NCBI RefSeq assembly: GCF_000328685.1
Contig: NC_019974.1
Span: 1,541,001 to 1,605,000, forward strand
Length of the DNA: 64,000 nt
Direction of reading: 5' to 3'
Source: Natronococcus occultus SP4
Lineage (GTDB): Archaea; Halobacteriota; Halobacteria; Halobacteriales; Natrialbaceae
The notes under the pieces are model-generated. The model saw nothing but the letters and a program-made list of their open reading frames with translations. It ran no database searches and was not told the DNA's origin. Below are positions 1-64,000 of the stretch, in pieces (position 1 is the first letter of the stretch; the number at the start of each line of letters is the position of its first letter). The position numbers and the translations under genes were made by a program.

Positions 1-637
1 CCTCCTCGGCGACGTTGAGCTCGGACGTGACCAGTGCCCGGTAGGCACGGCGCAGGCGCTCGGAGAGCGCCTGGTGGGAGATATCGAGCTCTTCGGAGAG
101 CTCCTGCATCGAGACCTCTCGGGGGATCTCGAAGTAGCCGTGGTCGATCGCCGCAACCAGCGTCTCGTACTGGCGCTGGGTGAGGCCACACTGGGAGTGG
201 TTCTCCTCGGCGACGTCGAACAGCCGGACGATCGTCGGCGTGACGTCGTGGTCGACGAGTCGCTCGTACAGCGAGCTGACGTCCTCGCGCTCGAGGACGC
301 GGACACTCAGGAGCCAGGAGCCACCGGCGGCCGACGCGCTGAGGACGGTGCCGTTCTCCTCGAGGACGAGCTCGAAGGGGTCGACGGTCTCGGGATCGAA
401 CTCGACGTCGTACAGCCAGCGGTCGTCGTCGCTGCTGATCAGCGCGTAGTCGTCGACTGCGGTCGCCTCCGAGAGCGCGGCTTCGATCTCGTCCTGCGAG
501 GCGCCCGACAGCCACAGTCCGTGGCCGCTCGAGGTGATAACTTGCTCCACCTCGCAGGTCAGCGACGGAACGGCGTCGAACAGCTCGCCCAGCCCGGTTT
601 CCTCGCCCGGAATCTCGAGGTCCGCGATCGATGTCAT
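1..637 (-). CDS. HTH_10 (Bat-type) transcriptional regulator, 3' end beyond window
   Basis: The minus-strand reading frame starts at an ATG at 637 and is open to position 1, so the C-terminus is cut off by the window edge. The roughly 212 visible residues have the two-part layout of haloarchaeal bacterio-opsin-activator-like regulators. About 150 residues form an N-terminal sensing region (ending near SSLYERLVDHDVTP). An HTH_10 domain follows, with the family signature LTQRQYETLVAAIDHGYFEIPR and SMQELSEELDISHQALSERLRRA. Such proteins bind DNA in the cytoplasm; their ligands are mostly unknown. It lies 120 nt downstream of the tungstate/molybdate permease on the same strand, so co-transcription and a role in that regulon are possible but inferred only from position. 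Confidence 0.9.
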   Translation of the reverse strand, partial: MTSIADLEIPGEETGLGELFDAVPSLTCEVEQVITSSGHGLWLSGASQDEIEAALSEATAVDDYALISSDDDRWLYDVEFDPETVDPFELVLEENGTVLSASAAGGSWLLSVRVLEREDVSSLYERLVDHDVTPTIVRLFDVAEENHSQCGLTQRQYETLVAAIDHGYFEIPREVSMQELSEELDISHQALSERLRRAYRALVTSELNVAEE

Positions 638-757
638 ACTTCCCGATACTGGAGGAATCACAATAACCGCACTTCCAAACTTATCAGCACCCGCATTGGT
701 GAATTTCAACAGTTCTTTTCTTTCAAATCAGATGATTGGATCGGTACGGAACGGGCC

Positions 758-1636
758 TCAGAACCGGTTCGGTGAGCCGACGACGAACTGGACAAACCCG
801 ACGACGACGAGCGTGATCGCAAGCAGTGCCAGCGCGATCGGGATCACCGCCTCGAGGCCGTGAGAGATGTACGAGACCCAGATCCGGGTCGGGATCGTTC
901 GCGGGTTGTACGCGACCATCATCGTCGCGCCGAACTCGCCGATCGCCCGGACGAACGTGAGGACGATCCCCGCGGCGATGGCGTTCCGGGCCAGCGGGAG
1001 CGAGACCAGCCGCGCGCTCTCGAGAGGGGTTCGGCCCAGCGTGCGCGCGGCCTCCTCGAGACGCGGGTCGACGGCGTCGAAGCCCGAACGGGCGGTCACG
1101 ACGAGAAACGGCGCGGCGACGAACGTCTGAGCGAGGACGATCCCCGCGTAGCTATCTGTCAGCGGGACGCCGACGGCGGCCGCGGCGGCGCCGATCGGGG
1201 TGTACCTGCCGACGAGGGTCAACAACATCGCGCCGCCGACCACCGGCGGGATCACCAGCGGCAGGAGGACGGCAGCCTCGACGAGGCGCTTGCCGGGAAA
1301 CGAGCCTCGCGAGAGCACGTACGCCAGCGGGACTCCAAGGACGGTCGCGATCGCCGTCGAGATCGGCGCGGTCAGCAGCGAGGCGGCGATCGCCTCCTGC
1401 ACCGCGGGGTCGGCCAGCGCGGCCGAGACGTCGACGGACCGAACCTGGGCGAGAAATGCCACGAACGGAACGACGAGATACACGAGCAACACCGCACCGA
1501 CCAGTGCGGGGATGCCAACCCCCCTGGTGAGCCGATCGAGCCCTCGGCCGACCGACGCCCACCCCGGATCGGTCGTTCCGTCGTCGTCGGAGCCGGCCCG
1601 TCCCGTGGGACTCGCGGTGACGTCGTCGGCGCTCAC
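758..1636 (-). CDS. wtpB: Tungstate/molybdate ABC transporter permease
   Basis: This 292-residue integral membrane protein belongs to the ModB/WtpB/CysT permease family. A hydrophilic N-terminus of about 35 residues is followed by about six membrane segments. The cytoplasmic EAA loop, which docks the ATPase, is visible as EAARTLGRTPLESARLVSLPLARNAI, with the conserved G about nine residues after the alanine pair; FGATMMVAYNPRTIPTRIW is also characteristic of molybdate/tungstate permeases. Its ATG overlaps the stop of the binding-protein gene by 4 nt, so the two are translationally coupled. No ATP-binding subunit follows it; the next gene is an HTH_10 regulator. Whether the substrate is tungstate or molybdate cannot be told from sequence; the adjacent MobB fits either metal. 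Confidence 0.88.
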   Translation of the reverse strand: MSADDVTASPTGRAGSDDDGTTDPGWASVGRGLDRLTRGVGIPALVGAVLLVYLVVPFVAFLAQVRSVDVSAALADPAVQEAIAASLLTAPISTAIATVLGVPLAYVLSRGSFPGKRLVEAAVLLPLVIPPVVGGAMLLTLVGRYTPIGAAAAAVGVPLTDSYAGIVLAQTFVAAPFLVVTARSGFDAVDPRLEEAARTLGRTPLESARLVSLPLARNAIAAGIVLTFVRAIGEFGATMMVAYNPRTIPTRIWVSYISHGLEAVIPIALALLAITLVVVGFVQFVVGSPNRF

Positions 1637-2565
1637 GGCTCGATTCCCTCCGGCAGTTCGCCGTGTGCCCGCGGGAGCGACTCCCCTCGCCGGAGTCCCT
1701 GCTCCTCGAGCAGCGTCCGGTTCTCGAGGAGAAACGAGAGGAACTGCTGGCCGACCTCGGCGCGGTCGGCATCGCGTCGCACCGTCGCGTTGTACACCGT
1801 CGGCGACCCCTTCGTCTCGTACCCCTCGTCGGTGGTGTAGCTCGCCTCGGCGTACCGGTCGGCGTACTCCGGGGTCCCAAAGTTGTAGGCGTCGGGCAGC
1901 TCGAGGAAGGGGACGTCGTGGTCGACGGCCATATTCCGGTACGCGACCGCGCAGGCCCGGTTTCCGGCCTCGATTCCCGACAGCAGCTGTGGCTCGTTGG
2001 GCTCATGGTAGGCCCGCTCGACCATCGCGTCGCGAAACCCATCGAGGCCGTACTCGCGTTCGGCCAGCTCGAAGAGATGGACCGCCCGGTACCCCAGCGG
2101 ATCCAGGTCGGGATCGCTGATCGCGAGCTCCCCCTCGTCGGCGTCCTCGAGAACGTCGTACCACGGATCGCCGTCCTCGAGCCGCGCGCCCGGCTCGGTC
2201 TCGGGAGTGTAGGCGATCCCGACCTCGTTTGCCGCGAACTCGACGTCCCAGTCGGCGTGGTCGGGGTAGAGCCGATCCCGGAGCAGTTCGACGTCGGCGC
2301 TGATCACGACGTCGGGGTGTTTCGATCCGTCCTCGACCATCCGCATGACGGCGTTCGCGCCGTGGTACTCGCCCTCGTAGGCGATCCCGGTTTCCTCCTC
2401 GAAGGCCGGACCGACGTGGTCCTCGAGGACGACCGCCAGGCTCCCCGCCGAGAGGATCTGCACCCGGTCGTCACTGCCGAGACAGCCCGCCCCGAGCCCG
2501 AGCCCGCCGATCGCGGCCACCACCGCCCGCCGGCTCGCGGTCGATCGATCGTCGTCTCCGCGCAT
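1633..2565 (-). CDS. wtpA: Tungstate/molybdate-binding lipoprotein of ABC transporter
   Basis: This 310-residue extracytoplasmic solute-binding protein starts with an Arg-containing twin-arginine-like segment (TASRRAVVAAIGG) and a lipobox at LGAGCLG, so it is probably Tat-exported and lipid-anchored. The mature part opens with ILSAGSLAVVLEDHVGPAFEE and contains EYHGANAVMRMVEDG and DVVISADVELLRD, the oxyanion-binding signature of the WtpA/ModA group. It is expected to capture tungstate or molybdate outside the cell and pass it to the overlapping permease gene. The upstream intergenic region (2566-2651) holds an imperfect inverted repeat, ATAAC-N8-GTTAC at 2627-2644, that could be a regulator site; this is inference. 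Metal specificity is undetermined. Confidence 0.88.
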   Translation of the reverse strand: MRGDDDRSTASRRAVVAAIGGLGLGAGCLGSDDRVQILSAGSLAVVLEDHVGPAFEEETGIAYEGEYHGANAVMRMVEDGSKHPDVVISADVELLRDRLYPDHADWDVEFAANEVGIAYTPETEPGARLEDGDPWYDVLEDADEGELAISDPDLDPLGYRAVHLFELAEREYGLDGFRDAMVERAYHEPNEPQLLSGIEAGNRACAVAYRNMAVDHDVPFLELPDAYNFGTPEYADRYAEASYTTDEGYETKGSPTVYNATVRRDADRAEVGQQFLSFLLENRTLLEEQGLRRGESLPRAHGELPEGIEP

Positions 2566-2651
2566 ACATCAGCCGTTCGCACCCTTGGCCCATTATCACT
2601 CGTTTCGATTCCAACACCGCGGGAAGATAACCAAATTCAGTTACGTTCCGG

Positions 2652-3164
2652 TCAGTCCCCGTCAGCCGATCGCTCCTCGAGCGGGTCGAGCGCCAGCACC
2701 GTCTCGACGAGCGTCGCGAGGTCGTCGCGTCCTCGGCCGACGACCTCGCCGCCGACTGCGTCGGGGTCACGATCCCCGACGAGGATCGTCGGCAACGGTG
2801 CCTCGGCAAACCCCTCGACGAGGACGACGTCGTAGCCGCGACGGTCGAGGCGCGTGAGCACCCGCGACAGCGCCCGGAGTTCGGAATCGGTGGTCTCGAA
2901 GTAGTCGGCGTCGGGCTCGCGGGGCGGCTCCTCCTTCCCGCGGGCGGTGATGTCGATGGTCAGCTCGGGCGTGACCCCGACGACCGTCTCGGCGCCCGCG
3001 GTGCGGTGGCGGTGGGTGTCCGCACCCGGCGTGTCGATCTCGATGTCGTGGTGAATCGACTTGACGGTCGCGACCCGTCCCGCCTCGGCCAGCCGGGGGA
3101 CGAGCTTCTCGACGAGGGTCGTCTTCCCCGAGTCGCTGGGGCCCGCGAGACAGACGGCTCTCAT
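2652..3164 (-). CDS. mobB: Molybdopterin-guanine dinucleotide biosynthesis adapter MobB
   Basis: This 170-residue P-loop protein has its Walker A at residues 8-17 (GPSDSGKTTL) right after the first beta-strand, followed by KSIHHDIEIDTPGADTHRHRTAGAETV, the motif typical of MobB, and a later VLVEGFAEAPLPTILV strand. MobB binds GTP and assists MobA in attaching GMP to molybdopterin for bis-MGD enzymes. Its length is normal for the family. It sits directly upstream of the tungstate/molybdate transporter on the same strand with an 86-nt gap, tying metal uptake to cofactor assembly. Its ATG at 3164 overlaps the stop of a 19-codon ORF (3161-3220), which may be a leader. Confidence 0.9.
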   Translation of the reverse strand: MRAVCLAGPSDSGKTTLVEKLVPRLAEAGRVATVKSIHHDIEIDTPGADTHRHRTAGAETVVGVTPELTIDITARGKEEPPREPDADYFETTDSELRALSRVLTRLDRRGYDVVLVEGFAEAPLPTILVGDRDPDAVGGEVVGRGRDDLATLVETVLALDPLEERSADGD

Positions 3165-3220
3165 GGGTTGGGTGGGACGTCCTCGGGGGCGATCGGATCA
3201 CGGTCGCGCACGTCGTGCAT
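3161..3220 (-). CDS. Possible 19-aa leader ORF upstream of mobB
   Basis: On the minus strand an ATG at 3220 opens a 19-codon frame (MHDVRDRDPIAPEDVPPNP) whose TGA overlaps the mobB ATG as ATGA, the usual coupling arrangement in this genome. A weak TATA-like CTATTG lies about 25 nt before the ATG, which would suit leaderless transcription from this codon. It is too short for homology to say anything, so it may be a leader peptide, a conserved micro-protein or chance. Confidence 0.25.
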   Translation of the reverse strand: MHDVRDRDPIAPEDVPPNP

Positions 3221-3287
3221 ACGTGGAAGTGGGCGACGTTCGCCAATAGCCGTTGGGATTTGACGGTCCGAAATCCGATTCGTCGTA

Positions 3288-3731
3288 CTACGGCTCCCAG
3301 AAGGCGCGCTGGCGAGCTTCGATTTCCGAGAGCGCCATCGAGAGGACGTCCCGCCAGTCTTCCGGGTGCGACGTATCGTCACCAGGTGTCGGGGCGTCAG
3401 GCCCTGGATGGACGTGGTCACGACTGTTGTGATTGGATGGATGTCTGTCCCATCGATGGTCGAACTCGGTAGCGTCGTGCTCTTCGTGGTAGTGAAGCGA
3501 GAAATCCCCGTTCTCGAACCAGACTACCTCCAAGCAAGCGACGTGAATCCGCTCCGGATAGAACCGCCGATCGTATACGCAGACCAACCGCTCGGGGGCA
3601 AACGCCGGCTGACCATCGAGTCGTTCAAAACGATCGCTAGCGGCAAATCGCTCCCGGATCGCGTCGAGCCGATCAAAATCGATCGGTGCGCCGCTACACC
3701 CGTCGGCCGACCGTTCGTCCTCGTCGGTCAT
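3288..3731 (-). CDS. TumE-like (DUF6516-like) putative toxin partner
   Basis: This 147-residue acidic protein resembles the haloarchaeal family that travels with DUF7342 winged-helix genes. The centre reads as alternating strands (RLVCVYDRRFYPERIHVACLEVVWFENGDFSLHYHEE), then a His/Arg-rich FDHRWDRHPSN and RDHVHPGPDAPTPG, then a C-terminal helix ending in AFWEP. The HRWDxHP...HxHPG arrangement recalls TumE/DUF6516 toxins; that relation is my inference from motif order. Its ATG overlaps the end of the upstream helix-turn-helix gene by 4 nt, as expected for a toxin behind its antitoxin. Toxicity is unproven, and the partner gene is damaged at its 5' end. Confidence 0.6.
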   Translation of the reverse strand: MTDEDERSADGCSGAPIDFDRLDAIRERFAASDRFERLDGQPAFAPERLVCVYDRRFYPERIHVACLEVVWFENGDFSLHYHEEHDATEFDHRWDRHPSNHNSRDHVHPGPDAPTPGDDTSHPEDWRDVLSMALSEIEARQRAFWEP

Positions 3732-4216
3732 ACTGCGGACTGGAGATCAGCGCTGTCACCGGTGGCGAGTGCCCGTTCTAGAAGCATCACCCGACGACGG
3801 GCCGTTCGCCACGCGGAAAGTTGTTCCCAGACGGCTTCGATGGATCGGTCGGTTTCTTCGGCATACTGTGCTATCGAGACGGCGTCGGGGGACGTGGCGT
3901 CGAATTCTCCCTCGAAGGTCTCCGTCCGCTCTACTTCTGACTCCAGCAGATCCAGGAGGGCCTTAGTAGTGTACTCCTTCCGAAGCGTCTGAACGCGACG
4001 CCAATTTAGATATTCCTGGTTACGTTCGTAGGTAGCTGGTGATTCCGTAACCTGCGTTACGATCCCCATCTGCTCGAACCAGTCCAAGTACTCGCGTGCA
4101 GCATCGACACCGTGACCCGCAAGTTCGGCTACGTCGCTCGCCGTCGCCGGCTCGTCGAGTGCGAGGACCGTATCGAAGAAATCGTCTCGCGTCGTGGTTT
4201 CCGAGCCAGGAGAGAC
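3728..4216 (-). CDS. DUF7342-type winged-helix protein, 5' end lost
   Basis: The minus-strand frame is open from just after an in-frame TGA at 4217-4219 down to the stop at 3728, about 162 codons, yet the first 40 or so codons contain no ATG, GTG or TTG. The only start-like codon, a TTG at 4087, would fall inside the winged helix. The codons upstream of it still encode recognisable family sequence (DDFFDTVLALDEPATASDVAELAG, then YLDWFEQMGIV), so the coding frame once began further upstream and its beginning has been removed. The rest reads YERNQEYLNWRRVQTLRKEY and an Arg-rich C-terminal helix, typical of DUF7342 DNA-binding proteins paired with TumE-like partners. It may still be made as a short form from the TTG, or be a remnant. 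Confidence 0.6.
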   Translation of the reverse strand, partial: VSPGSETTTRDDFFDTVLALDEPATASDVAELAGHGVDAAREYLDWFEQMGIVTQVTESPATYERNQEYLNWRRVQTLRKEYTTKALLDLLESEVERTETFEGEFDATSPDAVSIAQYAEETDRSIEAVWEQLSAWRTARRRVMLLERALATGDSADLQSAV

Positions 4217-4787
4217 TCAATCTACGGGCCTAACGTTCCCCGAGTGTGTCGACGCAGACGGGAACGAAGGCTACGTCTATGCGTCAGTGACTCGCATCGA
4301 AGAGGTTGAGGAAGGAGTCGACGACGAAGAGTCTGAGGAAGACGACGAAGACGAAGACGTCGACGAGGAACCGGAGGAAGAACCGGACGAGGACGAAGCA
4401 GAAGACGATGTCGGCGAAGAGCCCGAGAAAGATGACGAAGACGTCGACGAAGAGCCGGAAGAGGACGATCATGACGACGAAGAAGACGACGTTGACGAAG
4501 AATCCGAAGACGACGTCGACGACGAGGACGATCACGACGATCGCGACGACAAACCAGAGGAAGACGAGAAGGAAGAAGACGTCGACGAGAAGGACGACCA
4601 CGAAGAGCGTGAGGTGGACGAGAAAGACAACGATGTCGCCGAGAAGGACGACGACTGTCCCGACGACGAAGCCGACGAGGCCGAGTCGAAGGACGAGAAG
4701 TCGAAGGACAAGAAGTCGGAGTCGAAAGACGACTACTGTCCCGAAGAAGAGCCAGAGCCGAAGCCTGAGCCCGAGGACGACTGCTAA
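4194..4787 (+). CDS. Acidic low-complexity ORF, probably a truncated gene remnant
   Basis: A 197-codon plus-strand frame begins with a GTG at 4194, inside the antisense end of the neighbouring DUF7342 frame, so this start is doubtful. Residues 10-37 look like the end of a folded domain (LTFPECVDADGNEGYVYASVTRIEEV). The remainder is almost pure Asp/Glu with Lys, closing with two Cys-containing stretches (DDYCPEEEPEP, EDDC). No signal peptide is visible. The simplest reading is a C-terminal fragment of a larger, perhaps surface, acidic protein whose 5' part was lost at the same point where the divergent DUF7342 gene was truncated. Expression is not supported by any visible promoter. Confidence 0.4.
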   Translation: MVSEPGETQSTGLTFPECVDADGNEGYVYASVTRIEEVEEGVDDEESEEDDEDEDVDEEPEEEPDEDEAEDDVGEEPEKDDEDVDEEPEEDDHDDEEDDVDEESEDDVDDEDDHDDRDDKPEEDEKEEDVDEKDDHEEREVDEKDNDVAEKDDDCPDDEADEAESKDEKSKDKKSESKDDYCPEEEPEPKPEPEDDC

Positions 4788-4987
4788 CGGGTAGCTACTC
4801 GTTCTCGAGTTTCCCGGGGACGTCTGAGTGGACCCAAATACACTATCCGATTTGTTTTTGCGGACCGAATTGCATTATAAACGGAGCTCTGTGGGACTGA
4901 AAAAAAGATTATTCAAACGCGTAGTTCGAATTAGTAGTAATATTTTGGGGAATGCTTTTGTAATACACCATTGTACTACTACACAGT
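4788..4987. promoter_or_regulatory. AT-rich intergenic region upstream of vapBC
   Basis: About 200 bp without a gene, much more AT-rich than the surroundings (for example AAAAAAAGATTATTCAAA and TAGTAGTAATATTTTG). TTTTGTAATAC at about 4957-4967 lies roughly 25 nt upstream of the antitoxin ATG at 4988 and is a plausible TATA/BRE element. Short GTA-rich repeats around 4930-4985 could hold autoregulatory sites, but no clear palindrome was found. Confidence 0.35.
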
Positions 4988-5215
4988 ATGACGGCAACAG
5001 TCTCAGCAAAAATTCCCGACGAGATGAAAAAGGACATCGAGGACGAGGATATCAACGTCAGCGAGGTCATCCGGAACGCCCTCGAGGAAGAGTTAGTCGA
5101 ACGTCGGCGTGAAAAGCTCCGCAGAGATGCATCGTCTCTTCGGGAGAAAGTCGGTGACGGAGTTGAAACCGAGGATATCGTCTCTGCTGTTCGCGAAACG
5201 CGGGAGGATCGATGA
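4988..5215 (+). CDS. vapB: VapB-type antitoxin (ribbon-helix-helix-like)
   Basis: This 75-residue protein has an N-terminal beta-strand and two-helix arrangement (TATVSAKIPDEMKKDIEDEDINVSEVIRNALEEEL) typical of CopG/RHH DNA-binding antitoxins. A charged C-terminal tail (KLRRDASSLREKVGDGVETEDIVSAVRETREDR) would wrap the partner toxin. It ends 3 nt before the GTG start of a PIN-domain gene, the standard VapBC order. The product should neutralise that nuclease and repress the operon from the AT-rich promoter upstream. The gene pair is more AT-rich than its neighbours, consistent with acquisition. Confidence 0.88.
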   Translation: MTATVSAKIPDEMKKDIEDEDINVSEVIRNALEEELVERRREKLRRDASSLREKVGDGVETEDIVSAVRETREDR

Positions 5216-5218
5216 GCT

Positions 5219-5641
5219 GTGTCGGACTCCTATTTGTTTGATGCGAGCTCCCTCGTCGATATCGTCCTCGGAACGGGAGGCGTGGACGTCGATATTGACG
5301 TCTTATTCGATGAGCACATCCTGGATTTGACGAAGTACGAAGCCGGGAACGCGGTATGGAAAAATGGTATTACTCATGATAATTTGAGTGACGATGAGAT
5401 CGCAGACGCAGTCGAGCTTATCGATGACCTCAAATACGAGCTCGAGATCGAGGAGGCTCCCGGGAACGGGCTCGAATGGACAATGCGTGTCGCTGAGCGC
5501 AACGGGTTGACATTTTATGACGCATCATATCTTGCTGCTGCGGAACTCAACGATCTCAAGCTGATCACCGAGGATGGGCCTCTCGAGGATGCAGCGAAGG
5601 AACAAGATATTCCTGTCGGGTCGATATCTGATCTGAAGTGA
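5219..5641 (+). CDS. vapC: PIN-domain toxin VapC
   Basis: This 140-residue PIN-fold ribonuclease has the acidic active-site residues in place: D8 (YLFDASSLV), E41 (KYEAGNAVWK), D101 (FYDASYLAAA) and D119 (ITEDGPL). The length is normal for VapC. VapC enzymes cut specific RNAs, often tRNA or rRNA, when released from VapB; the target cannot be predicted here. A GTG at 5219, 3 nt after the antitoxin stop, starts the frame and puts D8 at the usual distance from the N-terminus. The gene is downstream of, and clearly coupled to, vapB. Confidence 0.9.
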   Translation: MSDSYLFDASSLVDIVLGTGGVDVDIDVLFDEHILDLTKYEAGNAVWKNGITHDNLSDDEIADAVELIDDLKYELEIEEAPGNGLEWTMRVAERNGLTFYDASYLAAAELNDLKLITEDGPLEDAAKEQDIPVGSISDLK

Positions 5642-6017
5642 CCCTACCGTTCAGGAATTCTCAGAACCGCAAGAGGGTGGAGTCGGAAGTAGATGGTTGG
5701 TGGGTTTGACGGTCATTGGCCAGTTGCACGCTTACCTACGCTGCTTCAGAATCGGAAAGGTGGTACAAACGACAATCGGTTACTGAACATATTCTTCGTA
5801 TTCAACAGTCAATTCTTGTCGTCTCCCGAGGACTTCAACAGAACCTCTCATCCCACCCTTCCGCGATTAACATCACGTAATTACAACAGGATATTCTAAG
5901 CGGTCAATTCGCACGTGGAGTGTGCAGTCGATTCACGTAAATAAATCTCTAAAGAAGAGGGTTTCAACAGAGCCCTGCTGTCGAATAATACGACTCAAAA
6001 TCGTGAGGAGCAAAAGC
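5642..6017. other. Gene-free AT-rich stretch between vapC and tRNA-Lys
   Basis: About 375 bp with no convincing gene. A 68-codon open frame (5693-5899) has no family features or promoter. Two similar short sequences occur, CTTCAACAGAACC near 5835 and TTTCAACAGAGCC near 5968. They might be traces of insertion-sequence ends, but no transposase remnant was recognised. The stretch abuts the 3' end of tRNA-Lys, a common integration site. Confidence 0.4.
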
Positions 6018-6090
6018 GGGCCGGGCGCGATTTGAACACGCGACCGTCTGATTAAGAGTCAGACGCTCTGCCGGACTGAGCTACCGGCCC
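6018..6090 (-). tRNA. tRNA-Lys (anticodon CTT)
   Basis: Read on the minus strand, this 73-nt sequence folds as a full cloverleaf. The acceptor stem is GGGCCGG paired with the 3' CCGGCCC, the D-arm contains TAGCTCAGTCCGGCAGAGC, and the anticodon arm CTGAC-TCTTAAT-CAGA presents CTT. The T-arm contains GTTCAAATC. CCA is not encoded. It decodes AAG lysine codons. The 3' end faces the accessory region at 3288-6017, which is the orientation expected if mobile DNA once integrated at this gene, although no duplicated 3' end or integrase was found. Confidence 0.95.
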
Positions 6091-6237
6091 TGTACCTCCG
6101 ACTTTCGGACGCGGATAAATATACGTTTCCCTTGGTAGGCGCCGTGTGAGAGGTCTCCAAACGCTTTCGACGCGTGCGTGCGCTGACGTGCCACTCTTCG
6201 AGAACGTTAAGTAGGGTCGGTTCGACCTCACGGTCAC

Positions 6238-7689
6238 ATGAGTACGGGGGTTACGATCTCGTCGATCTCGGACTACGCGATTCTCGGCTGCGGGAGCGTA
6301 GGGTACGCCGTCGCCGAGGAACTCGTCGAGCAGGGGAAAGACGTCGTAATCATCGACCGCGACGAGAGTCGCGTCGAATCCCTGCGCGACCAGGATCTCG
6401 ACGCCCGCACGGCCGACATTCGCGAGCCCGAAGCCGCCGACCTCGTCGCCGAACGGGACGTCGTCCTGATTCTGGCCTCCGACGTCGAGGCCAACAAGGC
6501 CGCCGTCGAACACATCCGCTCGCGAAACGACGAGAGTCAGTTCCTCGTCGCGCGCGCGAGCGACCCCGTATCGGGCGACGAGCTCTCGGAACTCGGCGCC
6601 GACATCGTCATCAACCCCTCGTCGGTGATCGCCGAATCCGCGCTCCGGGCCCTGGAGTCGGGCGAACTGGAGTACAACGCCGAGAAGCTCGCCCGGCTGC
6701 TCGAGTCGACCGACTCGCGGCTGGCGATCCTCACCCAGGACAGCCCCGATCCCGACTCGATCGCCAGCGCGGCAGCCATGCAGGCGATCGCCAACCACCT
6801 CGGGATCGAGGCCGACATCGTCTACCTGGGCGACGTCGGCCACCAGGAAAACAGGGCGTTCGTCAACCTGCTGGGGATCGATCTGGTCCAGTGGGACGAG
6901 ATCGACGACCCCGGCCAGTACGACACCGTCGCGCTGGTCGATCACGCGACCTCCTCCCAGATGAGCCTTGGCGTCGACATCATCATCGACCACCACGAGG
7001 CCGAGGACGCCTACGATCCCGAGTTCGTCGACATCAGGCCGAACATGTCCTCGACGTCGACGATCATGACGAAGTACATCCAGGAGTTCGACATGAACGT
7101 CTCCGAGGAGGTCGCCACCGCCTTGCTGTACGGCATCCGCGCGGAGACGCTGGATTTCAAACGCGACACGACCCCCGCCGATCTCACCGCTGCGGCCTAC
7201 CTCTACCCGTTTGCCAACCACGACACCTTAGAGCAGGTCGAGTCGCCCTCGATGTCCCCCGAGACGCTTGACGTCCTCGCGGAGGCGATCACCAACCGGG
7301 ACGTCCAGGGGAGCCACCTCGTCTCGAACGCCGGCTTCGTCCGCGACCGGGAGGCGCTGACCCAGGCCGCGGGCCACCTGCTGGATCTCGAGGGGGTGAC
7401 CACGACCGCGGTCTTTGGCATCGCCGACGAGACGATCTTCCTGGCCGGTCGCTCGAAGGACATCCGCATCAACATCGGCAAGGTGTTAGACGACGCCTAC
7501 GGCGAGATCGGCGAGACCGCGGGCCACTCGACGCAGGCAAGCGCCGAGATCCCGCTGGGGATCTTCACGGGGATCGAGATCTCCGAGGGGACTCGCGACA
7601 CGCTGCTGGAGCTGACCGAAGAGGCGGTCAAGCGAACGCTGTTCGACGCGATGGGCGTCGACGGAAGCGAAGGATCGAACGGAAACTGA
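6238..7689 (+). CDS. RCK_N (TrkA-N) - DHH/DHHA1 phosphoesterase fusion
   Basis: This 483-residue protein joins an N-terminal Rossmann-type RCK domain to a DHH-family phosphoesterase. The RCK part has the nucleotide loop at residues 15-27 (ILGCGSVGYAVAE) with an acidic residue ending the second strand. In the DHH part, metal-binding motifs appear as DSPDPDSIASA (168-178), VDHA (234-237) and DHHEAEDAY (251-259), with a C-terminal GRSKDIRINIGKVL glycine-containing segment. DHH proteins of this kind hydrolyse phosphodiesters such as c-di-AMP, pApA or nanoRNA. The RCK domain suggests control by a nucleotide and a link with potassium physiology; substrate is not certain. It is followed by a convergent PRC-barrel gene with no gap. 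Confidence 0.88.
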   Translation: MSTGVTISSISDYAILGCGSVGYAVAEELVEQGKDVVIIDRDESRVESLRDQDLDARTADIREPEAADLVAERDVVLILASDVEANKAAVEHIRSRNDESQFLVARASDPVSGDELSELGADIVINPSSVIAESALRALESGELEYNAEKLARLLESTDSRLAILTQDSPDPDSIASAAAMQAIANHLGIEADIVYLGDVGHQENRAFVNLLGIDLVQWDEIDDPGQYDTVALVDHATSSQMSLGVDIIIDHHEAEDAYDPEFVDIRPNMSSTSTIMTKYIQEFDMNVSEEVATALLYGIRAETLDFKRDTTPADLTAAAYLYPFANHDTLEQVESPSMSPETLDVLAEAITNRDVQGSHLVSNAGFVRDREALTQAAGHLLDLEGVTTTAVFGIADETIFLAGRSKDIRINIGKVLDDAYGEIGETAGHSTQASAEIPLGIFTGIEISEGTRDTLLELTEEAVKRTLFDAMGVDGSEGSNGN

Positions 7690-7998
7690 TCAGGCGACGA
7701 TCTCGTCGGATTCTTCCTCGTCGGGGTCGCGGACGCGCTCGACGACGTCGTTGATCAGGATGACGTCCCCGACCGACCGCACCCAGCGGTAGGGGACGAT
7801 CACGCCCTGTCCCGCGTTGACCTCCTCCTGGAACAGCTCCGCGTTGAGGTTGCCGAGCGCGAGCCCCTCGATGGTCTGTTCGCTGATGTTGAGTTTGAGA
7901 TCCTCGACCTCGCCGACGAAGACGCCGTTGTTCGAGTAGACCTCGCGGCCGACGAGCGAGGTAACCTCCTGGTGAGTGTCGTCCATGCCAGAGGTCAT
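7690..7998 (-). CDS. PRC-barrel domain protein
   Basis: This 102-residue protein consists almost entirely of one PRC-barrel (LVGREVYSNNGVFVGEVEDLKLNISEQTIEGLALG ... VIVPYRWVRSVGDVILI), a small beta-barrel found in archaea alone or in RimM and photosynthetic reaction centre H subunit. The stand-alone archaeal versions are abundant but of unknown function; a role in RNA processing or cell division machinery has been proposed for some. It converges with the RCK-DHH gene, its stop codon directly abutting that gene's stop. A second in-frame ATG at 7986 is an alternative start. Confidence 0.88.
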   Translation of the reverse strand: MTSGMDDTHQEVTSLVGREVYSNNGVFVGEVEDLKLNISEQTIEGLALGNLNAELFQEEVNAGQGVIVPYRWVRSVGDVILINDVVERVRDPDEEESDEIVA

Positions 7999-8058
7999 GG
8001 GTGGACGGCTCTTAACTTTTGGTCAGACGCGATCTGTCGGCCGAGCGGACCGTGGCGG

Positions 8059-9168
8059 TCACTCCGCCAGAAGTTCCTCGACGGCCGTGTGGTTGGTCAG
8101 CAGCCGTTCCATCCGCTCGACGGTCTCGGCGTCACGCGTCCGCCCGCTTCTGATGACGTCCTCGGCGCGTTCGACTGTCGTCAGCGTATCCGTCTGGACC
8201 GAGAGGATCGGCATCCCTTTCTCGGTAGCCTGGCCGACGATCGCTCCGGACGGACGGTGCCCGCCCGTGAGGATGAGACAGCGGACGCCGGGTGCTTCGA
8301 GGGCGGCCGTATGGACCTCGGCGCGGTCGCCGCCGGTGATGACCGCGGCGTCTTTCGTCCGCCGGAAGTGTCGCAGGGCGCTGTCGGCGCCCATCGCCCC
8401 GACGGTAAAGCGTTCGACGTAGGCGTCGTCCCCGGCGTCGACGAGCGTCGACGCGCCCAGCTCCTCCGCGAGCTCGGCGACGGTGACGCCCGCGAGGGTT
8501 CGTTCGCTCGGGATAACCCCGTGGACCGTGACGCCGCGTCCCTCAAGGAAGGGGACGACGTCGGTCTCGAGCCCGTCGTAGGCCGCCTCGGAGACGTCGT
8601 TGAAGATGACACCCTCGAGGCGGTCGCCGAAGGTTCGGGCGGCCGCCAGCACGTCGTCGGCGTCGCCGGGCACCTCGTAGGGTGCGACCAGCACCACTCG
8701 GGCGTCGAGCAGCTCGGCCAGATCGGCGTCGGCGAGCTCGATGATTTCGCCGACCTCGTAGCTGCCACCGCCCTCGAGGAGCATCCGATCGTGATCGGCG
8801 GCGAGCGAGTCGAACGCCTCCCGGACGCGCTCGCGGATCTCCGCGGGCTGTTCGCGGCCACGGATCGCCTGCTCGACGAACGTCGGCGAGTAGACGACGG
8901 GCTCGAGGTCGTGCATCTCCGCGTCGAGGTCGAGCAGCTCCCGGGCGAGCATCGGGTCCTCGTCTAAGGTCTTGCCGACGTTGCTCTGCAGGCGGGTCCC
9001 CTTCGGCTTCATGTAGCCGACGCTGTCGCCGTCCTCGTGGGCGAGGCGAGCCAGCGCCAGCGCGATCGCCGTCTTGCCGGTGCTCTCCGCGAGCGAGGCG
9101 ACGAGGATCGGCTGGACGGAGCTGTCGGCGGTCGATTCGGTCTCGGTGTCGGTGTCGGTGTCAGTCAT
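8059..9168 (-). CDS. Phosphotransacetylase-family protein with DRTGG domain
   Basis: This 369-residue protein has an N-terminal BioD-like P-loop domain (ILVASLAESTGKTAIALALARLA, then GYMKPKGTRLQ) and a later LLEGGGSYEVGEIIEL. A DRTGG regulatory domain follows around residues 210-330 (DAAVITGGDRAEVHTAALEAPGVRCLILTGG). It resembles the N-terminal and regulatory parts of bacterial Pta but lacks the catalytic phosphotransacetylase domain. Its ATG overlaps the stop of the ADP-forming acetyl-CoA synthetase gene by 4 nt, so it is made with that enzyme and probably regulates or assists it. The exact reaction is unknown. Confidence 0.88.
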   Translation of the reverse strand: MTDTDTDTETESTADSSVQPILVASLAESTGKTAIALALARLAHEDGDSVGYMKPKGTRLQSNVGKTLDEDPMLARELLDLDAEMHDLEPVVYSPTFVEQAIRGREQPAEIRERVREAFDSLAADHDRMLLEGGGSYEVGEIIELADADLAELLDARVVLVAPYEVPGDADDVLAAARTFGDRLEGVIFNDVSEAAYDGLETDVVPFLEGRGVTVHGVIPSERTLAGVTVAELAEELGASTLVDAGDDAYVERFTVGAMGADSALRHFRRTKDAAVITGGDRAEVHTAALEAPGVRCLILTGGHRPSGAIVGQATEKGMPILSVQTDTLTTVERAEDVIRSGRTRDAETVERMERLLTNHTAVEELLAE

Positions 9169-11261
9169 AGTTCGTCGGTGTCGACGGTGAGTCGGAGGTC
9201 GATCGCCTGTACGCCATCGGGGCCGGCCACGAGCGGGTTGACGTCGAGTTCGAGAATCGACGGGAAGTCGGATACCAGCTGGGAGAGCCGCTGGATCGTC
9301 TCGACGACGCCGTCGACGTCGGCCGGCTCGCGGCCGCGGGCGCCCCGCAACAACGGCGCGGCCTGGATCTCGTCGACCATCTCACGGGCCTCGTCCTCGC
9401 CGATCGGGGCAACCCTGACGGCGGTGTCCTCGAGGATTTCGACGAAGATTCCACCCAGGCCAAAGAGCAGCAGCGGCCCGAACTGCGGATCGCGGTTCAT
9501 CCCGACGATCGTCTCGGTCGCAGACTCGAGGTCGAGCTGTTCCTGGACCTGCACGCCCAGAACGGTCGCGTCGGGCTGGTAGTTGCGCGCCCGGGCGACG
9601 AGGTCCTCGTAGGCGTCGTAGACGTCGTCATCGGCGACGCCGATCTTCACGCCGCCGATATCCGACTTGTGGGAGATGTCGGGGCTGACGATCTTCATGA
9701 CGACGTCGCCCTCGATCGATTCGGCGACGTCGCGGGCGCGGTCGGGGTCGTCGACGATCTCGCCGTCGGGCGTCGGGATCCCGTAGGCGTCGAGCAGCGC
9801 CATCGACTCGACGCCCAGTCGGTTATCCTCGCGGTCGTGGGCCCGCTCGAGGATCTCCCGGGCGCGCTCACGGTCGACGTCGAAGGTGGTCGGCTCGCCG
9901 ATCGTCCGCTCGCTGACGTCGCAATAGCGTGCCAGCGCGTCCAGTCCCGCGACGGCCCGGGACGGATCGAAGTAGTTCGGAATGCCGAACTCCCGGAGCA
10001 CCTCCTCGGCGGCCCGGGCGCGCTCGCCGCCCATCAGGCAGGTGACGACGGGTTTGTCGTGTTCCTCGCGTTTCTCAATGACGACCTCGGCGAGCTTGTC
10101 GTACTCGAGGACGGCCGTCGGTGCGCTGACGACGACCGCGCTCCCGACGTTGGGGTCGTCGAGCGCGGTATCGAGCGCCTCGCGAAAGCGCTCGACGTCG
10201 GCGTCGCCAATGGCGTCGATCGGGTTGTAGACGTTTGCCTCGTCGGGCATCGCCTCGGCGAGCGCGTCGATCGTCTCGTCGGTGAAGTCGGCCATCCGGA
10301 GCGAGGAGTCCCCGACCGCGTCGGTCGTGAGCACGCCGGGACCGCCGGCGTTGGTGACGACGGCGACGCCGTCGCCGTCCGGCTGGGGCAGTCCGGACAG
10401 CGCGCGGGCATAGTCGAACAGCTCCTGGACGGACGTCGCCCGGATCACGCCCGCTTGCTCGAGACCTGCCTCGTAGGCCCGCTCGCTGCCCGCGATCGCG
10501 CCGGTGTGCGAGGACGCCGCCTGCGCGCCGGCGTCGGTGCGGCCGGACTTGACCAGTACGATCGGGGTGTCGTCGGTCACCTCGCGGGCCGTCCGGAGGA
10601 ACGCCTGGCCGTCGTCGATATCTTCGAGGTAGCCAATGATGACGTCGGTGTCGGCGTCCTCGCCCCACTCGCGGACGAAGTCGGTCTCGTCGAGGACGGT
10701 CTTGTTGCCAAGCGAGACGACGTCCTGGAAGCCGATCCCCTGTTCGTTGGCCCAGTCCAGCACGGCCGTAATAAAGGCCCCCGACTGGCTCATAAAGGAG
10801 ATCGAGCCCTCGAGGGCGTTCTCGGGGCCGAACGTGGCGTTCATCCCGTTCGGCGTCGACATCACCCCCAGGCTGTTCGGTCCGACGACGTTGAGGTCGT
10901 ACTCCGCGGCGAGTTCGCGGAGCTGTCGCTCCCGCTTGGCGCCCTCGCCGCCGGTTTCGGCGAAGCCGGCGGTGATGACGACGACGTCGTCGATGCCTGC
11001 CTCGGCGACGTCCTCGATGGCGTCGATTACGATCGTCGGCGGAACGACGACCACCGCCAGATCGATCGGCGGCGCGGCCTGTACGTCGCGATAACACTCG
11101 AGTCCGAGCACTTCGTCGCGGTTGGGGTTGATCGGGACGACCTCGCCCGCGAACCCGTCTCGCAGGTTCTCGAGGATCGCCCGACCGACGGCGCCCTCGC
11201 GGTCGGTGGCGCCAACCACGGCGACGGTCTCGGGTGCAAAGAGATCGGATAACCGTCCCAT
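9165..11261 (-). CDS. acd: ADP-forming acetate-CoA ligase (acetyl-CoA synthetase), fused alpha-beta
   Basis: The product is a single chain of 698 residues if read from the ATG at 11261. A TTG 18 nt upstream (11279) would add six residues but is a poorer start. It carries the CoA-binding Rossmann domain (ETVAVVGATDREGAVGRAILENL), two ligase-CoA domains including the phospho-histidine segment SSHTGAIAGSE, and the ATP-grasp beta part (ESMALLDAYGIPTPD, VVMKIVSPDISHKSDIGGVKIG, LLFGLGGIFVEIL). Haloarchaea use this enzyme to convert acetyl-CoA, ADP and phosphate to acetate, CoA and ATP. The overlapping downstream gene encodes a DRTGG phosphotransacetylase-like protein. Substrate range (acetyl, isobutyryl, propionyl) is not readable from sequence. 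Confidence 0.93.
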   Translation of the reverse strand: MGRLSDLFAPETVAVVGATDREGAVGRAILENLRDGFAGEVVPINPNRDEVLGLECYRDVQAAPPIDLAVVVVPPTIVIDAIEDVAEAGIDDVVVITAGFAETGGEGAKRERQLRELAAEYDLNVVGPNSLGVMSTPNGMNATFGPENALEGSISFMSQSGAFITAVLDWANEQGIGFQDVVSLGNKTVLDETDFVREWGEDADTDVIIGYLEDIDDGQAFLRTAREVTDDTPIVLVKSGRTDAGAQAASSHTGAIAGSERAYEAGLEQAGVIRATSVQELFDYARALSGLPQPDGDGVAVVTNAGGPGVLTTDAVGDSSLRMADFTDETIDALAEAMPDEANVYNPIDAIGDADVERFREALDTALDDPNVGSAVVVSAPTAVLEYDKLAEVVIEKREEHDKPVVTCLMGGERARAAEEVLREFGIPNYFDPSRAVAGLDALARYCDVSERTIGEPTTFDVDRERAREILERAHDREDNRLGVESMALLDAYGIPTPDGEIVDDPDRARDVAESIEGDVVMKIVSPDISHKSDIGGVKIGVADDDVYDAYEDLVARARNYQPDATVLGVQVQEQLDLESATETIVGMNRDPQFGPLLLFGLGGIFVEILEDTAVRVAPIGEDEAREMVDEIQAAPLLRGARGREPADVDGVVETIQRLSQLVSDFPSILELDVNPLVAGPDGVQAIDLRLTVDTDEL

Positions 11262-11321
11262 CGCCCTGGTGTTCGCCAAGGACGCGGTTAAAGATATAGT
11301 GTGGTCCCGCAGCCCGGGAAC

Positions 11322-12338
11322 CTAGTGCATCGAGATCGCGCTCCCGGAGCGACTCGAGGCGAGGATCGCCAGCGCGTAGATCGCGATCGCGACGACGACG
11401 ATCGAACCGCCCGGCGGTAGCCCCTGCGAGATCGCGAAGCCGAACCCGCCAAGCACCGAGGCCTGGCCGAACAGAATCGACAGCGCCAGCGTCTCGCGGA
11501 ACCCGTGGGCGATCTGCGAGGCGGCCGCGACCGGGATGACGAGCATCGCGGCGACGAGGATCACGCCCATGATCTGCATGGCGCCGACGACGACGACGGC
11601 GGTCATCACGATCAACAGCGTGTTGTACCAGGTGACGTTGAGGCGGGCGACCCGGGCAGCCTGCTCGTCGAACGTGATGAAAAGCAGCTGCTTGTAGGTT
11701 ACCGCGACGACGCCGACGACGGCGATGGTCAAGATTGCGACCAGCCGCGCCCCCTCGGCGGGGATGACGGCTGCGCTCCCGAACAGGTAGTCCTCGATGC
11801 TGACTCCCGAGAAACCGCCCCGACCGTAGCTGATGATCAGGGTCCCGACGGCGAAGCTCCCGGTGAGCATGATCGCGATCGGGACGTCGCCGTAGGTGTT
11901 GGTCCGCTCGGCGAGATACTGCACGAGCAACGCGCCGATGACCGCGACGACGAGCGCGGCGACCAGCAGGGAGCCGTCCCAGTCGGTCGTCGCGCTAAAG
12001 AGCAGGCCGATGGCGACGCCTGCGAAGGCAGTGTGAGCCAGCGTCTCGCCGATCAGCGCCATCTCGCGGTGAACGAGATAGGTCCCGACCAGCGGTGCGG
12101 CGATCCCGACGAGGACTCCCGTCGCGATCGATCGCAGCATAAAGGAGTAGCCGAAGACGCCCGTACCGAGGTAGTGGTCGAGCCACATTCCGGCGATCGT
12201 GTACTGGTCGTACAGCGTCCCGGCGTATGGGTACTCCTGGAGCCACTCGAGAGCCAGGAAGGCAAGCATCACGACCGCGAGCAGGCCCGTCAACGCGATC
12301 CCGATCCGCTCGAGGCGGCGTCTGTGTGTCCGATCCAT
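11322..12338 (-). CDS. znuB: Zinc/manganese-type ABC transporter permease (ZnuB family)
   Basis: This 338-residue membrane protein of the ABC-3 family has about eight or nine hydrophobic segments and the family signatures GVLVGIAAPLVGTYLVHREMALIGETLAHTAFAGVAIG and VGAMQIMGVILVAAMLVIPVAAASQIA. It forms the membrane channel for Zn2+ (or Mn2+) import. Its start overlaps the stop of the ATPase gene as ATGA, and it is the last gene of an operon reading permease after ATPase after binding protein. Zinc is favoured over manganese because the neighbouring binding protein and lipoprotein carry His-rich segments. Confidence 0.9.
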   Translation of the reverse strand: MDRTHRRRLERIGIALTGLLAVVMLAFLALEWLQEYPYAGTLYDQYTIAGMWLDHYLGTGVFGYSFMLRSIATGVLVGIAAPLVGTYLVHREMALIGETLAHTAFAGVAIGLLFSATTDWDGSLLVAALVVAVIGALLVQYLAERTNTYGDVPIAIMLTGSFAVGTLIISYGRGGFSGVSIEDYLFGSAAVIPAEGARLVAILTIAVVGVVAVTYKQLLFITFDEQAARVARLNVTWYNTLLIVMTAVVVVGAMQIMGVILVAAMLVIPVAAASQIAHGFRETLALSILFGQASVLGGFGFAISQGLPPGGSIVVVAIAIYALAILASSRSGSAISMH

Positions 12339-13078
12339 CAGTGATGGTGGTGGACGACCTGCCCGGTCGTTCCGTACGCTTGCTCCAAGGCGTTGCTTTC
12401 GACGAACGATTCCGTGTCCCCGTGGTGGAACAGCTCCGTGTTGATGCAGGCGACCCGATCGGCCCGGTTGGTGACGACGCCGATATCGTGTTCGATCAGG
12501 ACGATCGTGATCCCGGCGTCGTTGAGCGAATCCAACAGCGCGTAGAACGCGTCCCGGGATTCGGCGTCGACGCCGACGGTCGGCTCGTCGAGCGCCAGCA
12601 GGTCGGCCTCGGAGGCCAGCGCCCGCGCAATGTAGGCCCGCTGGCGTTGTCCACCGGAGAGCTGATTGACGCGGCGGTCGGACAGGTCGGTGATGCCGAC
12701 CGTTTCGAGGGCGTCGTCGACGATCTCGTGGTCCTCGTCGCCGAGCCGGGAGTGGCCCGCGTGGGCGAACCGTCCCATCGTCACCGCCTCGCGGACGGTA
12801 ACGGGCATCGTCCCGCCGCGGCTCGTGGCCTTCTGGGAGACGTAGCCGATGCGCTCGCCCTGGTCGAACTCGTCGACTGGCTGGCCGAACAGCTCGATCC
12901 GTCCGCTGTCGGGGCTGTGAAGCCCGAGCATCAGGTGCAACAGCGTTGTCTTCCCCGACCCGTTCGGGCCGACCAGCCCGAGAAAGTCACCCGCCTCGAT
13001 CGTCAGCGAGACGTCTCGAATAGCGACAGTTTCACCGTACGCGAACGTTACGTTCTCCATCTCGACGATCGAGCTCAC
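12338..13078 (-). CDS. znuC: Zinc-type ABC transporter ATP-binding protein (ZnuC family)
   Basis: This ATPase of about 246 residues has all ABC motifs: Walker A GPNGSGKTT, Q-loop YVSQKA, signature LSGGQRQR, Walker B LLALDEPT and the switch histidine in IEHD. I choose the GTG at 13078 (SSIVEMENVTFAYGE) because longer frames upstream would run into the preceding binding-protein gene and lack homology; the ATG at 13060 is an alternative. The protein ends in four consecutive histidines (QVVHHHH), unusual for an ABC ATPase and suggestive of metal sensing or buffering at the cytoplasmic side, though this could be incidental. It overlaps the permease gene by 3 nt. Confidence 0.92.
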   Translation of the reverse strand: MSSIVEMENVTFAYGETVAIRDVSLTIEAGDFLGLVGPNGSGKTTLLHLMLGLHSPDSGRIELFGQPVDEFDQGERIGYVSQKATSRGGTMPVTVREAVTMGRFAHAGHSRLGDEDHEIVDDALETVGITDLSDRRVNQLSGGQRQRAYIARALASEADLLALDEPTVGVDAESRDAFYALLDSLNDAGITIVLIEHDIGVVTNRADRVACINTELFHHGDTESFVESNALEQAYGTTGQVVHHHH

Positions 13079-13134
13079 TGCAATCTCACTCGCGTATCGA
13101 ACGCGGATCGTCTTATGTCTTCCATTTCGGTGTC

Positions 13135-14520
13135 CTACTCGGCTCCGAGCGCGTTCGCGAGCGACGGGATCGTGATCTCTTCCATCAGTTCGACCCAGCC
13201 GTACCCCTGCTCGCTCCACTCTTCGGTGGTCCCCTCCGCCGGCGTAACCGGTTCGGCGTCGGTCGCGTCGGTTTCCTCGAGCAACACCTCGACCATCTGG
13301 GGGACGTCCTCCTCGGGATCGGGCGTCTCGAAGGGGTCGTAGAGGATCGTCTCGATGTTTTCCTCCTCGATCACCTCGATCAGCTCGGAGACGTCCTCGC
13401 TCGACTCGACGGCGTCGGGCGAGACGCCGACGGGGGTTCGGATCTCGAAGTCGTAGCGCTCCTCGAGGTAGCCGAACGACTGGTGGCCCGCGAGGACGGC
13501 GACGTCCCGGGTCGCGTTCTCGGCGACGTCCTCGAGCTGCCGGTGGACCTCGTCCATCCGGTCCGTGTAGTCGGCGGCGTTTTCTTCGTACGTATCGGCG
13601 TTGTCCGGATCGAGCTCGCCCAGCTCGGCCGCGATCGTCTCGACCATCTCCTGGGCGAGGACGGGGTCGACCCAGACGTGGGGGTCGGCGAACTCGGTTC
13701 CGTCTTCGCCGTCGTCCTCGACGACCGCGACCGAGAGGTTGTCCGCGCTCGTGTCCCAGACGACCTCGCCGTCGACGACGAGTTCGAAGACGACCATCGT
13801 TCGACTCTCCTCGAGGCCGTGGAACTCGACGTGGTCGCCCTGCGGTTCGATCTCGAGGGCGTCCTCGTCCGCGCCGTCGACGACGGTGGCCTCGAGTGTG
13901 AACGGCTCGTCATCGCCGAGCGGGAGGACACGACCCTTCGCGTCCTCGAAGACGCCCTCGATCGTGATCTGCCCGTCGAGCGGGACGTCGGGGACGCCGC
14001 CGTGCCAGTGGTCGTCGTGCCAGTAGGCGACCTCTTCGCCGGTGCGCCCGTCGTAGAGTTCGAACTCCGCGATCTCGACGGCGGCCGGATCGTCGTCGTA
14101 CTCCGCGACCGGCTCGCGGTCCTCGTCGGTCTCGCGGTCCATCGGGAGCAGCTGGCTCTCGACGGCCTCGAGACCGTTGATCAGTGCGACGTCCTCGGAC
14201 TCGAGGTCGGCGGCGACGTCTTGCGCCCAAGCGAACTCGGGGCTGTCGAGGTAGACGAAAAACGCCGACTCCGTGATCTCACGCTGGAGATCGACGGGCG
14301 GCTCCCAGCCGTGACCCATCTCTCCGGTTTCGACCGGGTTCTCGATCGTCAGCTCGTCGCCGACGATATGTTCCGTCCAGTCGGCGAGCGTGAAGAAAGC
14401 GGCGTACCCCTCCTCCGGGTTCCCGTCCTCGCCGCCGGGTTCGCTCAGACAGCCCGCGAGGACGCCGAGGGAGAGCGCGCCGGCACCCGAACGTAACACT
14501 GCGCGGCGTGACCGTGTCAT
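13135..14520 (-). CDS. znuA: Zinc-binding ABC lipoprotein (ZnuA family) with inserted beta-rich domain
   Basis: This 461-residue exported lipoprotein starts at the ATG at 14520 (TRSRRAVLRSG, lipobox LAGC around residue 24), longer than typical ZnuA/TroA proteins (about 300). The A-1 metal-binding frame is present: H70 (GEMGHGWEPP), H281 (DPHVWVDP), H346 (GHQSFGYLEERYDF) and D395 (ILYDPFETP). Between about residues 142 and 275, where relatives carry a His-rich loop, there is an extra domain beginning EIAEFELYDGRTGEEVAYW with HDDHWHGG (168-175) and GDHVEFHG (228-235). The same domain makes up the two lipoproteins encoded just upstream. The inserted domain is likely to gather or hand over zinc outside the cell; that is inference. 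Confidence 0.92.
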   Translation of the reverse strand: MTRSRRAVLRSGAGALSLGVLAGCLSEPGGEDGNPEEGYAAFFTLADWTEHIVGDELTIENPVETGEMGHGWEPPVDLQREITESAFFVYLDSPEFAWAQDVAADLESEDVALINGLEAVESQLLPMDRETDEDREPVAEYDDDPAAVEIAEFELYDGRTGEEVAYWHDDHWHGGVPDVPLDGQITIEGVFEDAKGRVLPLGDDEPFTLEATVVDGADEDALEIEPQGDHVEFHGLEESRTMVVFELVVDGEVVWDTSADNLSVAVVEDDGEDGTEFADPHVWVDPVLAQEMVETIAAELGELDPDNADTYEENAADYTDRMDEVHRQLEDVAENATRDVAVLAGHQSFGYLEERYDFEIRTPVGVSPDAVESSEDVSELIEVIEEENIETILYDPFETPDPEEDVPQMVEVLLEETDATDAEPVTPAEGTTEEWSEQGYGWVELMEEITIPSLANALGAE

Positions 14521-14569
14521 AGGTAGAGGTACGGGCGAGCGGATAAAAGAGTTATTATGTGTACGAGGG

Positions 14570-14582
14570 GAGTTAATAACTC
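14570..14582. promoter_or_regulatory. 13-bp palindrome upstream of znuA, candidate operator
   Basis: GAGTTAATAACTC is a perfect inverted repeat with one central base, 50 nt upstream of the znuA ATG on the minus strand. A second, imperfect GAGTTATTA occurs 20 nt closer to the gene (about 14550). The spacing fits a metalloregulator operator overlapping the promoter. It resembles, in its central TTA-N-TAA core, the palindrome at 15385-15399 ahead of the neighbouring lipoprotein gene. Confidence 0.4.
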
Positions 14583-14642
14583 GTTGCAGCAATCGCTCGT
14601 GGGATAACAACGTGTCACGGCGTCGAGCGCGGCGGGTGAAAT

Positions 14643-14654
14643 GGGGGGGGGGGG
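14643..14654. repeat. Homopolymer run of 12 G
   Basis: Twelve consecutive G on the plus strand, followed by CCC, in the 199-bp intergenic region between znuA and the His-rich lipoprotein gene. Such a tract is slippage-prone. It lies within a possible read-through transcript from the lipoprotein gene into znuA, about 65 nt past the lipoprotein stop codon. Confidence 0.8.
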
Positions 14655-14719
14655 CCCGATTCGGGCGAGAAGGTGACACGAGAGTCGGGTTACGGGTTCG
14701 GGAGGGCGGGATCGAGTCG

Positions 14720-15358
14720 CTAGTGGTCGTCGTCGTGATCGTGATCGTCGTCGTGATCGTGGTCGTCGTCGTGATCGTGTGCGTCACCCTCGGCGTGGTT
14801 CTCCTCCGGATCGAAGTCCTCGACGACTTCGACCTCGAGCTCCGGGGAATCCCAGTCGGAGTGGTCGTCGTGCCAGACCTGGAGGACGATCTCGGTGATC
14901 CCTTCATCGTCGCCGGTTAGCTCGACGTGGTCGCCGTGGGACTCGATCTCGACGTTCTCCTCGGCACCCTCGACGACCTCGGCCTCGAGCTGGTACTCCT
15001 CGTCCTCGCCGAAGACGATCTCTTCGCCGTCGGCGTCCTCGGCGTGGGCTTCGACCGCGATGGCGTCCTCGAGGGGGACGTACAGCGGACCGTGATCCCA
15101 GTGGTCGTCGTGGACGTACGCGAGCTGTTCCTCCGACTCGTGGTCGAAGAGCTCGAACTCCTGGACGTCCATGTGGTGGTCGTCATCGTGATCATCGTCG
15201 TGGTCGTCGTGATCGTCGTCGCCGTCATCCGCATCTGCCTCGTCGTCCTCGTCGTCCTCGCCGTTGTCGCCGACACAGCCCGCAAGTCCGAGTGCCGCGA
15301 GGGAACCGGACGCTGCGAGCAGCTTCCGACGGGTCGAACGCGTTGAGTCCATCGTCAT
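14720..15358 (-). CDS. His/Asp-rich secreted lipoprotein with ZnuA-insert-like domain (copy 2)
   Basis: This 212-residue protein has an Arg-rich N-terminus (STRSTRRKLLAASG) and lipobox LAGC at about residue 28, then a linker of Asp and His (residues 36-62). A domain of about 115 residues beginning VQEFELFDHESEEQLAY follows, and then a C-terminal tail in which His-Asp-His-Asp-Asp-Asp units repeat (residues 188-212). The domain aligns along its length with the segment inserted in the neighbouring ZnuA: HDDHW (83-87), YVPLEDAI, HAEDADGEE, HGDHVEL (141-147), VEVVEDF. No named family is recognised. The tail and conserved His residues point to an extracellular zinc-binding or zinc-buffering role beside the importer. 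An ATG two codons later is an alternative start. Confidence 0.85.
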   Translation of the reverse strand: MTMDSTRSTRRKLLAASGSLAALGLAGCVGDNGEDDEDDEADADDGDDDHDDHDDDHDDDHHMDVQEFELFDHESEEQLAYVHDDHWDHGPLYVPLEDAIAVEAHAEDADGEEIVFGEDEEYQLEAEVVEGAEENVEIESHGDHVELTGDDEGITEIVLQVWHDDHSDWDSPELEVEVVEDFDPEENHAEGDAHDHDDDHDHDDDHDHDDDH

Positions 15359-15384
15359 TGTTAGGTAGCGTGTGTAGAGTGAGA

Positions 15385-15399
15385 TTGATTAGTAATCAA
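15385..15399. promoter_or_regulatory. 15-bp palindrome upstream of His-rich lipoprotein gene
   Basis: TTGATTAGTAATCAA is a perfect inverted repeat around a central G, 27 nt upstream of the copy-2 ATG. A wider inverted pair, GTTAGGT at 15360-15366 and ACCTAAC at 15399-15405, flanks it. The position between promoter and start suits a repressor site, plausibly for a zinc-responsive regulator; the regulator is not encoded in view. Confidence 0.45.
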
Positions 15400-15453
15400 C
15401 CTAACGATCTTGTTAATGTCGCCACGCGGAGCGAGGGGGCTTGGCAGGACGGA

Positions 15454-15517
15454 GTTCGAAGCGAGCGCGGTTCGAAGCGAGCGCGGTTCGGAACGAGCGC
15501 GGTTCGGAACGAACGAA
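15454..15517. repeat. Tandem 16-bp repeat (about four units)
   Basis: Units GTTCGAAGCGAGCGCG at 15454 and 15470, then GTTCGGAACGAGCGCG at 15486 and a diverged fourth unit from 15502. The repeat is intergenic, with no dyad or coding signal of its own. Confidence 0.7.
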
Positions 15518-15701
15518 GTGAGTGAGAACCGCGACTGCGAGCGCGGAACGAACGTGACGCGTGAGTGGACGAAGTGAGTGAGAACCGCGGAACGCGAACG
15601 AAACTATCCGTGTGACCAGTGTACAAACAGTTGCAGTTGGGACGAGACTCGCGGCCCGATCGCACAGCCGTTACAGGTGAACCGACTCGGGGGCAAGCCG
15701 T

Positions 15702-16193
15702 TCAGCGGGTCCCGGTATCGCGGTGATTCGCCGCGTCCTCGAAGTCGTCGACGACCTCGACGGCGAGTTCGGGCGAATCCCAGCCGAATCGGTCGCCGTC
15801 CCACAGCTCCGCGACGATCCTCGTCTCGCCCGTCGCGCGCCCGATCAGATCGAGACGGTCCTCGCGAGGCTCGATCGCGACGGGGTCGTCTCCGTCCTCG
15901 GCTGGAACCGCGCCGAGGCGGTACGGCTCGTCCCCGCCGAGCGCGAGCTCGCCGTCGGCGTCCTCGGCGCGGGCGCCGACCGAGAGCGTCCCCTCGAGCG
16001 GAACGAGCAACGGGCCACCCTCCCAGCGGTCGTCTGCGACCGTCGCGAGCGAATCGCCCGTCTCGGGATCGACGAGCTCGAACGACTCGACCGCGACGTG
16101 TTCCTCGTCGCCGCCGAAACAGCCCGCGAGCCCGAGCATCGTAAGCGAGCCCGACGCCGCGAGCACCGTCCGACGGGTCCGCTTAGTCGTCAT
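15702..16193 (-). CDS. Lipoprotein with ZnuA-insert-like domain lacking the histidines (copy 3)
   Basis: This 163-residue exported lipoprotein has a twin-Arg-like start (TKRTRRTVLAASG) and lipobox LAGC at about residue 25. It is followed directly by the same domain found in copy 2 and inside ZnuA: VESFELVDPETGDSLATV, GGPLLVPLEGTLSVGARAEDADGEL, WDSPELAVEVVDDFED. The presumed metal ligands are gone: HDDHW has become ADDRW (53-57) and GDHVEL has become EDRLDL (111-116), and there is no His-rich tail. It therefore looks like a paralogue that kept the fold but not metal binding. It is the first gene of the same-strand series leading into the zinc transporter. Function unknown. Confidence 0.82.
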   Translation of the reverse strand: MTTKRTRRTVLAASGSLTMLGLAGCFGGDEEHVAVESFELVDPETGDSLATVADDRWEGGPLLVPLEGTLSVGARAEDADGELALGGDEPYRLGAVPAEDGDDPVAIEPREDRLDLIGRATGETRIVAELWDGDRFGWDSPELAVEVVDDFEDAANHRDTGTR

Positions 16194-16327
16194 CCGCAGT
16201 GTCCCGGCGCGGGCGATCGAGGAGACGAGCGGCTCGTGACGGGTTCGAATACATTACAGAAATCATGAACGTCGAGGACGCAAATGCTTTCGGGTACGGC
16301 GACGCCGACCGCTGGGGGACCGATCGA

Positions 16328-16804
16328 TCAGTCCGCAACGGGCGCCGGTTCGGCGTCGGCGAGCCGGCGCAGTCGCTCGGGGTCGATCGGGAAGACCGCC
16401 GTCGGCGTCCCCGCGGCCGCCCAGACGGTGTCGAACTCGAGCAGCGTCTCGTCGACGACGACGGGAACCCGGGTGTCGTGACAGAACGGCGGGACGCCGC
16501 CGATCGACCAGCCCAGCGTCCCTTTGATCCGCTCGGGGTCGGCCATCTCGACGTCCTCGGCAGGAACGCCGAAGACGGCGCCGAGCGCGTCCTCGTCGAC
16601 TCGGTTCGCGCCGCTGGTGACCGAAACTACGAGGGAGCCGTCGACGTCGAACGCCAGCGAGCTGGCGATCTGTGCGACGTCACAGCCGACGGCGTCGGCG
16701 GCGTCGGCCGCGGTCTTGGTACCTTCGGGAAACTCCTCGACGTCGGGATCGAGCCCGTACTCCTCGCGGGCCCGTTCGGCGAACGTCGCTGCGCGTGGAT
16801 GCAT
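16328..16804 (-). CDS. YbaK/EbsC-family aminoacyl-tRNA deacylase-like protein
   Basis: About 158 residues from the ATG at 16804 (HPRAATFAERAREEYGLDPD); a longer frame adds nine residues from upstream without support. It has the YbaK/ProX fold signatures KTAADAADAVGCDVAQIASSLAF, TSGANRVDEDALGAVFG and KGTLGWSIGGVPPFCHDT, and VVVDETLLEFDTVWAAAGTPTAVF near the end. Members of this family hydrolyse mischarged tRNAs such as Cys-tRNA-Pro or Ala-tRNA-Pro in the cytoplasm. The conserved lysine is present. The amino acid specificity is not clear. Confidence 0.9.
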   Translation of the reverse strand: MHPRAATFAERAREEYGLDPDVEEFPEGTKTAADAADAVGCDVAQIASSLAFDVDGSLVVSVTSGANRVDEDALGAVFGVPAEDVEMADPERIKGTLGWSIGGVPPFCHDTRVPVVVDETLLEFDTVWAAAGTPTAVFPIDPERLRRLADAEPAPVAD

Positions 16805-16849
16805 GCGACACGCCACCGCGACCGCAACCAAAAAATCGTCGAGTGGCGT

Positions 16850-17260
16850 CTACTCGAGCGAGACGTCCACCTCGACGCCGTCGAGACGCCGGTAGGCGGG
16901 AACCGGATCGCGAACGACCTCGAAGGCGTCGAGTCGGATCACGAGGCGGCCGGGATCGACCGTCGCCCGAAGGACCGGTCCCCGGCTAGTGACGGTGACG
17001 TACGGCGGGGCGGGGACCGGACTGGCCCGCAGCTCACAGTCGGCAGCCTCGACGACGTCGGCGAGCAACGCCGCGAGTTCCTCGAGCAGGTTGGCCTCCT
17101 CGAGGCTTCTCCCTAGCGGGGCGACGACCCGGTCCGGGTTCGTCGTCCGGGACGTATCCCAGGGCTCGGCGACTCGATCGGCGCAGTCGTCGACCCCATG
17201 GACGACGGGCTGCCACTCGGCCTGGATCCGTCGTCGAGCCGCCCTGACTGGGTGGGACAC
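16850..17260 (-). CDS. Conserved haloarchaeal hypothetical protein
   Basis: This 136-residue protein matches no family I recognise. It has a basic N-terminal part (SHPVRAARRRIQAEWQPVVHGVDDCADRVAEPW), a leucine-rich helix (RSLEEANLLEELAALLADVVEAADCEL), and a C-terminal set of beta-strands (PPYVTVTSRGPVLRATVDPGRLVIRLDAFEVV). The composition and codon use are those of a real gene. No signal peptide or membrane segment is seen. It lies between the YbaK-like gene and the BrkB-like gene, all on the minus strand with short gaps. Confidence 0.7.
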   Translation of the reverse strand: MSHPVRAARRRIQAEWQPVVHGVDDCADRVAEPWDTSRTTNPDRVVAPLGRSLEEANLLEELAALLADVVEAADCELRASPVPAPPYVTVTSRGPVLRATVDPGRLVIRLDAFEVVRDPVPAYRRLDGVEVDVSLE

Positions 17261-17307
17261 GAGCCGGACTGCTACGGGCTCGTACTAAGCTCTCACGACT
17301 TCCGGCG

Positions 17308-18417
17308 CTACCGCTCGCGGATCGTTCCGATCCGCAGCGTCTCGATCCGGGAGGCGGCCTCGTGGAGCGCCTGTTTCCACTCGGGTTCGTCGCGGATCTC
17401 CAGCTCCGACTGCAGCCGTTCGGTCTCCGCCTCGAGCGCTCGGACCCGCTCCTCGAGCTCGCCGGTCCGGTCCTCGAGGCGGTATCGTCGGCTCCGATGG
17501 GCCTCGAGGTCCTGGCGGAGCTTGTTTCGCTCCCGCCGCAGCTCCCCGATCTGCTGGCGGAGCTGATCGTTCGTCCGGCGGCTCCGGTCGAGCCGCCGTT
17601 GCTGGACGGTCGCCTCGTCGTCGTCCTCGAGCGAGACCCGCCCCGATCGCGTCGCGTTGACGACGGCGCCGACGAGCAGGATCATCCCGCCGAAGTACAG
17701 CCAGGTGAGCAACAGGAGAATCGCGCCGATCGCCCCCGCCGACTCGGAGTCGGCTGCCAGCGAGACGTACACCTGGAACAACGACTGCAGCGCGGTCCAG
17801 CCGACCGCGGCGACGGCGACGCCGGGAAGGATCTCGCGGACGGAGACGTCGATCTCGGGGAAGAAGTAGTACATCGGAAGAAACGCGATCGAGAGGCCAA
17901 CGATCAACAGGAGCGGGTTCAGCAGTCCGAGAAACGGGACGTCGGGCAGGACCGCAAACGCGATCGTCGCCCCCGACGCCGCGACTAGCGCGAGCGTGAT
18001 CGCACCGAGGACGATGATCCCGTCCCGAACCTCACCGAGCAGGGAGCTCTCGCCGGTGGTGCCGTAGATCTCTGAGAACGCGGTGTCGATCCCGCGGAAG
18101 ATCTTCAGCGACCCCCAGACGAGCGTGACGAGCCCGATGATCGAGGCGCCAGCGGTTGCGGGCGACTCGGTGAGGGCGTCCTCGAGCATGATCTGTCCGC
18201 TTTCGGGGAGGACGCCTTCGGTCGTCGCGGCGACGTCGGCCGCGAGCTGTTCGTCGCCGAGCAGCGAGACGAGAAAGAACAGGAGGACGAGCAGCGGGAT
18301 CAACGAGATAAACGCGTGGTACGCGATGCTCGCAGCCATAAACGGGACGTTCTTTTCCTGAATCCCGTCGACGACCGATCGTCCGAACGAGACGGCGCCG
18401 CTGGCGTCGGTTGACAT
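17308..18417 (-). CDS. YihY/BrkB-family membrane protein with coiled-coil tail
   Basis: This 369-residue protein has about six membrane segments over residues 25-260 and the YihY/BrkB hallmark motifs: NVPFMAASIAYHAFISLIPLLVLLFF near the N-terminus, a FRGIDTAFSEIYG segment and WTALQSLFQVYVSLA. From residue about 270 it continues as a hydrophilic coiled coil (RTNDQLRQQIGELRRERNKLRQDLEA ... LEERVRALEAETERLQSELEI), which is cytoplasmic by inference. The bacterial family was once called ribonuclease BN, but it is a membrane protein of unknown transport or structural role. It stands alone with its own promoter region upstream. Confidence 0.88.
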   Translation of the reverse strand: MSTDASGAVSFGRSVVDGIQEKNVPFMAASIAYHAFISLIPLLVLLFFLVSLLGDEQLAADVAATTEGVLPESGQIMLEDALTESPATAGASIIGLVTLVWGSLKIFRGIDTAFSEIYGTTGESSLLGEVRDGIIVLGAITLALVAASGATIAFAVLPDVPFLGLLNPLLLIVGLSIAFLPMYYFFPEIDVSVREILPGVAVAAVGWTALQSLFQVYVSLAADSESAGAIGAILLLLTWLYFGGMILLVGAVVNATRSGRVSLEDDDEATVQQRRLDRSRRTNDQLRQQIGELRRERNKLRQDLEAHRSRRYRLEDRTGELEERVRALEAETERLQSELEIRDEPEWKQALHEAASRIETLRIGTIRER

Positions 18418-18574
18418 GTGCTACAGAACGCTCACGGAGACCAATAGATAATCGGCTTGCAGCGCCGAGCTAGGGCGACGACGCGGGTCGTCGGGAGTCC
18501 CGACACCCGGCAGGATTGCTCCGAGGGGAAAATATCTTTCTCAATACGGAAAAATGGTTTTTTCATGGGGAACC

Positions 18575-18580
18575 TTTAAG
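18575..18580 (+). promoter_or_regulatory. TATA box of dpsA
   Basis: TTTAAG is preceded by the purine-rich GGGGAACC and lies about 26 nt upstream of the predicted start of transcription near 18602, just ahead of the ATG at 18608. The transcript would have almost no leader. Sequence just upstream (AAAAATGGTTTTTTCATG) is AT-rich and may hold an iron-dependent regulator site; no exact palindrome. Confidence 0.6.
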
Positions 18581-18607
18581 AGCGATGCGGTCGTACGTTA
18601 GAGTACG

Positions 18608-19153
18608 ATGAGCACCCAGAAGACCGTTCGCCAGCAGGCAGACGTCGTCGAGGAGAACGAGCTCCGGCTCGAACAGGAGAAAGCGGAGCAGGTCGTCGAG
18701 GCGCTGAACACCGAGCTGGCCAACGCGTACGTACTGTACCACCAGCTCAAGAAACACCACTGGGTCGTCGAGGGCGCGGAGTTCCTCCCGCTCCACAAGT
18801 TCCTCGAAGAAGCCTACGAACACGTCGAGGAGGGCGCCGACGTGATCGCCGAGCGCGCACAGGCGCTGGGCGGCGTCCCCGTCTCCGGACCGTCGAACCA
18901 CGAGGAGCGTGCGACCGTCGAGTTCGAAGGCGAGGACGTCTACGACGTGCGCACAATGTTCCAGAACGACCTCGAGATGTACGGCGACATCATCGAGTCG
19001 ATGCGCGACACCATCGAGCTCGCGGACAACCTCGGCGACTACGCGACCGCCGAGATCCTCCGTGAGATCCTCGTAACCCTGGAAGAAGACGGCCACCACT
19101 TCGAGCACTACCTCGAGGACGACACGCTGGTGCTCGAAGAGGCGACGAAGTAA
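18608..19153 (+). CDS. dpsA: DNA-protecting ferritin-like protein DpsA
   Basis: This 181-residue member of the Dps/ferritin superfamily is close to the halobacterial DpsA in length and sequence: LNTELANAYVLYHQLKKHHWVVEGAEFLPLHKFLEEAYEHVEEGADVIAERAQALGG. The inter-subunit ferroxidase ligands typical of Dps, His in HHWVVEG and Asp/Glu in the EAYEHVEEGAD helix, are present. It assembles as a dodecameric shell that oxidises and stores iron with peroxide, protecting DNA. It is monocistronic, with its own TATA box at 18575. Confidence 0.95.
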   Translation: MSTQKTVRQQADVVEENELRLEQEKAEQVVEALNTELANAYVLYHQLKKHHWVVEGAEFLPLHKFLEEAYEHVEEGADVIAERAQALGGVPVSGPSNHEERATVEFEGEDVYDVRTMFQNDLEMYGDIIESMRDTIELADNLGDYATAEILREILVTLEEDGHHFEHYLEDDTLVLEEATK

Positions 19154-19220
19154 CGCCACGCCGGCTCCCGACGACGGATCGAGCGGTTCGAGAACGAATT
19201 TTTCCGGCGTTCCGAACGAG

Positions 19221-19226
19221 GTTAAG
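19221..19226 (+). promoter_or_regulatory. TATA-like box of NRDE gene (leaderless)
   Basis: GTTAAG after CGAACGAG lies about 27 nt before the GTG at 19251, so transcription would begin at or next to the start codon. This supports the GTG start. Confidence 0.5.
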
Positions 19227-19250
19227 GGCCCCGCGTTCCTATCCTCGCCC

Positions 19251-20015
19251 GTGTGTACGCTGACACTCGCCTGGCAGGTCTTCGAGGACGCCCCCGTAGC
19301 AGTCGCCGCCAACCGCGACGAGTCCCTCGAGCGCGAGTCGGTGCCACCGGGCGTCTACCGCGAGGAGCCACGGATCGTCGCACCCCGGGACGCGGAAGCC
19401 GGCGGCACCTGGATCGGGTACAACGAACACGGCGTTTTCGCCGGTGTCACGAACCGCTGGGGAACCCCCGAGCTCGCCGGCGACCGCTCCCGCGGACTGC
19501 TCGTGGCCGACGTCCTGGAGGCCCGTTCGGCCCGCGAGGCAGCCGAAATCGTCGCCGAGGAGACCGCGGCTCGAGAGTACGACGGGTTCTACCTCGTGAT
19601 CGCCGACGAGCGCGACGCCGTCTGTCTGCAGTGGAACGGCGCGCTCGAACGGACGACCCCGGAGCCGGGGGTCCACGTCGTGGTCAACGTCCCGGTCGAC
19701 GACGCCGACCGACTGCCGCCCGGACGGATCGACGCCGCCCGCGAGCAGGCTGCAAACGCCCGCCGGGTGCGGGCCGAGCTGGCCCCCGACTGCGACGAGG
19801 ACGTCGACGGCTGGCTCGAGCGAGCGGGCGACGTCCTCGGGACTCACGAGTACGGCGTCTGCGTTCACGGCGACGGCTACGGCACGAAGTCCTCGTCGCT
19901 GATCGCACTCGGTGACCGCCCACGGTACGCGTTCGCGCCAGGGCCGCCCTGCGAGACGGCCTACGAACCGGTCACCGTCCCCGACTGGGATGACGACCGC
20001 GAAGGGCACATTTAA
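19251..20015 (+). CDS. NRDE-family (TANGO2-like) protein
   Basis: This 254-residue protein begins with an N-terminal nucleophile-type MCTLTLAWQ, with Cys2 as the possible catalytic residue, and the family-defining ANRDESLERES at residues 19-29. It then has GGTWIGYNEHGVFAGVTNRW and GLLVADVL. The family (also called TANGO2 or DUF833) is widespread. It is proposed to act on amide bonds or in haem/lipid handling, but the substrate is unknown. The GTG start is supported by the TATA-like box 27 nt upstream and by Cys immediately after the initiator residue. It is followed at once by the promoter of an HTH gene. Confidence 0.9.
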   Translation: MCTLTLAWQVFEDAPVAVAANRDESLERESVPPGVYREEPRIVAPRDAEAGGTWIGYNEHGVFAGVTNRWGTPELAGDRSRGLLVADVLEARSAREAAEIVAEETAAREYDGFYLVIADERDAVCLQWNGALERTTPEPGVHVVVNVPVDDADRLPPGRIDAAREQAANARRVRAELAPDCDEDVDGWLERAGDVLGTHEYGVCVHGDGYGTKSSSLIALGDRPRYAFAPGPPCETAYEPVTVPDWDDDREGHI

Positions 20016-20016
20016 G
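20011..20016 (+). promoter_or_regulatory. TATA box preceding the leader ORF and HTH gene
   Basis: TTTAAG at the very end of the NRDE gene. About 25-27 nt downstream lies the ATG at 20041, so the transcript would start at that ATG rather than at the HTH start codon 44 nt later. Confidence 0.55.
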
Positions 20017-20040
20017 CGGCTCGCTCCACCTGATACTGGT

Positions 20041-20088
20041 ATGCACGCACTTGCGCCCGTAGCGTCGAGTACGGGGTGGTCGCAGTGA
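20041..20088 (+). CDS. 15-aa leader ORF overlapping the HTH gene start
   Basis: A leaderless ATG placed at the expected transcription start opens MHALAPVASSTGWSQ and ends with TGA at 20086-20088, overlapping the GTG of the HTH gene as GTGA. The arrangement would couple translation of the regulator to passage through a short peptide ORF. Peptide sequence itself has no recognised function. Confidence 0.4.
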   Translation: MHALAPVASSTGWSQ

Positions 20089-20435
20089 GCGTCTCCGAGA
20101 CCGAAGCCGAGCTCAGCGAGGACGAGCGGGCCGGCCTCGAGCTCGTCCGTGAGACCGGCGGCATCCACCAGAGCGACTTCTGGAAGGAGCTCGACGTCTC
20201 CTCCAGGAAGGGGAGTCGAATCGTCGAGTCGTTAGTCGAAAAGGGGCTGGTCGACCGTGAGGATACGATCTACAACGGGCACAACACCTACTACATTACG
20301 CCGATCGCCCGTGACCTGGATTTTACCCTGCTGATGGCGGGCGACATGCTCTCGCCGTTTATCGGCGAGGACGAGGTCGATCCAAACAGCGACGCCTTCT
20401 CGCAGTGGATCATGAACCTCGCCTACGAGGAGTGA
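20085..20435 (+). CDS. Winged-helix (MarR/Lrp-like HTH) transcriptional regulator
   Basis: About 116 residues from the GTG at 20085; a GTG at 20076 would add three residues. The N-terminal half is a winged helix: LSEDERAGLELVRETGGIHQSDFWKELDVSSRKGSRIVESLVEKGLVDREDTIYNGHNTYYITP. A conserved C-terminal segment follows (RDLDFTLLMAGDMLSPFIGEDEVDP...FSQWIMNLAYEE) that is characteristic of a haloarchaeal family of small regulators. It should bind DNA as a dimer; target genes are not indicated by the context. Its start codon overlaps the stop of the 15-codon leader ORF, which I used to choose this start. Confidence 0.85.
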   Translation: MSVSETEAELSEDERAGLELVRETGGIHQSDFWKELDVSSRKGSRIVESLVEKGLVDREDTIYNGHNTYYITPIARDLDFTLLMAGDMLSPFIGEDEVDPNSDAFSQWIMNLAYEE

Positions 20436-20567
20436 GCTAGCCCGGGCGGCGTCGCTTGCTCGCCGCCGCGCTCGGTCGGTAGCTCGAACAGCCGTCGCTA
20501 CCGCTTCTGGTCGTCGGCGATTCGGGCTCGGAAACACACACCGGCGGTCGAAAAAACGTGCGTCGGC

Positions 20568-21836
20568 CTACTCGAGCGCGCTTGCAGCCCGAATCAGTCG
20601 CTCCTCGCCGAAGGCCGGACCGATCAGCTGGAGCCCCACCGGGAGCCCGTCGGTCTCGCCGGCCGGCACCGAGATCGCCGGCAGATCGGCGAGGTTGACC
20701 GGGACGGTGTTTGCGTCCGCGGGGTACATCTGCAGCGGGTCCTCGAGGCTCTCTCCCTGCTCGAACGGCGGCACCGGCATCGTCGGCGAGGCCAGCACGT
20801 CTGCGTCCTCGAGGGCCTCGTCGAAGTCCTGTTTGACCCAGGCGCGGGCGTCCTGGGCCTTCTTGTAGTACTTGTCGTGATACCCCGCCGAGAGCGCGTA
20901 CGTACCGAGCAGGATCCGTCGCTTGACTTCGTCGCCGAACCCTTCCTTCCGCGCCTCCGCGAAGGTCTCGTTCCAGTTGCCCTCGCTATCGACGTCGTGA
21001 CCGTACCGCACTCCGTCGAACCGGGCGAGATTCGAAGACGCCTCCGACATCGCGATCACGTAGTAGGCCTCGACGGCGTGTTCGACGGAGGGCAGCGAAA
21101 CCTCGTGGTACTCCGCGCCCTGGGCCTCGAGGTCGGCAATCGCGTCCCAGAACGTCTCGACGACGTCCTCGTCGGCACCCTCGAGCAGTTCGGTCGGGAC
21201 GCCGATCGAGAGTCCGTCGACGTCGCCAGTCGCGGCGTCGGCGTAGCTCGCGTCGTCGCCCTCGTCCCGCGTGGTCGCGTCCCGGTCGTCGCTACCTGCG
21301 ATGACGTCGAGCAGCCGGGCGGCGTCCGAGACGGTTTCGCCGAACGGGCCGATCTGTTCCAGACTGTTGCCGTAGGCGACCAGGCCGTACCGCGAGACCA
21401 GCCCGTAGGTCGGCTTGATCCCGACGACGCCACAGAAGGCGGCCGGACAGCGAATCGATCCGCCGGTGTCGGAGCCAAGCGCGAGATCCGCCTCGTCGGC
21501 GGCGACGGCGGCCGCCGAGCCCCCCGAGGAGCCACCCGGGACGCGGCCCGGTGCGGCGGGGTTGTCCGTCGGTCCGAAGTACGACGTTTCGGTGGTCGAC
21601 CCCATTCCGAACTCGTCCATGTTGGCCTTGCCGACGATCGTCGCCCCCGCCTCCTTGAGCCGCGAGATCACGGTCGCGTCGTAGGGCGGAACGTACTCCT
21701 CGAGCATCCGGGAGCCACAGGTCGTCCGGACGCCCGCGGTGGAGATGTTGTCCTTGACGGCGACGGTCGTGCCCGAAAGCGGACCCTCGTCGTCGCCCTC
21801 GATGCGTTCCTCGGTGATGAAGACGTTCTCGCTCAT
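20568..21836 (-). CDS. gatA: Glutamyl-tRNA(Gln)/aspartyl-tRNA(Asn) amidotransferase subunit A
   Basis: This 422-residue amidase-signature enzyme has the Ser-cisSer-Lys machinery visible: Lys in TTVAVKDNIST near residue 28, the glycine/serine-rich PGGSSGGSAAAVAADEADLALGSDTGGSIRCPAAFCG, and KPTYGLVSRYGLVAYGNSLEQIGP. It releases ammonia from glutamine for transamidation of Glu-tRNA(Gln) or Asp-tRNA(Asn), together with GatB and GatC. It is slightly shorter than bacterial GatA, as usual in haloarchaea. The start overlaps the gatC stop by 4 nt. gatB is not in the window. Confidence 0.95.
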   Translation of the reverse strand: MSENVFITEERIEGDDEGPLSGTTVAVKDNISTAGVRTTCGSRMLEEYVPPYDATVISRLKEAGATIVGKANMDEFGMGSTTETSYFGPTDNPAAPGRVPGGSSGGSAAAVAADEADLALGSDTGGSIRCPAAFCGVVGIKPTYGLVSRYGLVAYGNSLEQIGPFGETVSDAARLLDVIAGSDDRDATTRDEGDDASYADAATGDVDGLSIGVPTELLEGADEDVVETFWDAIADLEAQGAEYHEVSLPSVEHAVEAYYVIAMSEASSNLARFDGVRYGHDVDSEGNWNETFAEARKEGFGDEVKRRILLGTYALSAGYHDKYYKKAQDARAWVKQDFDEALEDADVLASPTMPVPPFEQGESLEDPLQMYPADANTVPVNLADLPAISVPAGETDGLPVGLQLIGPAFGEERLIRAASALE

Positions 21837-22111
21837 GAGACGTTCGGCCCCTTGAAGTAGCCGTCCTCGGTTTCGGGCGCGTTCCGCAGCGCCGCGTCCC
21901 GGTCCAGCGAGTCCCGTTCCTCGTCGGGTCGCATCACGTTCGTGAGGTCGGCCTCACGGTCGACCTCGGGCACCTCGTCGAGGGTCTCGAAGTACTCGAG
22001 GACGTCCGCGAACTGTCGGGTGAACTGGTCGACCTCCGCGTCGGTCAGGTCGACGCGAGCCAGCTCCGCGACGTGGCGGACCTCCTCGGCACTGACGGCG
22101 TCGTCGCTCAT
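21833..22111 (-). CDS. gatC: Glutamyl-tRNA(Gln)/aspartyl-tRNA(Asn) amidotransferase subunit C
   Basis: This 92-residue protein starts at the ATG at 22111, with typical GatC sequence: SAEEVRHVAELARVDLTDAEVDQFTRQFADVLEYFETLDEVPEVD, then the C-terminal LRNAPETEDGYFKGPNV. GatC wraps GatA and stabilises the GatCAB complex. A longer open frame upstream has no homology and overlaps the divergent TFB promoter, so it was rejected. A TATA-like TCTTAC about 25 nt upstream of the ATG suggests a leaderless message. It is the first gene of the gatCA operon. Confidence 0.93.
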   Translation of the reverse strand: MSDDAVSAEEVRHVAELARVDLTDAEVDQFTRQFADVLEYFETLDEVPEVDREADLTNVMRPDEERDSLDRDAALRNAPETEDGYFKGPNVS

Positions 22112-22218
22112 ACCAGATCCCACCGGGCTCCGGAGAGTAAGAGTTTCGATACCGCCGTCGACAGTCCGGTCGTGGTAACGGCGTGTTACCTCGCAGGCGG
22201 GCCCGAGTACGACCGAAG

Positions 22219-22225
22219 TATTTAA
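22219..22225 (+). promoter_or_regulatory. TATA box of TFB gene
   Basis: TATTTAA preceded by CCGAAG, about 25-30 nt ahead of a start site near 22250, leaving a leader of about 45 nt before the ATG at 22296. Confidence 0.55.
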
Positions 22226-22295
22226 CTCCATCGGATCCGTGGAACGGGAACAGAACGTTCTCCGGTCGACTCCCCCGGCCGGATTCTCCCCCACG

Positions 22296-23273
22296 ATGAC
22301 AGACTCACGTATCCAGACCAGGAGCGGCCAGCGTCGCTCGGGCGAGCGCGAGGAGGCAAGCGAGTCGACCGACGAGCGAGAGCAGTGTCCCGAATGTGGC
22401 GGTCGCTTGCGCTCCGACAGCGAGCACGCCGAGACGGTATGCCAGGACTGCGGGCTGGTAGTCGAGGAAGGCGAGATCGACCGCGGTCCGGAGTGGCGCG
22501 CGTTCGACGCCGCCGAGAAAGACGAGAAGTCCCGCGTCGGCGCCCCGACGACGAACATGATGCACGACCAGGGGCTGTCGACGAACATCGGCTGGCAGGA
22601 CAAGGACGCCTACGGCCGCTCGCTGTCGAGCCGCCAGCGCCAGAAGATGCAGCGGCTGCGCACCTGGAACGAGCGCTTCCGTACCCGTGACTCCAAGGAG
22701 CGCAATCTCAAGCAGGCGCTTGGCGAGATCGATCGGATGGCCAGCGCACTCGGACTCCCCGAGAACGTCCGCGAGACTGCAAGCGTGATCTACCGCCGGG
22801 CCCTCGAGGAGGACCTGCTGCCCGGCCGCTCGATCGAGGGCGTCGCCACCTCCGCGCTGTACGCGGCCGCCCGCCAGGCCGGCACCCCCCGCAGCCTCGA
22901 CGAGATCTCGGCGGTCTCGCGGGTCGGTAAGGACGAGATCGCCCGCACTTACCGCTACGTAATCCGCGAGCTCGGGCTCGAGGTCCAGCCCGCTGATCCC
23001 GAGAGCTACGTCCCCCGCTTTGCGAGCGAGCTCGAGCTCTCAGACGAGACCGAACGGCGCGCCCGTAGCCTCCTCCAGACGGCCAAGGAAGAAGGCGTCC
23101 ACTCGGGAAAGTCGCCCGTCGGACTCGCCGCCGCAGCCGTCTACGCCGCTGCGCTACTCACCAACGAGAAGGTCACCCAGAACGACGTCAGCGAGGTCGC
23201 CAGCATCTCCGAAGTGACGATCCGCAATCGGTACCACGAACTCCTCGAGGCCGAGGGCAGCCCCGTCATCTGA
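22296..23273 (+). CDS. tfb: Transcription initiation factor TFB
   Basis: This archaeal TFIIB homologue has 325 residues from the ATG at 22296 (TDSRIQTRSGQ); an upstream GTG at 22239 is less likely. The N-terminal zinc ribbon is CPECGGRLRSDSEHAETVCQDCG. The B-finger region follows (RGPEWRAFDAAEKDEKSRVGAPTTNMMHDQGLSTNIGW), then two cyclin folds (GEIDRMASALGLPENVRETASVIYRRA and RFASELELSDETERRARSLLQ) and a C-terminal helix-turn-helix that reads the BRE. It recruits RNA polymerase to TBP-bound promoters. Haloarchaea carry several TFBs; which paralogue this is cannot be told. Confidence 0.95.
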   Translation: MTDSRIQTRSGQRRSGEREEASESTDEREQCPECGGRLRSDSEHAETVCQDCGLVVEEGEIDRGPEWRAFDAAEKDEKSRVGAPTTNMMHDQGLSTNIGWQDKDAYGRSLSSRQRQKMQRLRTWNERFRTRDSKERNLKQALGEIDRMASALGLPENVRETASVIYRRALEEDLLPGRSIEGVATSALYAAARQAGTPRSLDEISAVSRVGKDEIARTYRYVIRELGLEVQPADPESYVPRFASELELSDETERRARSLLQTAKEEGVHSGKSPVGLAAAAVYAAALLTNEKVTQNDVSEVASISEVTIRNRYHELLEAEGSPVI

Positions 23274-23340
23274 ACGAGGACGAAGGCACGTCCGCAGCGA
23301 GATCGGTCGCCACGGCCGGCGCTCGCCGGGGGGTACGCAG

Positions 23341-24279
23341 ATGGGCCTCCGGCCCGGACGTCCCGACGTGACCGCGACAGCACCAGCCACCGAGACGGAC
23401 GCGTCGTTGCTCCCGTCCGGGGGAGCGACGTCGTCCTCGCGGGTCGTCAACGGAGTAGAGCTACACACCGTCGTCGCCGGTGACCCGGACGATCCGCTGG
23501 TCGTGTTGTTACACGGGTTTCCCGAGTTCTGGTACGAGTGGCGCGAACAGATCGAGCCGCTGGTCGAGGACGGCTACCGGGTCGTGGTCCCCGACCAGCG
23601 GGGGTACAACCTGAGCGAGAAACCCCGGTCGGTTCGAGCCTACCGGCTTGCGGAGCTCTCCCGGGACGTCGCCGAGCTGATCGCGAGCGAGGGCCGCGAG
23701 AGCGCTCACGTCGTCGGTCACGACTGGGGCGGCGTCGTCGCCTGGGACCTCGCGTACCGGTACCCCGACCGGATCGATCGGCTCGGGATCGTCAACGCGC
23801 CACATCCGACCGCCTACCGCCAGCAGCTCCTGTCGAACCCCGAACAGCTCAGGCGCGGCTGGTACGCGATGGCGTTCCAGCTCCCCTGGCTACCCGAGCG
23901 GCTGTGTCGATTCGACGACTTCCGACTGCTCGAGGACGCTCTCCAGGGAACCGCGGCGGAGGGAACCTTCACCGAACGGGAGCTGTCCCAGTACCGACGC
24001 GCGTGGCGTCGCGAGGGAGCGGTGCGCGGGCCGCTAAACTGGTACCGCGCGATCGCGCGACACCCGCCCGAACGGCGACGGGACTCCCTCGAGCAGCCGA
24101 CGCTCGTGATCTGGGGCGAGGACGACGACGCGTTCGTTCCCGAGCTGGGACTCGAGAGCGTTCGCTTCTGTGAGCGCGGCCGCCTCGAGCGGCTGCCGGA
24201 GACGAGCCACTGGGTGCCCCACGAGCGGCCCGCGGAGACGATAGCGCTGCTGTGTGACCACCTCGCGGGTGCCGACTGA
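23341..24279 (+). CDS. Alpha/beta hydrolase (epoxide hydrolase/dehalogenase-like)
   Basis: This 312-residue protein has the alpha/beta-hydrolase order: oxyanion HGFPEFWYEWREQIEPL, nucleophile elbow VGHDWGGVVAWDLA (Asp nucleophile, as in epoxide hydrolases and haloalkane dehalogenases rather than Ser), a cap domain, an acid in VIWGEDDDAFVPE, and a catalytic His in PETSHWVPHERP. Residues before about 35 are variable, so a later start is possible. The likely reaction is opening of an epoxide or ester-like bond in a small molecule. No operon partner gives a substrate. Confidence 0.88.
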   Translation: MGLRPGRPDVTATAPATETDASLLPSGGATSSSRVVNGVELHTVVAGDPDDPLVVLLHGFPEFWYEWREQIEPLVEDGYRVVVPDQRGYNLSEKPRSVRAYRLAELSRDVAELIASEGRESAHVVGHDWGGVVAWDLAYRYPDRIDRLGIVNAPHPTAYRQQLLSNPEQLRRGWYAMAFQLPWLPERLCRFDDFRLLEDALQGTAAEGTFTERELSQYRRAWRREGAVRGPLNWYRAIARHPPERRRDSLEQPTLVIWGEDDDAFVPELGLESVRFCERGRLERLPETSHWVPHERPAETIALLCDHLAGAD

Positions 24280-24485
24280 CACGTAGGCCGTAGCGGATCG
24301 GTCGCCGTCTACGGCGTCGCGGCGTGCCGTCCAGTCGGGCGAGGACCCGCCGACGCCTCTCGACCGAGACCTCGATCGCAGCGCCACTCGTCGGGAGCGG
24401 TCCTGTACGCTCCATTCCCACGACGTAGGAATCGTAAGGGTACTATTGTCATCCTCCTCCCTAGGTCCGAGCCGAACAGGTTCGC

Positions 24486-25151
24486 ATGGCCCACGCAACA
24501 CTCACCGTCACGATGCCCGAACAGGTCTGGATTCAGCAGGTGTCGACGGCCTATCCGGCGGCGACGTTTCGTGTCCTCGCAGCCGTTCCCGGCAGCGAGT
24601 CCGGATTCGCGCTCGTTCGGATCACCGGCTCGTCCGTACCGGAGATGGTCGCCGAAATCGAGACCCACCCGCAAGTCCTCGAGCTCACGGTCGTCCAGCG
24701 AAGCGAGCGGGAGGCAACGATCCACTTCGAAACAACGGCGCCCCTCCTGCTGTTTTCGGCCAGGGAGTCGGGGATCCCGATCGAGCTCCCCGTCGAGATT
24801 CAGGACGGCGAGGCGACGATCGAGGTCACGGGTTCGCGCGAACGCCTCGCCGAACTGGCCGAACAGCTCGAACAGTTCGGACTCCAGTACCGTATCGAGC
24901 GGGTGCAAGAGCGGCTTCACCAGAGCCAGCTCCTCTCCGAGCGCCAGCTCGAGGTCGTTTCGGCCGCCGTCGACGCGGGGTACTACGACACGCCCCGGCG
25001 GTGCTCGCTGACCGAGCTGGCCGGCCACCTCGGAATCGCCAAATCGACCTGTAGCGAGACGCTCCACCGGGCAGAGGAGGCGATCGTCAAACAGTTCGTC
25101 GAGGACCTGCCGGGCGAAGATCGGCTCGAGGAACAGCTCGCGAGCGGGTGA
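24486..25151 (+). CDS. HTH_10 (Bat-type) transcriptional regulator
   Basis: This 221-residue protein has an N-terminal sensing region (HATLTVTMPEQVWIQQVS ... FALVRITG) and a C-terminal HTH_10 domain: LLSERQLEVVSAAVDAGYYDTPRRCSLTELAGHLGIAKSTCSETLHRAEEAIVKQFV. The family includes the bacterio-opsin activator and DmsR. It lies 278 nt upstream of, and in the same direction as, an Fe-S/NrfD redox operon, the layout seen for HTH_10 regulators that control respiratory reductase genes. The intergenic 14-bp palindrome at 25274 may be its site. That link is inference. Confidence 0.9.
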   Translation: MAHATLTVTMPEQVWIQQVSTAYPAATFRVLAAVPGSESGFALVRITGSSVPEMVAEIETHPQVLELTVVQRSEREATIHFETTAPLLLFSARESGIPIELPVEIQDGEATIEVTGSRERLAELAEQLEQFGLQYRIERVQERLHQSQLLSERQLEVVSAAVDAGYYDTPRRCSLTELAGHLGIAKSTCSETLHRAEEAIVKQFVEDLPGEDRLEEQLASG

Positions 25152-25152
25152 G

Positions 25153-25186
25153 TTTCTCCGAGGACGTTCTTTCTCCGAGGACGTTC
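25153..25186. repeat. Perfect tandem duplication of 17 bp
   Basis: TTTCTCCGAGGACGTTC occurs twice, exactly abutting (25153-25169 and 25170-25186), immediately after the HTH_10 stop codon. Confidence 0.85.
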
Positions 25187-25273
25187 GCGATCGATCCCGA
25201 GTTCGTGCTAGTGAGAATCGGTACCATATATCGCCTCGATAAATCAGTTTCGGTCCCTGTAACTAAAGTATAG

Positions 25274-25287
25274 GCGAACATGTTCGC
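25274..25287. promoter_or_regulatory. 14-bp palindrome, candidate operator of redox operon
   Basis: GCGAACATGTTCGC is a perfect inverted repeat 143 nt upstream of the Fe-S protein start, in an AT-richer stretch (AACTAAAGTATAG just before it). A dimeric HTH regulator, perhaps the HTH_10 protein encoded just upstream, could bind here. Confidence 0.45.
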
Positions 25288-25429
25288 AATCGTTCTCAGA
25301 AGTTGGAAATCAGCTCGATGGTTCAACACCATCTAGTTGCGACTGCGGGATAGAGGCTACAGATATGGCTGTATTCAACTTTGTCCCGACGTGTAATCGA
25401 TCGGACTCGACCAGAGGTGTTCTCGGGGA

Positions 25430-27256
25430 ATGAGTGCGGACGACGAATCGTTCCACCCGCTCGGCGAGGAGTGGGAGAACGACCTCGAGGGGATGCTCGA
25501 CGACACCGAGTACGACACCGACCTCGGGATGGCGATGGCCGAGGACGCCATGCGGGTTACCCGTGGCGAACTCTCCGAGGCCGAGTTCCACGAGAAGTAC
25601 CACGAGGACGTCCTCGAGGAGTTCGGCGAGGACAACCGTCCGACCCAGGAGGCCTACGAGAAGGCCCAGGAGGAAGCGAAAGGCACCGTCGCCAGTATGC
25701 TCGAGCGCTTCGAGGGCGACGGCGAAGAGCCCCGCCGTGACGTGATGAAGAAGATGGGCGCCGGCGCCGCCGCCGTTGGACTCGGCGCCTGGGCGACCGT
25801 CGACGACGGGCAACAGGAAGCCGTCGCCGCCCAGGACGACGAGGAGGGCGAGGCCGGCGCGCCCGGCGAGGAAGAGGGCGAGGGCCTCCAGTGGGGGATG
25901 GCTATCGACCTCGAGCGCTGTGACGGCTGTCTCTCCTGTGTGACTGCCTGTTCCTCCGAGAACAACCTCGACCAGGGCGTCAACTGGATGTACGTCCTCG
26001 AGTTCGAGGACCCGGGCGCCTCCGAGAACGTCCAGGCAGAGGGCGCTCGCGACGCCGGTGTGGCCGCAACCCGGCTCGTCCGACCGTGCCAGCACTGTAC
26101 CGACGCGCCCTGTGAGAAGGTCTGTCCGACGACCGCCCGCCACACGCGGGACTCGGACGGCCTCGTGCTGACCGACTACGACGTCTGTATCGGTTGCCGG
26201 TACTGTCAGGTCGCCTGTCCCTACGGTGTCAACTACTTCCAGTGGGACGAGCCCGACATCTCGACCGACGAGATCGCGGAGTTCCACGAGGATCACGAGG
26301 GCGATCACATGACGACCGACGACGGCTACGGCAGCGAACGCTGGGTCGACAGCCGTGCGCCGCGTGGCACGATGAGCAAGTGTACCATGTGTCCGACCCG
26401 ACAGGACGGACAGATGGGCGACGAGATGGTCGGCACGACCGCCTGCGAGGAGGCCTGTCCGCCGGACGCGATCCAGTTCGGGAACATGAACGATCCGAAC
26501 GACGATCCCCAGCTCTACGCCAGCAACCCGGCCCGCGGGCGGACCCTTGCACGGATCAACCCGCCGTCGGCCGACGAGCTCGAGGAGGAGCTCGACGGCG
26601 AGGACGATGACCTCGAGTCGGTCCTCGACGCGACCGACCTCGACGATGAGGAGCTAAGCCTGATGGTCGCCGTCCAGATCACCGGTGGCGACGAGATGGC
26701 CGAGGGCGACGGCGACGTCGCCGACCTCGAGGAGGACGTCCAGGACGCCCTCGCAGTCCTCGAGGACCACGGACTCGACCTCACCAGCCAGGAGGTTCTC
26801 GCCCAGCTCGACCTCGCCGACGAACCCGAGGACGAGGAGAACGGCGCTGACGACGAGGAGGAGGCCGAAGATCAGGCCGACGACGCCGGCGACGCCGACG
26901 ACGACGACGCCGAGGAGGACGAAGACGAGGAGGACGAGGACGAGGAGGACGAGGACGAAGACGACGAAGACGAGTTCGAACCCGACGAGCAGGCGGCACA
27001 GGTCCGCCTCGAGCAGTTCGCCGGAACGCCGACCTCGAACTTCAAGCTCCTCGAGGATCAGGGTACCAACCCGAACATCATCTACCTCGGCAACGAACCC
27101 GGTCCGAGCGCCGAACAGGTCGAGCCGACCGGGACCGGCGTCAACTACGAGGACATCAGCTACGAACGCGCTGACGGCGAGTCGGTCGACGCCGTCGACA
27201 ACCGCAAGGACGTCCTCGACGAGCAGACGGTCGGTGACGCAGGGGTGTCGCTATGA
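25430..27256 (+). CDS. Four-cluster ferredoxin-type electron-transfer protein (PsrB/DmsB-like) with acidic insert
   Basis: This 608-residue protein has four cysteine groups for [4Fe-4S] clusters: C164/167/170/174, C220/223/228/232, C253/256/259/263, and C318/321 with C339/343. An extra N-terminal region of about 100 residues precedes a twin-arginine-like motif (RRDVMKKMGAGAAAVGLGAWA, 102-122), so export signals are internal rather than terminal. Residues about 380-535 are a very acidic insert splitting the usual C-terminus, which resumes as TSNFKLLEDQGTNPNIIYLGNE. It should pass electrons to or from the NrfD-type protein whose gene overlaps it by 4 nt. No molybdopterin catalytic subunit is adjacent, so the terminal acceptor or donor is unknown. 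Confidence 0.87.
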   Translation: MSADDESFHPLGEEWENDLEGMLDDTEYDTDLGMAMAEDAMRVTRGELSEAEFHEKYHEDVLEEFGEDNRPTQEAYEKAQEEAKGTVASMLERFEGDGEEPRRDVMKKMGAGAAAVGLGAWATVDDGQQEAVAAQDDEEGEAGAPGEEEGEGLQWGMAIDLERCDGCLSCVTACSSENNLDQGVNWMYVLEFEDPGASENVQAEGARDAGVAATRLVRPCQHCTDAPCEKVCPTTARHTRDSDGLVLTDYDVCIGCRYCQVACPYGVNYFQWDEPDISTDEIAEFHEDHEGDHMTTDDGYGSERWVDSRAPRGTMSKCTMCPTRQDGQMGDEMVGTTACEEACPPDAIQFGNMNDPNDDPQLYASNPARGRTLARINPPSADELEEELDGEDDDLESVLDATDLDDEELSLMVAVQITGGDEMAEGDGDVADLEEDVQDALAVLEDHGLDLTSQEVLAQLDLADEPEDEENGADDEEEAEDQADDAGDADDDDAEEDEDEEDEDEEDEDEDDEDEFEPDEQAAQVRLEQFAGTPTSNFKLLEDQGTNPNIIYLGNEPGPSAEQVEPTGTGVNYEDISYERADGESVDAVDNRKDVLDEQTVGDAGVSL

Positions 27257-28632
27257 GCACCAAGTCGCCGACCGAAGCGGACATCCTCCGCCCGATCCAG
27301 AACGTTTCCAAGACGTACTTCATCGTGTTCGCCCTCGCCGCCCTGGCGCTTGGTGCGTTCCTCGTCGGCTGGGCCTACCAGCTGTCCGAGGGGATGGCTG
27401 TCACCGGGCTCTCCGACTGGGGCTCGGGCGGCGGTGTCACCTGGGGGCTGTACATCGGCGCGTTCATCTGGTGGGTCGGGATCGCCCACGGCGGCATTAT
27501 CCTCTCTGCAGCGGTGCGACTGCTCGGCATGGATCGGTACATGCCCGTCGCCCGCCTGGCCGAGCTGCTGACCCTCGCCGGACTCTCCGCCGCGGGCTTT
27601 TACATTATCGTCCACATGGGGCGCCCGGACCGAATGGTCACGAGCGTCCTCGGCCACTACCACATCACGGTCAATAACTCGCCGCTGGTGTGGGACGTGA
27701 CGGTCATCACGGCCTACTTCGTGCTGACCGCGACCTACCTCGCGCTAACGATCCGGTACGACGTCACGCGACTGCGCGACCAGCTGCCGGACCGCTTCGA
27801 TCTGATCTACAACGTCCTGACGATCGGCTACTCCGAGAAAGAGGACAAGGTCATCGATCGGATGGTCTGGTGGGTTGCCCTCGCGATCATCATTATGGCG
27901 CCGCTCCTGTTGCACGGCGGTGTCATTCCGTGGCTGTTCGCGGTGCTTCCGAACTACCCGGGCTGGTTCGGCGGGGTCCAGGGGCCGCAGTTCCTCACCA
28001 TCGCGCTGACCTCCGCGATCAGCGGCGTCATCCTGCTGTCGGCCGCCTTCCGTAAGGCCTACGACTGGGATCACATCATCACCGACGACATCTTCCGCGG
28101 GCTCTTGCTGTGGCTCGGGTTTTTCTGTCTGCTGTTCCTCTGGCTCCAGCTCCAGCAGCTCACCGCGGGGAGCTTCCACGCGACGGTCGACCACGCGACA
28201 GCAACCGAAGGGAAGTTCTCGAACCCGCTGTACTACGTGCCGATCCTGTCGGTGCTCGGCGTGCTCGGGTTTATCTTCGCGACGACGATCCGTCCGTCAC
28301 TTTTCACCAAGCTTCGGGCGATGGTCGCCAGCGTCATCGTCCTGCTGGCGACGCTGACCGAGAAGCTCTACTTCGTCCTCTCGGGCTTCTGGTACCCCAC
28401 CTTCAACATCTACGACGCCGTCCCGGGGGACTACTTCCCGAGCGCGATCGAGCTGCTCTCGTTGGCCGGAACGATCGGAATGGTCGTCCTGTTCTTCCTG
28501 GTCGTGGCGAAGGTCATCCCGGTGGTCGAGCTCCACGCGATCGAACACCTTCGTGGTGATCACGGCCACGGTCACGACTCCGAACACGAACCGGTAGAGG
28601 AAAGTGCGAAGCAGCCGGAGGTTGAAGCATGA
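27253..28632 (+). CDS. NrfD/PsrC-family integral membrane quinone-interacting subunit
   Basis: This 459-residue polytopic protein has about ten hydrophobic segments and NrfD signatures: YIGAFIWWVGIAHGGIILSAAVRLL, FYIIVHMGRPDRMV and PLVWDVTVITAYF. It ends in a His-rich cytoplasmic tail (EHLRGDHGHGHDSEHE). NrfD proteins exchange electrons between membrane quinones and a partner Fe-S protein, here the product of the overlapping upstream gene. Its own stop overlaps the start of the small downstream membrane protein. The set resembles the B and C subunits of polysulphide or DMSO reductase, or of alternative complex III. Confidence 0.9.
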   Translation: MSTKSPTEADILRPIQNVSKTYFIVFALAALALGAFLVGWAYQLSEGMAVTGLSDWGSGGGVTWGLYIGAFIWWVGIAHGGIILSAAVRLLGMDRYMPVARLAELLTLAGLSAAGFYIIVHMGRPDRMVTSVLGHYHITVNNSPLVWDVTVITAYFVLTATYLALTIRYDVTRLRDQLPDRFDLIYNVLTIGYSEKEDKVIDRMVWWVALAIIIMAPLLLHGGVIPWLFAVLPNYPGWFGGVQGPQFLTIALTSAISGVILLSAAFRKAYDWDHIITDDIFRGLLLWLGFFCLLFLWLQLQQLTAGSFHATVDHATATEGKFSNPLYYVPILSVLGVLGFIFATTIRPSLFTKLRAMVASVIVLLATLTEKLYFVLSGFWYPTFNIYDAVPGDYFPSAIELLSLAGTIGMVVLFFLVVAKVIPVVELHAIEHLRGDHGHGHDSEHEPVEESAKQPEVEA

Positions 28633-28943
28633 TTTCGGCACCGGCTATCGCAACCGCCCTCTCGCAGATCATGTACCACGGGTACGGTGGCACCGAGGGG
28701 CTGACCGGGTTCCCCAACATCGGGACCTACCTGATCTTCGGGGTCGTCCTCGTGCCCGTCTACGTGATGGTCGCCGCGTGGTTCCTCGGCGAACCCCGGG
28801 ATACGAGCACCGGACTGCTCGGGGTCGGCTACCTCGTCGGCATCACGGCCCAGATGTGGATCGGGATGTTCATCCTGACCGTCATCATCGGGATCGTGTT
28901 CTACGGCGGGATGCCCGAGCCGCTCGGCTCGCCGGGCCCCTGA
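28629..28943 (+). CDS. Small membrane protein of the Fe-S/NrfD operon
   Basis: This 104-residue protein has about three membrane segments (TYLIFGVVLVPVYVMVAAWFLG, LLGVGYLVGITAQMWIGMF, ILTVIIGIVFYGGM). No family is recognised. It overlaps the NrfD gene by 4 nt and ends the operon, so it is probably an accessory subunit of the same membrane complex. A T-run follows 40 nt downstream. Confidence 0.75.
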   Translation: MISAPAIATALSQIMYHGYGGTEGLTGFPNIGTYLIFGVVLVPVYVMVAAWFLGEPRDTSTGLLGVGYLVGITAQMWIGMFILTVIIGIVFYGGMPEPLGSPGP

Positions 28944-28978
28944 CCCGACGGCGTCCGGAACTACTCCGTCGATCACTT

Positions 28979-28990
28979 GTTTGCTTTTTT
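28979..28990 (+). terminator. T-rich transcription terminator after redox operon
   Basis: GTTTGCTTTTTT lies about 36-47 nt past the last gene of the operon and before the next promoter. U-rich ends of this type stop archaeal RNA polymerase; no hairpin is needed. Confidence 0.4.
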
Positions 28991-29116
28991 GGGTCGATAG
29001 CGATCTAGCGCCGCGTTCGCCCCCGTTCGTCGTTCTCGGCTGGTTTTTCAGGGTCCGAACCATCACACGTATCCCGTTGCACACCCTACCGATTTCCGAG
29101 CACAGCCCGACACAGT

Positions 29117-30208
29117 ATGAGCATCACAGAATACGAACTCAAGATCAAACTCGAGGGCATCGAAGATCCGGACGTCGGCGAGGACATCGTCACGCTCGGT
29201 CTGGTCAACGACGTCACGATCGACGACGAGACCGCCCGGATCTCGCTCGCGTTCAACACGCCCTACGCCCCCGCCGAGATGGAGATCGGCAACCGGGTCC
29301 GGGAGGTCGTCGAGGAGGCCGGCCTCGAGCCCGACCTGCGGGCTCACGCCGGCGCCGAACACGGCTTCGACGACGAGGTCCTCCCCAGGGTGCGCAACGT
29401 CATCGCGGTCTCCTCGGGGAAAGGTGGCGTCGGCAAGACGACCGTCGCGGCCAACCTCGCCGCCGGGCTCGAGAAACGCGGCGCGATGGTCGGCATCCTC
29501 GACGCCGACATCCACGGGCCGAACATCCCCCGCATCCTGCCCGTCGAGAGCGATCCAGGCGTTACGCCCAACGAGGACATCGTCCCGCCCCGCTCGGACG
29601 GCGTCCGCGTGATCAGTATGGGCTTTATGACCGAGGAGGAAGACGACCCCGCCATCCTCCGTGGGCCGATGGTCAACAAGTTCATGATGAAGTTTCTCGA
29701 GGGCGTCGAGTGGGGCCGACTCGACTACCTCATCGTCGACCTCCCGCCGGGGACGGGTGACGCGACGCTGAACCTGCTGCAGTCGATGCCGGTAACCGGC
29801 GCGGTTGTCGTCACGACCCCCCAGGAGATGGCGCTGGACGACACCCGCAAGGGCGTCCAGATGTTCAATAAACACGACACGCCCGTGCTGGGGATCGTCG
29901 AGAACATGAGCTCCTTTATCTGTCCGAGCTGTGGCGACCAGCACGGCCTCTTTGGGACCGAGGGCGCCGACAGGATCTCCGAGAAGTACGACGTCCCGCT
30001 GGTCGGTCGCGTCCCGATCCACCCCGACTTCGGCGCCGAGGGCAGCAAGGGCACGCTCGTCAAGGACGACGACAGCGAGGTCCAGGACATCCTCGAGGAG
30101 ATGGTCGCCACCGTCGCCGATCGGGTCAGCGAGGCCAACCGCCGCACCGTCTCCGAGAACACCGCCGACGAGCCCGACGACGCCCTGCCGACCGAGATCG
30201 AGGACTGA
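29117..30208 (+). CDS. Mrp/NBP35-family iron-sulphur carrier ATPase
   Basis: This 363-residue protein has an N-terminal MIP18/DUF59 domain (LEGIEDPDVGEDIVTLGLVNDVTIDDETA) followed by a deviant Walker P-loop ATPase (AVSSGKGGVGKTTVAANLAAGLEKRG). The conserved CxxC for a bridging Fe-S cluster is at FICPSCGDQHGLFG, and VDLPPGTGDATLNLLQS is typical of the family. It assembles or transfers [4Fe-4S] clusters to apoproteins in the cytoplasm. It is monocistronic, following the Fe-S/NrfD operon, which may depend on it. The C-terminus is an acidic tail. Confidence 0.94.
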   Translation: MSITEYELKIKLEGIEDPDVGEDIVTLGLVNDVTIDDETARISLAFNTPYAPAEMEIGNRVREVVEEAGLEPDLRAHAGAEHGFDDEVLPRVRNVIAVSSGKGGVGKTTVAANLAAGLEKRGAMVGILDADIHGPNIPRILPVESDPGVTPNEDIVPPRSDGVRVISMGFMTEEEDDPAILRGPMVNKFMMKFLEGVEWGRLDYLIVDLPPGTGDATLNLLQSMPVTGAVVVTTPQEMALDDTRKGVQMFNKHDTPVLGIVENMSSFICPSCGDQHGLFGTEGADRISEKYDVPLVGRVPIHPDFGAEGSKGTLVKDDDSEVQDILEEMVATVADRVSEANRRTVSENTADEPDDALPTEIED

Positions 30209-30255
30209 CCGTTTCTCCTGCCGAGTGCCGTTTTCGCCGTTACCATCGCCGAGCG

Positions 30256-31092
30256 CTACGTTCGGGTGTCACGCTCGCAAGCGGCCGCGACGAGTTCGGC
30301 AACACGCTCGCCCGAAACCGGGTTCGTCGTCTCGCCACCCTCCTTGAGCGCGGTGCCGACGATGACGCCGTCAGCGCCGGCTGCGAGACAGTCACCGACC
30401 GTCTCCGGAGTGACGCCGCTGCCGACGAGGACGGACGTCTTGCCGTCTCCCCCGCCGAGGACGTCGGCGACAGCCTCGACGTCCTCGAGTGGCGTCGCCG
30501 CGCCCGTTCCGGAACCCGAGACGATCACCCCGTCGGCGCGGCCGCGCTCGGCGGTCTCGAGGGCCGTCCGCCGAACGTCGCCGTCACCGATCGGCGTCGC
30601 GTGTTTGACGTGGACGTCCGCGAGGACGTCGACGTCGGCGTCGAGGCGCTCCCGCAGGCGCAGCGTCTCGTGGGCTCGTCCCGCTACCACGCCCTGGTCG
30701 GTCGCGGCGGCCCCGACGTGGACGTTGATCCGGACGAACGCGGCGCCAGCAGCCGCGGCGACCGACAGCGCCGCCTCGGCGTCGTTGCGGAGCACGTTGA
30801 TCCCCAGCGGGACGTCGACGGCCTCGGCAACTGCGGTCGCGATCGCGGTCATCTCCGCGACGGTGTGGGTCGGCACGTCCTCGGGATAGAACGGCGCGTC
30901 GCCGAAGTTCTCGAGGACGATCCCGTCGACGCCACCATCGACGAGGGTGCGGGCGTCCTCGAGGGCGCGACGGCGGATCGCCTCGCGGCCGCCGTCCGCG
31001 TCGTACCCGGGCGCGCCGGGAAGCGCCGGGAGGTGGACCATTCCGAGGACGGGGCTGTCGGCGTCGAACCGATCGATGAAGTCGCTGCTCAT
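30256..31092 (-). CDS. BtpA/SgcQ-family protein
   Basis: This 278-residue TIM-barrel protein of the BtpA family has VLGMVHLPALPGAPGYDA, GGVDGIVLENFGDAPFYPEDVP, VPLGINVLRNDAEAALSVAAAAGAAFVRINV and the phosphate-binding GADGVIVGTALKEGG. The family was named for photosystem I biogenesis in cyanobacteria, but most members are of unknown function and some are likely phosphorylated-sugar or nucleoside metabolising enzymes. It is a stand-alone gene convergent with the Mrp gene. Confidence 0.9.
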   Translation of the reverse strand: MSSDFIDRFDADSPVLGMVHLPALPGAPGYDADGGREAIRRRALEDARTLVDGGVDGIVLENFGDAPFYPEDVPTHTVAEMTAIATAVAEAVDVPLGINVLRNDAEAALSVAAAAGAAFVRINVHVGAAATDQGVVAGRAHETLRLRERLDADVDVLADVHVKHATPIGDGDVRRTALETAERGRADGVIVSGSGTGAATPLEDVEAVADVLGGGDGKTSVLVGSGVTPETVGDCLAAGADGVIVGTALKEGGETTNPVSGERVAELVAAACERDTRT

Positions 31093-31201
31093 ACCCGCAC
31101 TGTCGCTGCGAAGGGAATAAGGGGTCCGTTCTCGTAGCTCACACCGGCAAGAGCCTCGGTTTTCGGGGTCGTTAACCCCCGAGAGCGGCTACCCGCGGTC
31201 G

Positions 31202-32293
31202 ATGTCAGAACTGTTCTCGACGCTATCGATGCGCGAGGTCGAGGTACCGAACCGGCTCGCCGTCTCGCCGATGTGCCAGTACTCCTGTGAGCCCGACGGG
31301 CTGCCGACCGAGTGGCACCGGGTTCACCTCGGCAGCCGCGCCGTCGGCGGCGCGGGGATCGTGATGACCGAGGCGACGGCCGTCGAGCCCCGCGGGCGGA
31401 TCACGCCCGCCGACCTGGGTATCTGGAGCGACGAGCACGCGGCCGCGCTCGAGCCGATCACCGAGTTCGTCCGCGAGCAGGGCGGGGTCCCCGCGATCCA
31501 GCTGGCCCACGCGGGCCACAAGGCCAGCAAGACCCGTCCCTGGGAGGGCAACGTCCCGATCCACCCCGAGGAGAACGACGACGGCTGGGAAGTGCTCTCG
31601 CCGTCCCCGTCGGGGTATCCGCCGTTCCCGGGCGACGATCCATCGATCCGGAAGGCGACCCACGACGACATCGCGGACGTCGTCGAGGCCTACCGCGCGG
31701 CCGCCGAGCGCTCGCTGGCGGCCGGCTTCGAGATCGCCGAGGTCCACGCGGCCCACGGCTACCTGCTCCACGAGTTCCTCTCGCCGGCGACGAACCACCG
31801 CGAGGACGAGTACGGCGGCAGCTTCGAGAACCGCACGCGGTTCGTCCGCGAGGTCGTCACGGCGGTCCGGGAGGTCTGGCCCGACGACAAACCCGTCTTC
31901 GTGCGGATCTCGGGTACCGACTGGCTCGCGGACCGCCCGTCCTGGGACATCGAGCAATCCGTTCGACTGGCCAGTGACCTCAAGGAACTCGGCGTCGACC
32001 TGGTTGACGTCAGCTCCGGCGGGCTCCACCCCGACCAGAACCCGCCGGGCGGGCCGAACTTCCAGGTGCCCCTGGCCGAGCAGATCCGCGAGGAGACCGG
32101 GATCGCCGTCGGCGCGGTCGGCGGGATCACCGAACCCGAGCAGGCCGAGGCCATCGTGCAAAACGGCCGCGCGGACCTCGTCCTCGTCGGCCGGGAGTTC
32201 CTGCGCGATCCGTACTTCGGGCTCCGGGCGGCCGACGAACTGGCCGACGAGCCCGAGTCCTGGCCGATCCAGTACCGACGCGCCGTGCAGTAG
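31202..32293 (+). CDS. NADH:flavin oxidoreductase (old yellow enzyme, YqjM-like)
   Basis: This 363-residue FMN TIM-barrel enzyme starts at the ATG at 31202. Features: VSPMCQYSCEPDGLPTEWHRVHLGSRAVGGAGIVMTEATAV (the Cys in MCQYS is typical of the YqjM subclass), IQLAHAGHKAS, the catalytic HAAHGYLLHEFLSPATNHREDEYGGSFENR, and VGAVGGIT plus ADLVLVGREFLRDPYF for FMN phosphate. It reduces activated C=C bonds with NAD(P)H. A GTTAACC element about 28 nt upstream supports a leaderless start. No pathway neighbours. Confidence 0.93.
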   Translation: MSELFSTLSMREVEVPNRLAVSPMCQYSCEPDGLPTEWHRVHLGSRAVGGAGIVMTEATAVEPRGRITPADLGIWSDEHAAALEPITEFVREQGGVPAIQLAHAGHKASKTRPWEGNVPIHPEENDDGWEVLSPSPSGYPPFPGDDPSIRKATHDDIADVVEAYRAAAERSLAAGFEIAEVHAAHGYLLHEFLSPATNHREDEYGGSFENRTRFVREVVTAVREVWPDDKPVFVRISGTDWLADRPSWDIEQSVRLASDLKELGVDLVDVSSGGLHPDQNPPGGPNFQVPLAEQIREETGIAVGAVGGITEPEQAEAIVQNGRADLVLVGREFLRDPYFGLRAADELADEPESWPIQYRRAVQ

Positions 32294-32377
32294 CTCCGGA
32301 CGGTCGACCCGACCGGACCGTTCCCGATCCGTGGGAGTCATCGATACCGTTCTGTGCTCTCGTCTCCAACGGAATTC

Positions 32378-32842
32378 ATGACGCGACCGACACGACGAAC
32401 GACGTTGAAAGCGATCGGCAGCACCGTCCTCGTGACGGCGACTGCGGGCTGTTTCGGCTCGAACGGTGACGACGACGAAGCGAGCGACGACGAGGACGAG
32501 GACGTCGACGGCTACGAGATCGATCCCGGAACGACGATCCTGTTCGACGGACGAACGAGCGGCTGGGTCGGGATCGAGCCCGAGGCGATTGCGGACGAAC
32601 AGAACCCGACGCTGATCCTGCAGGCGGGCGAGGAGTACGAGATCGGCTGGACGGAAGGTGACGGCACCAGACACAACATCGAGATCTGGGACGAAAACGG
32701 CGACGTCGTCGAGGACTACGAGACCGACCTCACCGACGACCCCGGCGACGACCAGCTCCTCTCGATCACCGCGACCGAGGAGATGGCTGCCTACCGCTGT
32801 CGACCCCACGGCAGCATGGAAGGCGAGATTCGCGTCGAGTAG
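32378..32842 (+). CDS. Halocyanin/plastocyanin-like blue copper lipoprotein
   Basis: About 154 residues from the ATG at 32378 (TRPTRRTTLKAIG, a twin-Arg-like export signal, lipobox TAGC); an upstream ATG adds eight residues without benefit. After an acidic linker the cupredoxin domain shows the type-1 copper ligands: His in GTRHNIEIW, then Cys-x-x-His and Met in YRCRPHGSMEGEI. It is expected to be anchored outside the membrane as a mobile one-electron carrier, as in other halocyanins. It lies alone between an old-yellow enzyme and an MscS channel. Confidence 0.88.
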   Translation: MTRPTRRTTLKAIGSTVLVTATAGCFGSNGDDDEASDDEDEDVDGYEIDPGTTILFDGRTSGWVGIEPEAIADEQNPTLILQAGEEYEIGWTEGDGTRHNIEIWDENGDVVEDYETDLTDDPGDDQLLSITATEEMAAYRCRPHGSMEGEIRVE

Positions 32843-32887
32843 CGACGCGTGGGGTGCCGACGGTAGCCGGTCGTCGGTCGTCGGCCG

Positions 32888-34048
32888 TCAGTCGTCGGTC
32901 GTCGAAATCCCGGCCTCCTCGCGGGGCGCACTCTCGACGCGGAATCCCTCACCCCGCGGGGAGTGGACCCGGTGTGGGTAGGGGATCGAGATTCCTTCCC
33001 GGTCGAGCGCGTCCGCGACGGACTCGATGACCGCCGTCCTGGCGTCGTGGGTCCGGCGTTTCGTCGGGTTACCGATCCAGACGTGACACTCGAGCAGGAT
33101 CGACGAGTCGCCGAAGGCTTTCGTGATCACCTGTGGGTTCGGGGAGTCCTTGACGATCTCGCAGTCCTCGACGGCGTCGACGATGATCTCTCGGGCCCGT
33201 CTCACGTCGGCGTCGTAGTCGATACCGACCTCGACCTCGACCCGGAGCTGGTTGTTCCGCGAGTAGTTCGTCAGCTGGCTGCTCGTCACCTCGTCGTTGG
33301 GGACCAGCACGTGCTTGTCGTCGAAGGTCTGGATCTTGGTCGTGAAGATCGTGACGTCGGTGACGATCCCGCCCGTCTCGTTGACCTCGATCCAGTCGCC
33401 GACGTGGAACGGCCGGGAGAACAACAGGACGAACCCCGCGAGCATCGCTGCCAGCGTCTCACGGGCGGTTAGCGCGACGATCGCCGTGATCGCGCCCGCC
33501 CCGAGGAAGATGTTCGTGAGGTTGATCCCCCACAGCGAGAGGATCACCGTCGCCGCCGCAGCGATGATCGTGACGTCGGCGACGTGGTGGGCGACCTCGC
33601 TCTGGTGTTTCGTGACCGCGCTCGTCTCCGCGAGCGTGTCGATCGACCGGTTGACAAAGCGGATCGCCAGATAGGCGGTGATGGCGATCCCGAGCGTGAT
33701 GATCTGCTGGGCGGCCTCCCACCGGTCGATCGTCGCGGACTCGAGGGTAAACTCGAGGACGAACAACACGCCCCAGATCGCGCTGAAGCTGTAGACGACG
33801 ACGGCGACGACGACCCCCAGGATGAGGATCGAGACGATCTCGCCGAGCTTCGGCCCGTACCGACTGCGGATCGCGTCGTAGACCCTGGAGGCGCTCGTGG
33901 CGCCGAGCAGGACCAGCAGTACCAGCAGGATCGTCGCGAACAGCTGAGCACCGAACGCGTCGAGATACGTCTCCTGGATCCACTCGACGCCGTCGGGCTG
34001 GAGCGTTAAACCGAGCGGCAGCGACGCGCTGGAGGGGACGGCGGCCAT
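32888..34048 (-). CDS. MscS-family mechanosensitive channel
   Basis: This 386-residue protein has about five hydrophobic segments, the last two forming the pore (NIFLGAGAITAIVALTARETLAAMLAGFVLLFSRPFHVGDWIEV). The beta-domain follows (GGIVTDVTIFTTKIQTFDDKHVLVPNDEVTSSQLTNYSRN) and the C-terminal alpha/beta domain ends with DREGISIPYPHRV. These channels release solutes when membrane tension rises, which matters for a halophile facing dilution. The gene is monocistronic, converging with the copper lipoprotein gene. Confidence 0.92.
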   Translation of the reverse strand: MAAVPSSASLPLGLTLQPDGVEWIQETYLDAFGAQLFATILLVLLVLLGATSASRVYDAIRSRYGPKLGEIVSILILGVVVAVVVYSFSAIWGVLFVLEFTLESATIDRWEAAQQIITLGIAITAYLAIRFVNRSIDTLAETSAVTKHQSEVAHHVADVTIIAAAATVILSLWGINLTNIFLGAGAITAIVALTARETLAAMLAGFVLLFSRPFHVGDWIEVNETGGIVTDVTIFTTKIQTFDDKHVLVPNDEVTSSQLTNYSRNNQLRVEVEVGIDYDADVRRAREIIVDAVEDCEIVKDSPNPQVITKAFGDSSILLECHVWIGNPTKRRTHDARTAVIESVADALDREGISIPYPHRVHSPRGEGFRVESAPREEAGISTTDD

Positions 34049-34126
34049 GGCGATGGGACCTGTCAGATCGACGGGGGGCCGCGCAGTAAGCTCTTGTGGT
34101 CCCGCAGCGATGCGATCGTCGCGTCG

Positions 34127-34690
34127 CTACCGGTCGTCGGCCCACTTGATCGAACAGCCCTGGGAGGGCTGCCACTCGAGGTCGACGTCTTCGTCGGCGA
34201 GGACGCGCTCGATGGCCTCGCGGACGTGAAACCGGGTGGGTTCGTCCTCGGGGTTCAGGGCGTCGTCGAGCCGACCGTGGTAGACCAGCCGGAACTCGCC
34301 GTCCGCGCGCTCGAACAGGAAGGGGTCGGGCGTACAGGCCGCGCCGTACTCGCGGGCGACGGTCTGGCTCTCGTCGCGGAGGTAGGCGTCGTACTGAATC
34401 GTCCCGTCGGCGACGTACTCGCGCATCTTCTCGAGGGAGTCCTCGGGGTACTCCGCGGCGTCGTTCGGGTTGATCCCGACGACCGAGACCGCGTCGTACT
34501 CGTCGGCCAGCTCGTTCAGCAGGTCGAACTTCGCCGCCGCGTACGGACAGTGGTTGCAGGTAAACACGACCAGCAGGGCCTCGCTGTCGGCGAAGTCCTC
34601 GGGCGAGTACGTGTCGCCGTCGGCGCCTTCGAGCTCGAAGTCGGGTGCGGGGTCGCCGGCGTCGAGTTCGGAATCGGACTCTTGGACCAT
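34127..34690 (-). CDS. Thioredoxin-like/peroxiredoxin-like protein
   Basis: This 187-residue thioredoxin-fold protein of the AhpC/TSA-redoxin group has GDPAPDFELEGADGDTYSPEDFADSEALLVVFTCNHCPYAAAKFDLLNELADEY. The CNHC pair is the redox-active motif, followed by GINPNDAAEYPEDS and PDPFLFERADGEFRLVYHGRLDD. It probably works as a thiol-disulphide oxidoreductase in the cytoplasm; no signal peptide is present. The ATG at 34690 is preceded by an AT-rich promoter region. Confidence 0.88.
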   Translation of the reverse strand: MVQESDSELDAGDPAPDFELEGADGDTYSPEDFADSEALLVVFTCNHCPYAAAKFDLLNELADEYDAVSVVGINPNDAAEYPEDSLEKMREYVADGTIQYDAYLRDESQTVAREYGAACTPDPFLFERADGEFRLVYHGRLDDALNPEDEPTRFHVREAIERVLADEDVDLEWQPSQGCSIKWADDR

Positions 34691-34943
34691 ACCGGTAGTT
34701 ACGGCTAGCCGATCTTATAAGATACGCCGCGAGGACGCCGACGAGTGCTGCCGGAACGAGCGACTGTTCCAGACCGACTCCGGTCACGACCGAGGCGATC
34801 ACCGAACCGGCGAACGCGAGCGGGCGCAACCCGAGCGCGAATCGACCGAGCCCGCTCTCGCGGCGTCCCTCCCTCGATGGTCGGTAGTATTCTGTGTCGA
34901 ATTCCCAGGAATATATTTGTACCAGCAGAATGACTGGTTATAT

Positions 34944-35528
34944 ATGAAGACACTCGAGGTAACCGACGACCAGTACGCGATCGTCCAGCAGCTACGCGAC
35001 GAGATCGGCGACCACGTCGTCGGCAAGTACGGCCACGTCCGGGAGCGCGACGCCGTGCAGTTCCTGATCGACAACCTCCACGACGAACTCGAACTCGAAC
35101 CGGGAACGGCGAGCGAGGACGTCGAGATCGGCGAGGACGCCGTCCTCGAGGACGACTCGGATCTGCAGACGGTCTCGTACGACGAGAGCGAATCGGTCGA
35201 CGACGAGAGCGAGACCGTCGAGGAGGACGATGACGGCGACTCGGCGCCGGAACCGGAGCCGACCGTCGAGGAGAGCTCCGAAACGGGGCTCGCGGGGACG
35301 CCCGGAGCGCCGACCGACGACGGTGAGGAAACGACGGGTGACGACGGTGGCGCCGACGACGACGAGATGTTAGACGAGATGCTGAACCTTCTCGAGACTC
35401 ACGACGGGAAGTGGACGGAGTCGTCCGCGGCTGATTTCAGGTACACGGTGACGCTGCCCGACGGCTCGACGGAGTCGGTCCAGACGAAAGACGACGTCCG
35501 GGCGCTGCTGTTCAAACACTACCGGTGA
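34944..35528 (+). CDS. Haloarchaeal hypothetical protein with acidic linker
   Basis: 194 residues from the ATG at 34944, which fits a TATA-like GAATATATTTG about 30 nt upstream. The N-terminal 60 residues (KTLEVTDDQYAIVQQLRDEIGDHVVGKYGHVRERDAVQFLIDNLHDEL) look like a ribbon-helix-helix-type DNA-binding segment. Residues about 65-130 are an acidic disordered linker. The C-terminus is a small conserved domain (EMLNLLETHDGKWTESSAADFRYTVTLPDGSTESVQTKDDVRALLFKHYR). Function unknown; a role in DNA binding is inferred from the N-terminus only. Confidence 0.75.
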   Translation: MKTLEVTDDQYAIVQQLRDEIGDHVVGKYGHVRERDAVQFLIDNLHDELELEPGTASEDVEIGEDAVLEDDSDLQTVSYDESESVDDESETVEEDDDGDSAPEPEPTVEESSETGLAGTPGAPTDDGEETTGDDGGADDDEMLDEMLNLLETHDGKWTESSAADFRYTVTLPDGSTESVQTKDDVRALLFKHYR

Positions 35529-35609
35529 GCCCCCGGCCGAAGCGGGCGCTCGGGCGCAAAAAACCGGGGATGGACAACGCTTTACTTCGCCCTCGCGCTT
35601 GGGTGGGGT

Positions 35610-36095
35610 ATGAGCGAACGCGAGGTGCTCGAGTTGCTTCGTGAGAACGCGCGTTACTCCGCCGAGGATATCGCGCGAATGACCGACCTCTCGGCCGAGG
35701 AGGTCGAGGAGACCATCCAGGAACTCGAGGCAGCCGGCGTGGTTCGGGGGTACCAGGCCGTCGTCGACTGGGACGAACTCGAGGACGAGCGCGTTCGGGC
35801 CGAGGTCGAACTCAACGTTCACCTCGACCGCGAGACCGGCTACGGAGAGATCGCCGAGCGCCTCGCACGATTCCCCGAGGTGAAGGCGCTGCGGCTGGTC
35901 AGCGGGGACTACGACTTCGACATGGAGGTCGAGGGCGACTCGATCCGGGAGGTCTCGCAGTTCGTCAGCGAGAAGGTCGCCCCAGTCCCCGAGATCACCC
36001 AGACGGTCACCCACTACGTGATGACCTCCTACAAGGAGAACGGGATCGAGTTCGGCGACGGCGAGGAAGACGATCGGCTCTCGTTCTCACCATGA
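35610..36095 (+). CDS. Lrp/AsnC-family transcriptional regulator
   Basis: This 161-residue protein has an N-terminal helix-turn-helix (VLELLRENARYSAEDIARMTDLSAEEVEETIQELEAAGVVRGYQAVVDWDEL) and a C-terminal RAM/AsnC ligand domain (VRAEVELNVHLDRETGYGEIAERLARFPEVKALRLVSGDYDFDMEVEG). These regulators form octamers that respond to amino acids. Its stop overlaps the ATG of an aminotransferase gene by 4 nt, so it probably regulates that operon and amino-acid metabolism generally. Confidence 0.93.
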   Translation: MSEREVLELLRENARYSAEDIARMTDLSAEEVEETIQELEAAGVVRGYQAVVDWDELEDERVRAEVELNVHLDRETGYGEIAERLARFPEVKALRLVSGDYDFDMEVEGDSIREVSQFVSEKVAPVPEITQTVTHYVMTSYKENGIEFGDGEEDDRLSFSP

Positions 36096-37255
36096 CGTTC
36101 GAACTCTCCGAGCGGGTACAGGAGGTTCCACCCTCGGGCATCCGGCGCTTCTTCGAGATCGCCGAGGAGCGCGACGACGTCATCTCGCTTGGCGTCGGCG
36201 AACCCGACTTCTCGACGCCGTGGGCGGCCCGCGACGCCGCGATCGCCTCCCTCGAACGGGGTCGGACCTCCTACACGGCCAACCGCGGCACCCGGGAACT
36301 GCGCGAGGCGATCGCCGACTACGTCGCCGACCGATTCGCACTCGAGTACGATCCCGGCGAGGAGATCCTCGTCACCGCCGGCGCCAGCGAGGCCGTCGAT
36401 CTGGCCTTTCGAGCCTTCGTCGACCCCGGTGACACCGTCGCCGTCGCCCAGCCGTCCTACATCTCCTACGAGCCCGGCGTGATCTTCGCCGGCGGCGAGG
36501 TGCTGTCGGTGCCGACGACCGAGGACGACGACTTCCGGCTCACGGTCGAGGCCCTCGAGGACGCCGGCGCCGAGACGGCCGACGCGCTCGTGCTCTGTTA
36601 CCCGAACAATCCGACGGGTGCGATTATGCGCGAATCAGATCTCGAGCCGATCGCCGAGTTCGCCCGCGAGCACGACCTGACGGTGTTTTCCGACGAGATC
36701 TACGCCGAACTCACCTACGGTGACGACACAGACCACACCTCGATCGCGACGCTGCCAGGAATGCGAGAGCGGACGATCGTCTTCAACGGGTTCTCGAAGG
36801 CCCACGCGATGACCGGGCTCCGGCTGGGCTACGCGCTCGGACCCGAAGAGGCGATCGGGGCGATGAACAAGATCCACCAGTACACGATGCTGTCGGCGCC
36901 AACGACCGCCCAACACGCCGCGCTGGAGGCCCTCGAATCCTGCGAGGACGACGTCCGCGACATGGTCGATCAGTACGACCGTCGACGGCGGTTCGTGCTC
37001 TCTCGGTTCCGAGAGATCGGAATGGACGTCTTTGAGGCCAAGGGGGCCTTCTACTGTTTCCCCGAGGTGCCCGAGGGCTGGACCGCCGAGGAGTTCGCCG
37101 AGGGAGTGTTGCGCGAGCAAGGCGTCGCCGTCGTCCCCGGGGACGTCTTCGGACCCGGCGGGGAGGGCCACCTGCGGATCTCCTACGCGACGGGGCTCGA
37201 GGACCTCCGGAAGGCTCTGGCCCGAATCGAGACGTTCGTCGAGAACACCGTCTGA
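36092..37255 (+). CDS. Class I/II pyridoxal-phosphate aminotransferase
   Basis: This 387-residue fold-type I aminotransferase has VISLGVGEPDFSTPWAARDAAIASLERGRTSYTANRGTRELREAIADYV, the ring-stacking aromatic in AQPSYISYEPG, NNPTGAIM, an FSDEIYAELTYG Asp, and the PLP lysine in VFNGFSKAHAMTGLRLGYALG; the substrate Arg is in HLRISYATG. Likely substrates are aspartate or aromatic/branched amino acids. It is encoded with an overlapping Lrp regulator, suggesting amino-acid-responsive expression. Confidence 0.93.
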   Translation: MTFELSERVQEVPPSGIRRFFEIAEERDDVISLGVGEPDFSTPWAARDAAIASLERGRTSYTANRGTRELREAIADYVADRFALEYDPGEEILVTAGASEAVDLAFRAFVDPGDTVAVAQPSYISYEPGVIFAGGEVLSVPTTEDDDFRLTVEALEDAGAETADALVLCYPNNPTGAIMRESDLEPIAEFAREHDLTVFSDEIYAELTYGDDTDHTSIATLPGMRERTIVFNGFSKAHAMTGLRLGYALGPEEAIGAMNKIHQYTMLSAPTTAQHAALEALESCEDDVRDMVDQYDRRRRFVLSRFREIGMDVFEAKGAFYCFPEVPEGWTAEEFAEGVLREQGVAVVPGDVFGPGGEGHLRISYATGLEDLRKALARIETFVENTV

Positions 37256-37300
37256 GCGCGCTCCAGAACCTTCTTTTCCGCCGCCGACGCGGTCGTTCGT

Positions 37301-38494
37301 ATGGCCGACTACCGTCCGATCCCGGACGAGCGGGAGCGCTTCCACGAGTACCGCAGCTACGCGTTCAGACCCGAGGGGGGCGTCCCGCCCTACGACCCCG
37401 ACGAACACGAGGACCCACGATCGACGCGAGGGGCCCGCCGCGGGATCGTCGCCGAGGGCGAGGAGCGACCCCGCGCCGTCTGTCGGCACTACTGGCTCGC
37501 GGCCCGCGTCCGCGGCGACGCCCACCCCGTCGCCGGGCTGGCGTCGGTCGCGACGCCCCCGGAGTACCGCCGCGAGGGCAACGTCCGCGAGCTCCTGGCG
37601 GGCTCGCTCGCGGAGTACCGCGATCGGGGCGACCGCCTCTCGATCCTCTGGCCGTTCCAGTACCGGTTCTACCGGCAGTACGGCTGGGACACCGCCAACC
37701 GAATCCTCACCCACGCGCTCGAGCCCGACGTCCTCTCGTTTGCCAGGGGCGTCGAGGAGGGTTCGTTCCGTCCTCTCGCGGCCGACGAGTACGACGTCCT
37801 CGAGCCGGTCTACGACGCCGCCGCGGCGGGGTTGGCGATCGAACGCGACGAGGAGTGGTGGCGCCACCGGATCTTTGCGGGCCACGACGCCGACCCGTTC
37901 GTCTACGTTTACGAACGGGACGGCAAGCCCGCGGGCTATCTCGTCTACCGGATCGAACGCGAGGACGGGGACCGAACGATGCGCGTCTCGGAGCTGGCGG
38001 CGGTCGACCGCGAGGCGCTACTCGCACTGTTTGCCTTCTGTGCCGACCACGACTCGCAGGTCGCCCGCGTGGAGCTGCAGGTCTCCGAGGCGGTCCCCGT
38101 CCGGGAGCTCGCGCTCGAGCCCGACGAGATCAAGACGACCGTCGAGAACGGCCCGATGGTCCGGCTCGTCGACGTTATCGAAGGGCTTCCCGCGCTGACG
38201 TCGGGCGAGGGCGACGCGGCGCTAACGCTCGAGGTCGAGGACCCGCTGGCCGACTGGAACGACGACCGGTTCGTCCTCGAGGCGACCGACGGAACGGCGA
38301 CCTGCGAACGGAGCGACGGCGACGGCGAGCCCGACGCCGTCCTCGATATCGGCGCGCTCTCGCAGCTCGCCGTCGGCGCCCGCTCGGCGAGCGCCCTCGC
38401 GTACGCGGATCGGCTCGCGGCCGACGCCGAGACGGTGGCCGTCCTCGAGGACGTCTACCCCGAGACCGACGTCTACCTCGGCCACCACTTCTAG
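37301..38494 (+). CDS. Eis-like GNAT N-acetyltransferase with SCP-like C-terminal domain
   Basis: This 397-residue protein has the three-part layout of the Eis family: an N-terminal GNAT domain (AGLASVATPPEYRREGNVRELLAGSLAEYRDRGDRLSILWPFQYRFYRQYGWDTAN), a second GNAT-like fold (PAGYLVYRIE ... RVSELAAVDREALLALFAFCADH), and a sterol-carrier-like C-terminal domain (LTLEVEDPLADWNDDRFVLEA). It should use acetyl-CoA to acetylate amino groups, perhaps of small molecules or proteins; the substrate is not predictable. It ends 13 nt before a convergent sensor kinase gene. Confidence 0.88.
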   Translation: MADYRPIPDERERFHEYRSYAFRPEGGVPPYDPDEHEDPRSTRGARRGIVAEGEERPRAVCRHYWLAARVRGDAHPVAGLASVATPPEYRREGNVRELLAGSLAEYRDRGDRLSILWPFQYRFYRQYGWDTANRILTHALEPDVLSFARGVEEGSFRPLAADEYDVLEPVYDAAAAGLAIERDEEWWRHRIFAGHDADPFVYVYERDGKPAGYLVYRIEREDGDRTMRVSELAAVDREALLALFAFCADHDSQVARVELQVSEAVPVRELALEPDEIKTTVENGPMVRLVDVIEGLPALTSGEGDAALTLEVEDPLADWNDDRFVLEATDGTATCERSDGDGEPDAVLDIGALSQLAVGARSASALAYADRLAADAETVAVLEDVYPETDVYLGHHF

Positions 38495-38507
38495 GACCGC
38501 ACCGAGG

Positions 38508-41081
38508 TCACGTCTCGGTCGACGGCAGCGTCACCGAGAACGTCGATCCCTCGTCGGGTTCGGACTCGACCCAGATCTCGCCCCCGTGGCGCTCGACGAT
38601 GCGCTGACAGAGCGCGAGCCCGATTCCCGTCCCCTCGTACGTGTCGTGACTGTGGAGCCGGTCGAACACCGTGAAGATGCGGTCCTGGTCCTCCGGCTCG
38701 ATCCCGATACCCTCGTCCTCGACCGAGATCACCCGTTCGTCGCCGCGCCGGGTGGCGCCGACGTGAACCCGCGGCGCCTCGTCCCCGCTGTAAGTGATTG
38801 CGTTGTCGAGCAGGTTCTGGAACAGCTGCCGGAGCTGGCTGGCGTCGCCCTCGACACGGGGCAACTCCTCGATCGTCACGTCGGCACCGTGCTCCTCGAT
38901 CTGGACCTGGAGATCCGCGACCACGTCCTCGAGAACGGCGTTCAGGTCGACAGGTTCGAACGGCTCGCCCTGTGTGTCGATCCGCGAGTACGCCAGCAGG
39001 GCGTCGATCATCTCGCGCATCCGCTCGGCGCCGTCGACCGCGTACCCGAGGAACTCCTCGCCGTCCTCGTCGAAAGCGTCGGCGTACCGGTTCTCGAGGA
39101 GCCTGAGGTAGCTGATAACCATCCGAAGGGGCTCTTGCAGATCGTGGGAGGCCGCGTACGCGAACTGTTCGAGACGGTCGTTCGATTCTTCGAGTCGGTC
39201 GACTACCTCCTCGAGGCGTTGCTCTCGGGCGACCTGTTCGGTGATGTCCTGGGCGAAGCTCAGCCCGGCGAAGATATCGCCGTCAGGATCGCACAGCGGT
39301 ACCGCCCACACCCGCCAGTTCCGCCCGCCGAACTCGGTCGTCGTCTTCCCGGTTTCACCGTCCTCGACGGCGGCCCGAAACACCGGTTCGAGGTCCGCGA
39401 CCGTGTCCTCGGGAAACAGCTCCGGCATCCGGTTGTCCTCCAGGCGGTCGGCGCTCGGTAAGGTCTCGCCCAGGACGCTCCCCTCGGTCAGGGTGTACCG
39501 GAGGTCGTGGTCGTACATCCCGACCGCACCGTCAGGGAAGTTCTCGGCGAGCGCCCGATACCGTCGTTCCGACTTCTCGAGCGCTCGCTCGCGTCGCTTC
39601 CGCTCGGTGATGTCACTGGCCATGCCGATCCACTCCTCGATCTCGCCGTCCTCGTCCAGCATCGGTACTGCACGCGAGAACGTCCAGCCCGTGCTTCCGT
39701 CCTCCCGTTCCACCCGGTGTTCCAGCTCGAACGTGCTCTTCGTCCGGATCGCTTCATCGATAGCCGCCAGGACTCGCGGCTGTTCGTCCGGATGAATGTA
39801 CTTATCGAGCCAGTCGCTGGTCGACTCGTCCGTATCGGCGAGGAACGCTTTACCCTCGAGCTCGTGCATCTCGCTCCAATCGGGACTCATACGGTACACA
39901 ACCTCAGAGCTCGCGGTGACCAGCGCGCGGAACCGCTCCTTGCTCTTCCGGAGGTTCTCCTCGGCCCGCTTGTGCTCGGTGATATCGTCGAAGAGAATAG
40001 CCACCTCGTTGCTGGCTTCGTCACCGACGGGGAACGCGAAGACGTCGAACCACTTCCCCCACGCTTCGACGTACTCTTCGAACCGCATCGACTCGCCGGT
40101 GCGGGCGACTTGCCCGTAGCGCTCGTACCAGTAGCGCTCGAGCTCCGCACCCATCTCGTTGACCGTCCGTCCGTCGGGATTTTCCAGTCCAGTGAACGTC
40201 TCGAACGTCTCGTTGGCTTCGACGACGCGGTAATCGACTGGCACTTCGTCCTCGAAAATCACGTCGACGATGCAGAACCCTTCGTTGATCGATTCGAAGA
40301 GCCGTCGATAGCGTCGCTTGCTTTCGCGGAGTTCCCGTTTGGCCCGTACCCGATCCGTGACCTCGAACGAGATCGTGAACAGGCCACCAACCGAGTCGTC
40401 TCCGTCCGGAATCGGATTGAACGTCACGTCCCACCAGCTGTCCTCCGGCTCCCCGTTGCGTTCGAGCGGGAGGGAGAACTCCGCTTTCCGAGCGGACCCA
40501 TCGCCAGCCATAACGCCGTCGTAGATCGGCTCGAGCGTCTCCCAGGCTTCCGGAAACACGTCTCGGGCGGGTCGTCCGAGCGCGTCGGGGTGGTTCTCGC
40601 CGAGTTGCTCGAGAGCGGCATCGTTGTACAGCAACCTGCGGTCGTCTCCCCAGTAGATTCCGATCGCCTCGTTCGCGCCGAGCATGATATCGACTGCGAT
40701 CCGGAGCTGAGACGGCCAGTCGGCTATCGGACCAAGCGGTGTCTCGGCCCACTCGAACTGCCGGATGCGTTCGGCCATCTCTCCGTCTGAGTGAAACGGA
40801 GGCGGCTGCTCGACGCGGGATGACTGCGAATCCGCGTTCGAGCGGTCGTTCTCGGCCCTCCCGCGGTCGTCGGAGACGGGACGCCACCAGACGCGCCCTC
40901 CGGTACCGACCTTCTTCGTCCGGAGCACGCCGTCCCCGGCGAGGACCTCGAGCCTCTCGGAAATCGTTCGACGAGTACAGTCGAACTCGTCGGCTACCTC
41001 CGGTGTCGTAAACGGCGTTCCGTGGGGTCCAAGCGTATCGAACACGTCGAGGACCTCGTTCGGAGGGGGAGCCGAACTCAT
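38508..41081 (-). CDS. Multi-PAS sensor histidine kinase with N-terminal HTH
   Basis: This 857-residue protein starts with a winged-helix-like region (residues 8-68, TTPEVADEFDCTRRTISERLEVLAGDGVL). Four PAS/PAC units follow at about 110-250, 260-370, 382-495 and 505-618. The HisKA dimerisation helix carries the phospho-acceptor H646 in AASHDLQEPLR, and the HATPase has N-box NLLDNAITY (756-764), G1 EDEGIGI and G2 EGTGIGLAL. No membrane segment is visible, so it is a cytoplasmic sensor, perhaps of redox or light. An HTH fused to a kinase occurs in haloarchaea. No response regulator is adjacent. Confidence 0.92.
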   Translation of the reverse strand: MSSAPPPNEVLDVFDTLGPHGTPFTTPEVADEFDCTRRTISERLEVLAGDGVLRTKKVGTGGRVWWRPVSDDRGRAENDRSNADSQSSRVEQPPPFHSDGEMAERIRQFEWAETPLGPIADWPSQLRIAVDIMLGANEAIGIYWGDDRRLLYNDAALEQLGENHPDALGRPARDVFPEAWETLEPIYDGVMAGDGSARKAEFSLPLERNGEPEDSWWDVTFNPIPDGDDSVGGLFTISFEVTDRVRAKRELRESKRRYRRLFESINEGFCIVDVIFEDEVPVDYRVVEANETFETFTGLENPDGRTVNEMGAELERYWYERYGQVARTGESMRFEEYVEAWGKWFDVFAFPVGDEASNEVAILFDDITEHKRAEENLRKSKERFRALVTASSEVVYRMSPDWSEMHELEGKAFLADTDESTSDWLDKYIHPDEQPRVLAAIDEAIRTKSTFELEHRVEREDGSTGWTFSRAVPMLDEDGEIEEWIGMASDITERKRRERALEKSERRYRALAENFPDGAVGMYDHDLRYTLTEGSVLGETLPSADRLEDNRMPELFPEDTVADLEPVFRAAVEDGETGKTTTEFGGRNWRVWAVPLCDPDGDIFAGLSFAQDITEQVAREQRLEEVVDRLEESNDRLEQFAYAASHDLQEPLRMVISYLRLLENRYADAFDEDGEEFLGYAVDGAERMREMIDALLAYSRIDTQGEPFEPVDLNAVLEDVVADLQVQIEEHGADVTIEELPRVEGDASQLRQLFQNLLDNAITYSGDEAPRVHVGATRRGDERVISVEDEGIGIEPEDQDRIFTVFDRLHSHDTYEGTGIGLALCQRIVERHGGEIWVESEPDEGSTFSVTLPSTET

Positions 41082-41216
41082 AGACGTTGGTATTCGAAGT
41101 ACGCGGAAAAGAATTCGGCCGACAGAACGGAGCCGTCGAGACAGTGTGGGAGGTCGGTTTTCACCGGGCGATGTTGGTTAGGCGAGGTCGTTGGCTGCAG
41201 TGGAAGCGTACTGGCG

Positions 41217-41441
41217 CTACTCCCGGGCAGTCGAGCCGTCTCGGGGATGGGTCTTCTTGAACAACGGCCACGCCAGCACCATCAGGCCCGTCCAGAGAAG
41301 GATGAACGAGGCACCGAGGGCGCCACCTGAGAGCCCCAGAAGCGACAGGACGAACGTGCCGACGATCGCCAGGACGGCGACGCCCATCCCTACCGCCTGC
41401 ATTCCGCTGTAACCGCCGGTAGCAACCGTATCACCGAGCAT
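41217..41441 (-). CDS. Small two-TM membrane protein, unknown
   Basis: This 74-residue protein starts at the ATG at 41441, immediately preceded by an AT-rich promoter-like TTTTATC. Two membrane helices (AVGMGVAVLAIVGTFVLSLLGLSGG and ASFILLWTGLMVLAWPLF) are followed by a short basic/acidic tail (KKTHPRDGSTARE). No family is recognised. A longer frame upstream has no support. It lies between the sensor kinase and the FAD oxidoreductase genes. Confidence 0.65.
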   Translation of the reverse strand: MLGDTVATGGYSGMQAVGMGVAVLAIVGTFVLSLLGLSGGALGASFILLWTGLMVLAWPLFKKTHPRDGSTARE

Positions 41442-41528
41442 GATAAAAGCAGTATGATACGAGTGCAAGTGCTTTCCGGAGCAAACGGCGAATCGCGTCC
41501 CAGCGCACACCGTTCGTCCCCTCGACGC

Positions 41529-42683
41529 TTAGACGACGTTTCGCTCGACGCGCTCGCGTTCGGTCCCGAACCGGTCGCTCGAGAGCGCCCCGACGTCGAC
41601 CAGCGAGGACGTCCCGTCGACGATCAGTTCGGCGACGATCCGCCCCGTCGCGGGGGCGTGCTGGAAGCCGTGGCCCGAAAAGCCCGCGGCCGTGATCAGG
41701 CCGGGGACCGTCTCCTCGAGGACGGCGTTGTCGTCGGGGGTGACGGCGTACAGCCCCGCCCACCCCCGTTTGATCCGGGAGTCGGGTCCGAAGTAGGTCG
41801 CCCACTCGGATGCGGTCTCGAGGACGTCGGCGGCCCAGCCGAAGTCGATCCCGCGGTCGTAGCCGTCGGGATCCCGGTCCGGGTCCGCGTCGCCGAGGTG
41901 GCCCCCGACCAGCGCCTCGCCGTCGCGCTCGGGTCGGAAGTAGGTGCCCGTCTCGAGGTCGACCGTCAGCGGGTCGGTTTCGGGGACTGACGTCTCGGGA
42001 TCGACGACGACCATCTGGCGGCGCTTGGGCGCGATCGGTAAGTCGACGTCGGCCATCGCGGCGACCCGACGCGCCCACGGCCCCGCGGCGTTGACGACGT
42101 ACTCGGCCTCGAGGGGACCGTCGGGCGTCTCGACGCCGACGACGCGGCCGTCCCCGTCCTCGCATATGATGTCCGTAACGGGCGTCTCCGTCCTGATATC
42201 GACGCCCGCGTCGGCGGCCGCGCGGGCGTAGCCCTGCAGGGCGAGGTGGGGGTCCGCGAAGCCGTCGGTCGGGGCGTACGTCGCCGCGACGAACCTGTCG
42301 GGGTCGATCCCCGGACAGCGTTCGCGGGCGTCCTCGGGCTCGAGCAGTTCGCTTGGCACTCCCCGTTCGTTCTGCATCTCGACGGCCGTCTCCAGGGCCG
42401 CGGCGGTCTCGGCGGTGCGCGCGAGAAACAGGTAGCCGTTCGTCCGGTAGTCGACGTCGGTCCCGAACCGGTCCTCGAACTCGCTCCAGACGGCCATGCT
42501 CGCGAGCGAGAGCTCGACGTTCGTCGGCGTCGAGAACTGCGCGCGGATCCCACCCGCGGACCGCTCCGTGCTCCCGTTCCCGACCGAGCCCTTCTCGCAG
42601 ACGACGACGTCGACCCCGCGTTCGGCGAGTTCGAGCGCGCTCGCGAGCCCCACGATCCCGCCACCGATGACGACGATGCGCAT
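41529..42683 (-). CDS. FAD-dependent amine/amino-acid oxidoreductase (DAO family)
   Basis: This 384-residue flavoprotein has an N-terminal dinucleotide loop (RIVVIGGGIVGLASALELAERGVDVVVCEKG). The DAO-family motif that anchors the flavin follows (STERSAGGIRAQFS), and the C-terminal FAD-binding segment is LYAVTPDDNAVLEETVPGLITAAGFSGHGFQHAPATGR. It is closest in layout to the beta-type subunits of sarcosine or opine oxidases, which oxidise secondary amines to imines. It follows a second DAO-family gene with a 39-nt gap on the same strand, and an ornithine-cyclodeaminase-type gene diverges from the pair. Confidence 0.9.
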   Translation of the reverse strand: MRIVVIGGGIVGLASALELAERGVDVVVCEKGSVGNGSTERSAGGIRAQFSTPTNVELSLASMAVWSEFEDRFGTDVDYRTNGYLFLARTAETAAALETAVEMQNERGVPSELLEPEDARERCPGIDPDRFVAATYAPTDGFADPHLALQGYARAAADAGVDIRTETPVTDIICEDGDGRVVGVETPDGPLEAEYVVNAAGPWARRVAAMADVDLPIAPKRRQMVVVDPETSVPETDPLTVDLETGTYFRPERDGEALVGGHLGDADPDRDPDGYDRGIDFGWAADVLETASEWATYFGPDSRIKRGWAGLYAVTPDDNAVLEETVPGLITAAGFSGHGFQHAPATGRIVAELIVDGTSSLVDVGALSSDRFGTERERVERNVV

Positions 42684-42722
42684 ACGGGATACGTTGGCAC
42701 GGGTCGGGATAAGCGTTCGTCG

Positions 42723-43802
42723 TCAGCCCCGAAACCTGGTCGGCGAGAGCCGACGCCGGTACTCGGGGTCGACGTCACCCCCGATGACGTCGGCGACTGC
42801 GGGCGCCAGCGTGATTCCCTGGCCGCTCAATCCGACCGCGACGAGGTAGCCCTCAACGGTGGTCTCGCCGACCAGCGGGCGGCCGTCGGGGGTGACGGTC
42901 CGGTAGCCGACCCAGTCGTCGACGACCGTCGCGTCCTCGAGGGCGAGGACGACGTCCTCGAGTTCCCGTGCGGAGTCGCGAAACGACGCGGAGACCGATC
43001 GGTCCGCGAGGTCGTAGCGCTGTCCCTCGACGTAGTCGGTCCGGTAGGCGCCGAGCCAGGCGCCGGTCTCGGTGGGCCGGACGTACCGCTTGGACTCGAA
43101 GATCGCCGTCGGTCCCTCGAGGGGCTCGCCCGTCTCGACCGCGAGCATCGGCCCGCGGGTGTGACACAGCGGTAGCTCGATCCCGACGGCCTCGTTCAAC
43201 TGTGGCGCCCACGGTCCGGCCGCGTTGATCACCCGATCGGCCGCGAGCCGGCCCTCGCTCGTCTCGACGGCCGTAACGGCGCCGTCGCGGGTCTCGACGT
43301 CCGTAACTGACACGCCAGTCCGGACGTCGACGCCCGCCGTCCGCGCGCGGTCGGCGAACAGCCTCGCCGCGACCGCGGGATCGCAGACTCGGTCCTCGGG
43401 CGTGTAGAGCCCGCCCGCGAGGCCGTCGGGTTCGATCCCCAGCCCGACGAGTTCGTCGGGCTCGAGGACGGAGGCCTCGATCCCGTCCTCGCGAAGCGCA
43501 ACGGCGGAGTCCGCGAGGCGGTCGGCGAAGGCCTCGCTTTCGGCGACGTAGACGATACCGATCCGATCGGTCTCGAGGCCGTCCTCGCGGAGCTCGCGGT
43601 AGCGCTCGCGGGCCCGTTTCCGGAACCGGAGATCGAACGGCTCGGGATCGACGACGGTCCGCATCAGCAGTCCCGCGGAGGCGGCGGTCGTCTCCCGGCC
43701 GATTTCGGATCGTTCGAGGACGGTGATCTCGTGGTCAGTCGAGCCGAGGCGGGCGGCGATCGCGGTGCCGACGATCCCGCCGCCGACGATGACGGTGTGC
43801 AT
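42723..43802 (-). CDS. FAD-dependent oxidoreductase (DAO family, ThiO/glycine-oxidase-like)
   Basis: This 359-residue flavoprotein has an N-terminal GxGxxG (HTVIVGGGIVGTAIAARLG), TTAASAGLLMRTVV, RVINAAGPWAPQLNEAVGIELPLCHTRGPMLAV and the C-terminal VTPDGRPLVGETTVEGYLVAVGLSGQGITLAPAVADVI. It is probably an oxidase or dehydrogenase for a D-amino acid, glycine or cyclic imino acid. It is the first gene of a two-gene minus-strand operon and diverges from an OCD-type gene, with about 80 nt between starts, so the three are likely controlled together. Confidence 0.9.
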   Translation of the reverse strand: MHTVIVGGGIVGTAIAARLGSTDHEITVLERSEIGRETTAASAGLLMRTVVDPEPFDLRFRKRARERYRELREDGLETDRIGIVYVAESEAFADRLADSAVALREDGIEASVLEPDELVGLGIEPDGLAGGLYTPEDRVCDPAVAARLFADRARTAGVDVRTGVSVTDVETRDGAVTAVETSEGRLAADRVINAAGPWAPQLNEAVGIELPLCHTRGPMLAVETGEPLEGPTAIFESKRYVRPTETGAWLGAYRTDYVEGQRYDLADRSVSASFRDSARELEDVVLALEDATVVDDWVGYRTVTPDGRPLVGETTVEGYLVAVGLSGQGITLAPAVADVIGGDVDPEYRRRLSPTRFRG

Positions 43803-43881
43803 ACCCTCCCTTCGGGGGCCCGGAATACAGTCGTTTCCCGCGCTCGCGTCACTGAAGTGGGGGCCCGACGATAGTCGGAGT

Positions 43882-44868
43882 ATGGTACGCGTGCTCTCCG
43901 AGTCGGAGGTAGCGTCGGTGCTCGAACTCGAGGCCCTCCTGCCGGCCCTCGGCGAGGCCTTCGAGAAACAGTACGCGGGCGAGGTCGAGCGCCCGGAGCG
44001 TCCCCACTACCCGATCGGAACGGGGCTCGATCCCGACGCACCGACGGAGTCGACCGGAACGGGGCTGTGTATGCCCGCCTACCTGCACGGCGAGCCGTAC
44101 GTCACGACGAAGCTGGCGACCGTCTGTCCGGACAACCCCGACCGCGGGCTGCCGACGGTCACGGCCCAGCTCGCGCTCGTCGACGCCAAGACCGGGCAAC
44201 CTCGCTCCTACATGGCCGCAAACCGGATCACCAGCGCCCGCACTGGCTGTATCGGCGGGCTCGCGGCCCGCGAGCTGGCAGCCGAGGGGTCGATCGAACT
44301 CGGCGTGATCGGCGCGGGCACGCAGGCTCGCTGGCAGACCCGGGCGATCGCGGCCGCGGTGGGCTCGCGACTCGAGGCGATCCGGGTCTACTCGCCCAGC
44401 GACTCGAAGGTCGACTGCGCCGCCGACCTCGAGGACGAACTCGGCGTTCCGGCGACCGCGGTCGAGACGCCTCGCGAGGCCGTCTCGGCGTCGTCGGTCG
44501 TCGTGACGGCGACGACGAGCACCGAACCGGTGTTCCCGGGCGAGGCGCTGGCCGAGGGAACGCTCGTCGTCGCGGTCGGGGCCTACACGCCCGAGATGCG
44601 CGAGCTCGACGCGACGACGATCGACCGCGCGGCGACGATCGTCGCGGACGTCCCCGAGGAGGCCGCCGAGACGGGCGATCTGCGCGAGCACGACGATCGG
44701 GAGCTGGTCCCCCTCGGCGGCGTTCTGGCCGGCGAGTTCGACCGGGAGTCGTCAGCCGAGATCGTCGTGGTCGCGAGCGTCGGCTCGGCGGTGTTAGACG
44801 CCGCGACTGCGGCGTTCGTCTACGACCGGGCCCGCGAGACGGAGCTCGGCACCGACGTTCCGCTCTAA
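43882..44868 (+). CDS. Ornithine cyclodeaminase/mu-crystallin family protein
   Basis: 328 residues from the ATG at 43882 (VRVLSESEVASVLELEALLPALGEAFE); a longer upstream frame overlaps the divergent oxidase gene. It has the family's NAD(P)-binding loop ELGVIGAGTQARWQTRAI, preceded by MAANRITSARTGCIGGLAARELA, and DVPEEAAETGDLREH. Members are ornithine cyclodeaminases, alanine dehydrogenases or ketimine/pyrroline-2-carboxylate reductases. Because two amine oxidases diverge from it, a role reducing the cyclic imine they form, or the reverse, is plausible but unproven. Confidence 0.9.
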   Translation: MVRVLSESEVASVLELEALLPALGEAFEKQYAGEVERPERPHYPIGTGLDPDAPTESTGTGLCMPAYLHGEPYVTTKLATVCPDNPDRGLPTVTAQLALVDAKTGQPRSYMAANRITSARTGCIGGLAARELAAEGSIELGVIGAGTQARWQTRAIAAAVGSRLEAIRVYSPSDSKVDCAADLEDELGVPATAVETPREAVSASSVVVTATTSTEPVFPGEALAEGTLVVAVGAYTPEMRELDATTIDRAATIVADVPEEAAETGDLREHDDRELVPLGGVLAGEFDRESSAEIVVVASVGSAVLDAATAAFVYDRARETELGTDVPL

Positions 44869-44902
44869 CCGGCAGGGTGGCACGTGCGGCCACGGCACTC
44901 AA

Positions 44903-46804
44903 ATGGGCGTCCGCCCAACGTCTATCCGAATCGATGCACGGGGAGCGAACGAGGACGGGCCGCGACGGCCCGCGAGGACGAACTCGGAGGACTCGAGCGT
45001 GACGGTTCGGTCGATCCCGTTCGTCGATCGAATCGCCGACGGCGTCTTCGCACTCGACGATCGGCTCCGGGTTACCTATCTCAACGACGCGGCCGCGTCG
45101 CTGTTCGACGCCGACCGCGAGGGCGTCCTGGGCGAGCACGTCGAGGAGGCGGTCCCCGACATCCTCGAGGGGCAGTTCCCCGCGGCGTTCTACCGCGTCG
45201 TCGAGGACGATCTTCCGGCGACCTTCGAGCTGTACCACCACGAGCGCGACGCGCGGTTCGAGCTGCGCGCCTACCCGGTCGAGGACGGCCTCTCGGCGTT
45301 CGTTCTCGAACTCGACGACCGGGAACGAAACGTCGACCGCCGTGCGGCCGTCCTCGAGGCGATCGACGACGGGGTCGTCACGATCGACGGCAACCGACGC
45401 ATCGTCGGAATCAACGAGGCAATGACGTCGTTTCTCGGCGCCGACCGCGCGGAGCTCGTCGGCGAGGACGTCGACGTCCTCGCGGCGCTGGCCGGCGTCG
45501 CCGACGACGACCTCGAGGCGATCCGTCGAGGGATCGGCGACGTCGAGTCTGGACTGGCCCGAAATCGCCGGTTCGACCTTCCGGTCACCGACGGCGACGG
45601 GAGCGAGCGCGTCGGCGAGCTCCGGCTCGTGCCGATCAGGGACGGGACGGCCTCGGTCGCGGCCGTCGTCAGGGACGTCACCGACCGCCGCGAGTACGAA
45701 CGGGTCGTCGAGTCGCTCCACGAGGTGACCCGATGGCTCCTCGAGTCCGACGATCCCGAGGAGATCTGTGCGGTCGCCGTCCACGCCGGCAGCGACCTGC
45801 TCGGACTGCCGATCAGCGGCGTCTGGCTGCTCGAGGAGGAGCAGGGCTACCTCGAACCCGTCGCCGGCACCGCCGAGGCCTACGACGAGTTCGGCGGCTT
45901 CCCCCGGTTCGGGCCGGGCGAGGGAATCGTCTGGGACGTCTTCGAGGCCGGCGAGATCGAGCGGATCGACGACCTCCGGAGCGCCGACGACCCGTACAAC
46001 CCCGATACACCCCTTGGGTCGGAGATCATCGCGCCGATCGGCACCCACGGCGTGCTCATGACCGGGTCGTTCGAGCCGGAGGCGTTCGACGAGACCGACG
46101 TCGAGTTGCTCTCGACGCTCGTCGAGAACACCCGCGCCGCGCTCGATCGGACCGAACGTGAGCAGACGCTCCGGGAGCGAACCGAACGGATCGAGCGCCA
46201 GACCGAACGGTTAGCGGAGATCGCGCGGCTTCTGTCGGGGGAGCTCCAGTGCCAGTTCGAGCGGGTCGCGGACGTCCTCGCGGACGAGGACGCACGGGAG
46301 CACTCCCTGTCCGAACGCGAGGTGGAGACGACCCTCGAGCGGACCGACCGGCTCGTCGACGATATCCGGGAACTCGCCCGCGACGCCGGGGCGGTCGGGG
46401 CTCGCTCGAGGATCGATCTCGCGACCGCGCTCGAGGACGCCCGATCGGCGTCCGGACTCGATCCGGACGCGGTCCGTCTCCTCGACGGGGCGAGGCTCCG
46501 GGCCGATCGGGATCGGTTTTGCCACCTTCTCGAGTCCGCGCTCGACGGGATCGCCACGCGAGCCGACGGCGACGTCGACGTCGAGGTCGGTCCGCTCGAG
46601 GACGGCGAGCCCGGGCTGTTCGTTCGGGAGGCTGGGGCCGTTCCCGGCGTGGGTCGTGCGGACATCGACCACGAGGAGACCGACCTCACGGTCCTGCGGG
46701 CGATCGCGCGAGCCCACGACTGGCGGCCGGTGATCGAACGCGACGGGCAGGGTCGAATCCGGATCGAGATCCGGGAGCTGGCGACCCTCGAACGGGTTAG
46801 TTGA
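44903..46804 (+). CDS. PAS-PAS-GAF protein with degenerate histidine-kinase module
   Basis: 633 residues from the ATG at 44903; a GTG at 44999 gives 601 and may be truer, since the first 32 residues are not conserved in type. Domains in order: PAS (about 40-140), PAS (145-262), GAF (270-415), coiled coil, then a DHp/HATPase-like region. Catalytic residues are missing. The site that should read SHDLRNPL is SGELQCQF (445-452), the N-box is HLLESALDG (541-549), and G1/G2 glycines are replaced (EAGAVPGV, ETDLTV). It is thus probably a pseudokinase or scaffold. It overlaps a convergent HalX response regulator by 8 nt. Confidence 0.85.
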   Translation: MGVRPTSIRIDARGANEDGPRRPARTNSEDSSVTVRSIPFVDRIADGVFALDDRLRVTYLNDAAASLFDADREGVLGEHVEEAVPDILEGQFPAAFYRVVEDDLPATFELYHHERDARFELRAYPVEDGLSAFVLELDDRERNVDRRAAVLEAIDDGVVTIDGNRRIVGINEAMTSFLGADRAELVGEDVDVLAALAGVADDDLEAIRRGIGDVESGLARNRRFDLPVTDGDGSERVGELRLVPIRDGTASVAAVVRDVTDRREYERVVESLHEVTRWLLESDDPEEICAVAVHAGSDLLGLPISGVWLLEEEQGYLEPVAGTAEAYDEFGGFPRFGPGEGIVWDVFEAGEIERIDDLRSADDPYNPDTPLGSEIIAPIGTHGVLMTGSFEPEAFDETDVELLSTLVENTRAALDRTEREQTLRERTERIERQTERLAEIARLLSGELQCQFERVADVLADEDAREHSLSEREVETTLERTDRLVDDIRELARDAGAVGARSRIDLATALEDARSASGLDPDAVRLLDGARLRADRDRFCHLLESALDGIATRADGDVDVEVGPLEDGEPGLFVREAGAVPGVGRADIDHEETDLTVLRAIARAHDWRPVIERDGQGRIRIEIRELATLERVS

Positions 46805-47369
46805 CGGAATCGGAGGCGACCGAAACCTCCCAGTAGAGCTGTTGGTGCTCGTCCTGATCGAGCAGCCGGGTCCGGGTCTCGTCGATCTTCGTCCGGAGCA
46901 CGGCGATCCGATCCTCGAGTTCGGCGTACTCCTGGCTCGACCGGAGCTCCGCCTCGCTGAGCCGCCTGCTGAGGGTCGCCCTCTTCGAGGCGAGCTCGAA
47001 GTACGTCTCGAGCTGTTCGCTGTATCGTCGCCGCAGGAGCTGGGTCTCGACGCTGGCTCGCAGCTCCGTCCGCGACACCGGTTTGAGAAGGTAGTCGTCG
47101 ACTGCCGCGTCGGGTGTGTCCGGTTCGGTCCCGGTTACGACCACGGTCGGAACCGCGTCTCGGTCGCCACCGACGTCGTTCAGCTCGGCAGCGCCGCCGT
47201 CGGGCCGTCCGTCGACGACGACGACGTCGACCCGATCGTCGACCGCACGCGCCGTCGCCACGTCACGGACGGTCTCGACGTGGTAAGCGTCCTCGAGCCA
47301 GGAGGCGTACAGCTCGGCGAGGTCGGGCTCGTCCTCGACGAGCAGTACGGACGCAGTGTCGCTATCCAT
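46797..47369 (-). CDS. HalX-domain response regulator
   Basis: This 190-residue protein has an N-terminal receiver with acidic pocket EDEPD (12-16), phospho-acceptor Asp in VVVVDGRPDG (about 54), VVVTGTE and the conserved Lys in YLLKPV. A C-terminal HalX domain follows (QLLRRRYSEQLETYFELASKRATLSRRLSEAELRSSQEYAELEDRIAVLRTKID), a helical segment found in haloarchaeal regulators and of unknown partner. It converges on the PAS-GAF pseudokinase gene with an 8-nt overlap. A functional link between the two is likely from position only; a different, active kinase would be needed to phosphorylate it. Confidence 0.92.
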   Translation of the reverse strand: MDSDTASVLLVEDEPDLAELYASWLEDAYHVETVRDVATARAVDDRVDVVVVDGRPDGGAAELNDVGGDRDAVPTVVVTGTEPDTPDAAVDDYLLKPVSRTELRASVETQLLRRRYSEQLETYFELASKRATLSRRLSEAELRSSQEYAELEDRIAVLRTKIDETRTRLLDQDEHQQLYWEVSVASDSVN

Positions 47370-47447
47370 GTTGGGCCGTTCCGGAACGATCGGTTCGTGG
47401 GGGATTCCACGCGAGCGTATATCAACCTACTGGGCGCGGTGTGGCGT

Positions 47448-49601
47448 TCAGTCCAGTCCGCGCTCGATCGTCGCCCGCCAGTCGCCGATCGTCGCCGCGT
47501 CGACCGCGAGGTGCTCATCGCCGACGTCGATCGTGAGACGGCCGTCGTCGGTCGCGCGTCCGAGGGAGACGACGGGTGCGACGTCCTCGAACGCCTCGCG
47601 AACGGCCTCGGGGTCGTCGGTCTGGATCAGCGCACGACCCGGCTGCTCGTGGAACAGTTCGCCTGCCGGATCGTCGCCGGGAAGCGACACCGCCAGTCCC
47701 GCGTCCCCGGTGACCATCTCGGCCAGCGACACCGCCAGCCCGCCGTGGCTGACGTCGTGGACCGCAAGCGTCGAATCGTCGTCCGCGACCGCCGCCAGCG
47801 TCTCGATCAGGGCGGCCGGCTCCTCGGGCAGGGCGGGGAACCGGTCGCTCCCGTCGAACCGCGCGAGATACTCGGAGCCGCCGAGCCGGGCCTCGCCCGA
47901 CGCGAGGACGCGGTCGCCGACAAGCACCAGCTCGCCCTCGGGTTCGACCGACAGCGGGGGCGCGTCGTACCCCGCCTTCGTGCCGACCACCGCGAGCGTC
48001 GGCGTCGGCGGGATCGGGCCCGCGACCGAGTCGTTGTACAGCGAGACGTTCCCGCCGACGACCGGTGTCGAGAGCGTCTCGCACATCTCCGCGAGCCCGT
48101 CGACGATACCCCGGAACCCGCCGTAGACGTCGGGCTTCTCGGGGTTGCCGCCGTTGAGACAGTCGACCGCTGCGAGGGGGGTCGCGCCCTTGGCCGCGAC
48201 GTTGGTCGCGTTCTCGAGGGCAACCGCGCGGGCGCCCTCGTAGGGTGCGGTGCTCGTCCAGTTCGGCGCGGCGCCCGACGAGATCGCGACGCCCGTGTCG
48301 GCCTCGCGAACCGCGACGATCGCGGCGTCGTCGCCCGGGCCGACGCTCGTTCGAACGCCGACCTCGTGGTCGTACTGGCGGTAGATCCAGCGCTTCGAGG
48401 CGGTGTTCGGGCTCGAGAGGACCGTCTCGAGAGCAGTTTCGAGGGGGACTTCGGGCAGGTCGGTCTCGGGTGTGTCGGGCTCCGTGGCGGGAAGGTCGTT
48501 CATCGGTGCCCCCTCGCCGAGGAACTCGGCGTCGACGTCGACGACGGTCTCCCCCTCGAAGGTGCAGGTATAGCTCCCGTCGGTGACCTCGCCGATGATC
48601 GAACACCCCAGATCGAACCGTTCCGCGATCTCGCGGACGCGGTCGACGTTCTCCGGCGTGACCTCGTAACACATCCGCTCCTGGGACTCCGCGAGCAGGA
48701 TCTCCAGGGCGTTCATGTTCGGCTCTCGCTGGTGGACCCGCTCGAGTTCGATGTGAGCGCCGAGTCCGCCCTTGGCGACCAGTTCGCTCGAGGCCCCACC
48801 CAGCCCGGCGGCGCCGAGGTCGCGGGCCGACTCGAGGAGTCCCTCGTCGACGAGGACTTCGTTGGCCTCGATCAGCAGCTTCTCCGCGTAGGGGTCGCCG
48901 ACCTGGACCGCGGGTCGGTCCTCGGTTTCTGCGTCCTCCGCCAAGTCCTCGCTGGCGAAGCTCGCGCCGCCCAGCCCGTCCCGTCCCGTGGCGTTGCCCA
49001 CGAGGACGAGCTTGTTGCCCGGCTCCTGGGCTACGGCGGTGACGAGGCGATCCTCGTCGGTGAGTCCGACACAGGCGACGTTCACCAGCGGGTTCCCCTC
49101 GTAGTCGGGGTGGAAGTCGGCGCTCCCCGCGACGGTGGGGACGCCGATGCAGTTGCCGTAGTGGCTGATCCCCTCGACGACGCCCTCCAGCAGGTACTTC
49201 GAGTGTTCGCGGTCGAAGCTCCCGAAGTACAGCGAGTCGGCGAGCGCGATCGGGTAGGCGCCCATCGAGAGCGTGTCCCGGACGATCCCGCCCACGCCGG
49301 TCGCGGCGCCGTCGAACGGGTCGACGTAGGAGGGGTGGTTGTGGCTCTCGATCCCCATCGTCACGTAGGTCCCGCTGTTCTCGCCCGTCTCCTGGTCCGG
49401 CAGCGCGACGACGGCCGCGTCGTCCCCGGGTCCGACGACGACCTGCTCGCCCTCGCTGGAAAAGGCCGAGAGCAGCGGCCGCGAGGAGCGGTACGCGCAG
49501 TGCTCGCTCCAGAGGTTCTCGAACAGCGCCGCCTCGGCCGGCGTCGGCTCCCGACCGAGCTCCTCGACGACGAGTTCGCGGTCCGAATCGGCAAGGCTCA
49601 T
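47448..49601 (-). CDS. purL: Phosphoribosylformylglycinamidine synthase subunit PurL
   Basis: This 717-residue small-type PurL, as in archaea and Gram-positives, has [15 protein letters not shown], the ATP/FGAR motifs [58 protein letters not shown] and [14 protein letters not shown]. It repeats a second AIR-synthase-like half with [13 protein letters not shown] and [15 protein letters not shown]. It forms formylglycinamidine ribonucleotide from FGAR, ATP and ammonia delivered by PurQ/PurS (not in view). A 12-bp palindrome abuts the ATG. Cytoplasmic purine synthesis. Confidence 0.96.
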
Positions 49602-49613
49602 TCACCTAGGTGA
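49602..49613. promoter_or_regulatory. 12-bp palindrome at the purL ribosome-binding site
   Basis: TCACCTAGGTGA is a perfect inverted repeat touching the purL ATG on the minus strand, so the AGGTGA that would act as ribosome-binding site is inside a possible hairpin or operator. Confidence 0.3.
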
Positions 49614-49937
49614 TGAAAGCCGGGGAGTATATGGGTTTCTATATGCACGCTCGTGGATACCGCAGTCTGTTCTCATACTGTACGCGTCGGACGGAACCTG
49701 AACCGTTTCCGAACACGTTTGCGCTTGCGTTTACGAATTCGGGGCGTGCCGGTCGGTCTGTTTTTAGAAAAATACTTATACAGGATTTGACTATATTGGA
49801 GCGCCCGGAGTTACGACGAGTTCGCGTCCCCGCTGACGCGTCCCCTCCACCGACGTTCTTTCGTCGCCCCACCGACGAGCGACGGCGCTCGCCCCGCGAT
49901 CGGGGTGTTTTTGACCGATCGCGCGAAAGACGAGGAC
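49614..49937. other. Intergenic region between purL and the PHP gene
   Basis: About 325 bp without a supported gene. The stretch 49750-49800 is AT-rich (TTTTTAGAAAAATACTTATACAGG) and may carry promoter elements. A GTG at 49905 gives an 11-residue N-terminal extension of the PHP protein that is not needed for the fold. Confidence 0.4.
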
Positions 49938-50624
49938 GTGCTGTCGGTCGAACTCCACGCCCACTCGTCGCTGTCCTACGACGGCCGCGACTCCGTCGAG
50001 CTCATCTTAGAACAGGCCGAAGCCGTCGGCCTCGACGCGATCGCGGTCACGGACCACGACGAGATCGACGCGAGCCTCGAGGCCGCCGAGCGCGCCCCCG
50101 AGTACGGCCTGGTCGGCATCCCGGCGATCGAGATCTCGAGCACGGCCGGCCACGTCCTCGGGCTGGGGATCGAGGAGGCGGTCCCGCCGGGGCTGTCCTA
50201 CGAGACGACCCTCGAGCGGATCCGCGAGCAGGGCGGACTGGCGGTGATTCCCCACCCGTTCCAGCAGTCGCGCCACGGCGTCACCGCCAGAATCTCTCTC
50301 GAGGCGCTCGCGGAGGGCGACGCGATCGAAGTCTACAACTCCCGTCTGCTGACCGGGCGGGCCAACCGCCAGGCCGAGCGCTTCGCCCGCGAGCACGACC
50401 TTCCGATGACGGCGGGCAGCGACGCCCACATCAGCGAGATGGTCGGGCAGGCGATCACCCGCGTCGACGCCGACGAGCGCTCGGCCGAGGCGATCCTCGA
50501 GGCGATCCGCGAGGGACGGACGTCGGTCGAGGGGAAACGAACACCGTGGCACATCAGCTTCCGCCAGTTCGGTGGCGGCGTTACGCGACGCGTCAGAAGT
50601 ACGGTGGTGGGGCTGTTCCGATGA
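49938..50624 (+). CDS. PHP-domain metal-dependent phosphoesterase
   Basis: 228 residues from the GTG at 49938 (LSVELHAHSSLSYDG); a GTG at 49905 is an alternative giving 239. PHP motifs are in place: HAHS (motif I), AIAVTDHDEIDASL (II), GIPAIEISSTAGHVLGLG (III) and an MTAGSDAHISEMVG (IV) for the trinuclear metal site. Members hydrolyse phosphoesters such as histidinol phosphate or nucleotides; the substrate is unknown. The stop overlaps the ATG of an asparagine-synthase-like gene by 4 nt, implying a joint function. Confidence 0.88.
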   Translation: MLSVELHAHSSLSYDGRDSVELILEQAEAVGLDAIAVTDHDEIDASLEAAERAPEYGLVGIPAIEISSTAGHVLGLGIEEAVPPGLSYETTLERIREQGGLAVIPHPFQQSRHGVTARISLEALAEGDAIEVYNSRLLTGRANRQAERFAREHDLPMTAGSDAHISEMVGQAITRVDADERSAEAILEAIREGRTSVEGKRTPWHISFRQFGGGVTRRVRSTVVGLFR

Positions 50625-51703
50625 CACTTCGCGGTACCGACCCCGAGACCGTTCGTGAGGCCCTCGAGGCCGAGGACTCGCTCCCGGGAACCGCCGGCTT
50701 CGCGGGCGTCCTCGACGGCCGACTCGTCCGTGACTCGCTGGGGCGGGTTCCGCTGTTCGTCGAGCGCGACGGCGACGACTGGGACTTTGCGCCCGGCCCG
50801 CTCGAGGACGCCGTCCTCTTCCCTGCGGGTTCGGTCGGCGCCCCCGGTACGGAGCCCCGGCAGGTCTGGCCCCTTCCGGAGCCGACGCCCGAACCCGACC
50901 ACGAGACGGCTCTCGCCGGGCTCGATCGCGCGATCCGAACGGCGACCGAGCGCGTCCGACGCGCGGACCGTGACCTCGCGGTCGCGTTCTCCGGCGGCGT
51001 CGACTCGGCGCTGCTCGCCGAGGCCCTCGACGCGCCGATCTACGCCGTTGGCTTCCCGGACAGCCACGACCTCGCGGCCGCCCGGACCGCTGCCGACGCG
51101 ATGGGCCGCGAGCTTCGCGTCCTCGAGCTCGAGCCCGCGGACCTCGAACGGGCGGTCCCCGAGGTCGCTCGCGCGATCGGGCGGACGAACGCAATGGACG
51201 TCCAGATCGCGCTCCCGCTGTACCTGGTCGGCGAGCGCGTCGCCACGGACGGCTTCGACGCGCTGGCGGTCGGCCAGGGCGCCGACGAGCTGTTCGGGGG
51301 CTACGAGAAGGTCGTCCGGCTCGACCACCGCGTCGAGGCCGAGACGACCCGCGGGGCGGTCCGCGAACAGATTCGAAGCCTGCCCGAACAGCTGCCCCGC
51401 GACGTCCGTGCGATCGAGGCGACCGGGCTCGAGTCCGTGGCGCCGCTCTTGCACGACGACGTCGTCGACGCTGCACTCCGGCTGCCCGACGAACTGCTGG
51501 CCGACGAGGACGTCCGCAAGCGCGGGTTCCGACGGGTCGCGGCCGACTCCCTCCCCGAGGAGGTCGCGACGCGGGACAAGAAGGCGGTCCAGTACGGCAG
51601 CCTCGTCGCTCGCGAACTCGATCGGCTCGCCCGCCAGGCCGGCTACAAGCGACGGATGGACGACCACGTCACGAAGTACGTCGAATCGCTGCTCGAAAAC
51701 TGA
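50621..51703 (+). CDS. Asparagine-synthase-like protein lacking the glutaminase domain
   Basis: 360 residues from the ATG at 50621, which overlaps the PHP stop. The C-terminal two-thirds is an asparagine-synthetase-type adenylating domain: PP-loop LAVAFSGGVDSALLAEALDAPIYAV, AVGQGADELFGGYEKVVRL and KKAVQYGSLVARELDRLARQAGYKRR. The N-terminal 100 residues keep a remnant of the glutamine amidotransferase fold (GFAGVLDGRLVRDSLGRVPLFVERDG) but lack the N-terminal Cys2 nucleophile. It therefore cannot take nitrogen from glutamine and may use free ammonia or adenylate a different carboxylate. Confidence 0.87.
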   Translation: MTLRGTDPETVREALEAEDSLPGTAGFAGVLDGRLVRDSLGRVPLFVERDGDDWDFAPGPLEDAVLFPAGSVGAPGTEPRQVWPLPEPTPEPDHETALAGLDRAIRTATERVRRADRDLAVAFSGGVDSALLAEALDAPIYAVGFPDSHDLAAARTAADAMGRELRVLELEPADLERAVPEVARAIGRTNAMDVQIALPLYLVGERVATDGFDALAVGQGADELFGGYEKVVRLDHRVEAETTRGAVREQIRSLPEQLPRDVRAIEATGLESVAPLLHDDVVDAALRLPDELLADEDVRKRGFRRVAADSLPEEVATRDKKAVQYGSLVARELDRLARQAGYKRRMDDHVTKYVESLLEN

Positions 51704-51780
51704 CCGATCGCCCCGGCGACGGTCGTGGTACCACGACTCTCGGAACCCTTATCCCCTGACCGGACATACGTTTGTTTGTA

Positions 51781-51975
51781 ATGGCGAAAGGTAACGTTGA
51801 CTTCTTCAACGATACAGGCGGCTACGGTTTCATCTCGACGGACGACGCGGACGATGACGTGTTCTTCCACATGGAAGACGTCGGCGGCCCGGACCTCGAA
51901 GAGGGTGAAGAGATCGAATTCGACATCGAACAGGCTCCCAAGGGCCCCCGCGCGACGAACGTCGTCCGCAACTAG
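51781..51975 (+). CDS. cspA: Cold-shock protein CspA family
   Basis: This 64-residue single cold-shock domain (AKGNVDFFNDTGGYGFISTDDADDDVFFHMEDV, then GEEIEFDIEQAPKGPRATNVVRN) has RNP1 (GGYGFIS) and RNP2 (VFFHM) aromatic residues for binding single-stranded nucleic acid. I choose the ATG at 51781; an ATG-like extension upstream adds three residues. A CTTATC element about 30 nt upstream would drive a nearly leaderless mRNA. Probable RNA chaperone. Confidence 0.95.
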   Translation: MAKGNVDFFNDTGGYGFISTDDADDDVFFHMEDVGGPDLEEGEEIEFDIEQAPKGPRATNVVRN

Positions 51976-52096
51976 TCTCGTTGCTCCGTCGCAGTTCTGC
52001 GGCGGGAAACGGTACTTCGTTTTTGGTGACTCACGGCCGACAGCTATCGGTATCGACGACCGCTCGAAGTCGATTCCGATGGCCCGCAGCGACCGC

Positions 52097-52426
52097 TCAG
52101 GACGGCAGCGGGCAGAGACTCGCGGTGAAGATCACCGTCTCGTCGGTCTCGTTCTCCGCGCCGTGTTCGACGCCCCGCTCGTTGAGCACGACGCCCGGCG
52201 CCTCGATCGACTCCCGGTCGTCGTCCTGCAGGACTGTCACCGTCCCCTCGAGGACGTGGAAGACGTTCGTGCTGTCGCCGTGTTCGTGGGGCTCGAGGGT
52301 CGCGCCCGGACCGAGCGCGAAGGCCTTGACCAGCACGTCGTCCTCGACGACCAGCTCCGCCGTTTCGACCTCACCCTCGTCGGGCTCGAGGTCGGCGATC
52401 GCGTCAGCGTATCTGTCGAGTGTCAT
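52097..52426 (-). CDS. Cupin-domain protein
   Basis: This 109-residue single cupin has motif 1 around GATLEPHEHGDSTNVFHVLEGTVTVLQ (His-x-His and Glu metal ligands) and motif 2 near VVLNERGVEHGAENETDETVIF. It is a small metal-binding beta-barrel, possibly an isomerase, dioxygenase or sensor; no substrate is indicated. Cytoplasmic, monocistronic, ending close to a convergent region after cspA. Confidence 0.88.
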   Translation of the reverse strand: MTLDRYADAIADLEPDEGEVETAELVVEDDVLVKAFALGPGATLEPHEHGDSTNVFHVLEGTVTVLQDDDRESIEAPGVVLNERGVEHGAENETDETVIFTASLCPLPS

Positions 52427-52474
52427 CGTGCGCCCGTTCGGGTCGCGGCGGGATAAATCTCGGACAAGCGGAGC

Positions 52475-53707
52475 CTAGAGGCCGAGCATGAGCGGCCCGA
52501 TCAGCACGCCCATCAGGTGGACGCGCCTGGCCCGCAGCCGAACGGGCACCATCCCGATCGCGGCCGCGGCGACGAAGACGCCGACGCCGACGGCCCCCGC
52601 GAACAGAAAGGAGAGGACGACCAGCCCGCCGAGGACGGCCGTCGAGATCTTCCAGTAGGCCGTTCGGCCGACTAGTTCGAGGTAGGCGTCGCCGGCGACG
52701 ATCACGACCACGAAGCCGATGACGCCGGCCAGAAGGATCGCCGACAGCAGGATCGGGATCTCGAGGGGCGCGTTCACGCTCTCGAAGGCGACCATCACGC
52801 CGGTCCGGGGCTGGCCGATCGCGAGCAGGGCGAACAGCGCGAAAATGGTGTTGGCGGTGTCGACCCCGCTGGTGGCGACGATGTAGCCCCGATCGCCCGC
52901 GTCGCCGGGAATGAACACGAGCGCCGCGACGGCGGCGATCGCCGCCGAGATCCCCGGCAGGTAGCCGACCACTGCTCCCGCGAGGGCGCCGGCGACGGCT
53001 GTCGCCCCGACCAGCCAGCGGGGCAACGCGAGCGCCGCGTCCTCCTGGGAGGGGATCCCGCCGCCCCGGATCGCGTCGATCAACACCGGCGCGCCGAACA
53101 GCCCCGCGAAGATCGGCGCGAGCATCCCGCCGGCCTCGAGCGGGGCCTCCGGGGAGAGATCGAGCGCCACCGCCCCGAGCGCGGCCGCGAGGCCGAAGGC
53201 GAGCGTTCCACCGGCCTTGCCGCGCCAGCCCCGCTCGGAGGCGATCAGCGCGACCACGATCAGCGCCAGCACGAGCGAGAGGTTGCTCCTGATCGTCGGG
53301 TAGACGGCGGTCACCCCGCGGGTGATGGGGACCGCAAGCGGGATCGCAATCAGCACGGCGAGCAGGCTTCCCAGCGCCGAGAGGCGGATCGCCTCGTACC
53401 CCCGCCCCGCAAGCACCATCCGGTGGCCCGGCAGTGCGGTGACGGCCATCTCGGCGTCTGGAACGCCAAGCGCCATCGCGGGCACGGCGTTCAGGAAGGT
53501 GTGAACAACGCCGGCCGCGAGCATCCCCGCGCCGACGAACAGCGGCGGGCCGGGGATCGCAGGGGCGACTCCCGCGAGCAACAGCGCGAAGTTGTTGGCG
53601 TGCAGGCCGGGGACGAGCCCGCTCAGCGTGCCAAGCACCGAGCCCGCGAGCACCCAGGCGAGCAGGCGAAGCGCCAGCCCGGGGTCCCCGACGAGCTCGA
53701 TCATCAC
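52475..53707 (-). CDS. TctA-family (tripartite tricarboxylate) permease, archaeal type
   Basis: This 410-residue polytopic protein has about ten hydrophobic segments and the TctA motif near the N-terminus, GSVLGTLSGLVPGLHANNFALLLAG, repeated in a weaker copy as AVVGYLPGISAAIAAVAALVFIPG. VPDAEMAVTALPGHRMVLAG matches the COG1784 archaeal branch. Bacterial TctA works with TctB and a binding protein, but neither is present here, so it probably functions alone or with distant partners. The substrate is unknown. Confidence 0.85.
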   Translation of the reverse strand: MMIELVGDPGLALRLLAWVLAGSVLGTLSGLVPGLHANNFALLLAGVAPAIPGPPLFVGAGMLAAGVVHTFLNAVPAMALGVPDAEMAVTALPGHRMVLAGRGYEAIRLSALGSLLAVLIAIPLAVPITRGVTAVYPTIRSNLSLVLALIVVALIASERGWRGKAGGTLAFGLAAALGAVALDLSPEAPLEAGGMLAPIFAGLFGAPVLIDAIRGGGIPSQEDAALALPRWLVGATAVAGALAGAVVGYLPGISAAIAAVAALVFIPGDAGDRGYIVATSGVDTANTIFALFALLAIGQPRTGVMVAFESVNAPLEIPILLSAILLAGVIGFVVVIVAGDAYLELVGRTAYWKISTAVLGGLVVLSFLFAGAVGVGVFVAAAAIGMVPVRLRARRVHLMGVLIGPLMLGL

Positions 53708-53784
53708 CGACGTTGGCCGTGGCTTCGGACTTAAACTCTCAGACCAGTTCGAACTGCAGCGCTACCGCTGTCGGTGTGGGCGCG

Positions 53785-53790
53785 AAAAAA
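53785..53790 (-). terminator. T-run terminator after rpl12
   Basis: Six A on the plus strand, that is TATTTTTTCGCG on the transcribed minus strand, about 32 nt past the rpl12 stop codon. Suits intrinsic termination of the L1-L10-L12 operon. Confidence 0.5.
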
Positions 53791-53821
53791 TATCGGGTTC
53801 GCTGAATCGTCGCGTCGCGAC

Positions 53822-54166
53822 TTAGCCGAAGAGCTCGCCGAGGCCCTCGCCACCGGCCTCCTCGTCCTCGTCGTCGTCGTCATCGTCTTCCTCGGCCGCG
53901 TCGGCCTCGTCGGCCTCGTCGGCGTCCTCGTCAGCTGCGCCCTCGTCGGCCGCGGCGGCGCCAGCGGCGGCGCCTCCCGCAGCGGGGACGGCAGCAGCCT
54001 CGTCGACGGCTTCGTCGATGTCGACGTCCTCGAGCGCGGCGACCAAGGCCTTGACGCGGGACTCCTCGACGTCGACGCCCGCAGCGTCGAGTACGTCGGT
54101 CAGGTTGTCTTCGGTGATCTCTTCGCCCGTTTCGTTCAGGATGAGTGCAGCGTAAACGTATTCCAT
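53822..54166 (-). CDS. rpl12: Large-subunit ribosomal protein P1/L12
   Basis: This 114-residue acidic stalk protein has [59 protein letters not shown] flexible Ala-rich hinge follows and then an Asp/Glu tail ending in GEGLGELFG, the hydrophobic motif that recruits translation factors. Forms dimers on L10. It is the last gene of the L1-L10-L12 operon, 21 nt after L10, with a T-run terminator behind. Confidence 0.97.
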
Positions 54167-54187
54167 TGTCGTATACCTCGAAGTTGG

Positions 54188-55231
54188 TTATCCGAACATC
54201 GCGCCGAGCCCTTCGCCGCCACCGCCGTCCTCGTCGTCATCGTCATCGTCGTCGGTGTCGGCCTCGTCGGCCTCGGCTTCCTGGTCGTCTGTCGATTCCT
54301 CCTCGCCCTCGTCGTCGGCGTCAGCCTGCGCGGCTGGCGCTTCGACGCCCTGCAGCTCCTCGGGCAGGGCCTCCTCGTCGTCGATCTGGGCCGCGAGCGC
54401 GCGCAGCTGCGCGTCGGCCTTGCTGACGAGGTCGGGCATGAGCGCCTCGTCCTCGATCGCGGCCTGCAGGCCGAGGCTCTTGGCCTCGCCCGTGGCCTTC
54501 GCGATGAGGGTCGGCGCCGTCGACGCGGTCGGGAACGTCGCGTTGATCGAGAGGTTCCGGGCCCGCGCGGCCGCGGTCGCGATGTCGCTCTCGTAGGCGT
54601 CGACGTCGATGTCGAGGTCCTCGGGGTCGAACAGCGTTCCCTCGGCCACGACGGCCCGCAGATCGAGCCCGACTTCCTTGGGCTCGATCCCCAGCTCGTT
54701 GAGGACGTTCGAGAGGTCGGCGGAAACCTCCTCGCCGGCCTCGAGGACCGTCGAGTCCTCCATGACCTGGATCGAACCGTCCTCGATCCGGGCGTTGGCG
54801 CCGACGCTCTGGAGTTCGCCGACGAACGGCCCCGGATCGACGCCCGTGTCCCCTTCGGGGATCACGATGTCGTTGGGCGCGACCTCGCCCTCGTTGATCG
54901 GGGCGGGGGTCTTCGACGCCTCGAGCTCCTTGTAGAGCGCGAACGGGTTGTCGTTCGTTCCGACGAGTCCGACCTGTCCCTCGACGTGCTCGACGAGGTC
55001 GCCGAGGCCGGCGTCCTCGAGCGCACGAACCTGCAGGGTGTTGCGGCTCACGCGCAGCTCGGCGGTGCCGTGCAGGTCCCGGCGCATGTCCTGGAGCTGC
55101 TTGCTCGGAATGCCGGCGATGCCGACGATCCCGACGCTCTCGTAGCTCTCGATGAGCTCGGCGAGTTCATCGACTTCCTCTTTCTTCCACTGGGGAAGGT
55201 TCTGGGTCTTGCGTTCGGCCTCTGCGCTCAT
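54188..55231 (-). CDS. rpl10: Large-subunit ribosomal protein L10 (P0)
   Basis: This 347-residue stalk base protein has the L10 domain at the N-terminus ([64 protein letters not shown]) and the archaeal insertion in the middle. The C-terminal helical spine binds L12 dimers, and an acidic tail ends in GEGLGAMFG, the same terminal motif as L12. It is one codon from L1 upstream and 21 nt from L12. Confidence 0.97.
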
Positions 55232-55232
55232 C

Positions 55233-55865
55233 TCAGGCCACCTCCACGGACGGGCCCATCGTCGTCTTCACGTAGACGGTGTCGATGTTCTGGGGGCCCT
55301 TCTCGAGGTCGGCGTGCAGGCGCCGGAGGATCACGTCGATGTTCTCGGCGATGTCCTCGGCGTCCATATCCTCGGCGCCGACGCGCGTGTGGAACGTGCG
55401 GCGGTCCCGGGAGCGGATCTGCACGGTGTTTTTGAGTCGGTTGACCGTCTCGACGACGTCGTCGTCGGGACTGAGCGGGTCCGGCATCTTCCCTCGGGGA
55501 CCGAGGATGGTACCGAGATACCGGGCGATATCTTGCATCATCGCCTCCTCGGCGATGAAGAACTGAGTCTCGTCGGCGAGGTCTTTGGCCTCGTCGTCGT
55601 CCAGATCGGCCACGTCGTCCTCCGAGAGAACCCGATCCGCGACCTCCTCGGCGCGGACCGCGGTTTCGCCCTCGGCGATGACGACGATCTGCGTTTCCTG
55701 GCCGGTTCCGGACGGCAGGACGACGGACTCGTCGACACGGTTCGACGGTTCGTTCAGGTCGAGATCGCGCAGGTTAATCGCGAGGTCGACCGTCTCGGTG
55801 AAGTTCCGATCGGGTGCGTCCTCGAGTGCGCGAGTTACTGCTGTTTGGATATCCGAATCTGCCAT
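55233..55865 (-). CDS. rpl1: Large-subunit ribosomal protein L1
   Basis: This 210-residue protein has [48 protein letters not shown] and [13 protein letters not shown], the canonical L1 signature. L1 forms the mobile side stalk next to the E site and in archaea binds its own mRNA to repress the L1-L10-L12 operon. The 56-nt leader upstream contains overlapping hairpins that include the ribosome-binding site (see the regulatory feature). The L11 gene, commonly next to L1 in other haloarchaea, is found 5 kb away. Confidence 0.97.
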
Positions 55866-55922
55866 CGTTCACCTCCGTAGTACGCAGGAGTGCTCCTACG
55901 GTAGTGAAACAGGCTAGGCCTG
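55866..55922 (-). promoter_or_regulatory. Leader of rpl1 operon with competing hairpins over the ribosome-binding site
   Basis: On the minus strand the leader reads a CAGGC-CTA-GCCTG dyad (55922-55910), then CCGTAG (55901-55896), an AGGAG/CTCCT inner pair, and CTACGG (55880-55875). The last two bases of CTACGG are the first of the Shine-Dalgarno GGAGGTGA (55876-55869). CCGTAG:CTACGG and AGGAG:CTCCT share bases, so they cannot form fully together. A TATA-like TTTAAG lies upstream around 55953. A leader of this kind is a plausible L1-responsive translational switch. Confidence 0.5.
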
Positions 55923-56053
55923 TCTCTGTTGAACGAAGTGGCATGCCGGACTTAAACCCGTCGAACTGTCCTGCCTGTGTGTCTCCAGCCCGTAGCCGCG
56001 GGATCGGCGCCGTCGGCGAAAGGCGTTTGCTCCTCCCTCTGGTAGCCGGCCGT

Positions 56054-56434
56054 ATGGCCGATCCCGCCGCGGATCTCGAACGCGAGTCGCTCACGCCGAC
56101 CCACTGGGCGGCGATCGGGCTGGCGGCGGTCACCGCCGTGGTCCACCTGGCGCTCGGGCTCTCCTTTCTCCCCCACTGGATGGGTGGCGCCTTCCTGGTC
56201 GCGACCGCTGGCTTTCTGCTTGGCATCTGGCTCGTCCTCGCCGACCGCCGACGGCGCCTCGTCTATCTCGTCGGGATCCCCTTCACCGGCGCCCAGATCG
56301 TCCTCTGGTACGTCGTCAACGAGCCGTCCGGACTCGCCGACCTCACGGTCGCCGGCGCGGTCGACAAGGTCGCACAGACACTGTTGCTCGTCGCGCTCGT
56401 CACCCTGCTGGTCAGCGAGGACGACGACCCGTGA
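56054..56434 (+). CDS. Four-TM membrane protein (DUF7475-like)
   Basis: 126 residues from the ATG at 56054. Four hydrophobic stretches can be seen: HWAAIGLAAVTAVVHLALGLSFL, WMGGAFLVATAGFLLGIWLVLA, RLVYLVGIPFTGAQIVLWYVV and VDKVAQTLLLVALVTLLV. Proteins of this look are common and uncharacterised in haloarchaea. It overlaps the CDP-alcohol phosphatidyltransferase gene by 4 nt, so it is probably its partner in a membrane lipid step. Confidence 0.75.
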   Translation: MADPAADLERESLTPTHWAAIGLAAVTAVVHLALGLSFLPHWMGGAFLVATAGFLLGIWLVLADRRRRLVYLVGIPFTGAQIVLWYVVNEPSGLADLTVAGAVDKVAQTLLLVALVTLLVSEDDDP

Positions 56435-57180
56435 CGGCCGACCACCTCGGACGACGTCGCCGGACGCTTCCCCGGTGGGGGCTGGCGACGACAGGCTGTG
56501 TCGCGACCGCCGCCCTCGCGGTCCTTACCCTCGAGGCCGTCTGGCCCGAGGGCCCCTCGAGCGGCTTTCTCGCGGTCGTCGCCGGCGTCCTCGTCCTCGA
56601 GGCAACGCTGCTGTTCCGGACGATCGACCGCACCCGATCGGCGCCGCTTACATCCGCGACGTGGGTGACCCTCGTCCGCGGCGGGACGATCGCCGTCCTC
56701 GCCGGCTTCCTCCTCGCGCCGACTCCCACCGGCCCGATCGCGTGGGCGCCGGCGATCCTCTTCGCGCTGGGGGCCGGACTCGACGCGATCGACGGCCTCC
56801 TCGCGCGGGCGACCGACTCGACGACCGAGCTCGGGGCCCGGCTCGACGTCGAGACGGACGGGCTGGCCGTCCTCGTCGGCGCGGTCGTCGCCGTCGCCGC
56901 CGACGCCGTCCCCACGGCCTTCCTCGCGGTCGGCGCGGCGCGATACCTGTTCGTCCTCGGGACGTGGTGGCGACGGCGACGCGGACGGCCCGTCCTCGAG
57001 CTCCCGCCCAGCCGGGTACGGCGTCCGCTCGGCGCGCTGGCGATGGCTGCCGTCTGGATCGCACTGGCGCCGGTTCCCGGCCGAACGATCTCCTACGCGG
57101 TCGGCGCCGCGGTGATGGTGCCGTTCCTGGCGAACTTCTGTCGTGACTGGCTCGCCGTCTGTGGATACGGACGAGGATGA
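56431..57180 (+). CDS. CDP-alcohol phosphatidyltransferase family protein
   Basis: This 249-residue integral membrane enzyme has a complete CDP-OH-P signature at residues about 125-155: DAIDGLLARATDSTTELGARLDVETD, with the four Asp that bind metal. Several membrane segments surround it. Such enzymes transfer a phospho-lipid headgroup from CDP-alcohol to an acceptor alcohol such as inositol phosphate, glycerol phosphate or serine. The GTG start overlaps the preceding membrane-protein gene. Its donor/acceptor is unknown, but it opens the cluster leading to the MDR, pterin-like and glycosyltransferase genes. Confidence 0.87.
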   Translation: MTADHLGRRRRTLPRWGLATTGCVATAALAVLTLEAVWPEGPSSGFLAVVAGVLVLEATLLFRTIDRTRSAPLTSATWVTLVRGGTIAVLAGFLLAPTPTGPIAWAPAILFALGAGLDAIDGLLARATDSTTELGARLDVETDGLAVLVGAVVAVAADAVPTAFLAVGAARYLFVLGTWWRRRRGRPVLELPPSRVRRPLGALAMAAVWIALAPVPGRTISYAVGAAVMVPFLANFCRDWLAVCGYGRG

Positions 57181-57283
57181 CACGGACAACGACCAAGTGT
57201 CTGCCCGCGGAATCGTTCCGTACTGTGATCGCTCGCTACGACGACTCGGTTGTCCCCGTCGACGCCGCCTCCGGGAGGGACGA

Positions 57284-58297
57284 ATGAACGCGCGAGGACT
57301 CTCCTTTGTCGCTCCCCGGTCGGTCGCCGTCAGGACTGAACCGGTTCCCGAACCCGACCCCGACGAGCTGCGGGTTCGAACGACCGTCTCGGCGATCAGC
57401 GCCGGCACCGAGGGGTTGCTCTACCGGGGCGAAGCGCCCGCCGATCTCGAAGCCGACGCCGAGCTCGACGCCCTCGAGGGGGATCTCTCCTACCCGCTTT
57501 CCTACGGCTACGCCGCGGTCGGTACCGTGATCGCCGTCGGCGATCGGGTCTCCGGGGACTGGCTCGACCGCCAGGTGTTCGCGTACAACCCCCACGAGAG
57601 CCACTTCTGTGCCCGACCCGAGGACGTACTGGCCGTCCCGGAGTCGATCACCCCGCGGGAGGCCGCGCTCTTTGCGACCCTCGAGACGGCGGCAACGTTC
57701 GTCCTCGACGGCCGTCCGCTGCTTGGCGAGCGGGTGGCCGTGTTCGGACAGGGAGTCGTGGGCCTCCTGACGACGGCGCTGCTCGCTCGGTTCCCCCTCG
57801 AGGAGCTCGTCGTCTTCGACCGGTACGAGCGACGGCGCGAACTCGCGGAATCGTTCGGCGCTGATCGAGCGCTCGATCCGGATGCGGGCGACGCCGACGA
57901 CCGATTCGCCGAGATCGCCGGCGGACGGGCCGATCTCACCTACGAGCTATCGGGCAACCCCGACGCGCTCGACGACGCGATCGCGACGACGGGGTTCGAC
58001 GGGCGGGTGATCGTCGGCTCGTGGTACGGGACGAAACCGACGACGGTCGACCTCGGCGGTCGCTTCCACCGCAACCGGATCGACGTTCGGAGCAGCCAGG
58101 TGAGCACGATCGCGCCCGATCTCTCGGGACGGTGGGACCGAAGGCGCCGCCACGAGACGACCTGGGACCGACTCCGGGAGCTCGAACTCGTCCGGCTGAT
58201 CAGCCACGAGTTCCCCCTCGAGGACGCCACGAAGGCCTACGAGCGCCTCGAGAACCGTCCCGGGTCGACGATCCAGGTGTTGTTGACCTACGAGTGA
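57284..58297 (+). CDS. Zinc-type medium-chain dehydrogenase/reductase
   Basis: 337 residues from the ATG at 57284, preceded by GGGAGG. The N-terminal GroES-like part contains TTVSAISAGTEGLLYRGEAP and YGYAAVGTVIAVGDRVSG, and the nucleotide-binding part has the loop VAVFGQGVVGLLTTALLARF. The catalytic zinc ligands of classical ADHs are not all evident; this is typical of the branch annotated as zinc-binding dehydrogenase in haloarchaea. It probably oxidises or reduces a sugar or alcohol with NAD(P). It lies about 100 nt after the CDP-alcohol phosphatidyltransferase and before a zinc ribbon and a pterin-synthase-like gene. Confidence 0.87.
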   Translation: MNARGLSFVAPRSVAVRTEPVPEPDPDELRVRTTVSAISAGTEGLLYRGEAPADLEADAELDALEGDLSYPLSYGYAAVGTVIAVGDRVSGDWLDRQVFAYNPHESHFCARPEDVLAVPESITPREAALFATLETAATFVLDGRPLLGERVAVFGQGVVGLLTTALLARFPLEELVVFDRYERRRELAESFGADRALDPDAGDADDRFAEIAGGRADLTYELSGNPDALDDAIATTGFDGRVIVGSWYGTKPTTVDLGGRFHRNRIDVRSSQVSTIAPDLSGRWDRRRRHETTWDRLRELELVRLISHEFPLEDATKAYERLENRPGSTIQVLLTYE

Positions 58298-58373
58298 GCG
58301 TTCCGTTCGATTCCGCGCAAACGTATCCGTATGCAAGCCTGTCGTTGATCCTGATGGCTCACGAGGACGGCGT

Positions 58374-58523
58374 ATGGACCGAGAGATCAGAGCGAGCTGT
58401 CCGAGCTGCGAGTCCGGAACGGCGGGTGAGATCGAGAAACACCGGGACGGAGCGGAAGTGACGGCGACGATGACCTGTGGCGACTGCGGAAACGAGTGGA
58501 CGAGAACCCTGCGACGCGGGTAG
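58374..58523 (+). CDS. Small zinc-ribbon protein (49 aa)
   Basis: This short gene has an ATG at 58374 and TAG at 58521. It contains two CxxC pairs, CPSC at residues 9-12 and CGDC at residues 35-38, spaced as in zinc ribbons, separated by a Lys/Glu/Thr-rich loop (IEKHRDGAEVTATMT), and ends in NEWTRTLRRG. Small zinc-ribbon proteins of 45-60 residues are frequent in haloarchaea and mostly uncharacterised. It precedes the pterin-like gene by 44 nt on the same strand. Confidence 0.7.
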   Translation: MDREIRASCPSCESGTAGEIEKHRDGAEVTATMTCGDCGNEWTRTLRRG

Positions 58524-58567
58524 GTCGGGGCACAGCAGTTTACACGAGCCACCTCGTAGGTCGTCGT

Positions 58568-58945
58568 ATGTACGCCGTCTCCGTCGACCGGTCGCTGGTC
58601 GCCCAGCACTACCTGACCGTCCCCGATCCGGGTCCGGAGGGAGAGCCCCACTCCCATCACTTTACTGTCGAGGCGACCTTCCGAGGCCCGGAGCTGAACC
58701 GCTTCGAGTACCTCGTCGACATCGACGCGATGACGGCCGCGATGGACGCCGTCGCCGACCGCTACCGGGACCGACTGCTCAACGACTTGCCCGAGTTCGA
58801 GGACGCAAACCCCAGCGCCGAGCGGTTCGCCCGTGCGTTCGGCGACCGGCTGCTCGACGAGCTCGAGCCCGAGGGCGCAACCGAACTCCGCGTCGAGATC
58901 GCCGAGGACGACGTCGCCCGCGTCGCCCACGAGCGGGACCTGTAG
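58568..58945 (+). CDS. 6-pyruvoyl-tetrahydropterin synthase/QueD-family protein
   Basis: 125 residues from the ATG at 58568 (YAVSVDRSLVAQHYLTVPD). The zinc-binding histidines are visible: His in VAQHYL and the pair in EPHSHHFTVEATF, with VDIDAM and DANPSAERFARAF matching the family fold. The catalytic Cys that QueD and PTPS carry between these histidines is absent, so the reaction is likely to differ from the classical enzymes. Its stop abuts the ATG of the glycosyltransferase gene, so the two are translated together. Confidence 0.85.
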   Translation: MYAVSVDRSLVAQHYLTVPDPGPEGEPHSHHFTVEATFRGPELNRFEYLVDIDAMTAAMDAVADRYRDRLLNDLPEFEDANPSAERFARAFGDRLLDELEPEGATELRVEIAEDDVARVAHERDL

Positions 58946-60025
58946 ATGGAGGTCGGACTCGTCGTTCCCGACGACCTCGAGACGACCTCGGGGGGATACC
59001 GGTACGATCGACGGCTCGTCGCCGAGCTCCGGGCCCGGGGAGACGACGTCGAGGTGATCGCTCTCTCGGCGATTCCCGACGGCGCCGTCCGCGCCAACCT
59101 CGACCGTCCGTTCGACGTCCTGCTGCAGGACGAGCTCTGTTACGACAGCCTCGCGGCCCCCAACGACGTCCTTGGGGCGCCCGAGCGCGTCGTCGCGCTC
59201 GTTCACAACCTCCAGTCCGACGATCCCTCGCTCGCGAACCGGGATCGAGCGCGGGTCCGCCAGCGCGAGCGTCGCTACCTCGAGACCGTCGACGCGGCCG
59301 TCTGTACGAGCGGGCACACCCGCGACCGGGTCTGCGAGCTGGTCGACCTGCCGGCGACGGTCGCACACCCCGCGGGTCGCCACGAGACGCCGCCGATCGA
59401 TCGGGCGACGGTCGCCGACCGCGCCCGGACGGGCGAGCTCCGGATCGCGTTCGTCGGCAGCCTCGTCCCCCGGAAGGGACTCGACGCGCTGATCGAGGCA
59501 CTCGCCGCGATGGATCGCGACTGGCAGCTAACGGTCGTCGGCCGCGAGGCCGACCCCGAGTACGCGGCCGCCGTGCGTGAGCAGGCCGCGGCGCTCGGGA
59601 TCGACGATCGGATCGCGTTCGAGGGGCGAGTTCCGGACGGCGTCCTCGAGTCCGTCTACGAGCGTTCCCACGTGCTGGCGGTCCCCTCCAGATACGAGGC
59701 GTTCGGGATGGTCTACCTCGAGGCGATGGAGTACGGCGTCGTCCCGGTCGCAGGCCGGAACGGGGGAGCAGGGGAGTTCGTCGCCGACGGCGAGAACGGG
59801 TTTCTCGCCGATCCGGGCACCCCGGCGCACGTTGCGGAGCTACTCGACGAGCTCGCGGCCGACCGGGAGCGGCTCGCGGCGCTCGGCGAGCGAGCCCGTG
59901 AGACCGCGGCGGCCCACCCCTGGTGGGACGACGCGGCGAAAGCGGTTCGGTCGTTCCTGCTGAACGTCCTCGAGGACGGAGCCGAGACGCCCGCTCCTTT
60001 CGACCGCGGAGGGACCGACGCGTGA
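58946..60025 (+). CDS. Glycosyltransferase family 4 (GT-B fold)
   Basis: This 359-residue protein has the retaining GT4 layout: N-terminal EVGLVVPDDLETTSGGYRYDRRLVAELRARG, a linker, then LRIAFVGSLVPRKGLDALIEALAAMDRDWQLTVVG for nucleotide-sugar binding and the catalytic AVPSRYEAFGMVYLEAMEYGVVPVAGRNGGAGEFV with its Glu. It transfers a sugar from a nucleotide donor to an unknown acceptor, cytoplasmic side. Directly after the pterin-like gene and overlapped by the methyltransferase by 4 nt, it belongs to a three-gene unit. Confidence 0.92.
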   Translation: MEVGLVVPDDLETTSGGYRYDRRLVAELRARGDDVEVIALSAIPDGAVRANLDRPFDVLLQDELCYDSLAAPNDVLGAPERVVALVHNLQSDDPSLANRDRARVRQRERRYLETVDAAVCTSGHTRDRVCELVDLPATVAHPAGRHETPPIDRATVADRARTGELRIAFVGSLVPRKGLDALIEALAAMDRDWQLTVVGREADPEYAAAVREQAAALGIDDRIAFEGRVPDGVLESVYERSHVLAVPSRYEAFGMVYLEAMEYGVVPVAGRNGGAGEFVADGENGFLADPGTPAHVAELLDELAADRERLAALGERARETAAAHPWWDDAAKAVRSFLLNVLEDGAETPAPFDRGGTDA

Positions 60026-60936
60026 CCGACCAGCGGACCTTCCTCGCCGCGAAACGCACCGTCGACGACCGGGCGCTGAACCGACGAGTCCTCGACCGGT
60101 TCACCGCGGCGCTCGAGGCGCGCCCGGCCCCCGTCCGGATCGTCGAGATCGGCGCCGGAATCGGGACGATGATCGCCCGGCTGGCGGCGTGGGGTCGGCT
60201 GCCGGACGAGGTCACCTACCGCGCGGTCGATACGGACGCCAAGAGCGTTCGGGCGGCTCGCGAGCGCGTCCCCGACTGGCTCGAGGACGCAGGTTATGCA
60301 GTCGACCGACTCGACGACGGGCGAGCGGAGACGACGCTGGTGGCCCGTTCAGACGGCCGACGGCTCGAGGTCAAACTCGAGGTCGCCGACGGGTTCGCCA
60401 TCGCGGACGACGCCGACGCCGTGATCGCGTCGGCCGTCCTCGATATCGTCGCGCTTGACCGGGCGTTGCCGGCGATCGAGGAGCTGCTCGCGTCCGACGG
60501 CCTGCTGTACGCGCCGCTCACGTTCGACGGGAAAACGGCGTTCGCGCCACGAGACCCGGCTGATGACGGGATCGAGCGCGGCTACCACCGCCACATGGAC
60601 ACGGTGCGGTCGGCTGGCGGCAGTCGCGTCGGCAGCGAGCTGCTGTGGCGGCTTCCCGAGTCGGGCTGGTCCGTGCTCGAGGACGGCGGCTCGGACTGGA
60701 TCGTCCGACCGCGCGACGAGGAGTATCCGGGGGCGGAACGGCTCTTTCTCGAAAGCCTGCTCGAGACGATCGACGGCGCGCTCGCCGAGCTCGCGGGCGA
60801 CGAACCCGAATCCGAGTTCGGCGAACTCGAGTCCGCCGAGCGACGGCGGTGGCTCCGGCGTCGACGGAACGAACTCGAGCGCGAGGAGCTGGTCTTCGTC
60901 GCCCACAATATCGACGTCCTCGCCCGGCCCGATTGA
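60022..60936 (+). CDS. Class I SAM-dependent methyltransferase
   Basis: 304 residues from the GTG at 60022, which overlaps the glycosyltransferase stop (GTGA). Motif I is VRIVEIGAGIGTMIARLAAWG with the acidic end of strand 2 in YRAVDTDAKSVRAA, and motif IV is DADAVIASAVLDIVALDRALPAIEELLASDGLLY. No close family is recognised. It probably methylates the product of the preceding enzymes. An IS-like hairpin follows 7 nt after the stop. Confidence 0.87.
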   Translation: MTDQRTFLAAKRTVDDRALNRRVLDRFTAALEARPAPVRIVEIGAGIGTMIARLAAWGRLPDEVTYRAVDTDAKSVRAARERVPDWLEDAGYAVDRLDDGRAETTLVARSDGRRLEVKLEVADGFAIADDADAVIASAVLDIVALDRALPAIEELLASDGLLYAPLTFDGKTAFAPRDPADDGIERGYHRHMDTVRSAGGSRVGSELLWRLPESGWSVLEDGGSDWIVRPRDEEYPGAERLFLESLLETIDGALAELAGDEPESEFGELESAERRRWLRRRRNELEREELVFVAHNIDVLARPD

Positions 60937-60942
60937 CCTCCT

Positions 60943-60962
60943 CCCACGACTGAAGTCGTGGG
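60943..60962. mobile_element. IS200/IS605-IS1341-like terminal hairpin (solo end or terminator)
   Basis: An 8-bp stem CCCACGAC/GTCGTGGG with loop TGAA, preceded by ACCTCCT and followed by CTTTCTCCTGGTTCCCATGTAA. This resembles haloarchaeal IS200/IS605 and IS1341 element ends, recognised as a subterminal hairpin. No transposase or TnpB gene is nearby, so it is a solo end or a short non-autonomous relic, and may serve as terminator for the methyltransferase gene. Confidence 0.5.
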
Positions 60963-61041
60963 CTTTCTCCTGGTTCCCATGTAACGGACGGCGCGGACGC
61001 TGATCGTCCACTGAAGAACCGCAAAACGATATCCGAGCGAC

Positions 61042-61518
61042 TTACGCCAGCAGCGCGTCGTCGTACTCGCCGTCGTCGACCTTCTCCTTGAACTCGCGGG
61101 CGTCCTCGCCCTCGATGGTGACGCCCATCGAGGCGCAGGTGCCGACGACTTCCTTCGCGGCGTTTCGCGTGTCGTAGGCGAGCAGGTCGGGGTGTTTCTG
61201 CTCGGCGATCGTCTTGACCTGATCGATCGAGAGGTCGGCGACGAAGTCCTCCTGGGGCTCGCCGCTGCCGGTCTCGAAGCCGGCCTCGTCCTTGATCAGG
61301 GCGGCCGTCGGCGGGACGCCGACGTCGATCTCGAAGGAGCCGTCGTCGTCGTAGTCGACGGTGACGGGCACTTCGGTGCCGTCGAACGCTTCGGTCTGGT
61401 CGTTGATCTCCTGTACGACCGCCTGCACGTCGACGGGGGTCGGTCCGAGCTCGGGACCGAGCGGTGGGCCAGGGTTGGCCTGGCCACCCGGAACGAGCAC
61501 TTCGATGGTTCCAGCCAT
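61042..61518 (-). CDS. rpl11: Large-subunit ribosomal protein L11
   Basis: 158 residues from the ATG at 61518 (AGTIEVLVPGGQANPGPPLGPELGPTPVDVQAVVQEINDQT); an upstream GTG at 61527 adds three residues. L11 binds 23S rRNA at the factor-binding centre. A CTTAAAA element about 25 nt upstream indicates a leaderless transcript of its own. It is on the same strand as the L1-L10-L12 operon but separated from it by about 5.2 kb of opposite-strand genes. Confidence 0.97.
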   Translation of the reverse strand: MAGTIEVLVPGGQANPGPPLGPELGPTPVDVQAVVQEINDQTEAFDGTEVPVTVDYDDDGSFEIDVGVPPTAALIKDEAGFETGSGEPQEDFVADLSIDQVKTIAEQKHPDLLAYDTRNAAKEVVGTCASMGVTIEGEDAREFKEKVDDGEYDDALLA

Positions 61519-61595
61519 ACCCGTCACAATCCGTGCGCGAGTTTTAAGGATTGCTTTTTCGGGCAGTCGAGCCTGTCACCGACTGACGTGCGCGG

Positions 61596-61898
61596 TCACT
61601 CGACGCTGTCGGCGCGCCAGTCGGCGAACGACTCGAGGACGTCGGCCTCGTCGAACCGCTCGATACAGGGGACGTCGTAGGGATGGAGCTCCCGAACCCG
61701 GTCGACGAGCTCGTCGTAGGCGTCGTCGGTCGTCTTGGCGAGCAACACCGCCTCCTCGTCGCGGTGGACCTCGCCTTCCCACCGGTAGGTCGAGGTCGCC
61801 GACAGCTCGTTGACGCAGGCGGCCAGTCGCTCCTCGAGCAGCGTCTCGGCGATCGACGGCGCGTCCTCTGGTGGCGCGGTAATGTAGACGGTCGGCAT
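61596..61898 (-). CDS. cutA: Divalent-cation tolerance protein CutA
   Basis: 100 residues from the ATG at 61898 (PTVYITAPPEDAPSIAETLLEERLAACVNELSATSTYRWEGEVHRDEEAVLLAKTTDDAYDELVDRVRELHPYDVPCI), the complete CutA1 fold, a trimer related to PII proteins. It is connected with metal tolerance in bacteria, although its role is unclear. A longer frame upstream is not supported. Confidence 0.93.
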   Translation of the reverse strand: MPTVYITAPPEDAPSIAETLLEERLAACVNELSATSTYRWEGEVHRDEEAVLLAKTTDDAYDELVDRVRELHPYDVPCIERFDEADVLESFADWRADSVE

Positions 61899-61989
61899 AC
61901 CTGGGAGTACGGGGATGCGGGACAAAAAACGTGGTCGGATCGGTTCCGGCGAACGGTTCGATCGTCGCGCCCGGCGGTTCCGCAGTCGC

Positions 61990-62187
61990 TCAGGCGTCCT
62001 CGCCGTGTCCCGAGATCGGGTTGAACGTGCCGGTGATATCCCACTCGTGGATACAGTGGGGGTTACCGACCTGTTTGTCGCCGTCCTCTAGAACCAGTTG
62101 CCACGCACCGAGATCCTCGTCCCATCGTTCTGCTCGTTCGCACTCCTCGCATACCCGCGTCGTCGGTTTTCGTACCTGTGCGTTCAT
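61990..62187 (-). CDS. HEWD-family protein
   Basis: 65 residues from the ATG at 62187 (NAQVRKPTTRVCEECERAERWDEDLGAWQLV). The C-terminus carries the family-defining CIHEWDITGTFNPI. One CxxC (CEEC) may bind zinc. The HEWD family is restricted to haloarchaea and of unknown function. An upstream ATG extending the frame by 16 residues is less likely. Confidence 0.85.
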   Translation of the reverse strand: MNAQVRKPTTRVCEECERAERWDEDLGAWQLVLEDGDKQVGNPHCIHEWDITGTFNPISGHGEDA

Positions 62188-62388
62188 TGTCGGGTGTGAG
62201 AACTCGACGCACATAACGCTGTCTTTGTCCGGCAATTGCTGCCACCGTCATCGAAACGAGACGGTAACGGATCCGTGACGGTACGGAGTGAATAACTATC
62301 CCGATCGGTTGGCTCGCGTCTCGAGGGCGGATTCGATCGGCGAGCAGCCGTGGTGGCGGCCCGATCAAAAAACCGCCTCGGGGGCCAG

Positions 62389-64000
62389 TTAGCAGGCGGT
62401 CGCCGCCTTCTCGCCGTCGTAGTTGTCGTGCTTCTGGTCGTCAGTCACGTCGTTGTGCTTCTGGTCGTTAGCCTCGTCGTTGTGCTTCTGGTCGTCAGTC
62501 GCGTCGTCGTGGTTGTCGTACGCGTTCTCGTCGTTGTCGTCGATCGGCTCCTCGGGTTCAGCGGGCTCCTCTACGGGCTCTTCATCGACCGGCTCCTCGG
62601 GCTCGGCAGGCTCATCCTCGACGGGTTCGTCCTCAGCTGGCTCCTCTTCGACAGGATCGTCGATCGGAGCTTCCTCCGCGACGTCGTTCGCGTCGGCGAT
62701 CGCGACGAAGATCAGTGCCTCTTCGATCGTCACGTGGAGAACGTCGTCAGCCGGATCGGCGGGCTCGTCGTCGACGGGTTCGTCATCGACTCCGACGTCC
62801 TCGTCGTTCTCGTAGTCGTCAGCCTCGTCGTTCTCGTAGTCGTCAGCCTCGTCGTTCTCGTAGTCGTCAGCCTCGTCGTTCTCGTAGTCGTCAGCCTCGC
62901 CGTTCTCGTAGTCGTCGGCTTCATCGACCGGTTCCTCGTCGACCGGCGCGTCGTCGTGGTGGACACCGAGATCGACGATGATCGCCTGTTCGATCGTTAC
63001 TTCGAGCGATCCCTCGTAGACGTGGACGTCGTGGTCGTCGGCCTCGTCGTTCTCGTAGTCGTTGGCTTCGTCGTCTTCGTAGTCGTCGGCCTCGTCGTTC
63101 TCGTAGTCGTCAGCCTCGTCGTCTTCGTAGTCGTTAGCCTCGTCGTCGGCGTCGAGTTCACCCTCGAGACCGTTCTCGTCGAGTTCGTCCTCGAGCTCGG
63201 AGAGGTCGTCGACGGTTACGAAGATCGTGGCCTGTTCGACGGTCACCTGTAGCTCGTCGTCAGCTGGATCGGCAGGCTCGTCATCGAGTTCGTCCTCCTC
63301 GACGTCGTTCTCGTAGTCGTCGGCCTCATCGTCCGCGGCGACGTCCTCGTCGTCGTTCTCGTAGTCGTCGGCCTCATCGTCCGCGGCGACGTCCTCGTCG
63401 TCGTTCTCGTCGAGTTCGTCGTCATCGTTTTCGACCGGGGCGTGTTCGATCTCCTGCTCGTCGTTTTCGTCCCCGTCCATCTCGACTTCGTCGTCGGCCT
63501 CGTCAACTGGTTCCTCATCGACCGGTTCCTCATCGACCGGTTCCATAACCGGCTCCTCCTCGAGGATGACGTAGGCGGTCGCCTGTCCGATCGTGATCTC
63601 CTGTGCGTCCTCGACGTCGTTCTCGTCGAGTTCGTCATCAGTGTCGACCTCCTCGTCGGCCTCGTAGTCGTCGGTCTCGTCGTTCTCGTAGTCGTCAGCC
63701 TCGTCGTTCTCGTAGTCGTCAGCCTCGTCGTTCTCGTAGTCGTCAGCTTCCTCGTCCGGGGTAACCTCCTCGTCGTCAGTCTCGTCGAGTGCGTCCTCGT
63801 CGTCAGCCGGGTCAACCGGGTCCTCGTCGACGTCCTCGACGAGGACGTAGACGGTCGCCTGATCGATTGTTACGTGTATCGCTCCGTCATCGTCGGGAGC
63901 GTCGGTCGGTGCCTCGTCCGCGGTGTCGTCGTTGTCGTAGTCGTCGACGCTGGTTGCAGCGGGACTCGCTGCGATGGCCGTGGCTCCGCCGGAGCCAAGC
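62389..64000 (-). CDS. Large acidic repeat protein, secreted, 5' end beyond window
   Basis: The frame is open from the stop at 62389 to the right edge, about 536 visible residues. The first visible residues (LGSGGATAIAASPAATS) look like the end of a signal peptide, so the start is just outside the window. The rest is built of tandem Asp/Glu/Tyr octapeptides (ADDYENDE) separated by five beta-strand-like modules: IHVTIDQATVYVLV, QEITIGQATAYVIL, LQVTVEQATIFVTV, LEVTIEQAIIVDLG and LHVTIEEALIFVAI. It ends with DDQKHND repeats and a C-terminal Cys. Presumably extracellular or wall-associated; no named family is recognised. Confidence 0.75.
   Translation of the reverse strand, partial: LGSGGATAIAASPAATSVDDYDNDDTADEAPTDAPDDDGAIHVTIDQATVYVLVEDVDEDPVDPADDEDALDETDDEEVTPDEEADDYENDEADDYENDEADDYENDETDDYEADEEVDTDDELDENDVEDAQEITIGQATAYVILEEEPVMEPVDEEPVDEEPVDEADDEVEMDGDENDEQEIEHAPVENDDDELDENDDEDVAADDEADDYENDDEDVAADDEADDYENDVEEDELDDEPADPADDELQVTVEQATIFVTVDDLSELEDELDENGLEGELDADDEANDYEDDEADDYENDEADDYEDDEANDYENDEADDHDVHVYEGSLEVTIEQAIIVDLGVHHDDAPVDEEPVDEADDYENGEADDYENDEADDYENDEADDYENDEADDYENDEDVGVDDEPVDDEPADPADDVLHVTIEEALIFVAIADANDVAEEAPIDDPVEEEPAEDEPVEDEPAEPEEPVDEEPVEEPAEPEEPIDDNDENAYDNHDDATDDQKHNDEANDQKHNDVTDDQKHDNYDGEKAATAC
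62801..62920. repeat. 24-bp tandem repeat array (five units) within acidic protein gene
   Basis: Five units of TCGTCGTTCTCGTAGTCGTC plus four more bases start at 62801, 62825, 62849, 62873 and 62897. They encode the ADDYENDE octapeptide on the minus strand. Nearly identical units suggest recent slippage or recombination. Confidence 0.85.
63044..63139. repeat. 24-bp tandem repeat array (four units), second block
   Basis: Four units at 63044, 63068, 63092 and 63116 of the same 24-bp type with more divergence (TCGTCGTTCTCGTAGTCGTT and TCGTCGTCTTCGTAGTCGTC), again coding DDYENDEA-like octapeptides. Confidence 0.8.
63304..63399. repeat. 48-bp tandem repeat (two units)
   Basis: Two copies of a 48-bp unit (63304-63351 and 63352-63399) encode DEDVAADDEADDYEND twice. 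Confidence 0.8.
63677..63748. repeat. 24-bp tandem repeat array (three units), fourth block
   Basis: Three units at 63677, 63701 and 63725 match the array at 62801 almost exactly. Confidence 0.8.

Follow-up and report, generated by a model that had tools for sequence, protein, structure and literature searches.

Upstream of the zinc-importer genes of Natronococcus occultus SP4 lie genes for two small lipoproteins, and a reading of the sequence alone proposed that the bodies of both recur inside the zinc-binding protein ZnuA. Are the three segments one domain, and what could such a domain do both beside an importer and within it? The window analysed here is the whole stretch of 64,000 nucleotides, and the coordinates below are positions within it.

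LP1: 15702-16193, minus strand; 163 aa, Tat/lipobox lipoprotein with a stand-alone domain at about 15744-16097
LP2: 14720-15358, minus strand; 212 aa, Tat/lipobox lipoprotein with a stand-alone domain at about 14816-15172 and His/Asp-rich tails at both ends
LP2 motif 1, HDDHWD: 15095-15112, minus strand; third His substituted
LP2 motif 2, HGDHVE: 14921-14938, minus strand
Candidate promoter/operator upstream of znuA: 14550-14612 (approximate limits), minus strand; CGTTGTTATC..GCAACGAGTTATTAAC..ACATAATAAC, kept in five related species
ZnuA: 13135-14520, minus strand; 461 aa, cluster A-I zinc-binding lipoprotein (PF01297, 145 bits) with an inserted domain
ZnuA inserted domain: 13714-14079, minus strand; residues 148-269, between the N-lobe and DPHVWVDP
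ZnuA-insert motif 1, HDDHWH: 14002-14019, minus strand; HxxHWH invariant in 37/37 fused copies
ZnuA-insert motif 2, QGDHVE: 13825-13842, minus strand; degenerate in most haloarchaeal ZnuA inserts
ZnuC ATPase: 12338-13078, minus strand; start at 13078 (GTG) or 13060 (ATG), longer ORF from 13219
ZnuB permease: 11322-12338, minus strand

A domain shared by LP1, LP2 and ZnuA

In BLASTP comparisons, LP1 and LP2 are 44% identical (E 9e-47), LP2 and the ZnuA insert 43% (E 3e-25), and LP1 and the insert 39% (E 8e-17). The local scores exceed the mean of 1000 composition-preserving shuffles by 41, 30 and 21 standard deviations, respectively, indicating that the acidic composition of halophile proteins is insufficient as the cause; a composition artefact is thereby ruled out. 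Judged from their sequences, LP1, LP2 and the ZnuA insert are one homologous domain family of ~120 residues. The proposed alignment of the ZnuA segment with the two lipoprotein bodies is thus borne out, while the limits given for it, residues 142-275, are refined to 148-269.

LP1, LP2 and ZnuA each open with a twin-arginine-type signal and a lipobox, as read from the sequence. The start of ZnuA is likely 14520, before this signal, with the 590-aa open reading frame being an upstream extension. A palindrome shared upstream of all loci was sought and is absent, and a search for conservation of TTGATTACTAATCAA upstream of LP2 found none. A genome-wide profile search yields five copies of the domain: the three above, one inside a second ZnuA (L008:895-2283) and one in a lone lipoprotein (L010:1297-1851). 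The third ZnuA of the genome (L001:1399-2424) has no insert and acts as an internal control.

Apart from the inserted domain, the window ZnuA is an ordinary protein, 88-89% identical over the compared region to the ZnuA of Natronococcus strains. It matches PF01297 at 145 bits against a cut-off of 29 and has the profile, the two lobes and the three His plus one Asp/Glu of a cluster A-I solute-binding protein, with the putative metal ligands H70, H281, H346 and D395 retained. In the full AlphaFold2 model (pLDDT 88, pTM 0.82), residues 10-434 align with metal-binding proteins of known structure (for Lmb, Z 29.4 and 257 aligned residues). The inserted domain is predicted to form an excursion directly before DPHVWVDP, at the position of the His-loop. 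The proposal of an extracytoplasmic module in the variable loop of ZnuA, which is the His-rich one, is supported. HxxHWH does not vary across the 26 fusions that were aligned, nor do most canonical ZnuA ligand positions. In a subgroup (L095, L097, L098 and the second ZnuA of this genome) DAKFFSDP replaces DPHVWVDP, so that the second canonical His is absent.

Predicted fold and histidine motifs

Searches of Pfam, NCBIfam and PDB sequences gave no match of the domain above the cut-off. Membership of any named family was therefore rejected, and the sequence-only reading had recognised none; no literature on such a domain was found either. AlphaFold2, run on the LP2 domain with 34 aligned sequences, predicts an all-beta sandwich (mean pLDDT 91.9, pTM 0.84). 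The nearest solved folds are the Ig-like domains of S-layer SbsC (Z 9.0), Sap, LigA and Big_2, the top bacterial matches having Z 7.8-9.0, rmsd 2.4-3.4 over 86-99 residues and 9-16% identity. The domain is thus predicted to be an Ig-like beta-sandwich, with Z near the level that common folds reach, which places it in a fold class only. The predicted model shares its overall fold with Big_2-type domains such as those of SbsC, Sap and LigA, but differs from them in its low identity and in having no Big_2 profile match. No named Ig-like family profile exceeds its cut-off, the best being weak NUP210/TMEM132 Ig matches below it. Histidine triads are not known to be a feature of Big_2-type Ig-like domains.

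The signature of the domain is two such triads, HxDHWHG (motif 1) and HGDHVH (motif 2), both of the HxxHxH type. Among 103 copies below 80% identity, the Trp of motif 1 is conserved in 99% and its three His in 89, 93 and 84%; in motif 2, the Asp is conserved in 94% and the His in 80, 87 and 68%. The Asp of motif 1, too, ranks with the strongest positions. Motif 1 is kept as HxxHWH in all ZnuA-fused copies of the tree set, only 13 of which have an intact motif 2. In stand-alone copies near Znu, motif 2 is kept in 26 of 33. Losses of the two motifs are uncorrelated (Fisher p 0.63), and this test gave no support to a single composite site built from both; we regard two separable sites and one composite site as equally likely.

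The proposed likeness of the three window copies holds for the family and fails for LP1 at both triads, the putative metal ligands. In LP1, HxDHWHG has become ADDRWEG and HGDHVH has become REDRLD, and its relatives have lost both motifs too. LP1 is nevertheless retained at the orthologous position in four related loci (L043-L046), indicating that at least one copy has another role. Outside the domain, His-rich stretches occur in 40 of 96 domain proteins versus 68 of 1270 other open reading frames.

Neighbours, distribution and fusion history

The 64 named loci fall in Halobacteria, Thermoplasmata and six bacterial lineages (Clostridia, Izimaplasma/Mollicutes, Nitriliruptoria, Myxococcia, Gemmatimonadota and Ignavibacteria); there is one weak Bacteroidota match in addition. 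The scan of named genomes used a narrow alignment and needed near-exact motifs, so distant copies are under-counted. Thirty-eight loci lie in or beside ZnuABC: 36 are ZnuA fusions by BLAST against reference sequences, L061 is a 37th by Pfam, and L088 adjoins ZnuABC. Six loci lie between CbiO and CbiM of the CbiMQO cobalt/nickel transporter, with CbiM and CbiQ confirmed by Pfam. Four lie near a gene like that of a TonB receptor, three firmly and L106 weakly; the TonB receptor and an HMA protein were confirmed by Pfam. The remaining 16 have no importer within ~5 kb, some of their contigs ending sooner. In Halorutilus, a two-domain protein is encoded between ZnuABC and the CbiM/CbiQ genes. In a methanogen (MCR present), another is encoded between a CbiE-like gene and CbiM (identified by BLAST) in a cobalamin operon, in which the names CbiC, CbiD, CbiE and CbiA are presumptive. 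The neighbouring metal importers agree with the proposed capture module; its restriction to zinc probably does not stand. Because of the CbiMQO and cobalamin-operon neighbours we call the module metal-general, and it is probably not zinc-only, a specificity read entirely from the neighbours.

The distribution is patchy. The domain is present in 58 of 121 genomes of the same family, 15 of 295 of the phylum sample, 8 of 200 of the Thermoplasmata class sample and 7 of 98 of the class of the Syntrophomonadaceae locus. It is common to archaea and bacteria and strongly biased to soda lakes. Metagenome-assembled genomes named after Kulunda soda-lake samples hold 37 of the 64 loci and 21 of the 24 bacterial ones, whereas those published in the two Kulunda papers (871 + 1032) could make up at most 2.2% of the collection (binomial p ~4e-44, the loci not being phylogenetically independent). 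In all, 59 of 64 loci bear alkaliphile or soda-lake names by our own list of names, and some of the host clades specialise in soda lakes. Misbinned haloarchaeal contigs were rejected as the source of most bacterial copies, the G+C content of the loci being 41-73% and their neighbours looking typical of the lineage; in the Clostridia loci these include genes that we take to be HemA/HemL-like. Plasmid or viral carriage of the loci was looked for and none was found.

How often did the domain and ZnuA become fused? In a tree of 108 copies and 119 columns, many of whose forks lack resolution, the label "fused to ZnuA" changes at least three times on starred branches. A single clade of all fused copies is rejected (AU p 0.0005, quick tree), also when the C-terminal copies of L061 and L063 are left out (p 0.001), which rejects a single fusion event. 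Fusion to ZnuA arose more than once. The fusions of Izimaplasma group with the stand-alone copies of that lineage. In Halobacteria, Izimaplasma and Thermoplasmata alike, one and the same loop of ZnuA holds the junctions. Of the earlier suggestion that the module moved into the loop or out of it, repeated movement stands, in either direction.

Two Thermoplasmata (L061 and L063) have a different order: membrane anchor, ZnuA C-lobe, ZnuA N-lobe and two domain copies; ZnuC and ZnuB come next. Profile positions ~87-262, the C-lobe, match at residues 42-209, and the N-lobe is 62-65% identical to that of L064, which has the normal order. The break coincides with the loop in which L064 has its insert, and two assemblies named after different samples (T1Sed10 and B1Sed10) agree on the permuted order. 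By sequence, ZnuA is circularly permuted in these two Thermoplasmata and broken at the insert loop.

Proposed metal capture at the cell surface

The reading that we favour, at a probability of roughly 0.7, is that the domain is a mobile module for extracytoplasmic metal capture that feeds zinc and cobalt/nickel importers. The secreted, membrane-tethered Ig-like sandwich of ~120 residues would bind divalent metal through its two histidine triads. The lipoprotein form, often in tandem and with His/Asp tails, would collect metal at the cell surface. The inserted form replaces the His-rich loop of ZnuA, an element of metal hand-over in other bacteria, and would pass the ion in cis to the binding site of ZnuA and through it to ZnuBC. 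Other lineages would use the same module for CbiMQO cobalt/nickel importers or outer-membrane receptors. Capture by free lipoproteins together with delivery in cis by the insert is the most economical account, in which we infer metal binding, hand-over and metal specificity.

Accessory proteins of this kind are known. ZinT, AztD and PhtD are zinc binders that interact with a ZnuA-type protein or transfer zinc to it (PMC6689063, PMC3842936), and the flexible loop of the binding protein plays a part in AztC and has been proposed to do the same in ZnuA (PMC6689063). The closest in motif are the streptococcal Pht proteins, whose HxxHxH zinc motif binds Zn by three His and a Glu; zinc of PhtD goes to AdcAII, a ZnuA-like protein of the same operon, and zinc scavenging and hand-over have been proposed (PMC3842936). 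Pht proteins (Strep_his_triad, PF04270) and the domain share HxxHxH, several copies per protein, a surface location and a gene beside that of a ZnuA-like binding protein. However, Pht units are short three-stranded repeats, and the domain, unlike Pht, also occurs inside the binding protein and paired with cobalt/nickel importers. The repeated HxxHxH motif of Strep_his_triad is present, whereas in the one member examined the profile matched at 11 of 52 positions, scoring 14.7 bits with a cut-off of 27. Contact with the profile, limited to the motif in that member, was seen for six of the 34 members (best E 9.4e-6); ten domain-bearing genomes gave no match to it, though the control genomes gave none either. 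Assignment to this family was therefore rejected, and the apparent relationship is one of motif.

Other systems resemble the domain in role or architecture. AdcA is a ZnuA fused to ZinT (PMC6689063). ZinT and AdcA have, as here, an accessory zinc-binding domain that is stand-alone or fused to ZnuA; no ZinT profile from Pfam or NCBIfam matches the window proteins or the 34 domain members. The extra domain of AdcA is C-terminal, whereas here it is inserted in a loop, with C-terminal copies in Thermoplasmata only. AztD is an accessory extracytoplasmic protein that gives zinc to the cluster A-I protein AztC and needs its flexible loop (PMC6689063). It shares the type of role, but is a beta-propeller, whereas the domain is predicted to be an Ig-like beta-sandwich of ~120 residues. 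ZrgA is a zinc protein that is secreted and whose His-rich stretch is dispensable (PMC9820375); two relatives gave only sub-threshold matches to its profile (PF10986; 16.5 and 17.9 bits against 27.4). In the literature searched, no accessory zinc-binding protein feeding an importer is described in archaea.

The histidine motifs would equally suit a zinc sink or buffer, in which the domain binds surface metal for storage or for protection from excess. Such a function fits the 16 loci without a nearby importer, many of them encoding lone lipoproteins with tandem domains, and the high capacity of long His/Asp tails. It is unlikely, because most loci are importer operons and because a sink would hardly account for an insert, present in several lineages, in the very protein that binds metal for the importer. 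Could the domain instead be an Ig-like structural spacer or docking module, with histidines that stabilise the fold or contact a partner? The resemblance of the fold to S-layer domains and to Big_2 (highest Z 9.0) and the persistence of the rest of the domain in LP1 after loss of its histidines are compatible with this; the presence of six histidines, arranged as two HxxHxH triads, among the best conserved residues, and of metal importers of unrelated types next to the domain, makes it quite improbable. The sequence-only reading had named as a contrary outcome a match to a common unrelated domain without a link to metal; what emerged is an Ig-like fold, yet one whose conserved residues are two histidine triads and whose neighbours are metal importers. 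The frequency of tails and the persistence of LP1 without motifs might also suggest that the domain merely recognises importer proteins while metal passes through the His/Asp tails. We give this very little credence, since many copies, including the insert of the window ZnuA, keep HxxHWH without such tails.

Metal capture for importers thus remains the preferred function. A wider account has, in our estimate, an even chance of being right: a habitat-specific module has spread between archaea and bacteria that live in soda lakes, has more than once been joined to unrelated importers (ZnuABC, CbiMQO, TonB receptors) and more than once been inserted in the same ZnuA loop, with circular permutation of ZnuA at that loop in one group; starvation for metal at pH 10 would have selected for it. 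That scarcity of metal was the driving cause is an assumption of this account, and no direct measurement of it in soda lakes was found in the literature.

Accessory zinc proteins that feed importers are known from a few bacteria (ZinT, AztD, Pht, ZrgA). A family without a name appears to fill such a role in archaea as well as in six lineages of bacteria, serving no fewer than two classes of importer, and one of its forms is part of the importer's binding protein itself. With this fused form, hand-over of zinc becomes testable inside a single polypeptide, and the distribution of the family suggests a concrete adaptation of metal acquisition to soda lakes.

ZnuA variants with the domain

L061:4020-5693, circularly permuted ZnuA, soda-lake Thermoplasmata
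L063:3990-5705, circularly permuted ZnuA, soda-lake Thermoplasmata
L008:895-2283 (own genome), second haloarchaeal ZnuA type with insert; also L095, L097 and L098

In L061 and L063, the C-lobe of ZnuA precedes the N-lobe, the permutation break lies at the His-loop, and the C-terminus carries two domain copies. ZnuC/ZnuB genes adjoin both. In the second type, DAKFFSDP replaces DPHVWVDP, and the second canonical metal-binding histidine is therefore missing.

Other secreted carriers

L065:4185-7301, L069:3243-5531, L145:8407-11307 and L149:5926-8529, long secreted archaeal proteins
L102:1439-5267, Ignavibacteriales gene cluster

The long proteins each contain two to three domain copies and a second unnamed, cysteine-bearing segment (ELLIETNIDNDHACTHD...); ZnuA or CbiM/CbiQ genes adjoin several of them. 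In the L102 cluster, genes for an HMA-domain protein and a TonB-dependent receptor lie with one for a lipoprotein whose domain is a variant, with THDDGW replacing HxDHWH.

The znuA locus in the window

~14550-14612, conserved block 5' of znuA
~14640-14656, C-run of about twelve nucleotides in the LP2-znuA intergenic region

The block, kept in five species, contains the inverted pair GAGTTATTA / TAATAACTC and is a candidate operator. The C-run is absent from four related species.

Both histidine triads have been lost from the stand-alone lipoprotein LP1 (15702-16193), and the orthologous proteins of related species are likewise degenerate. The gene is retained despite this loss, which points to some other role for this domain copy.
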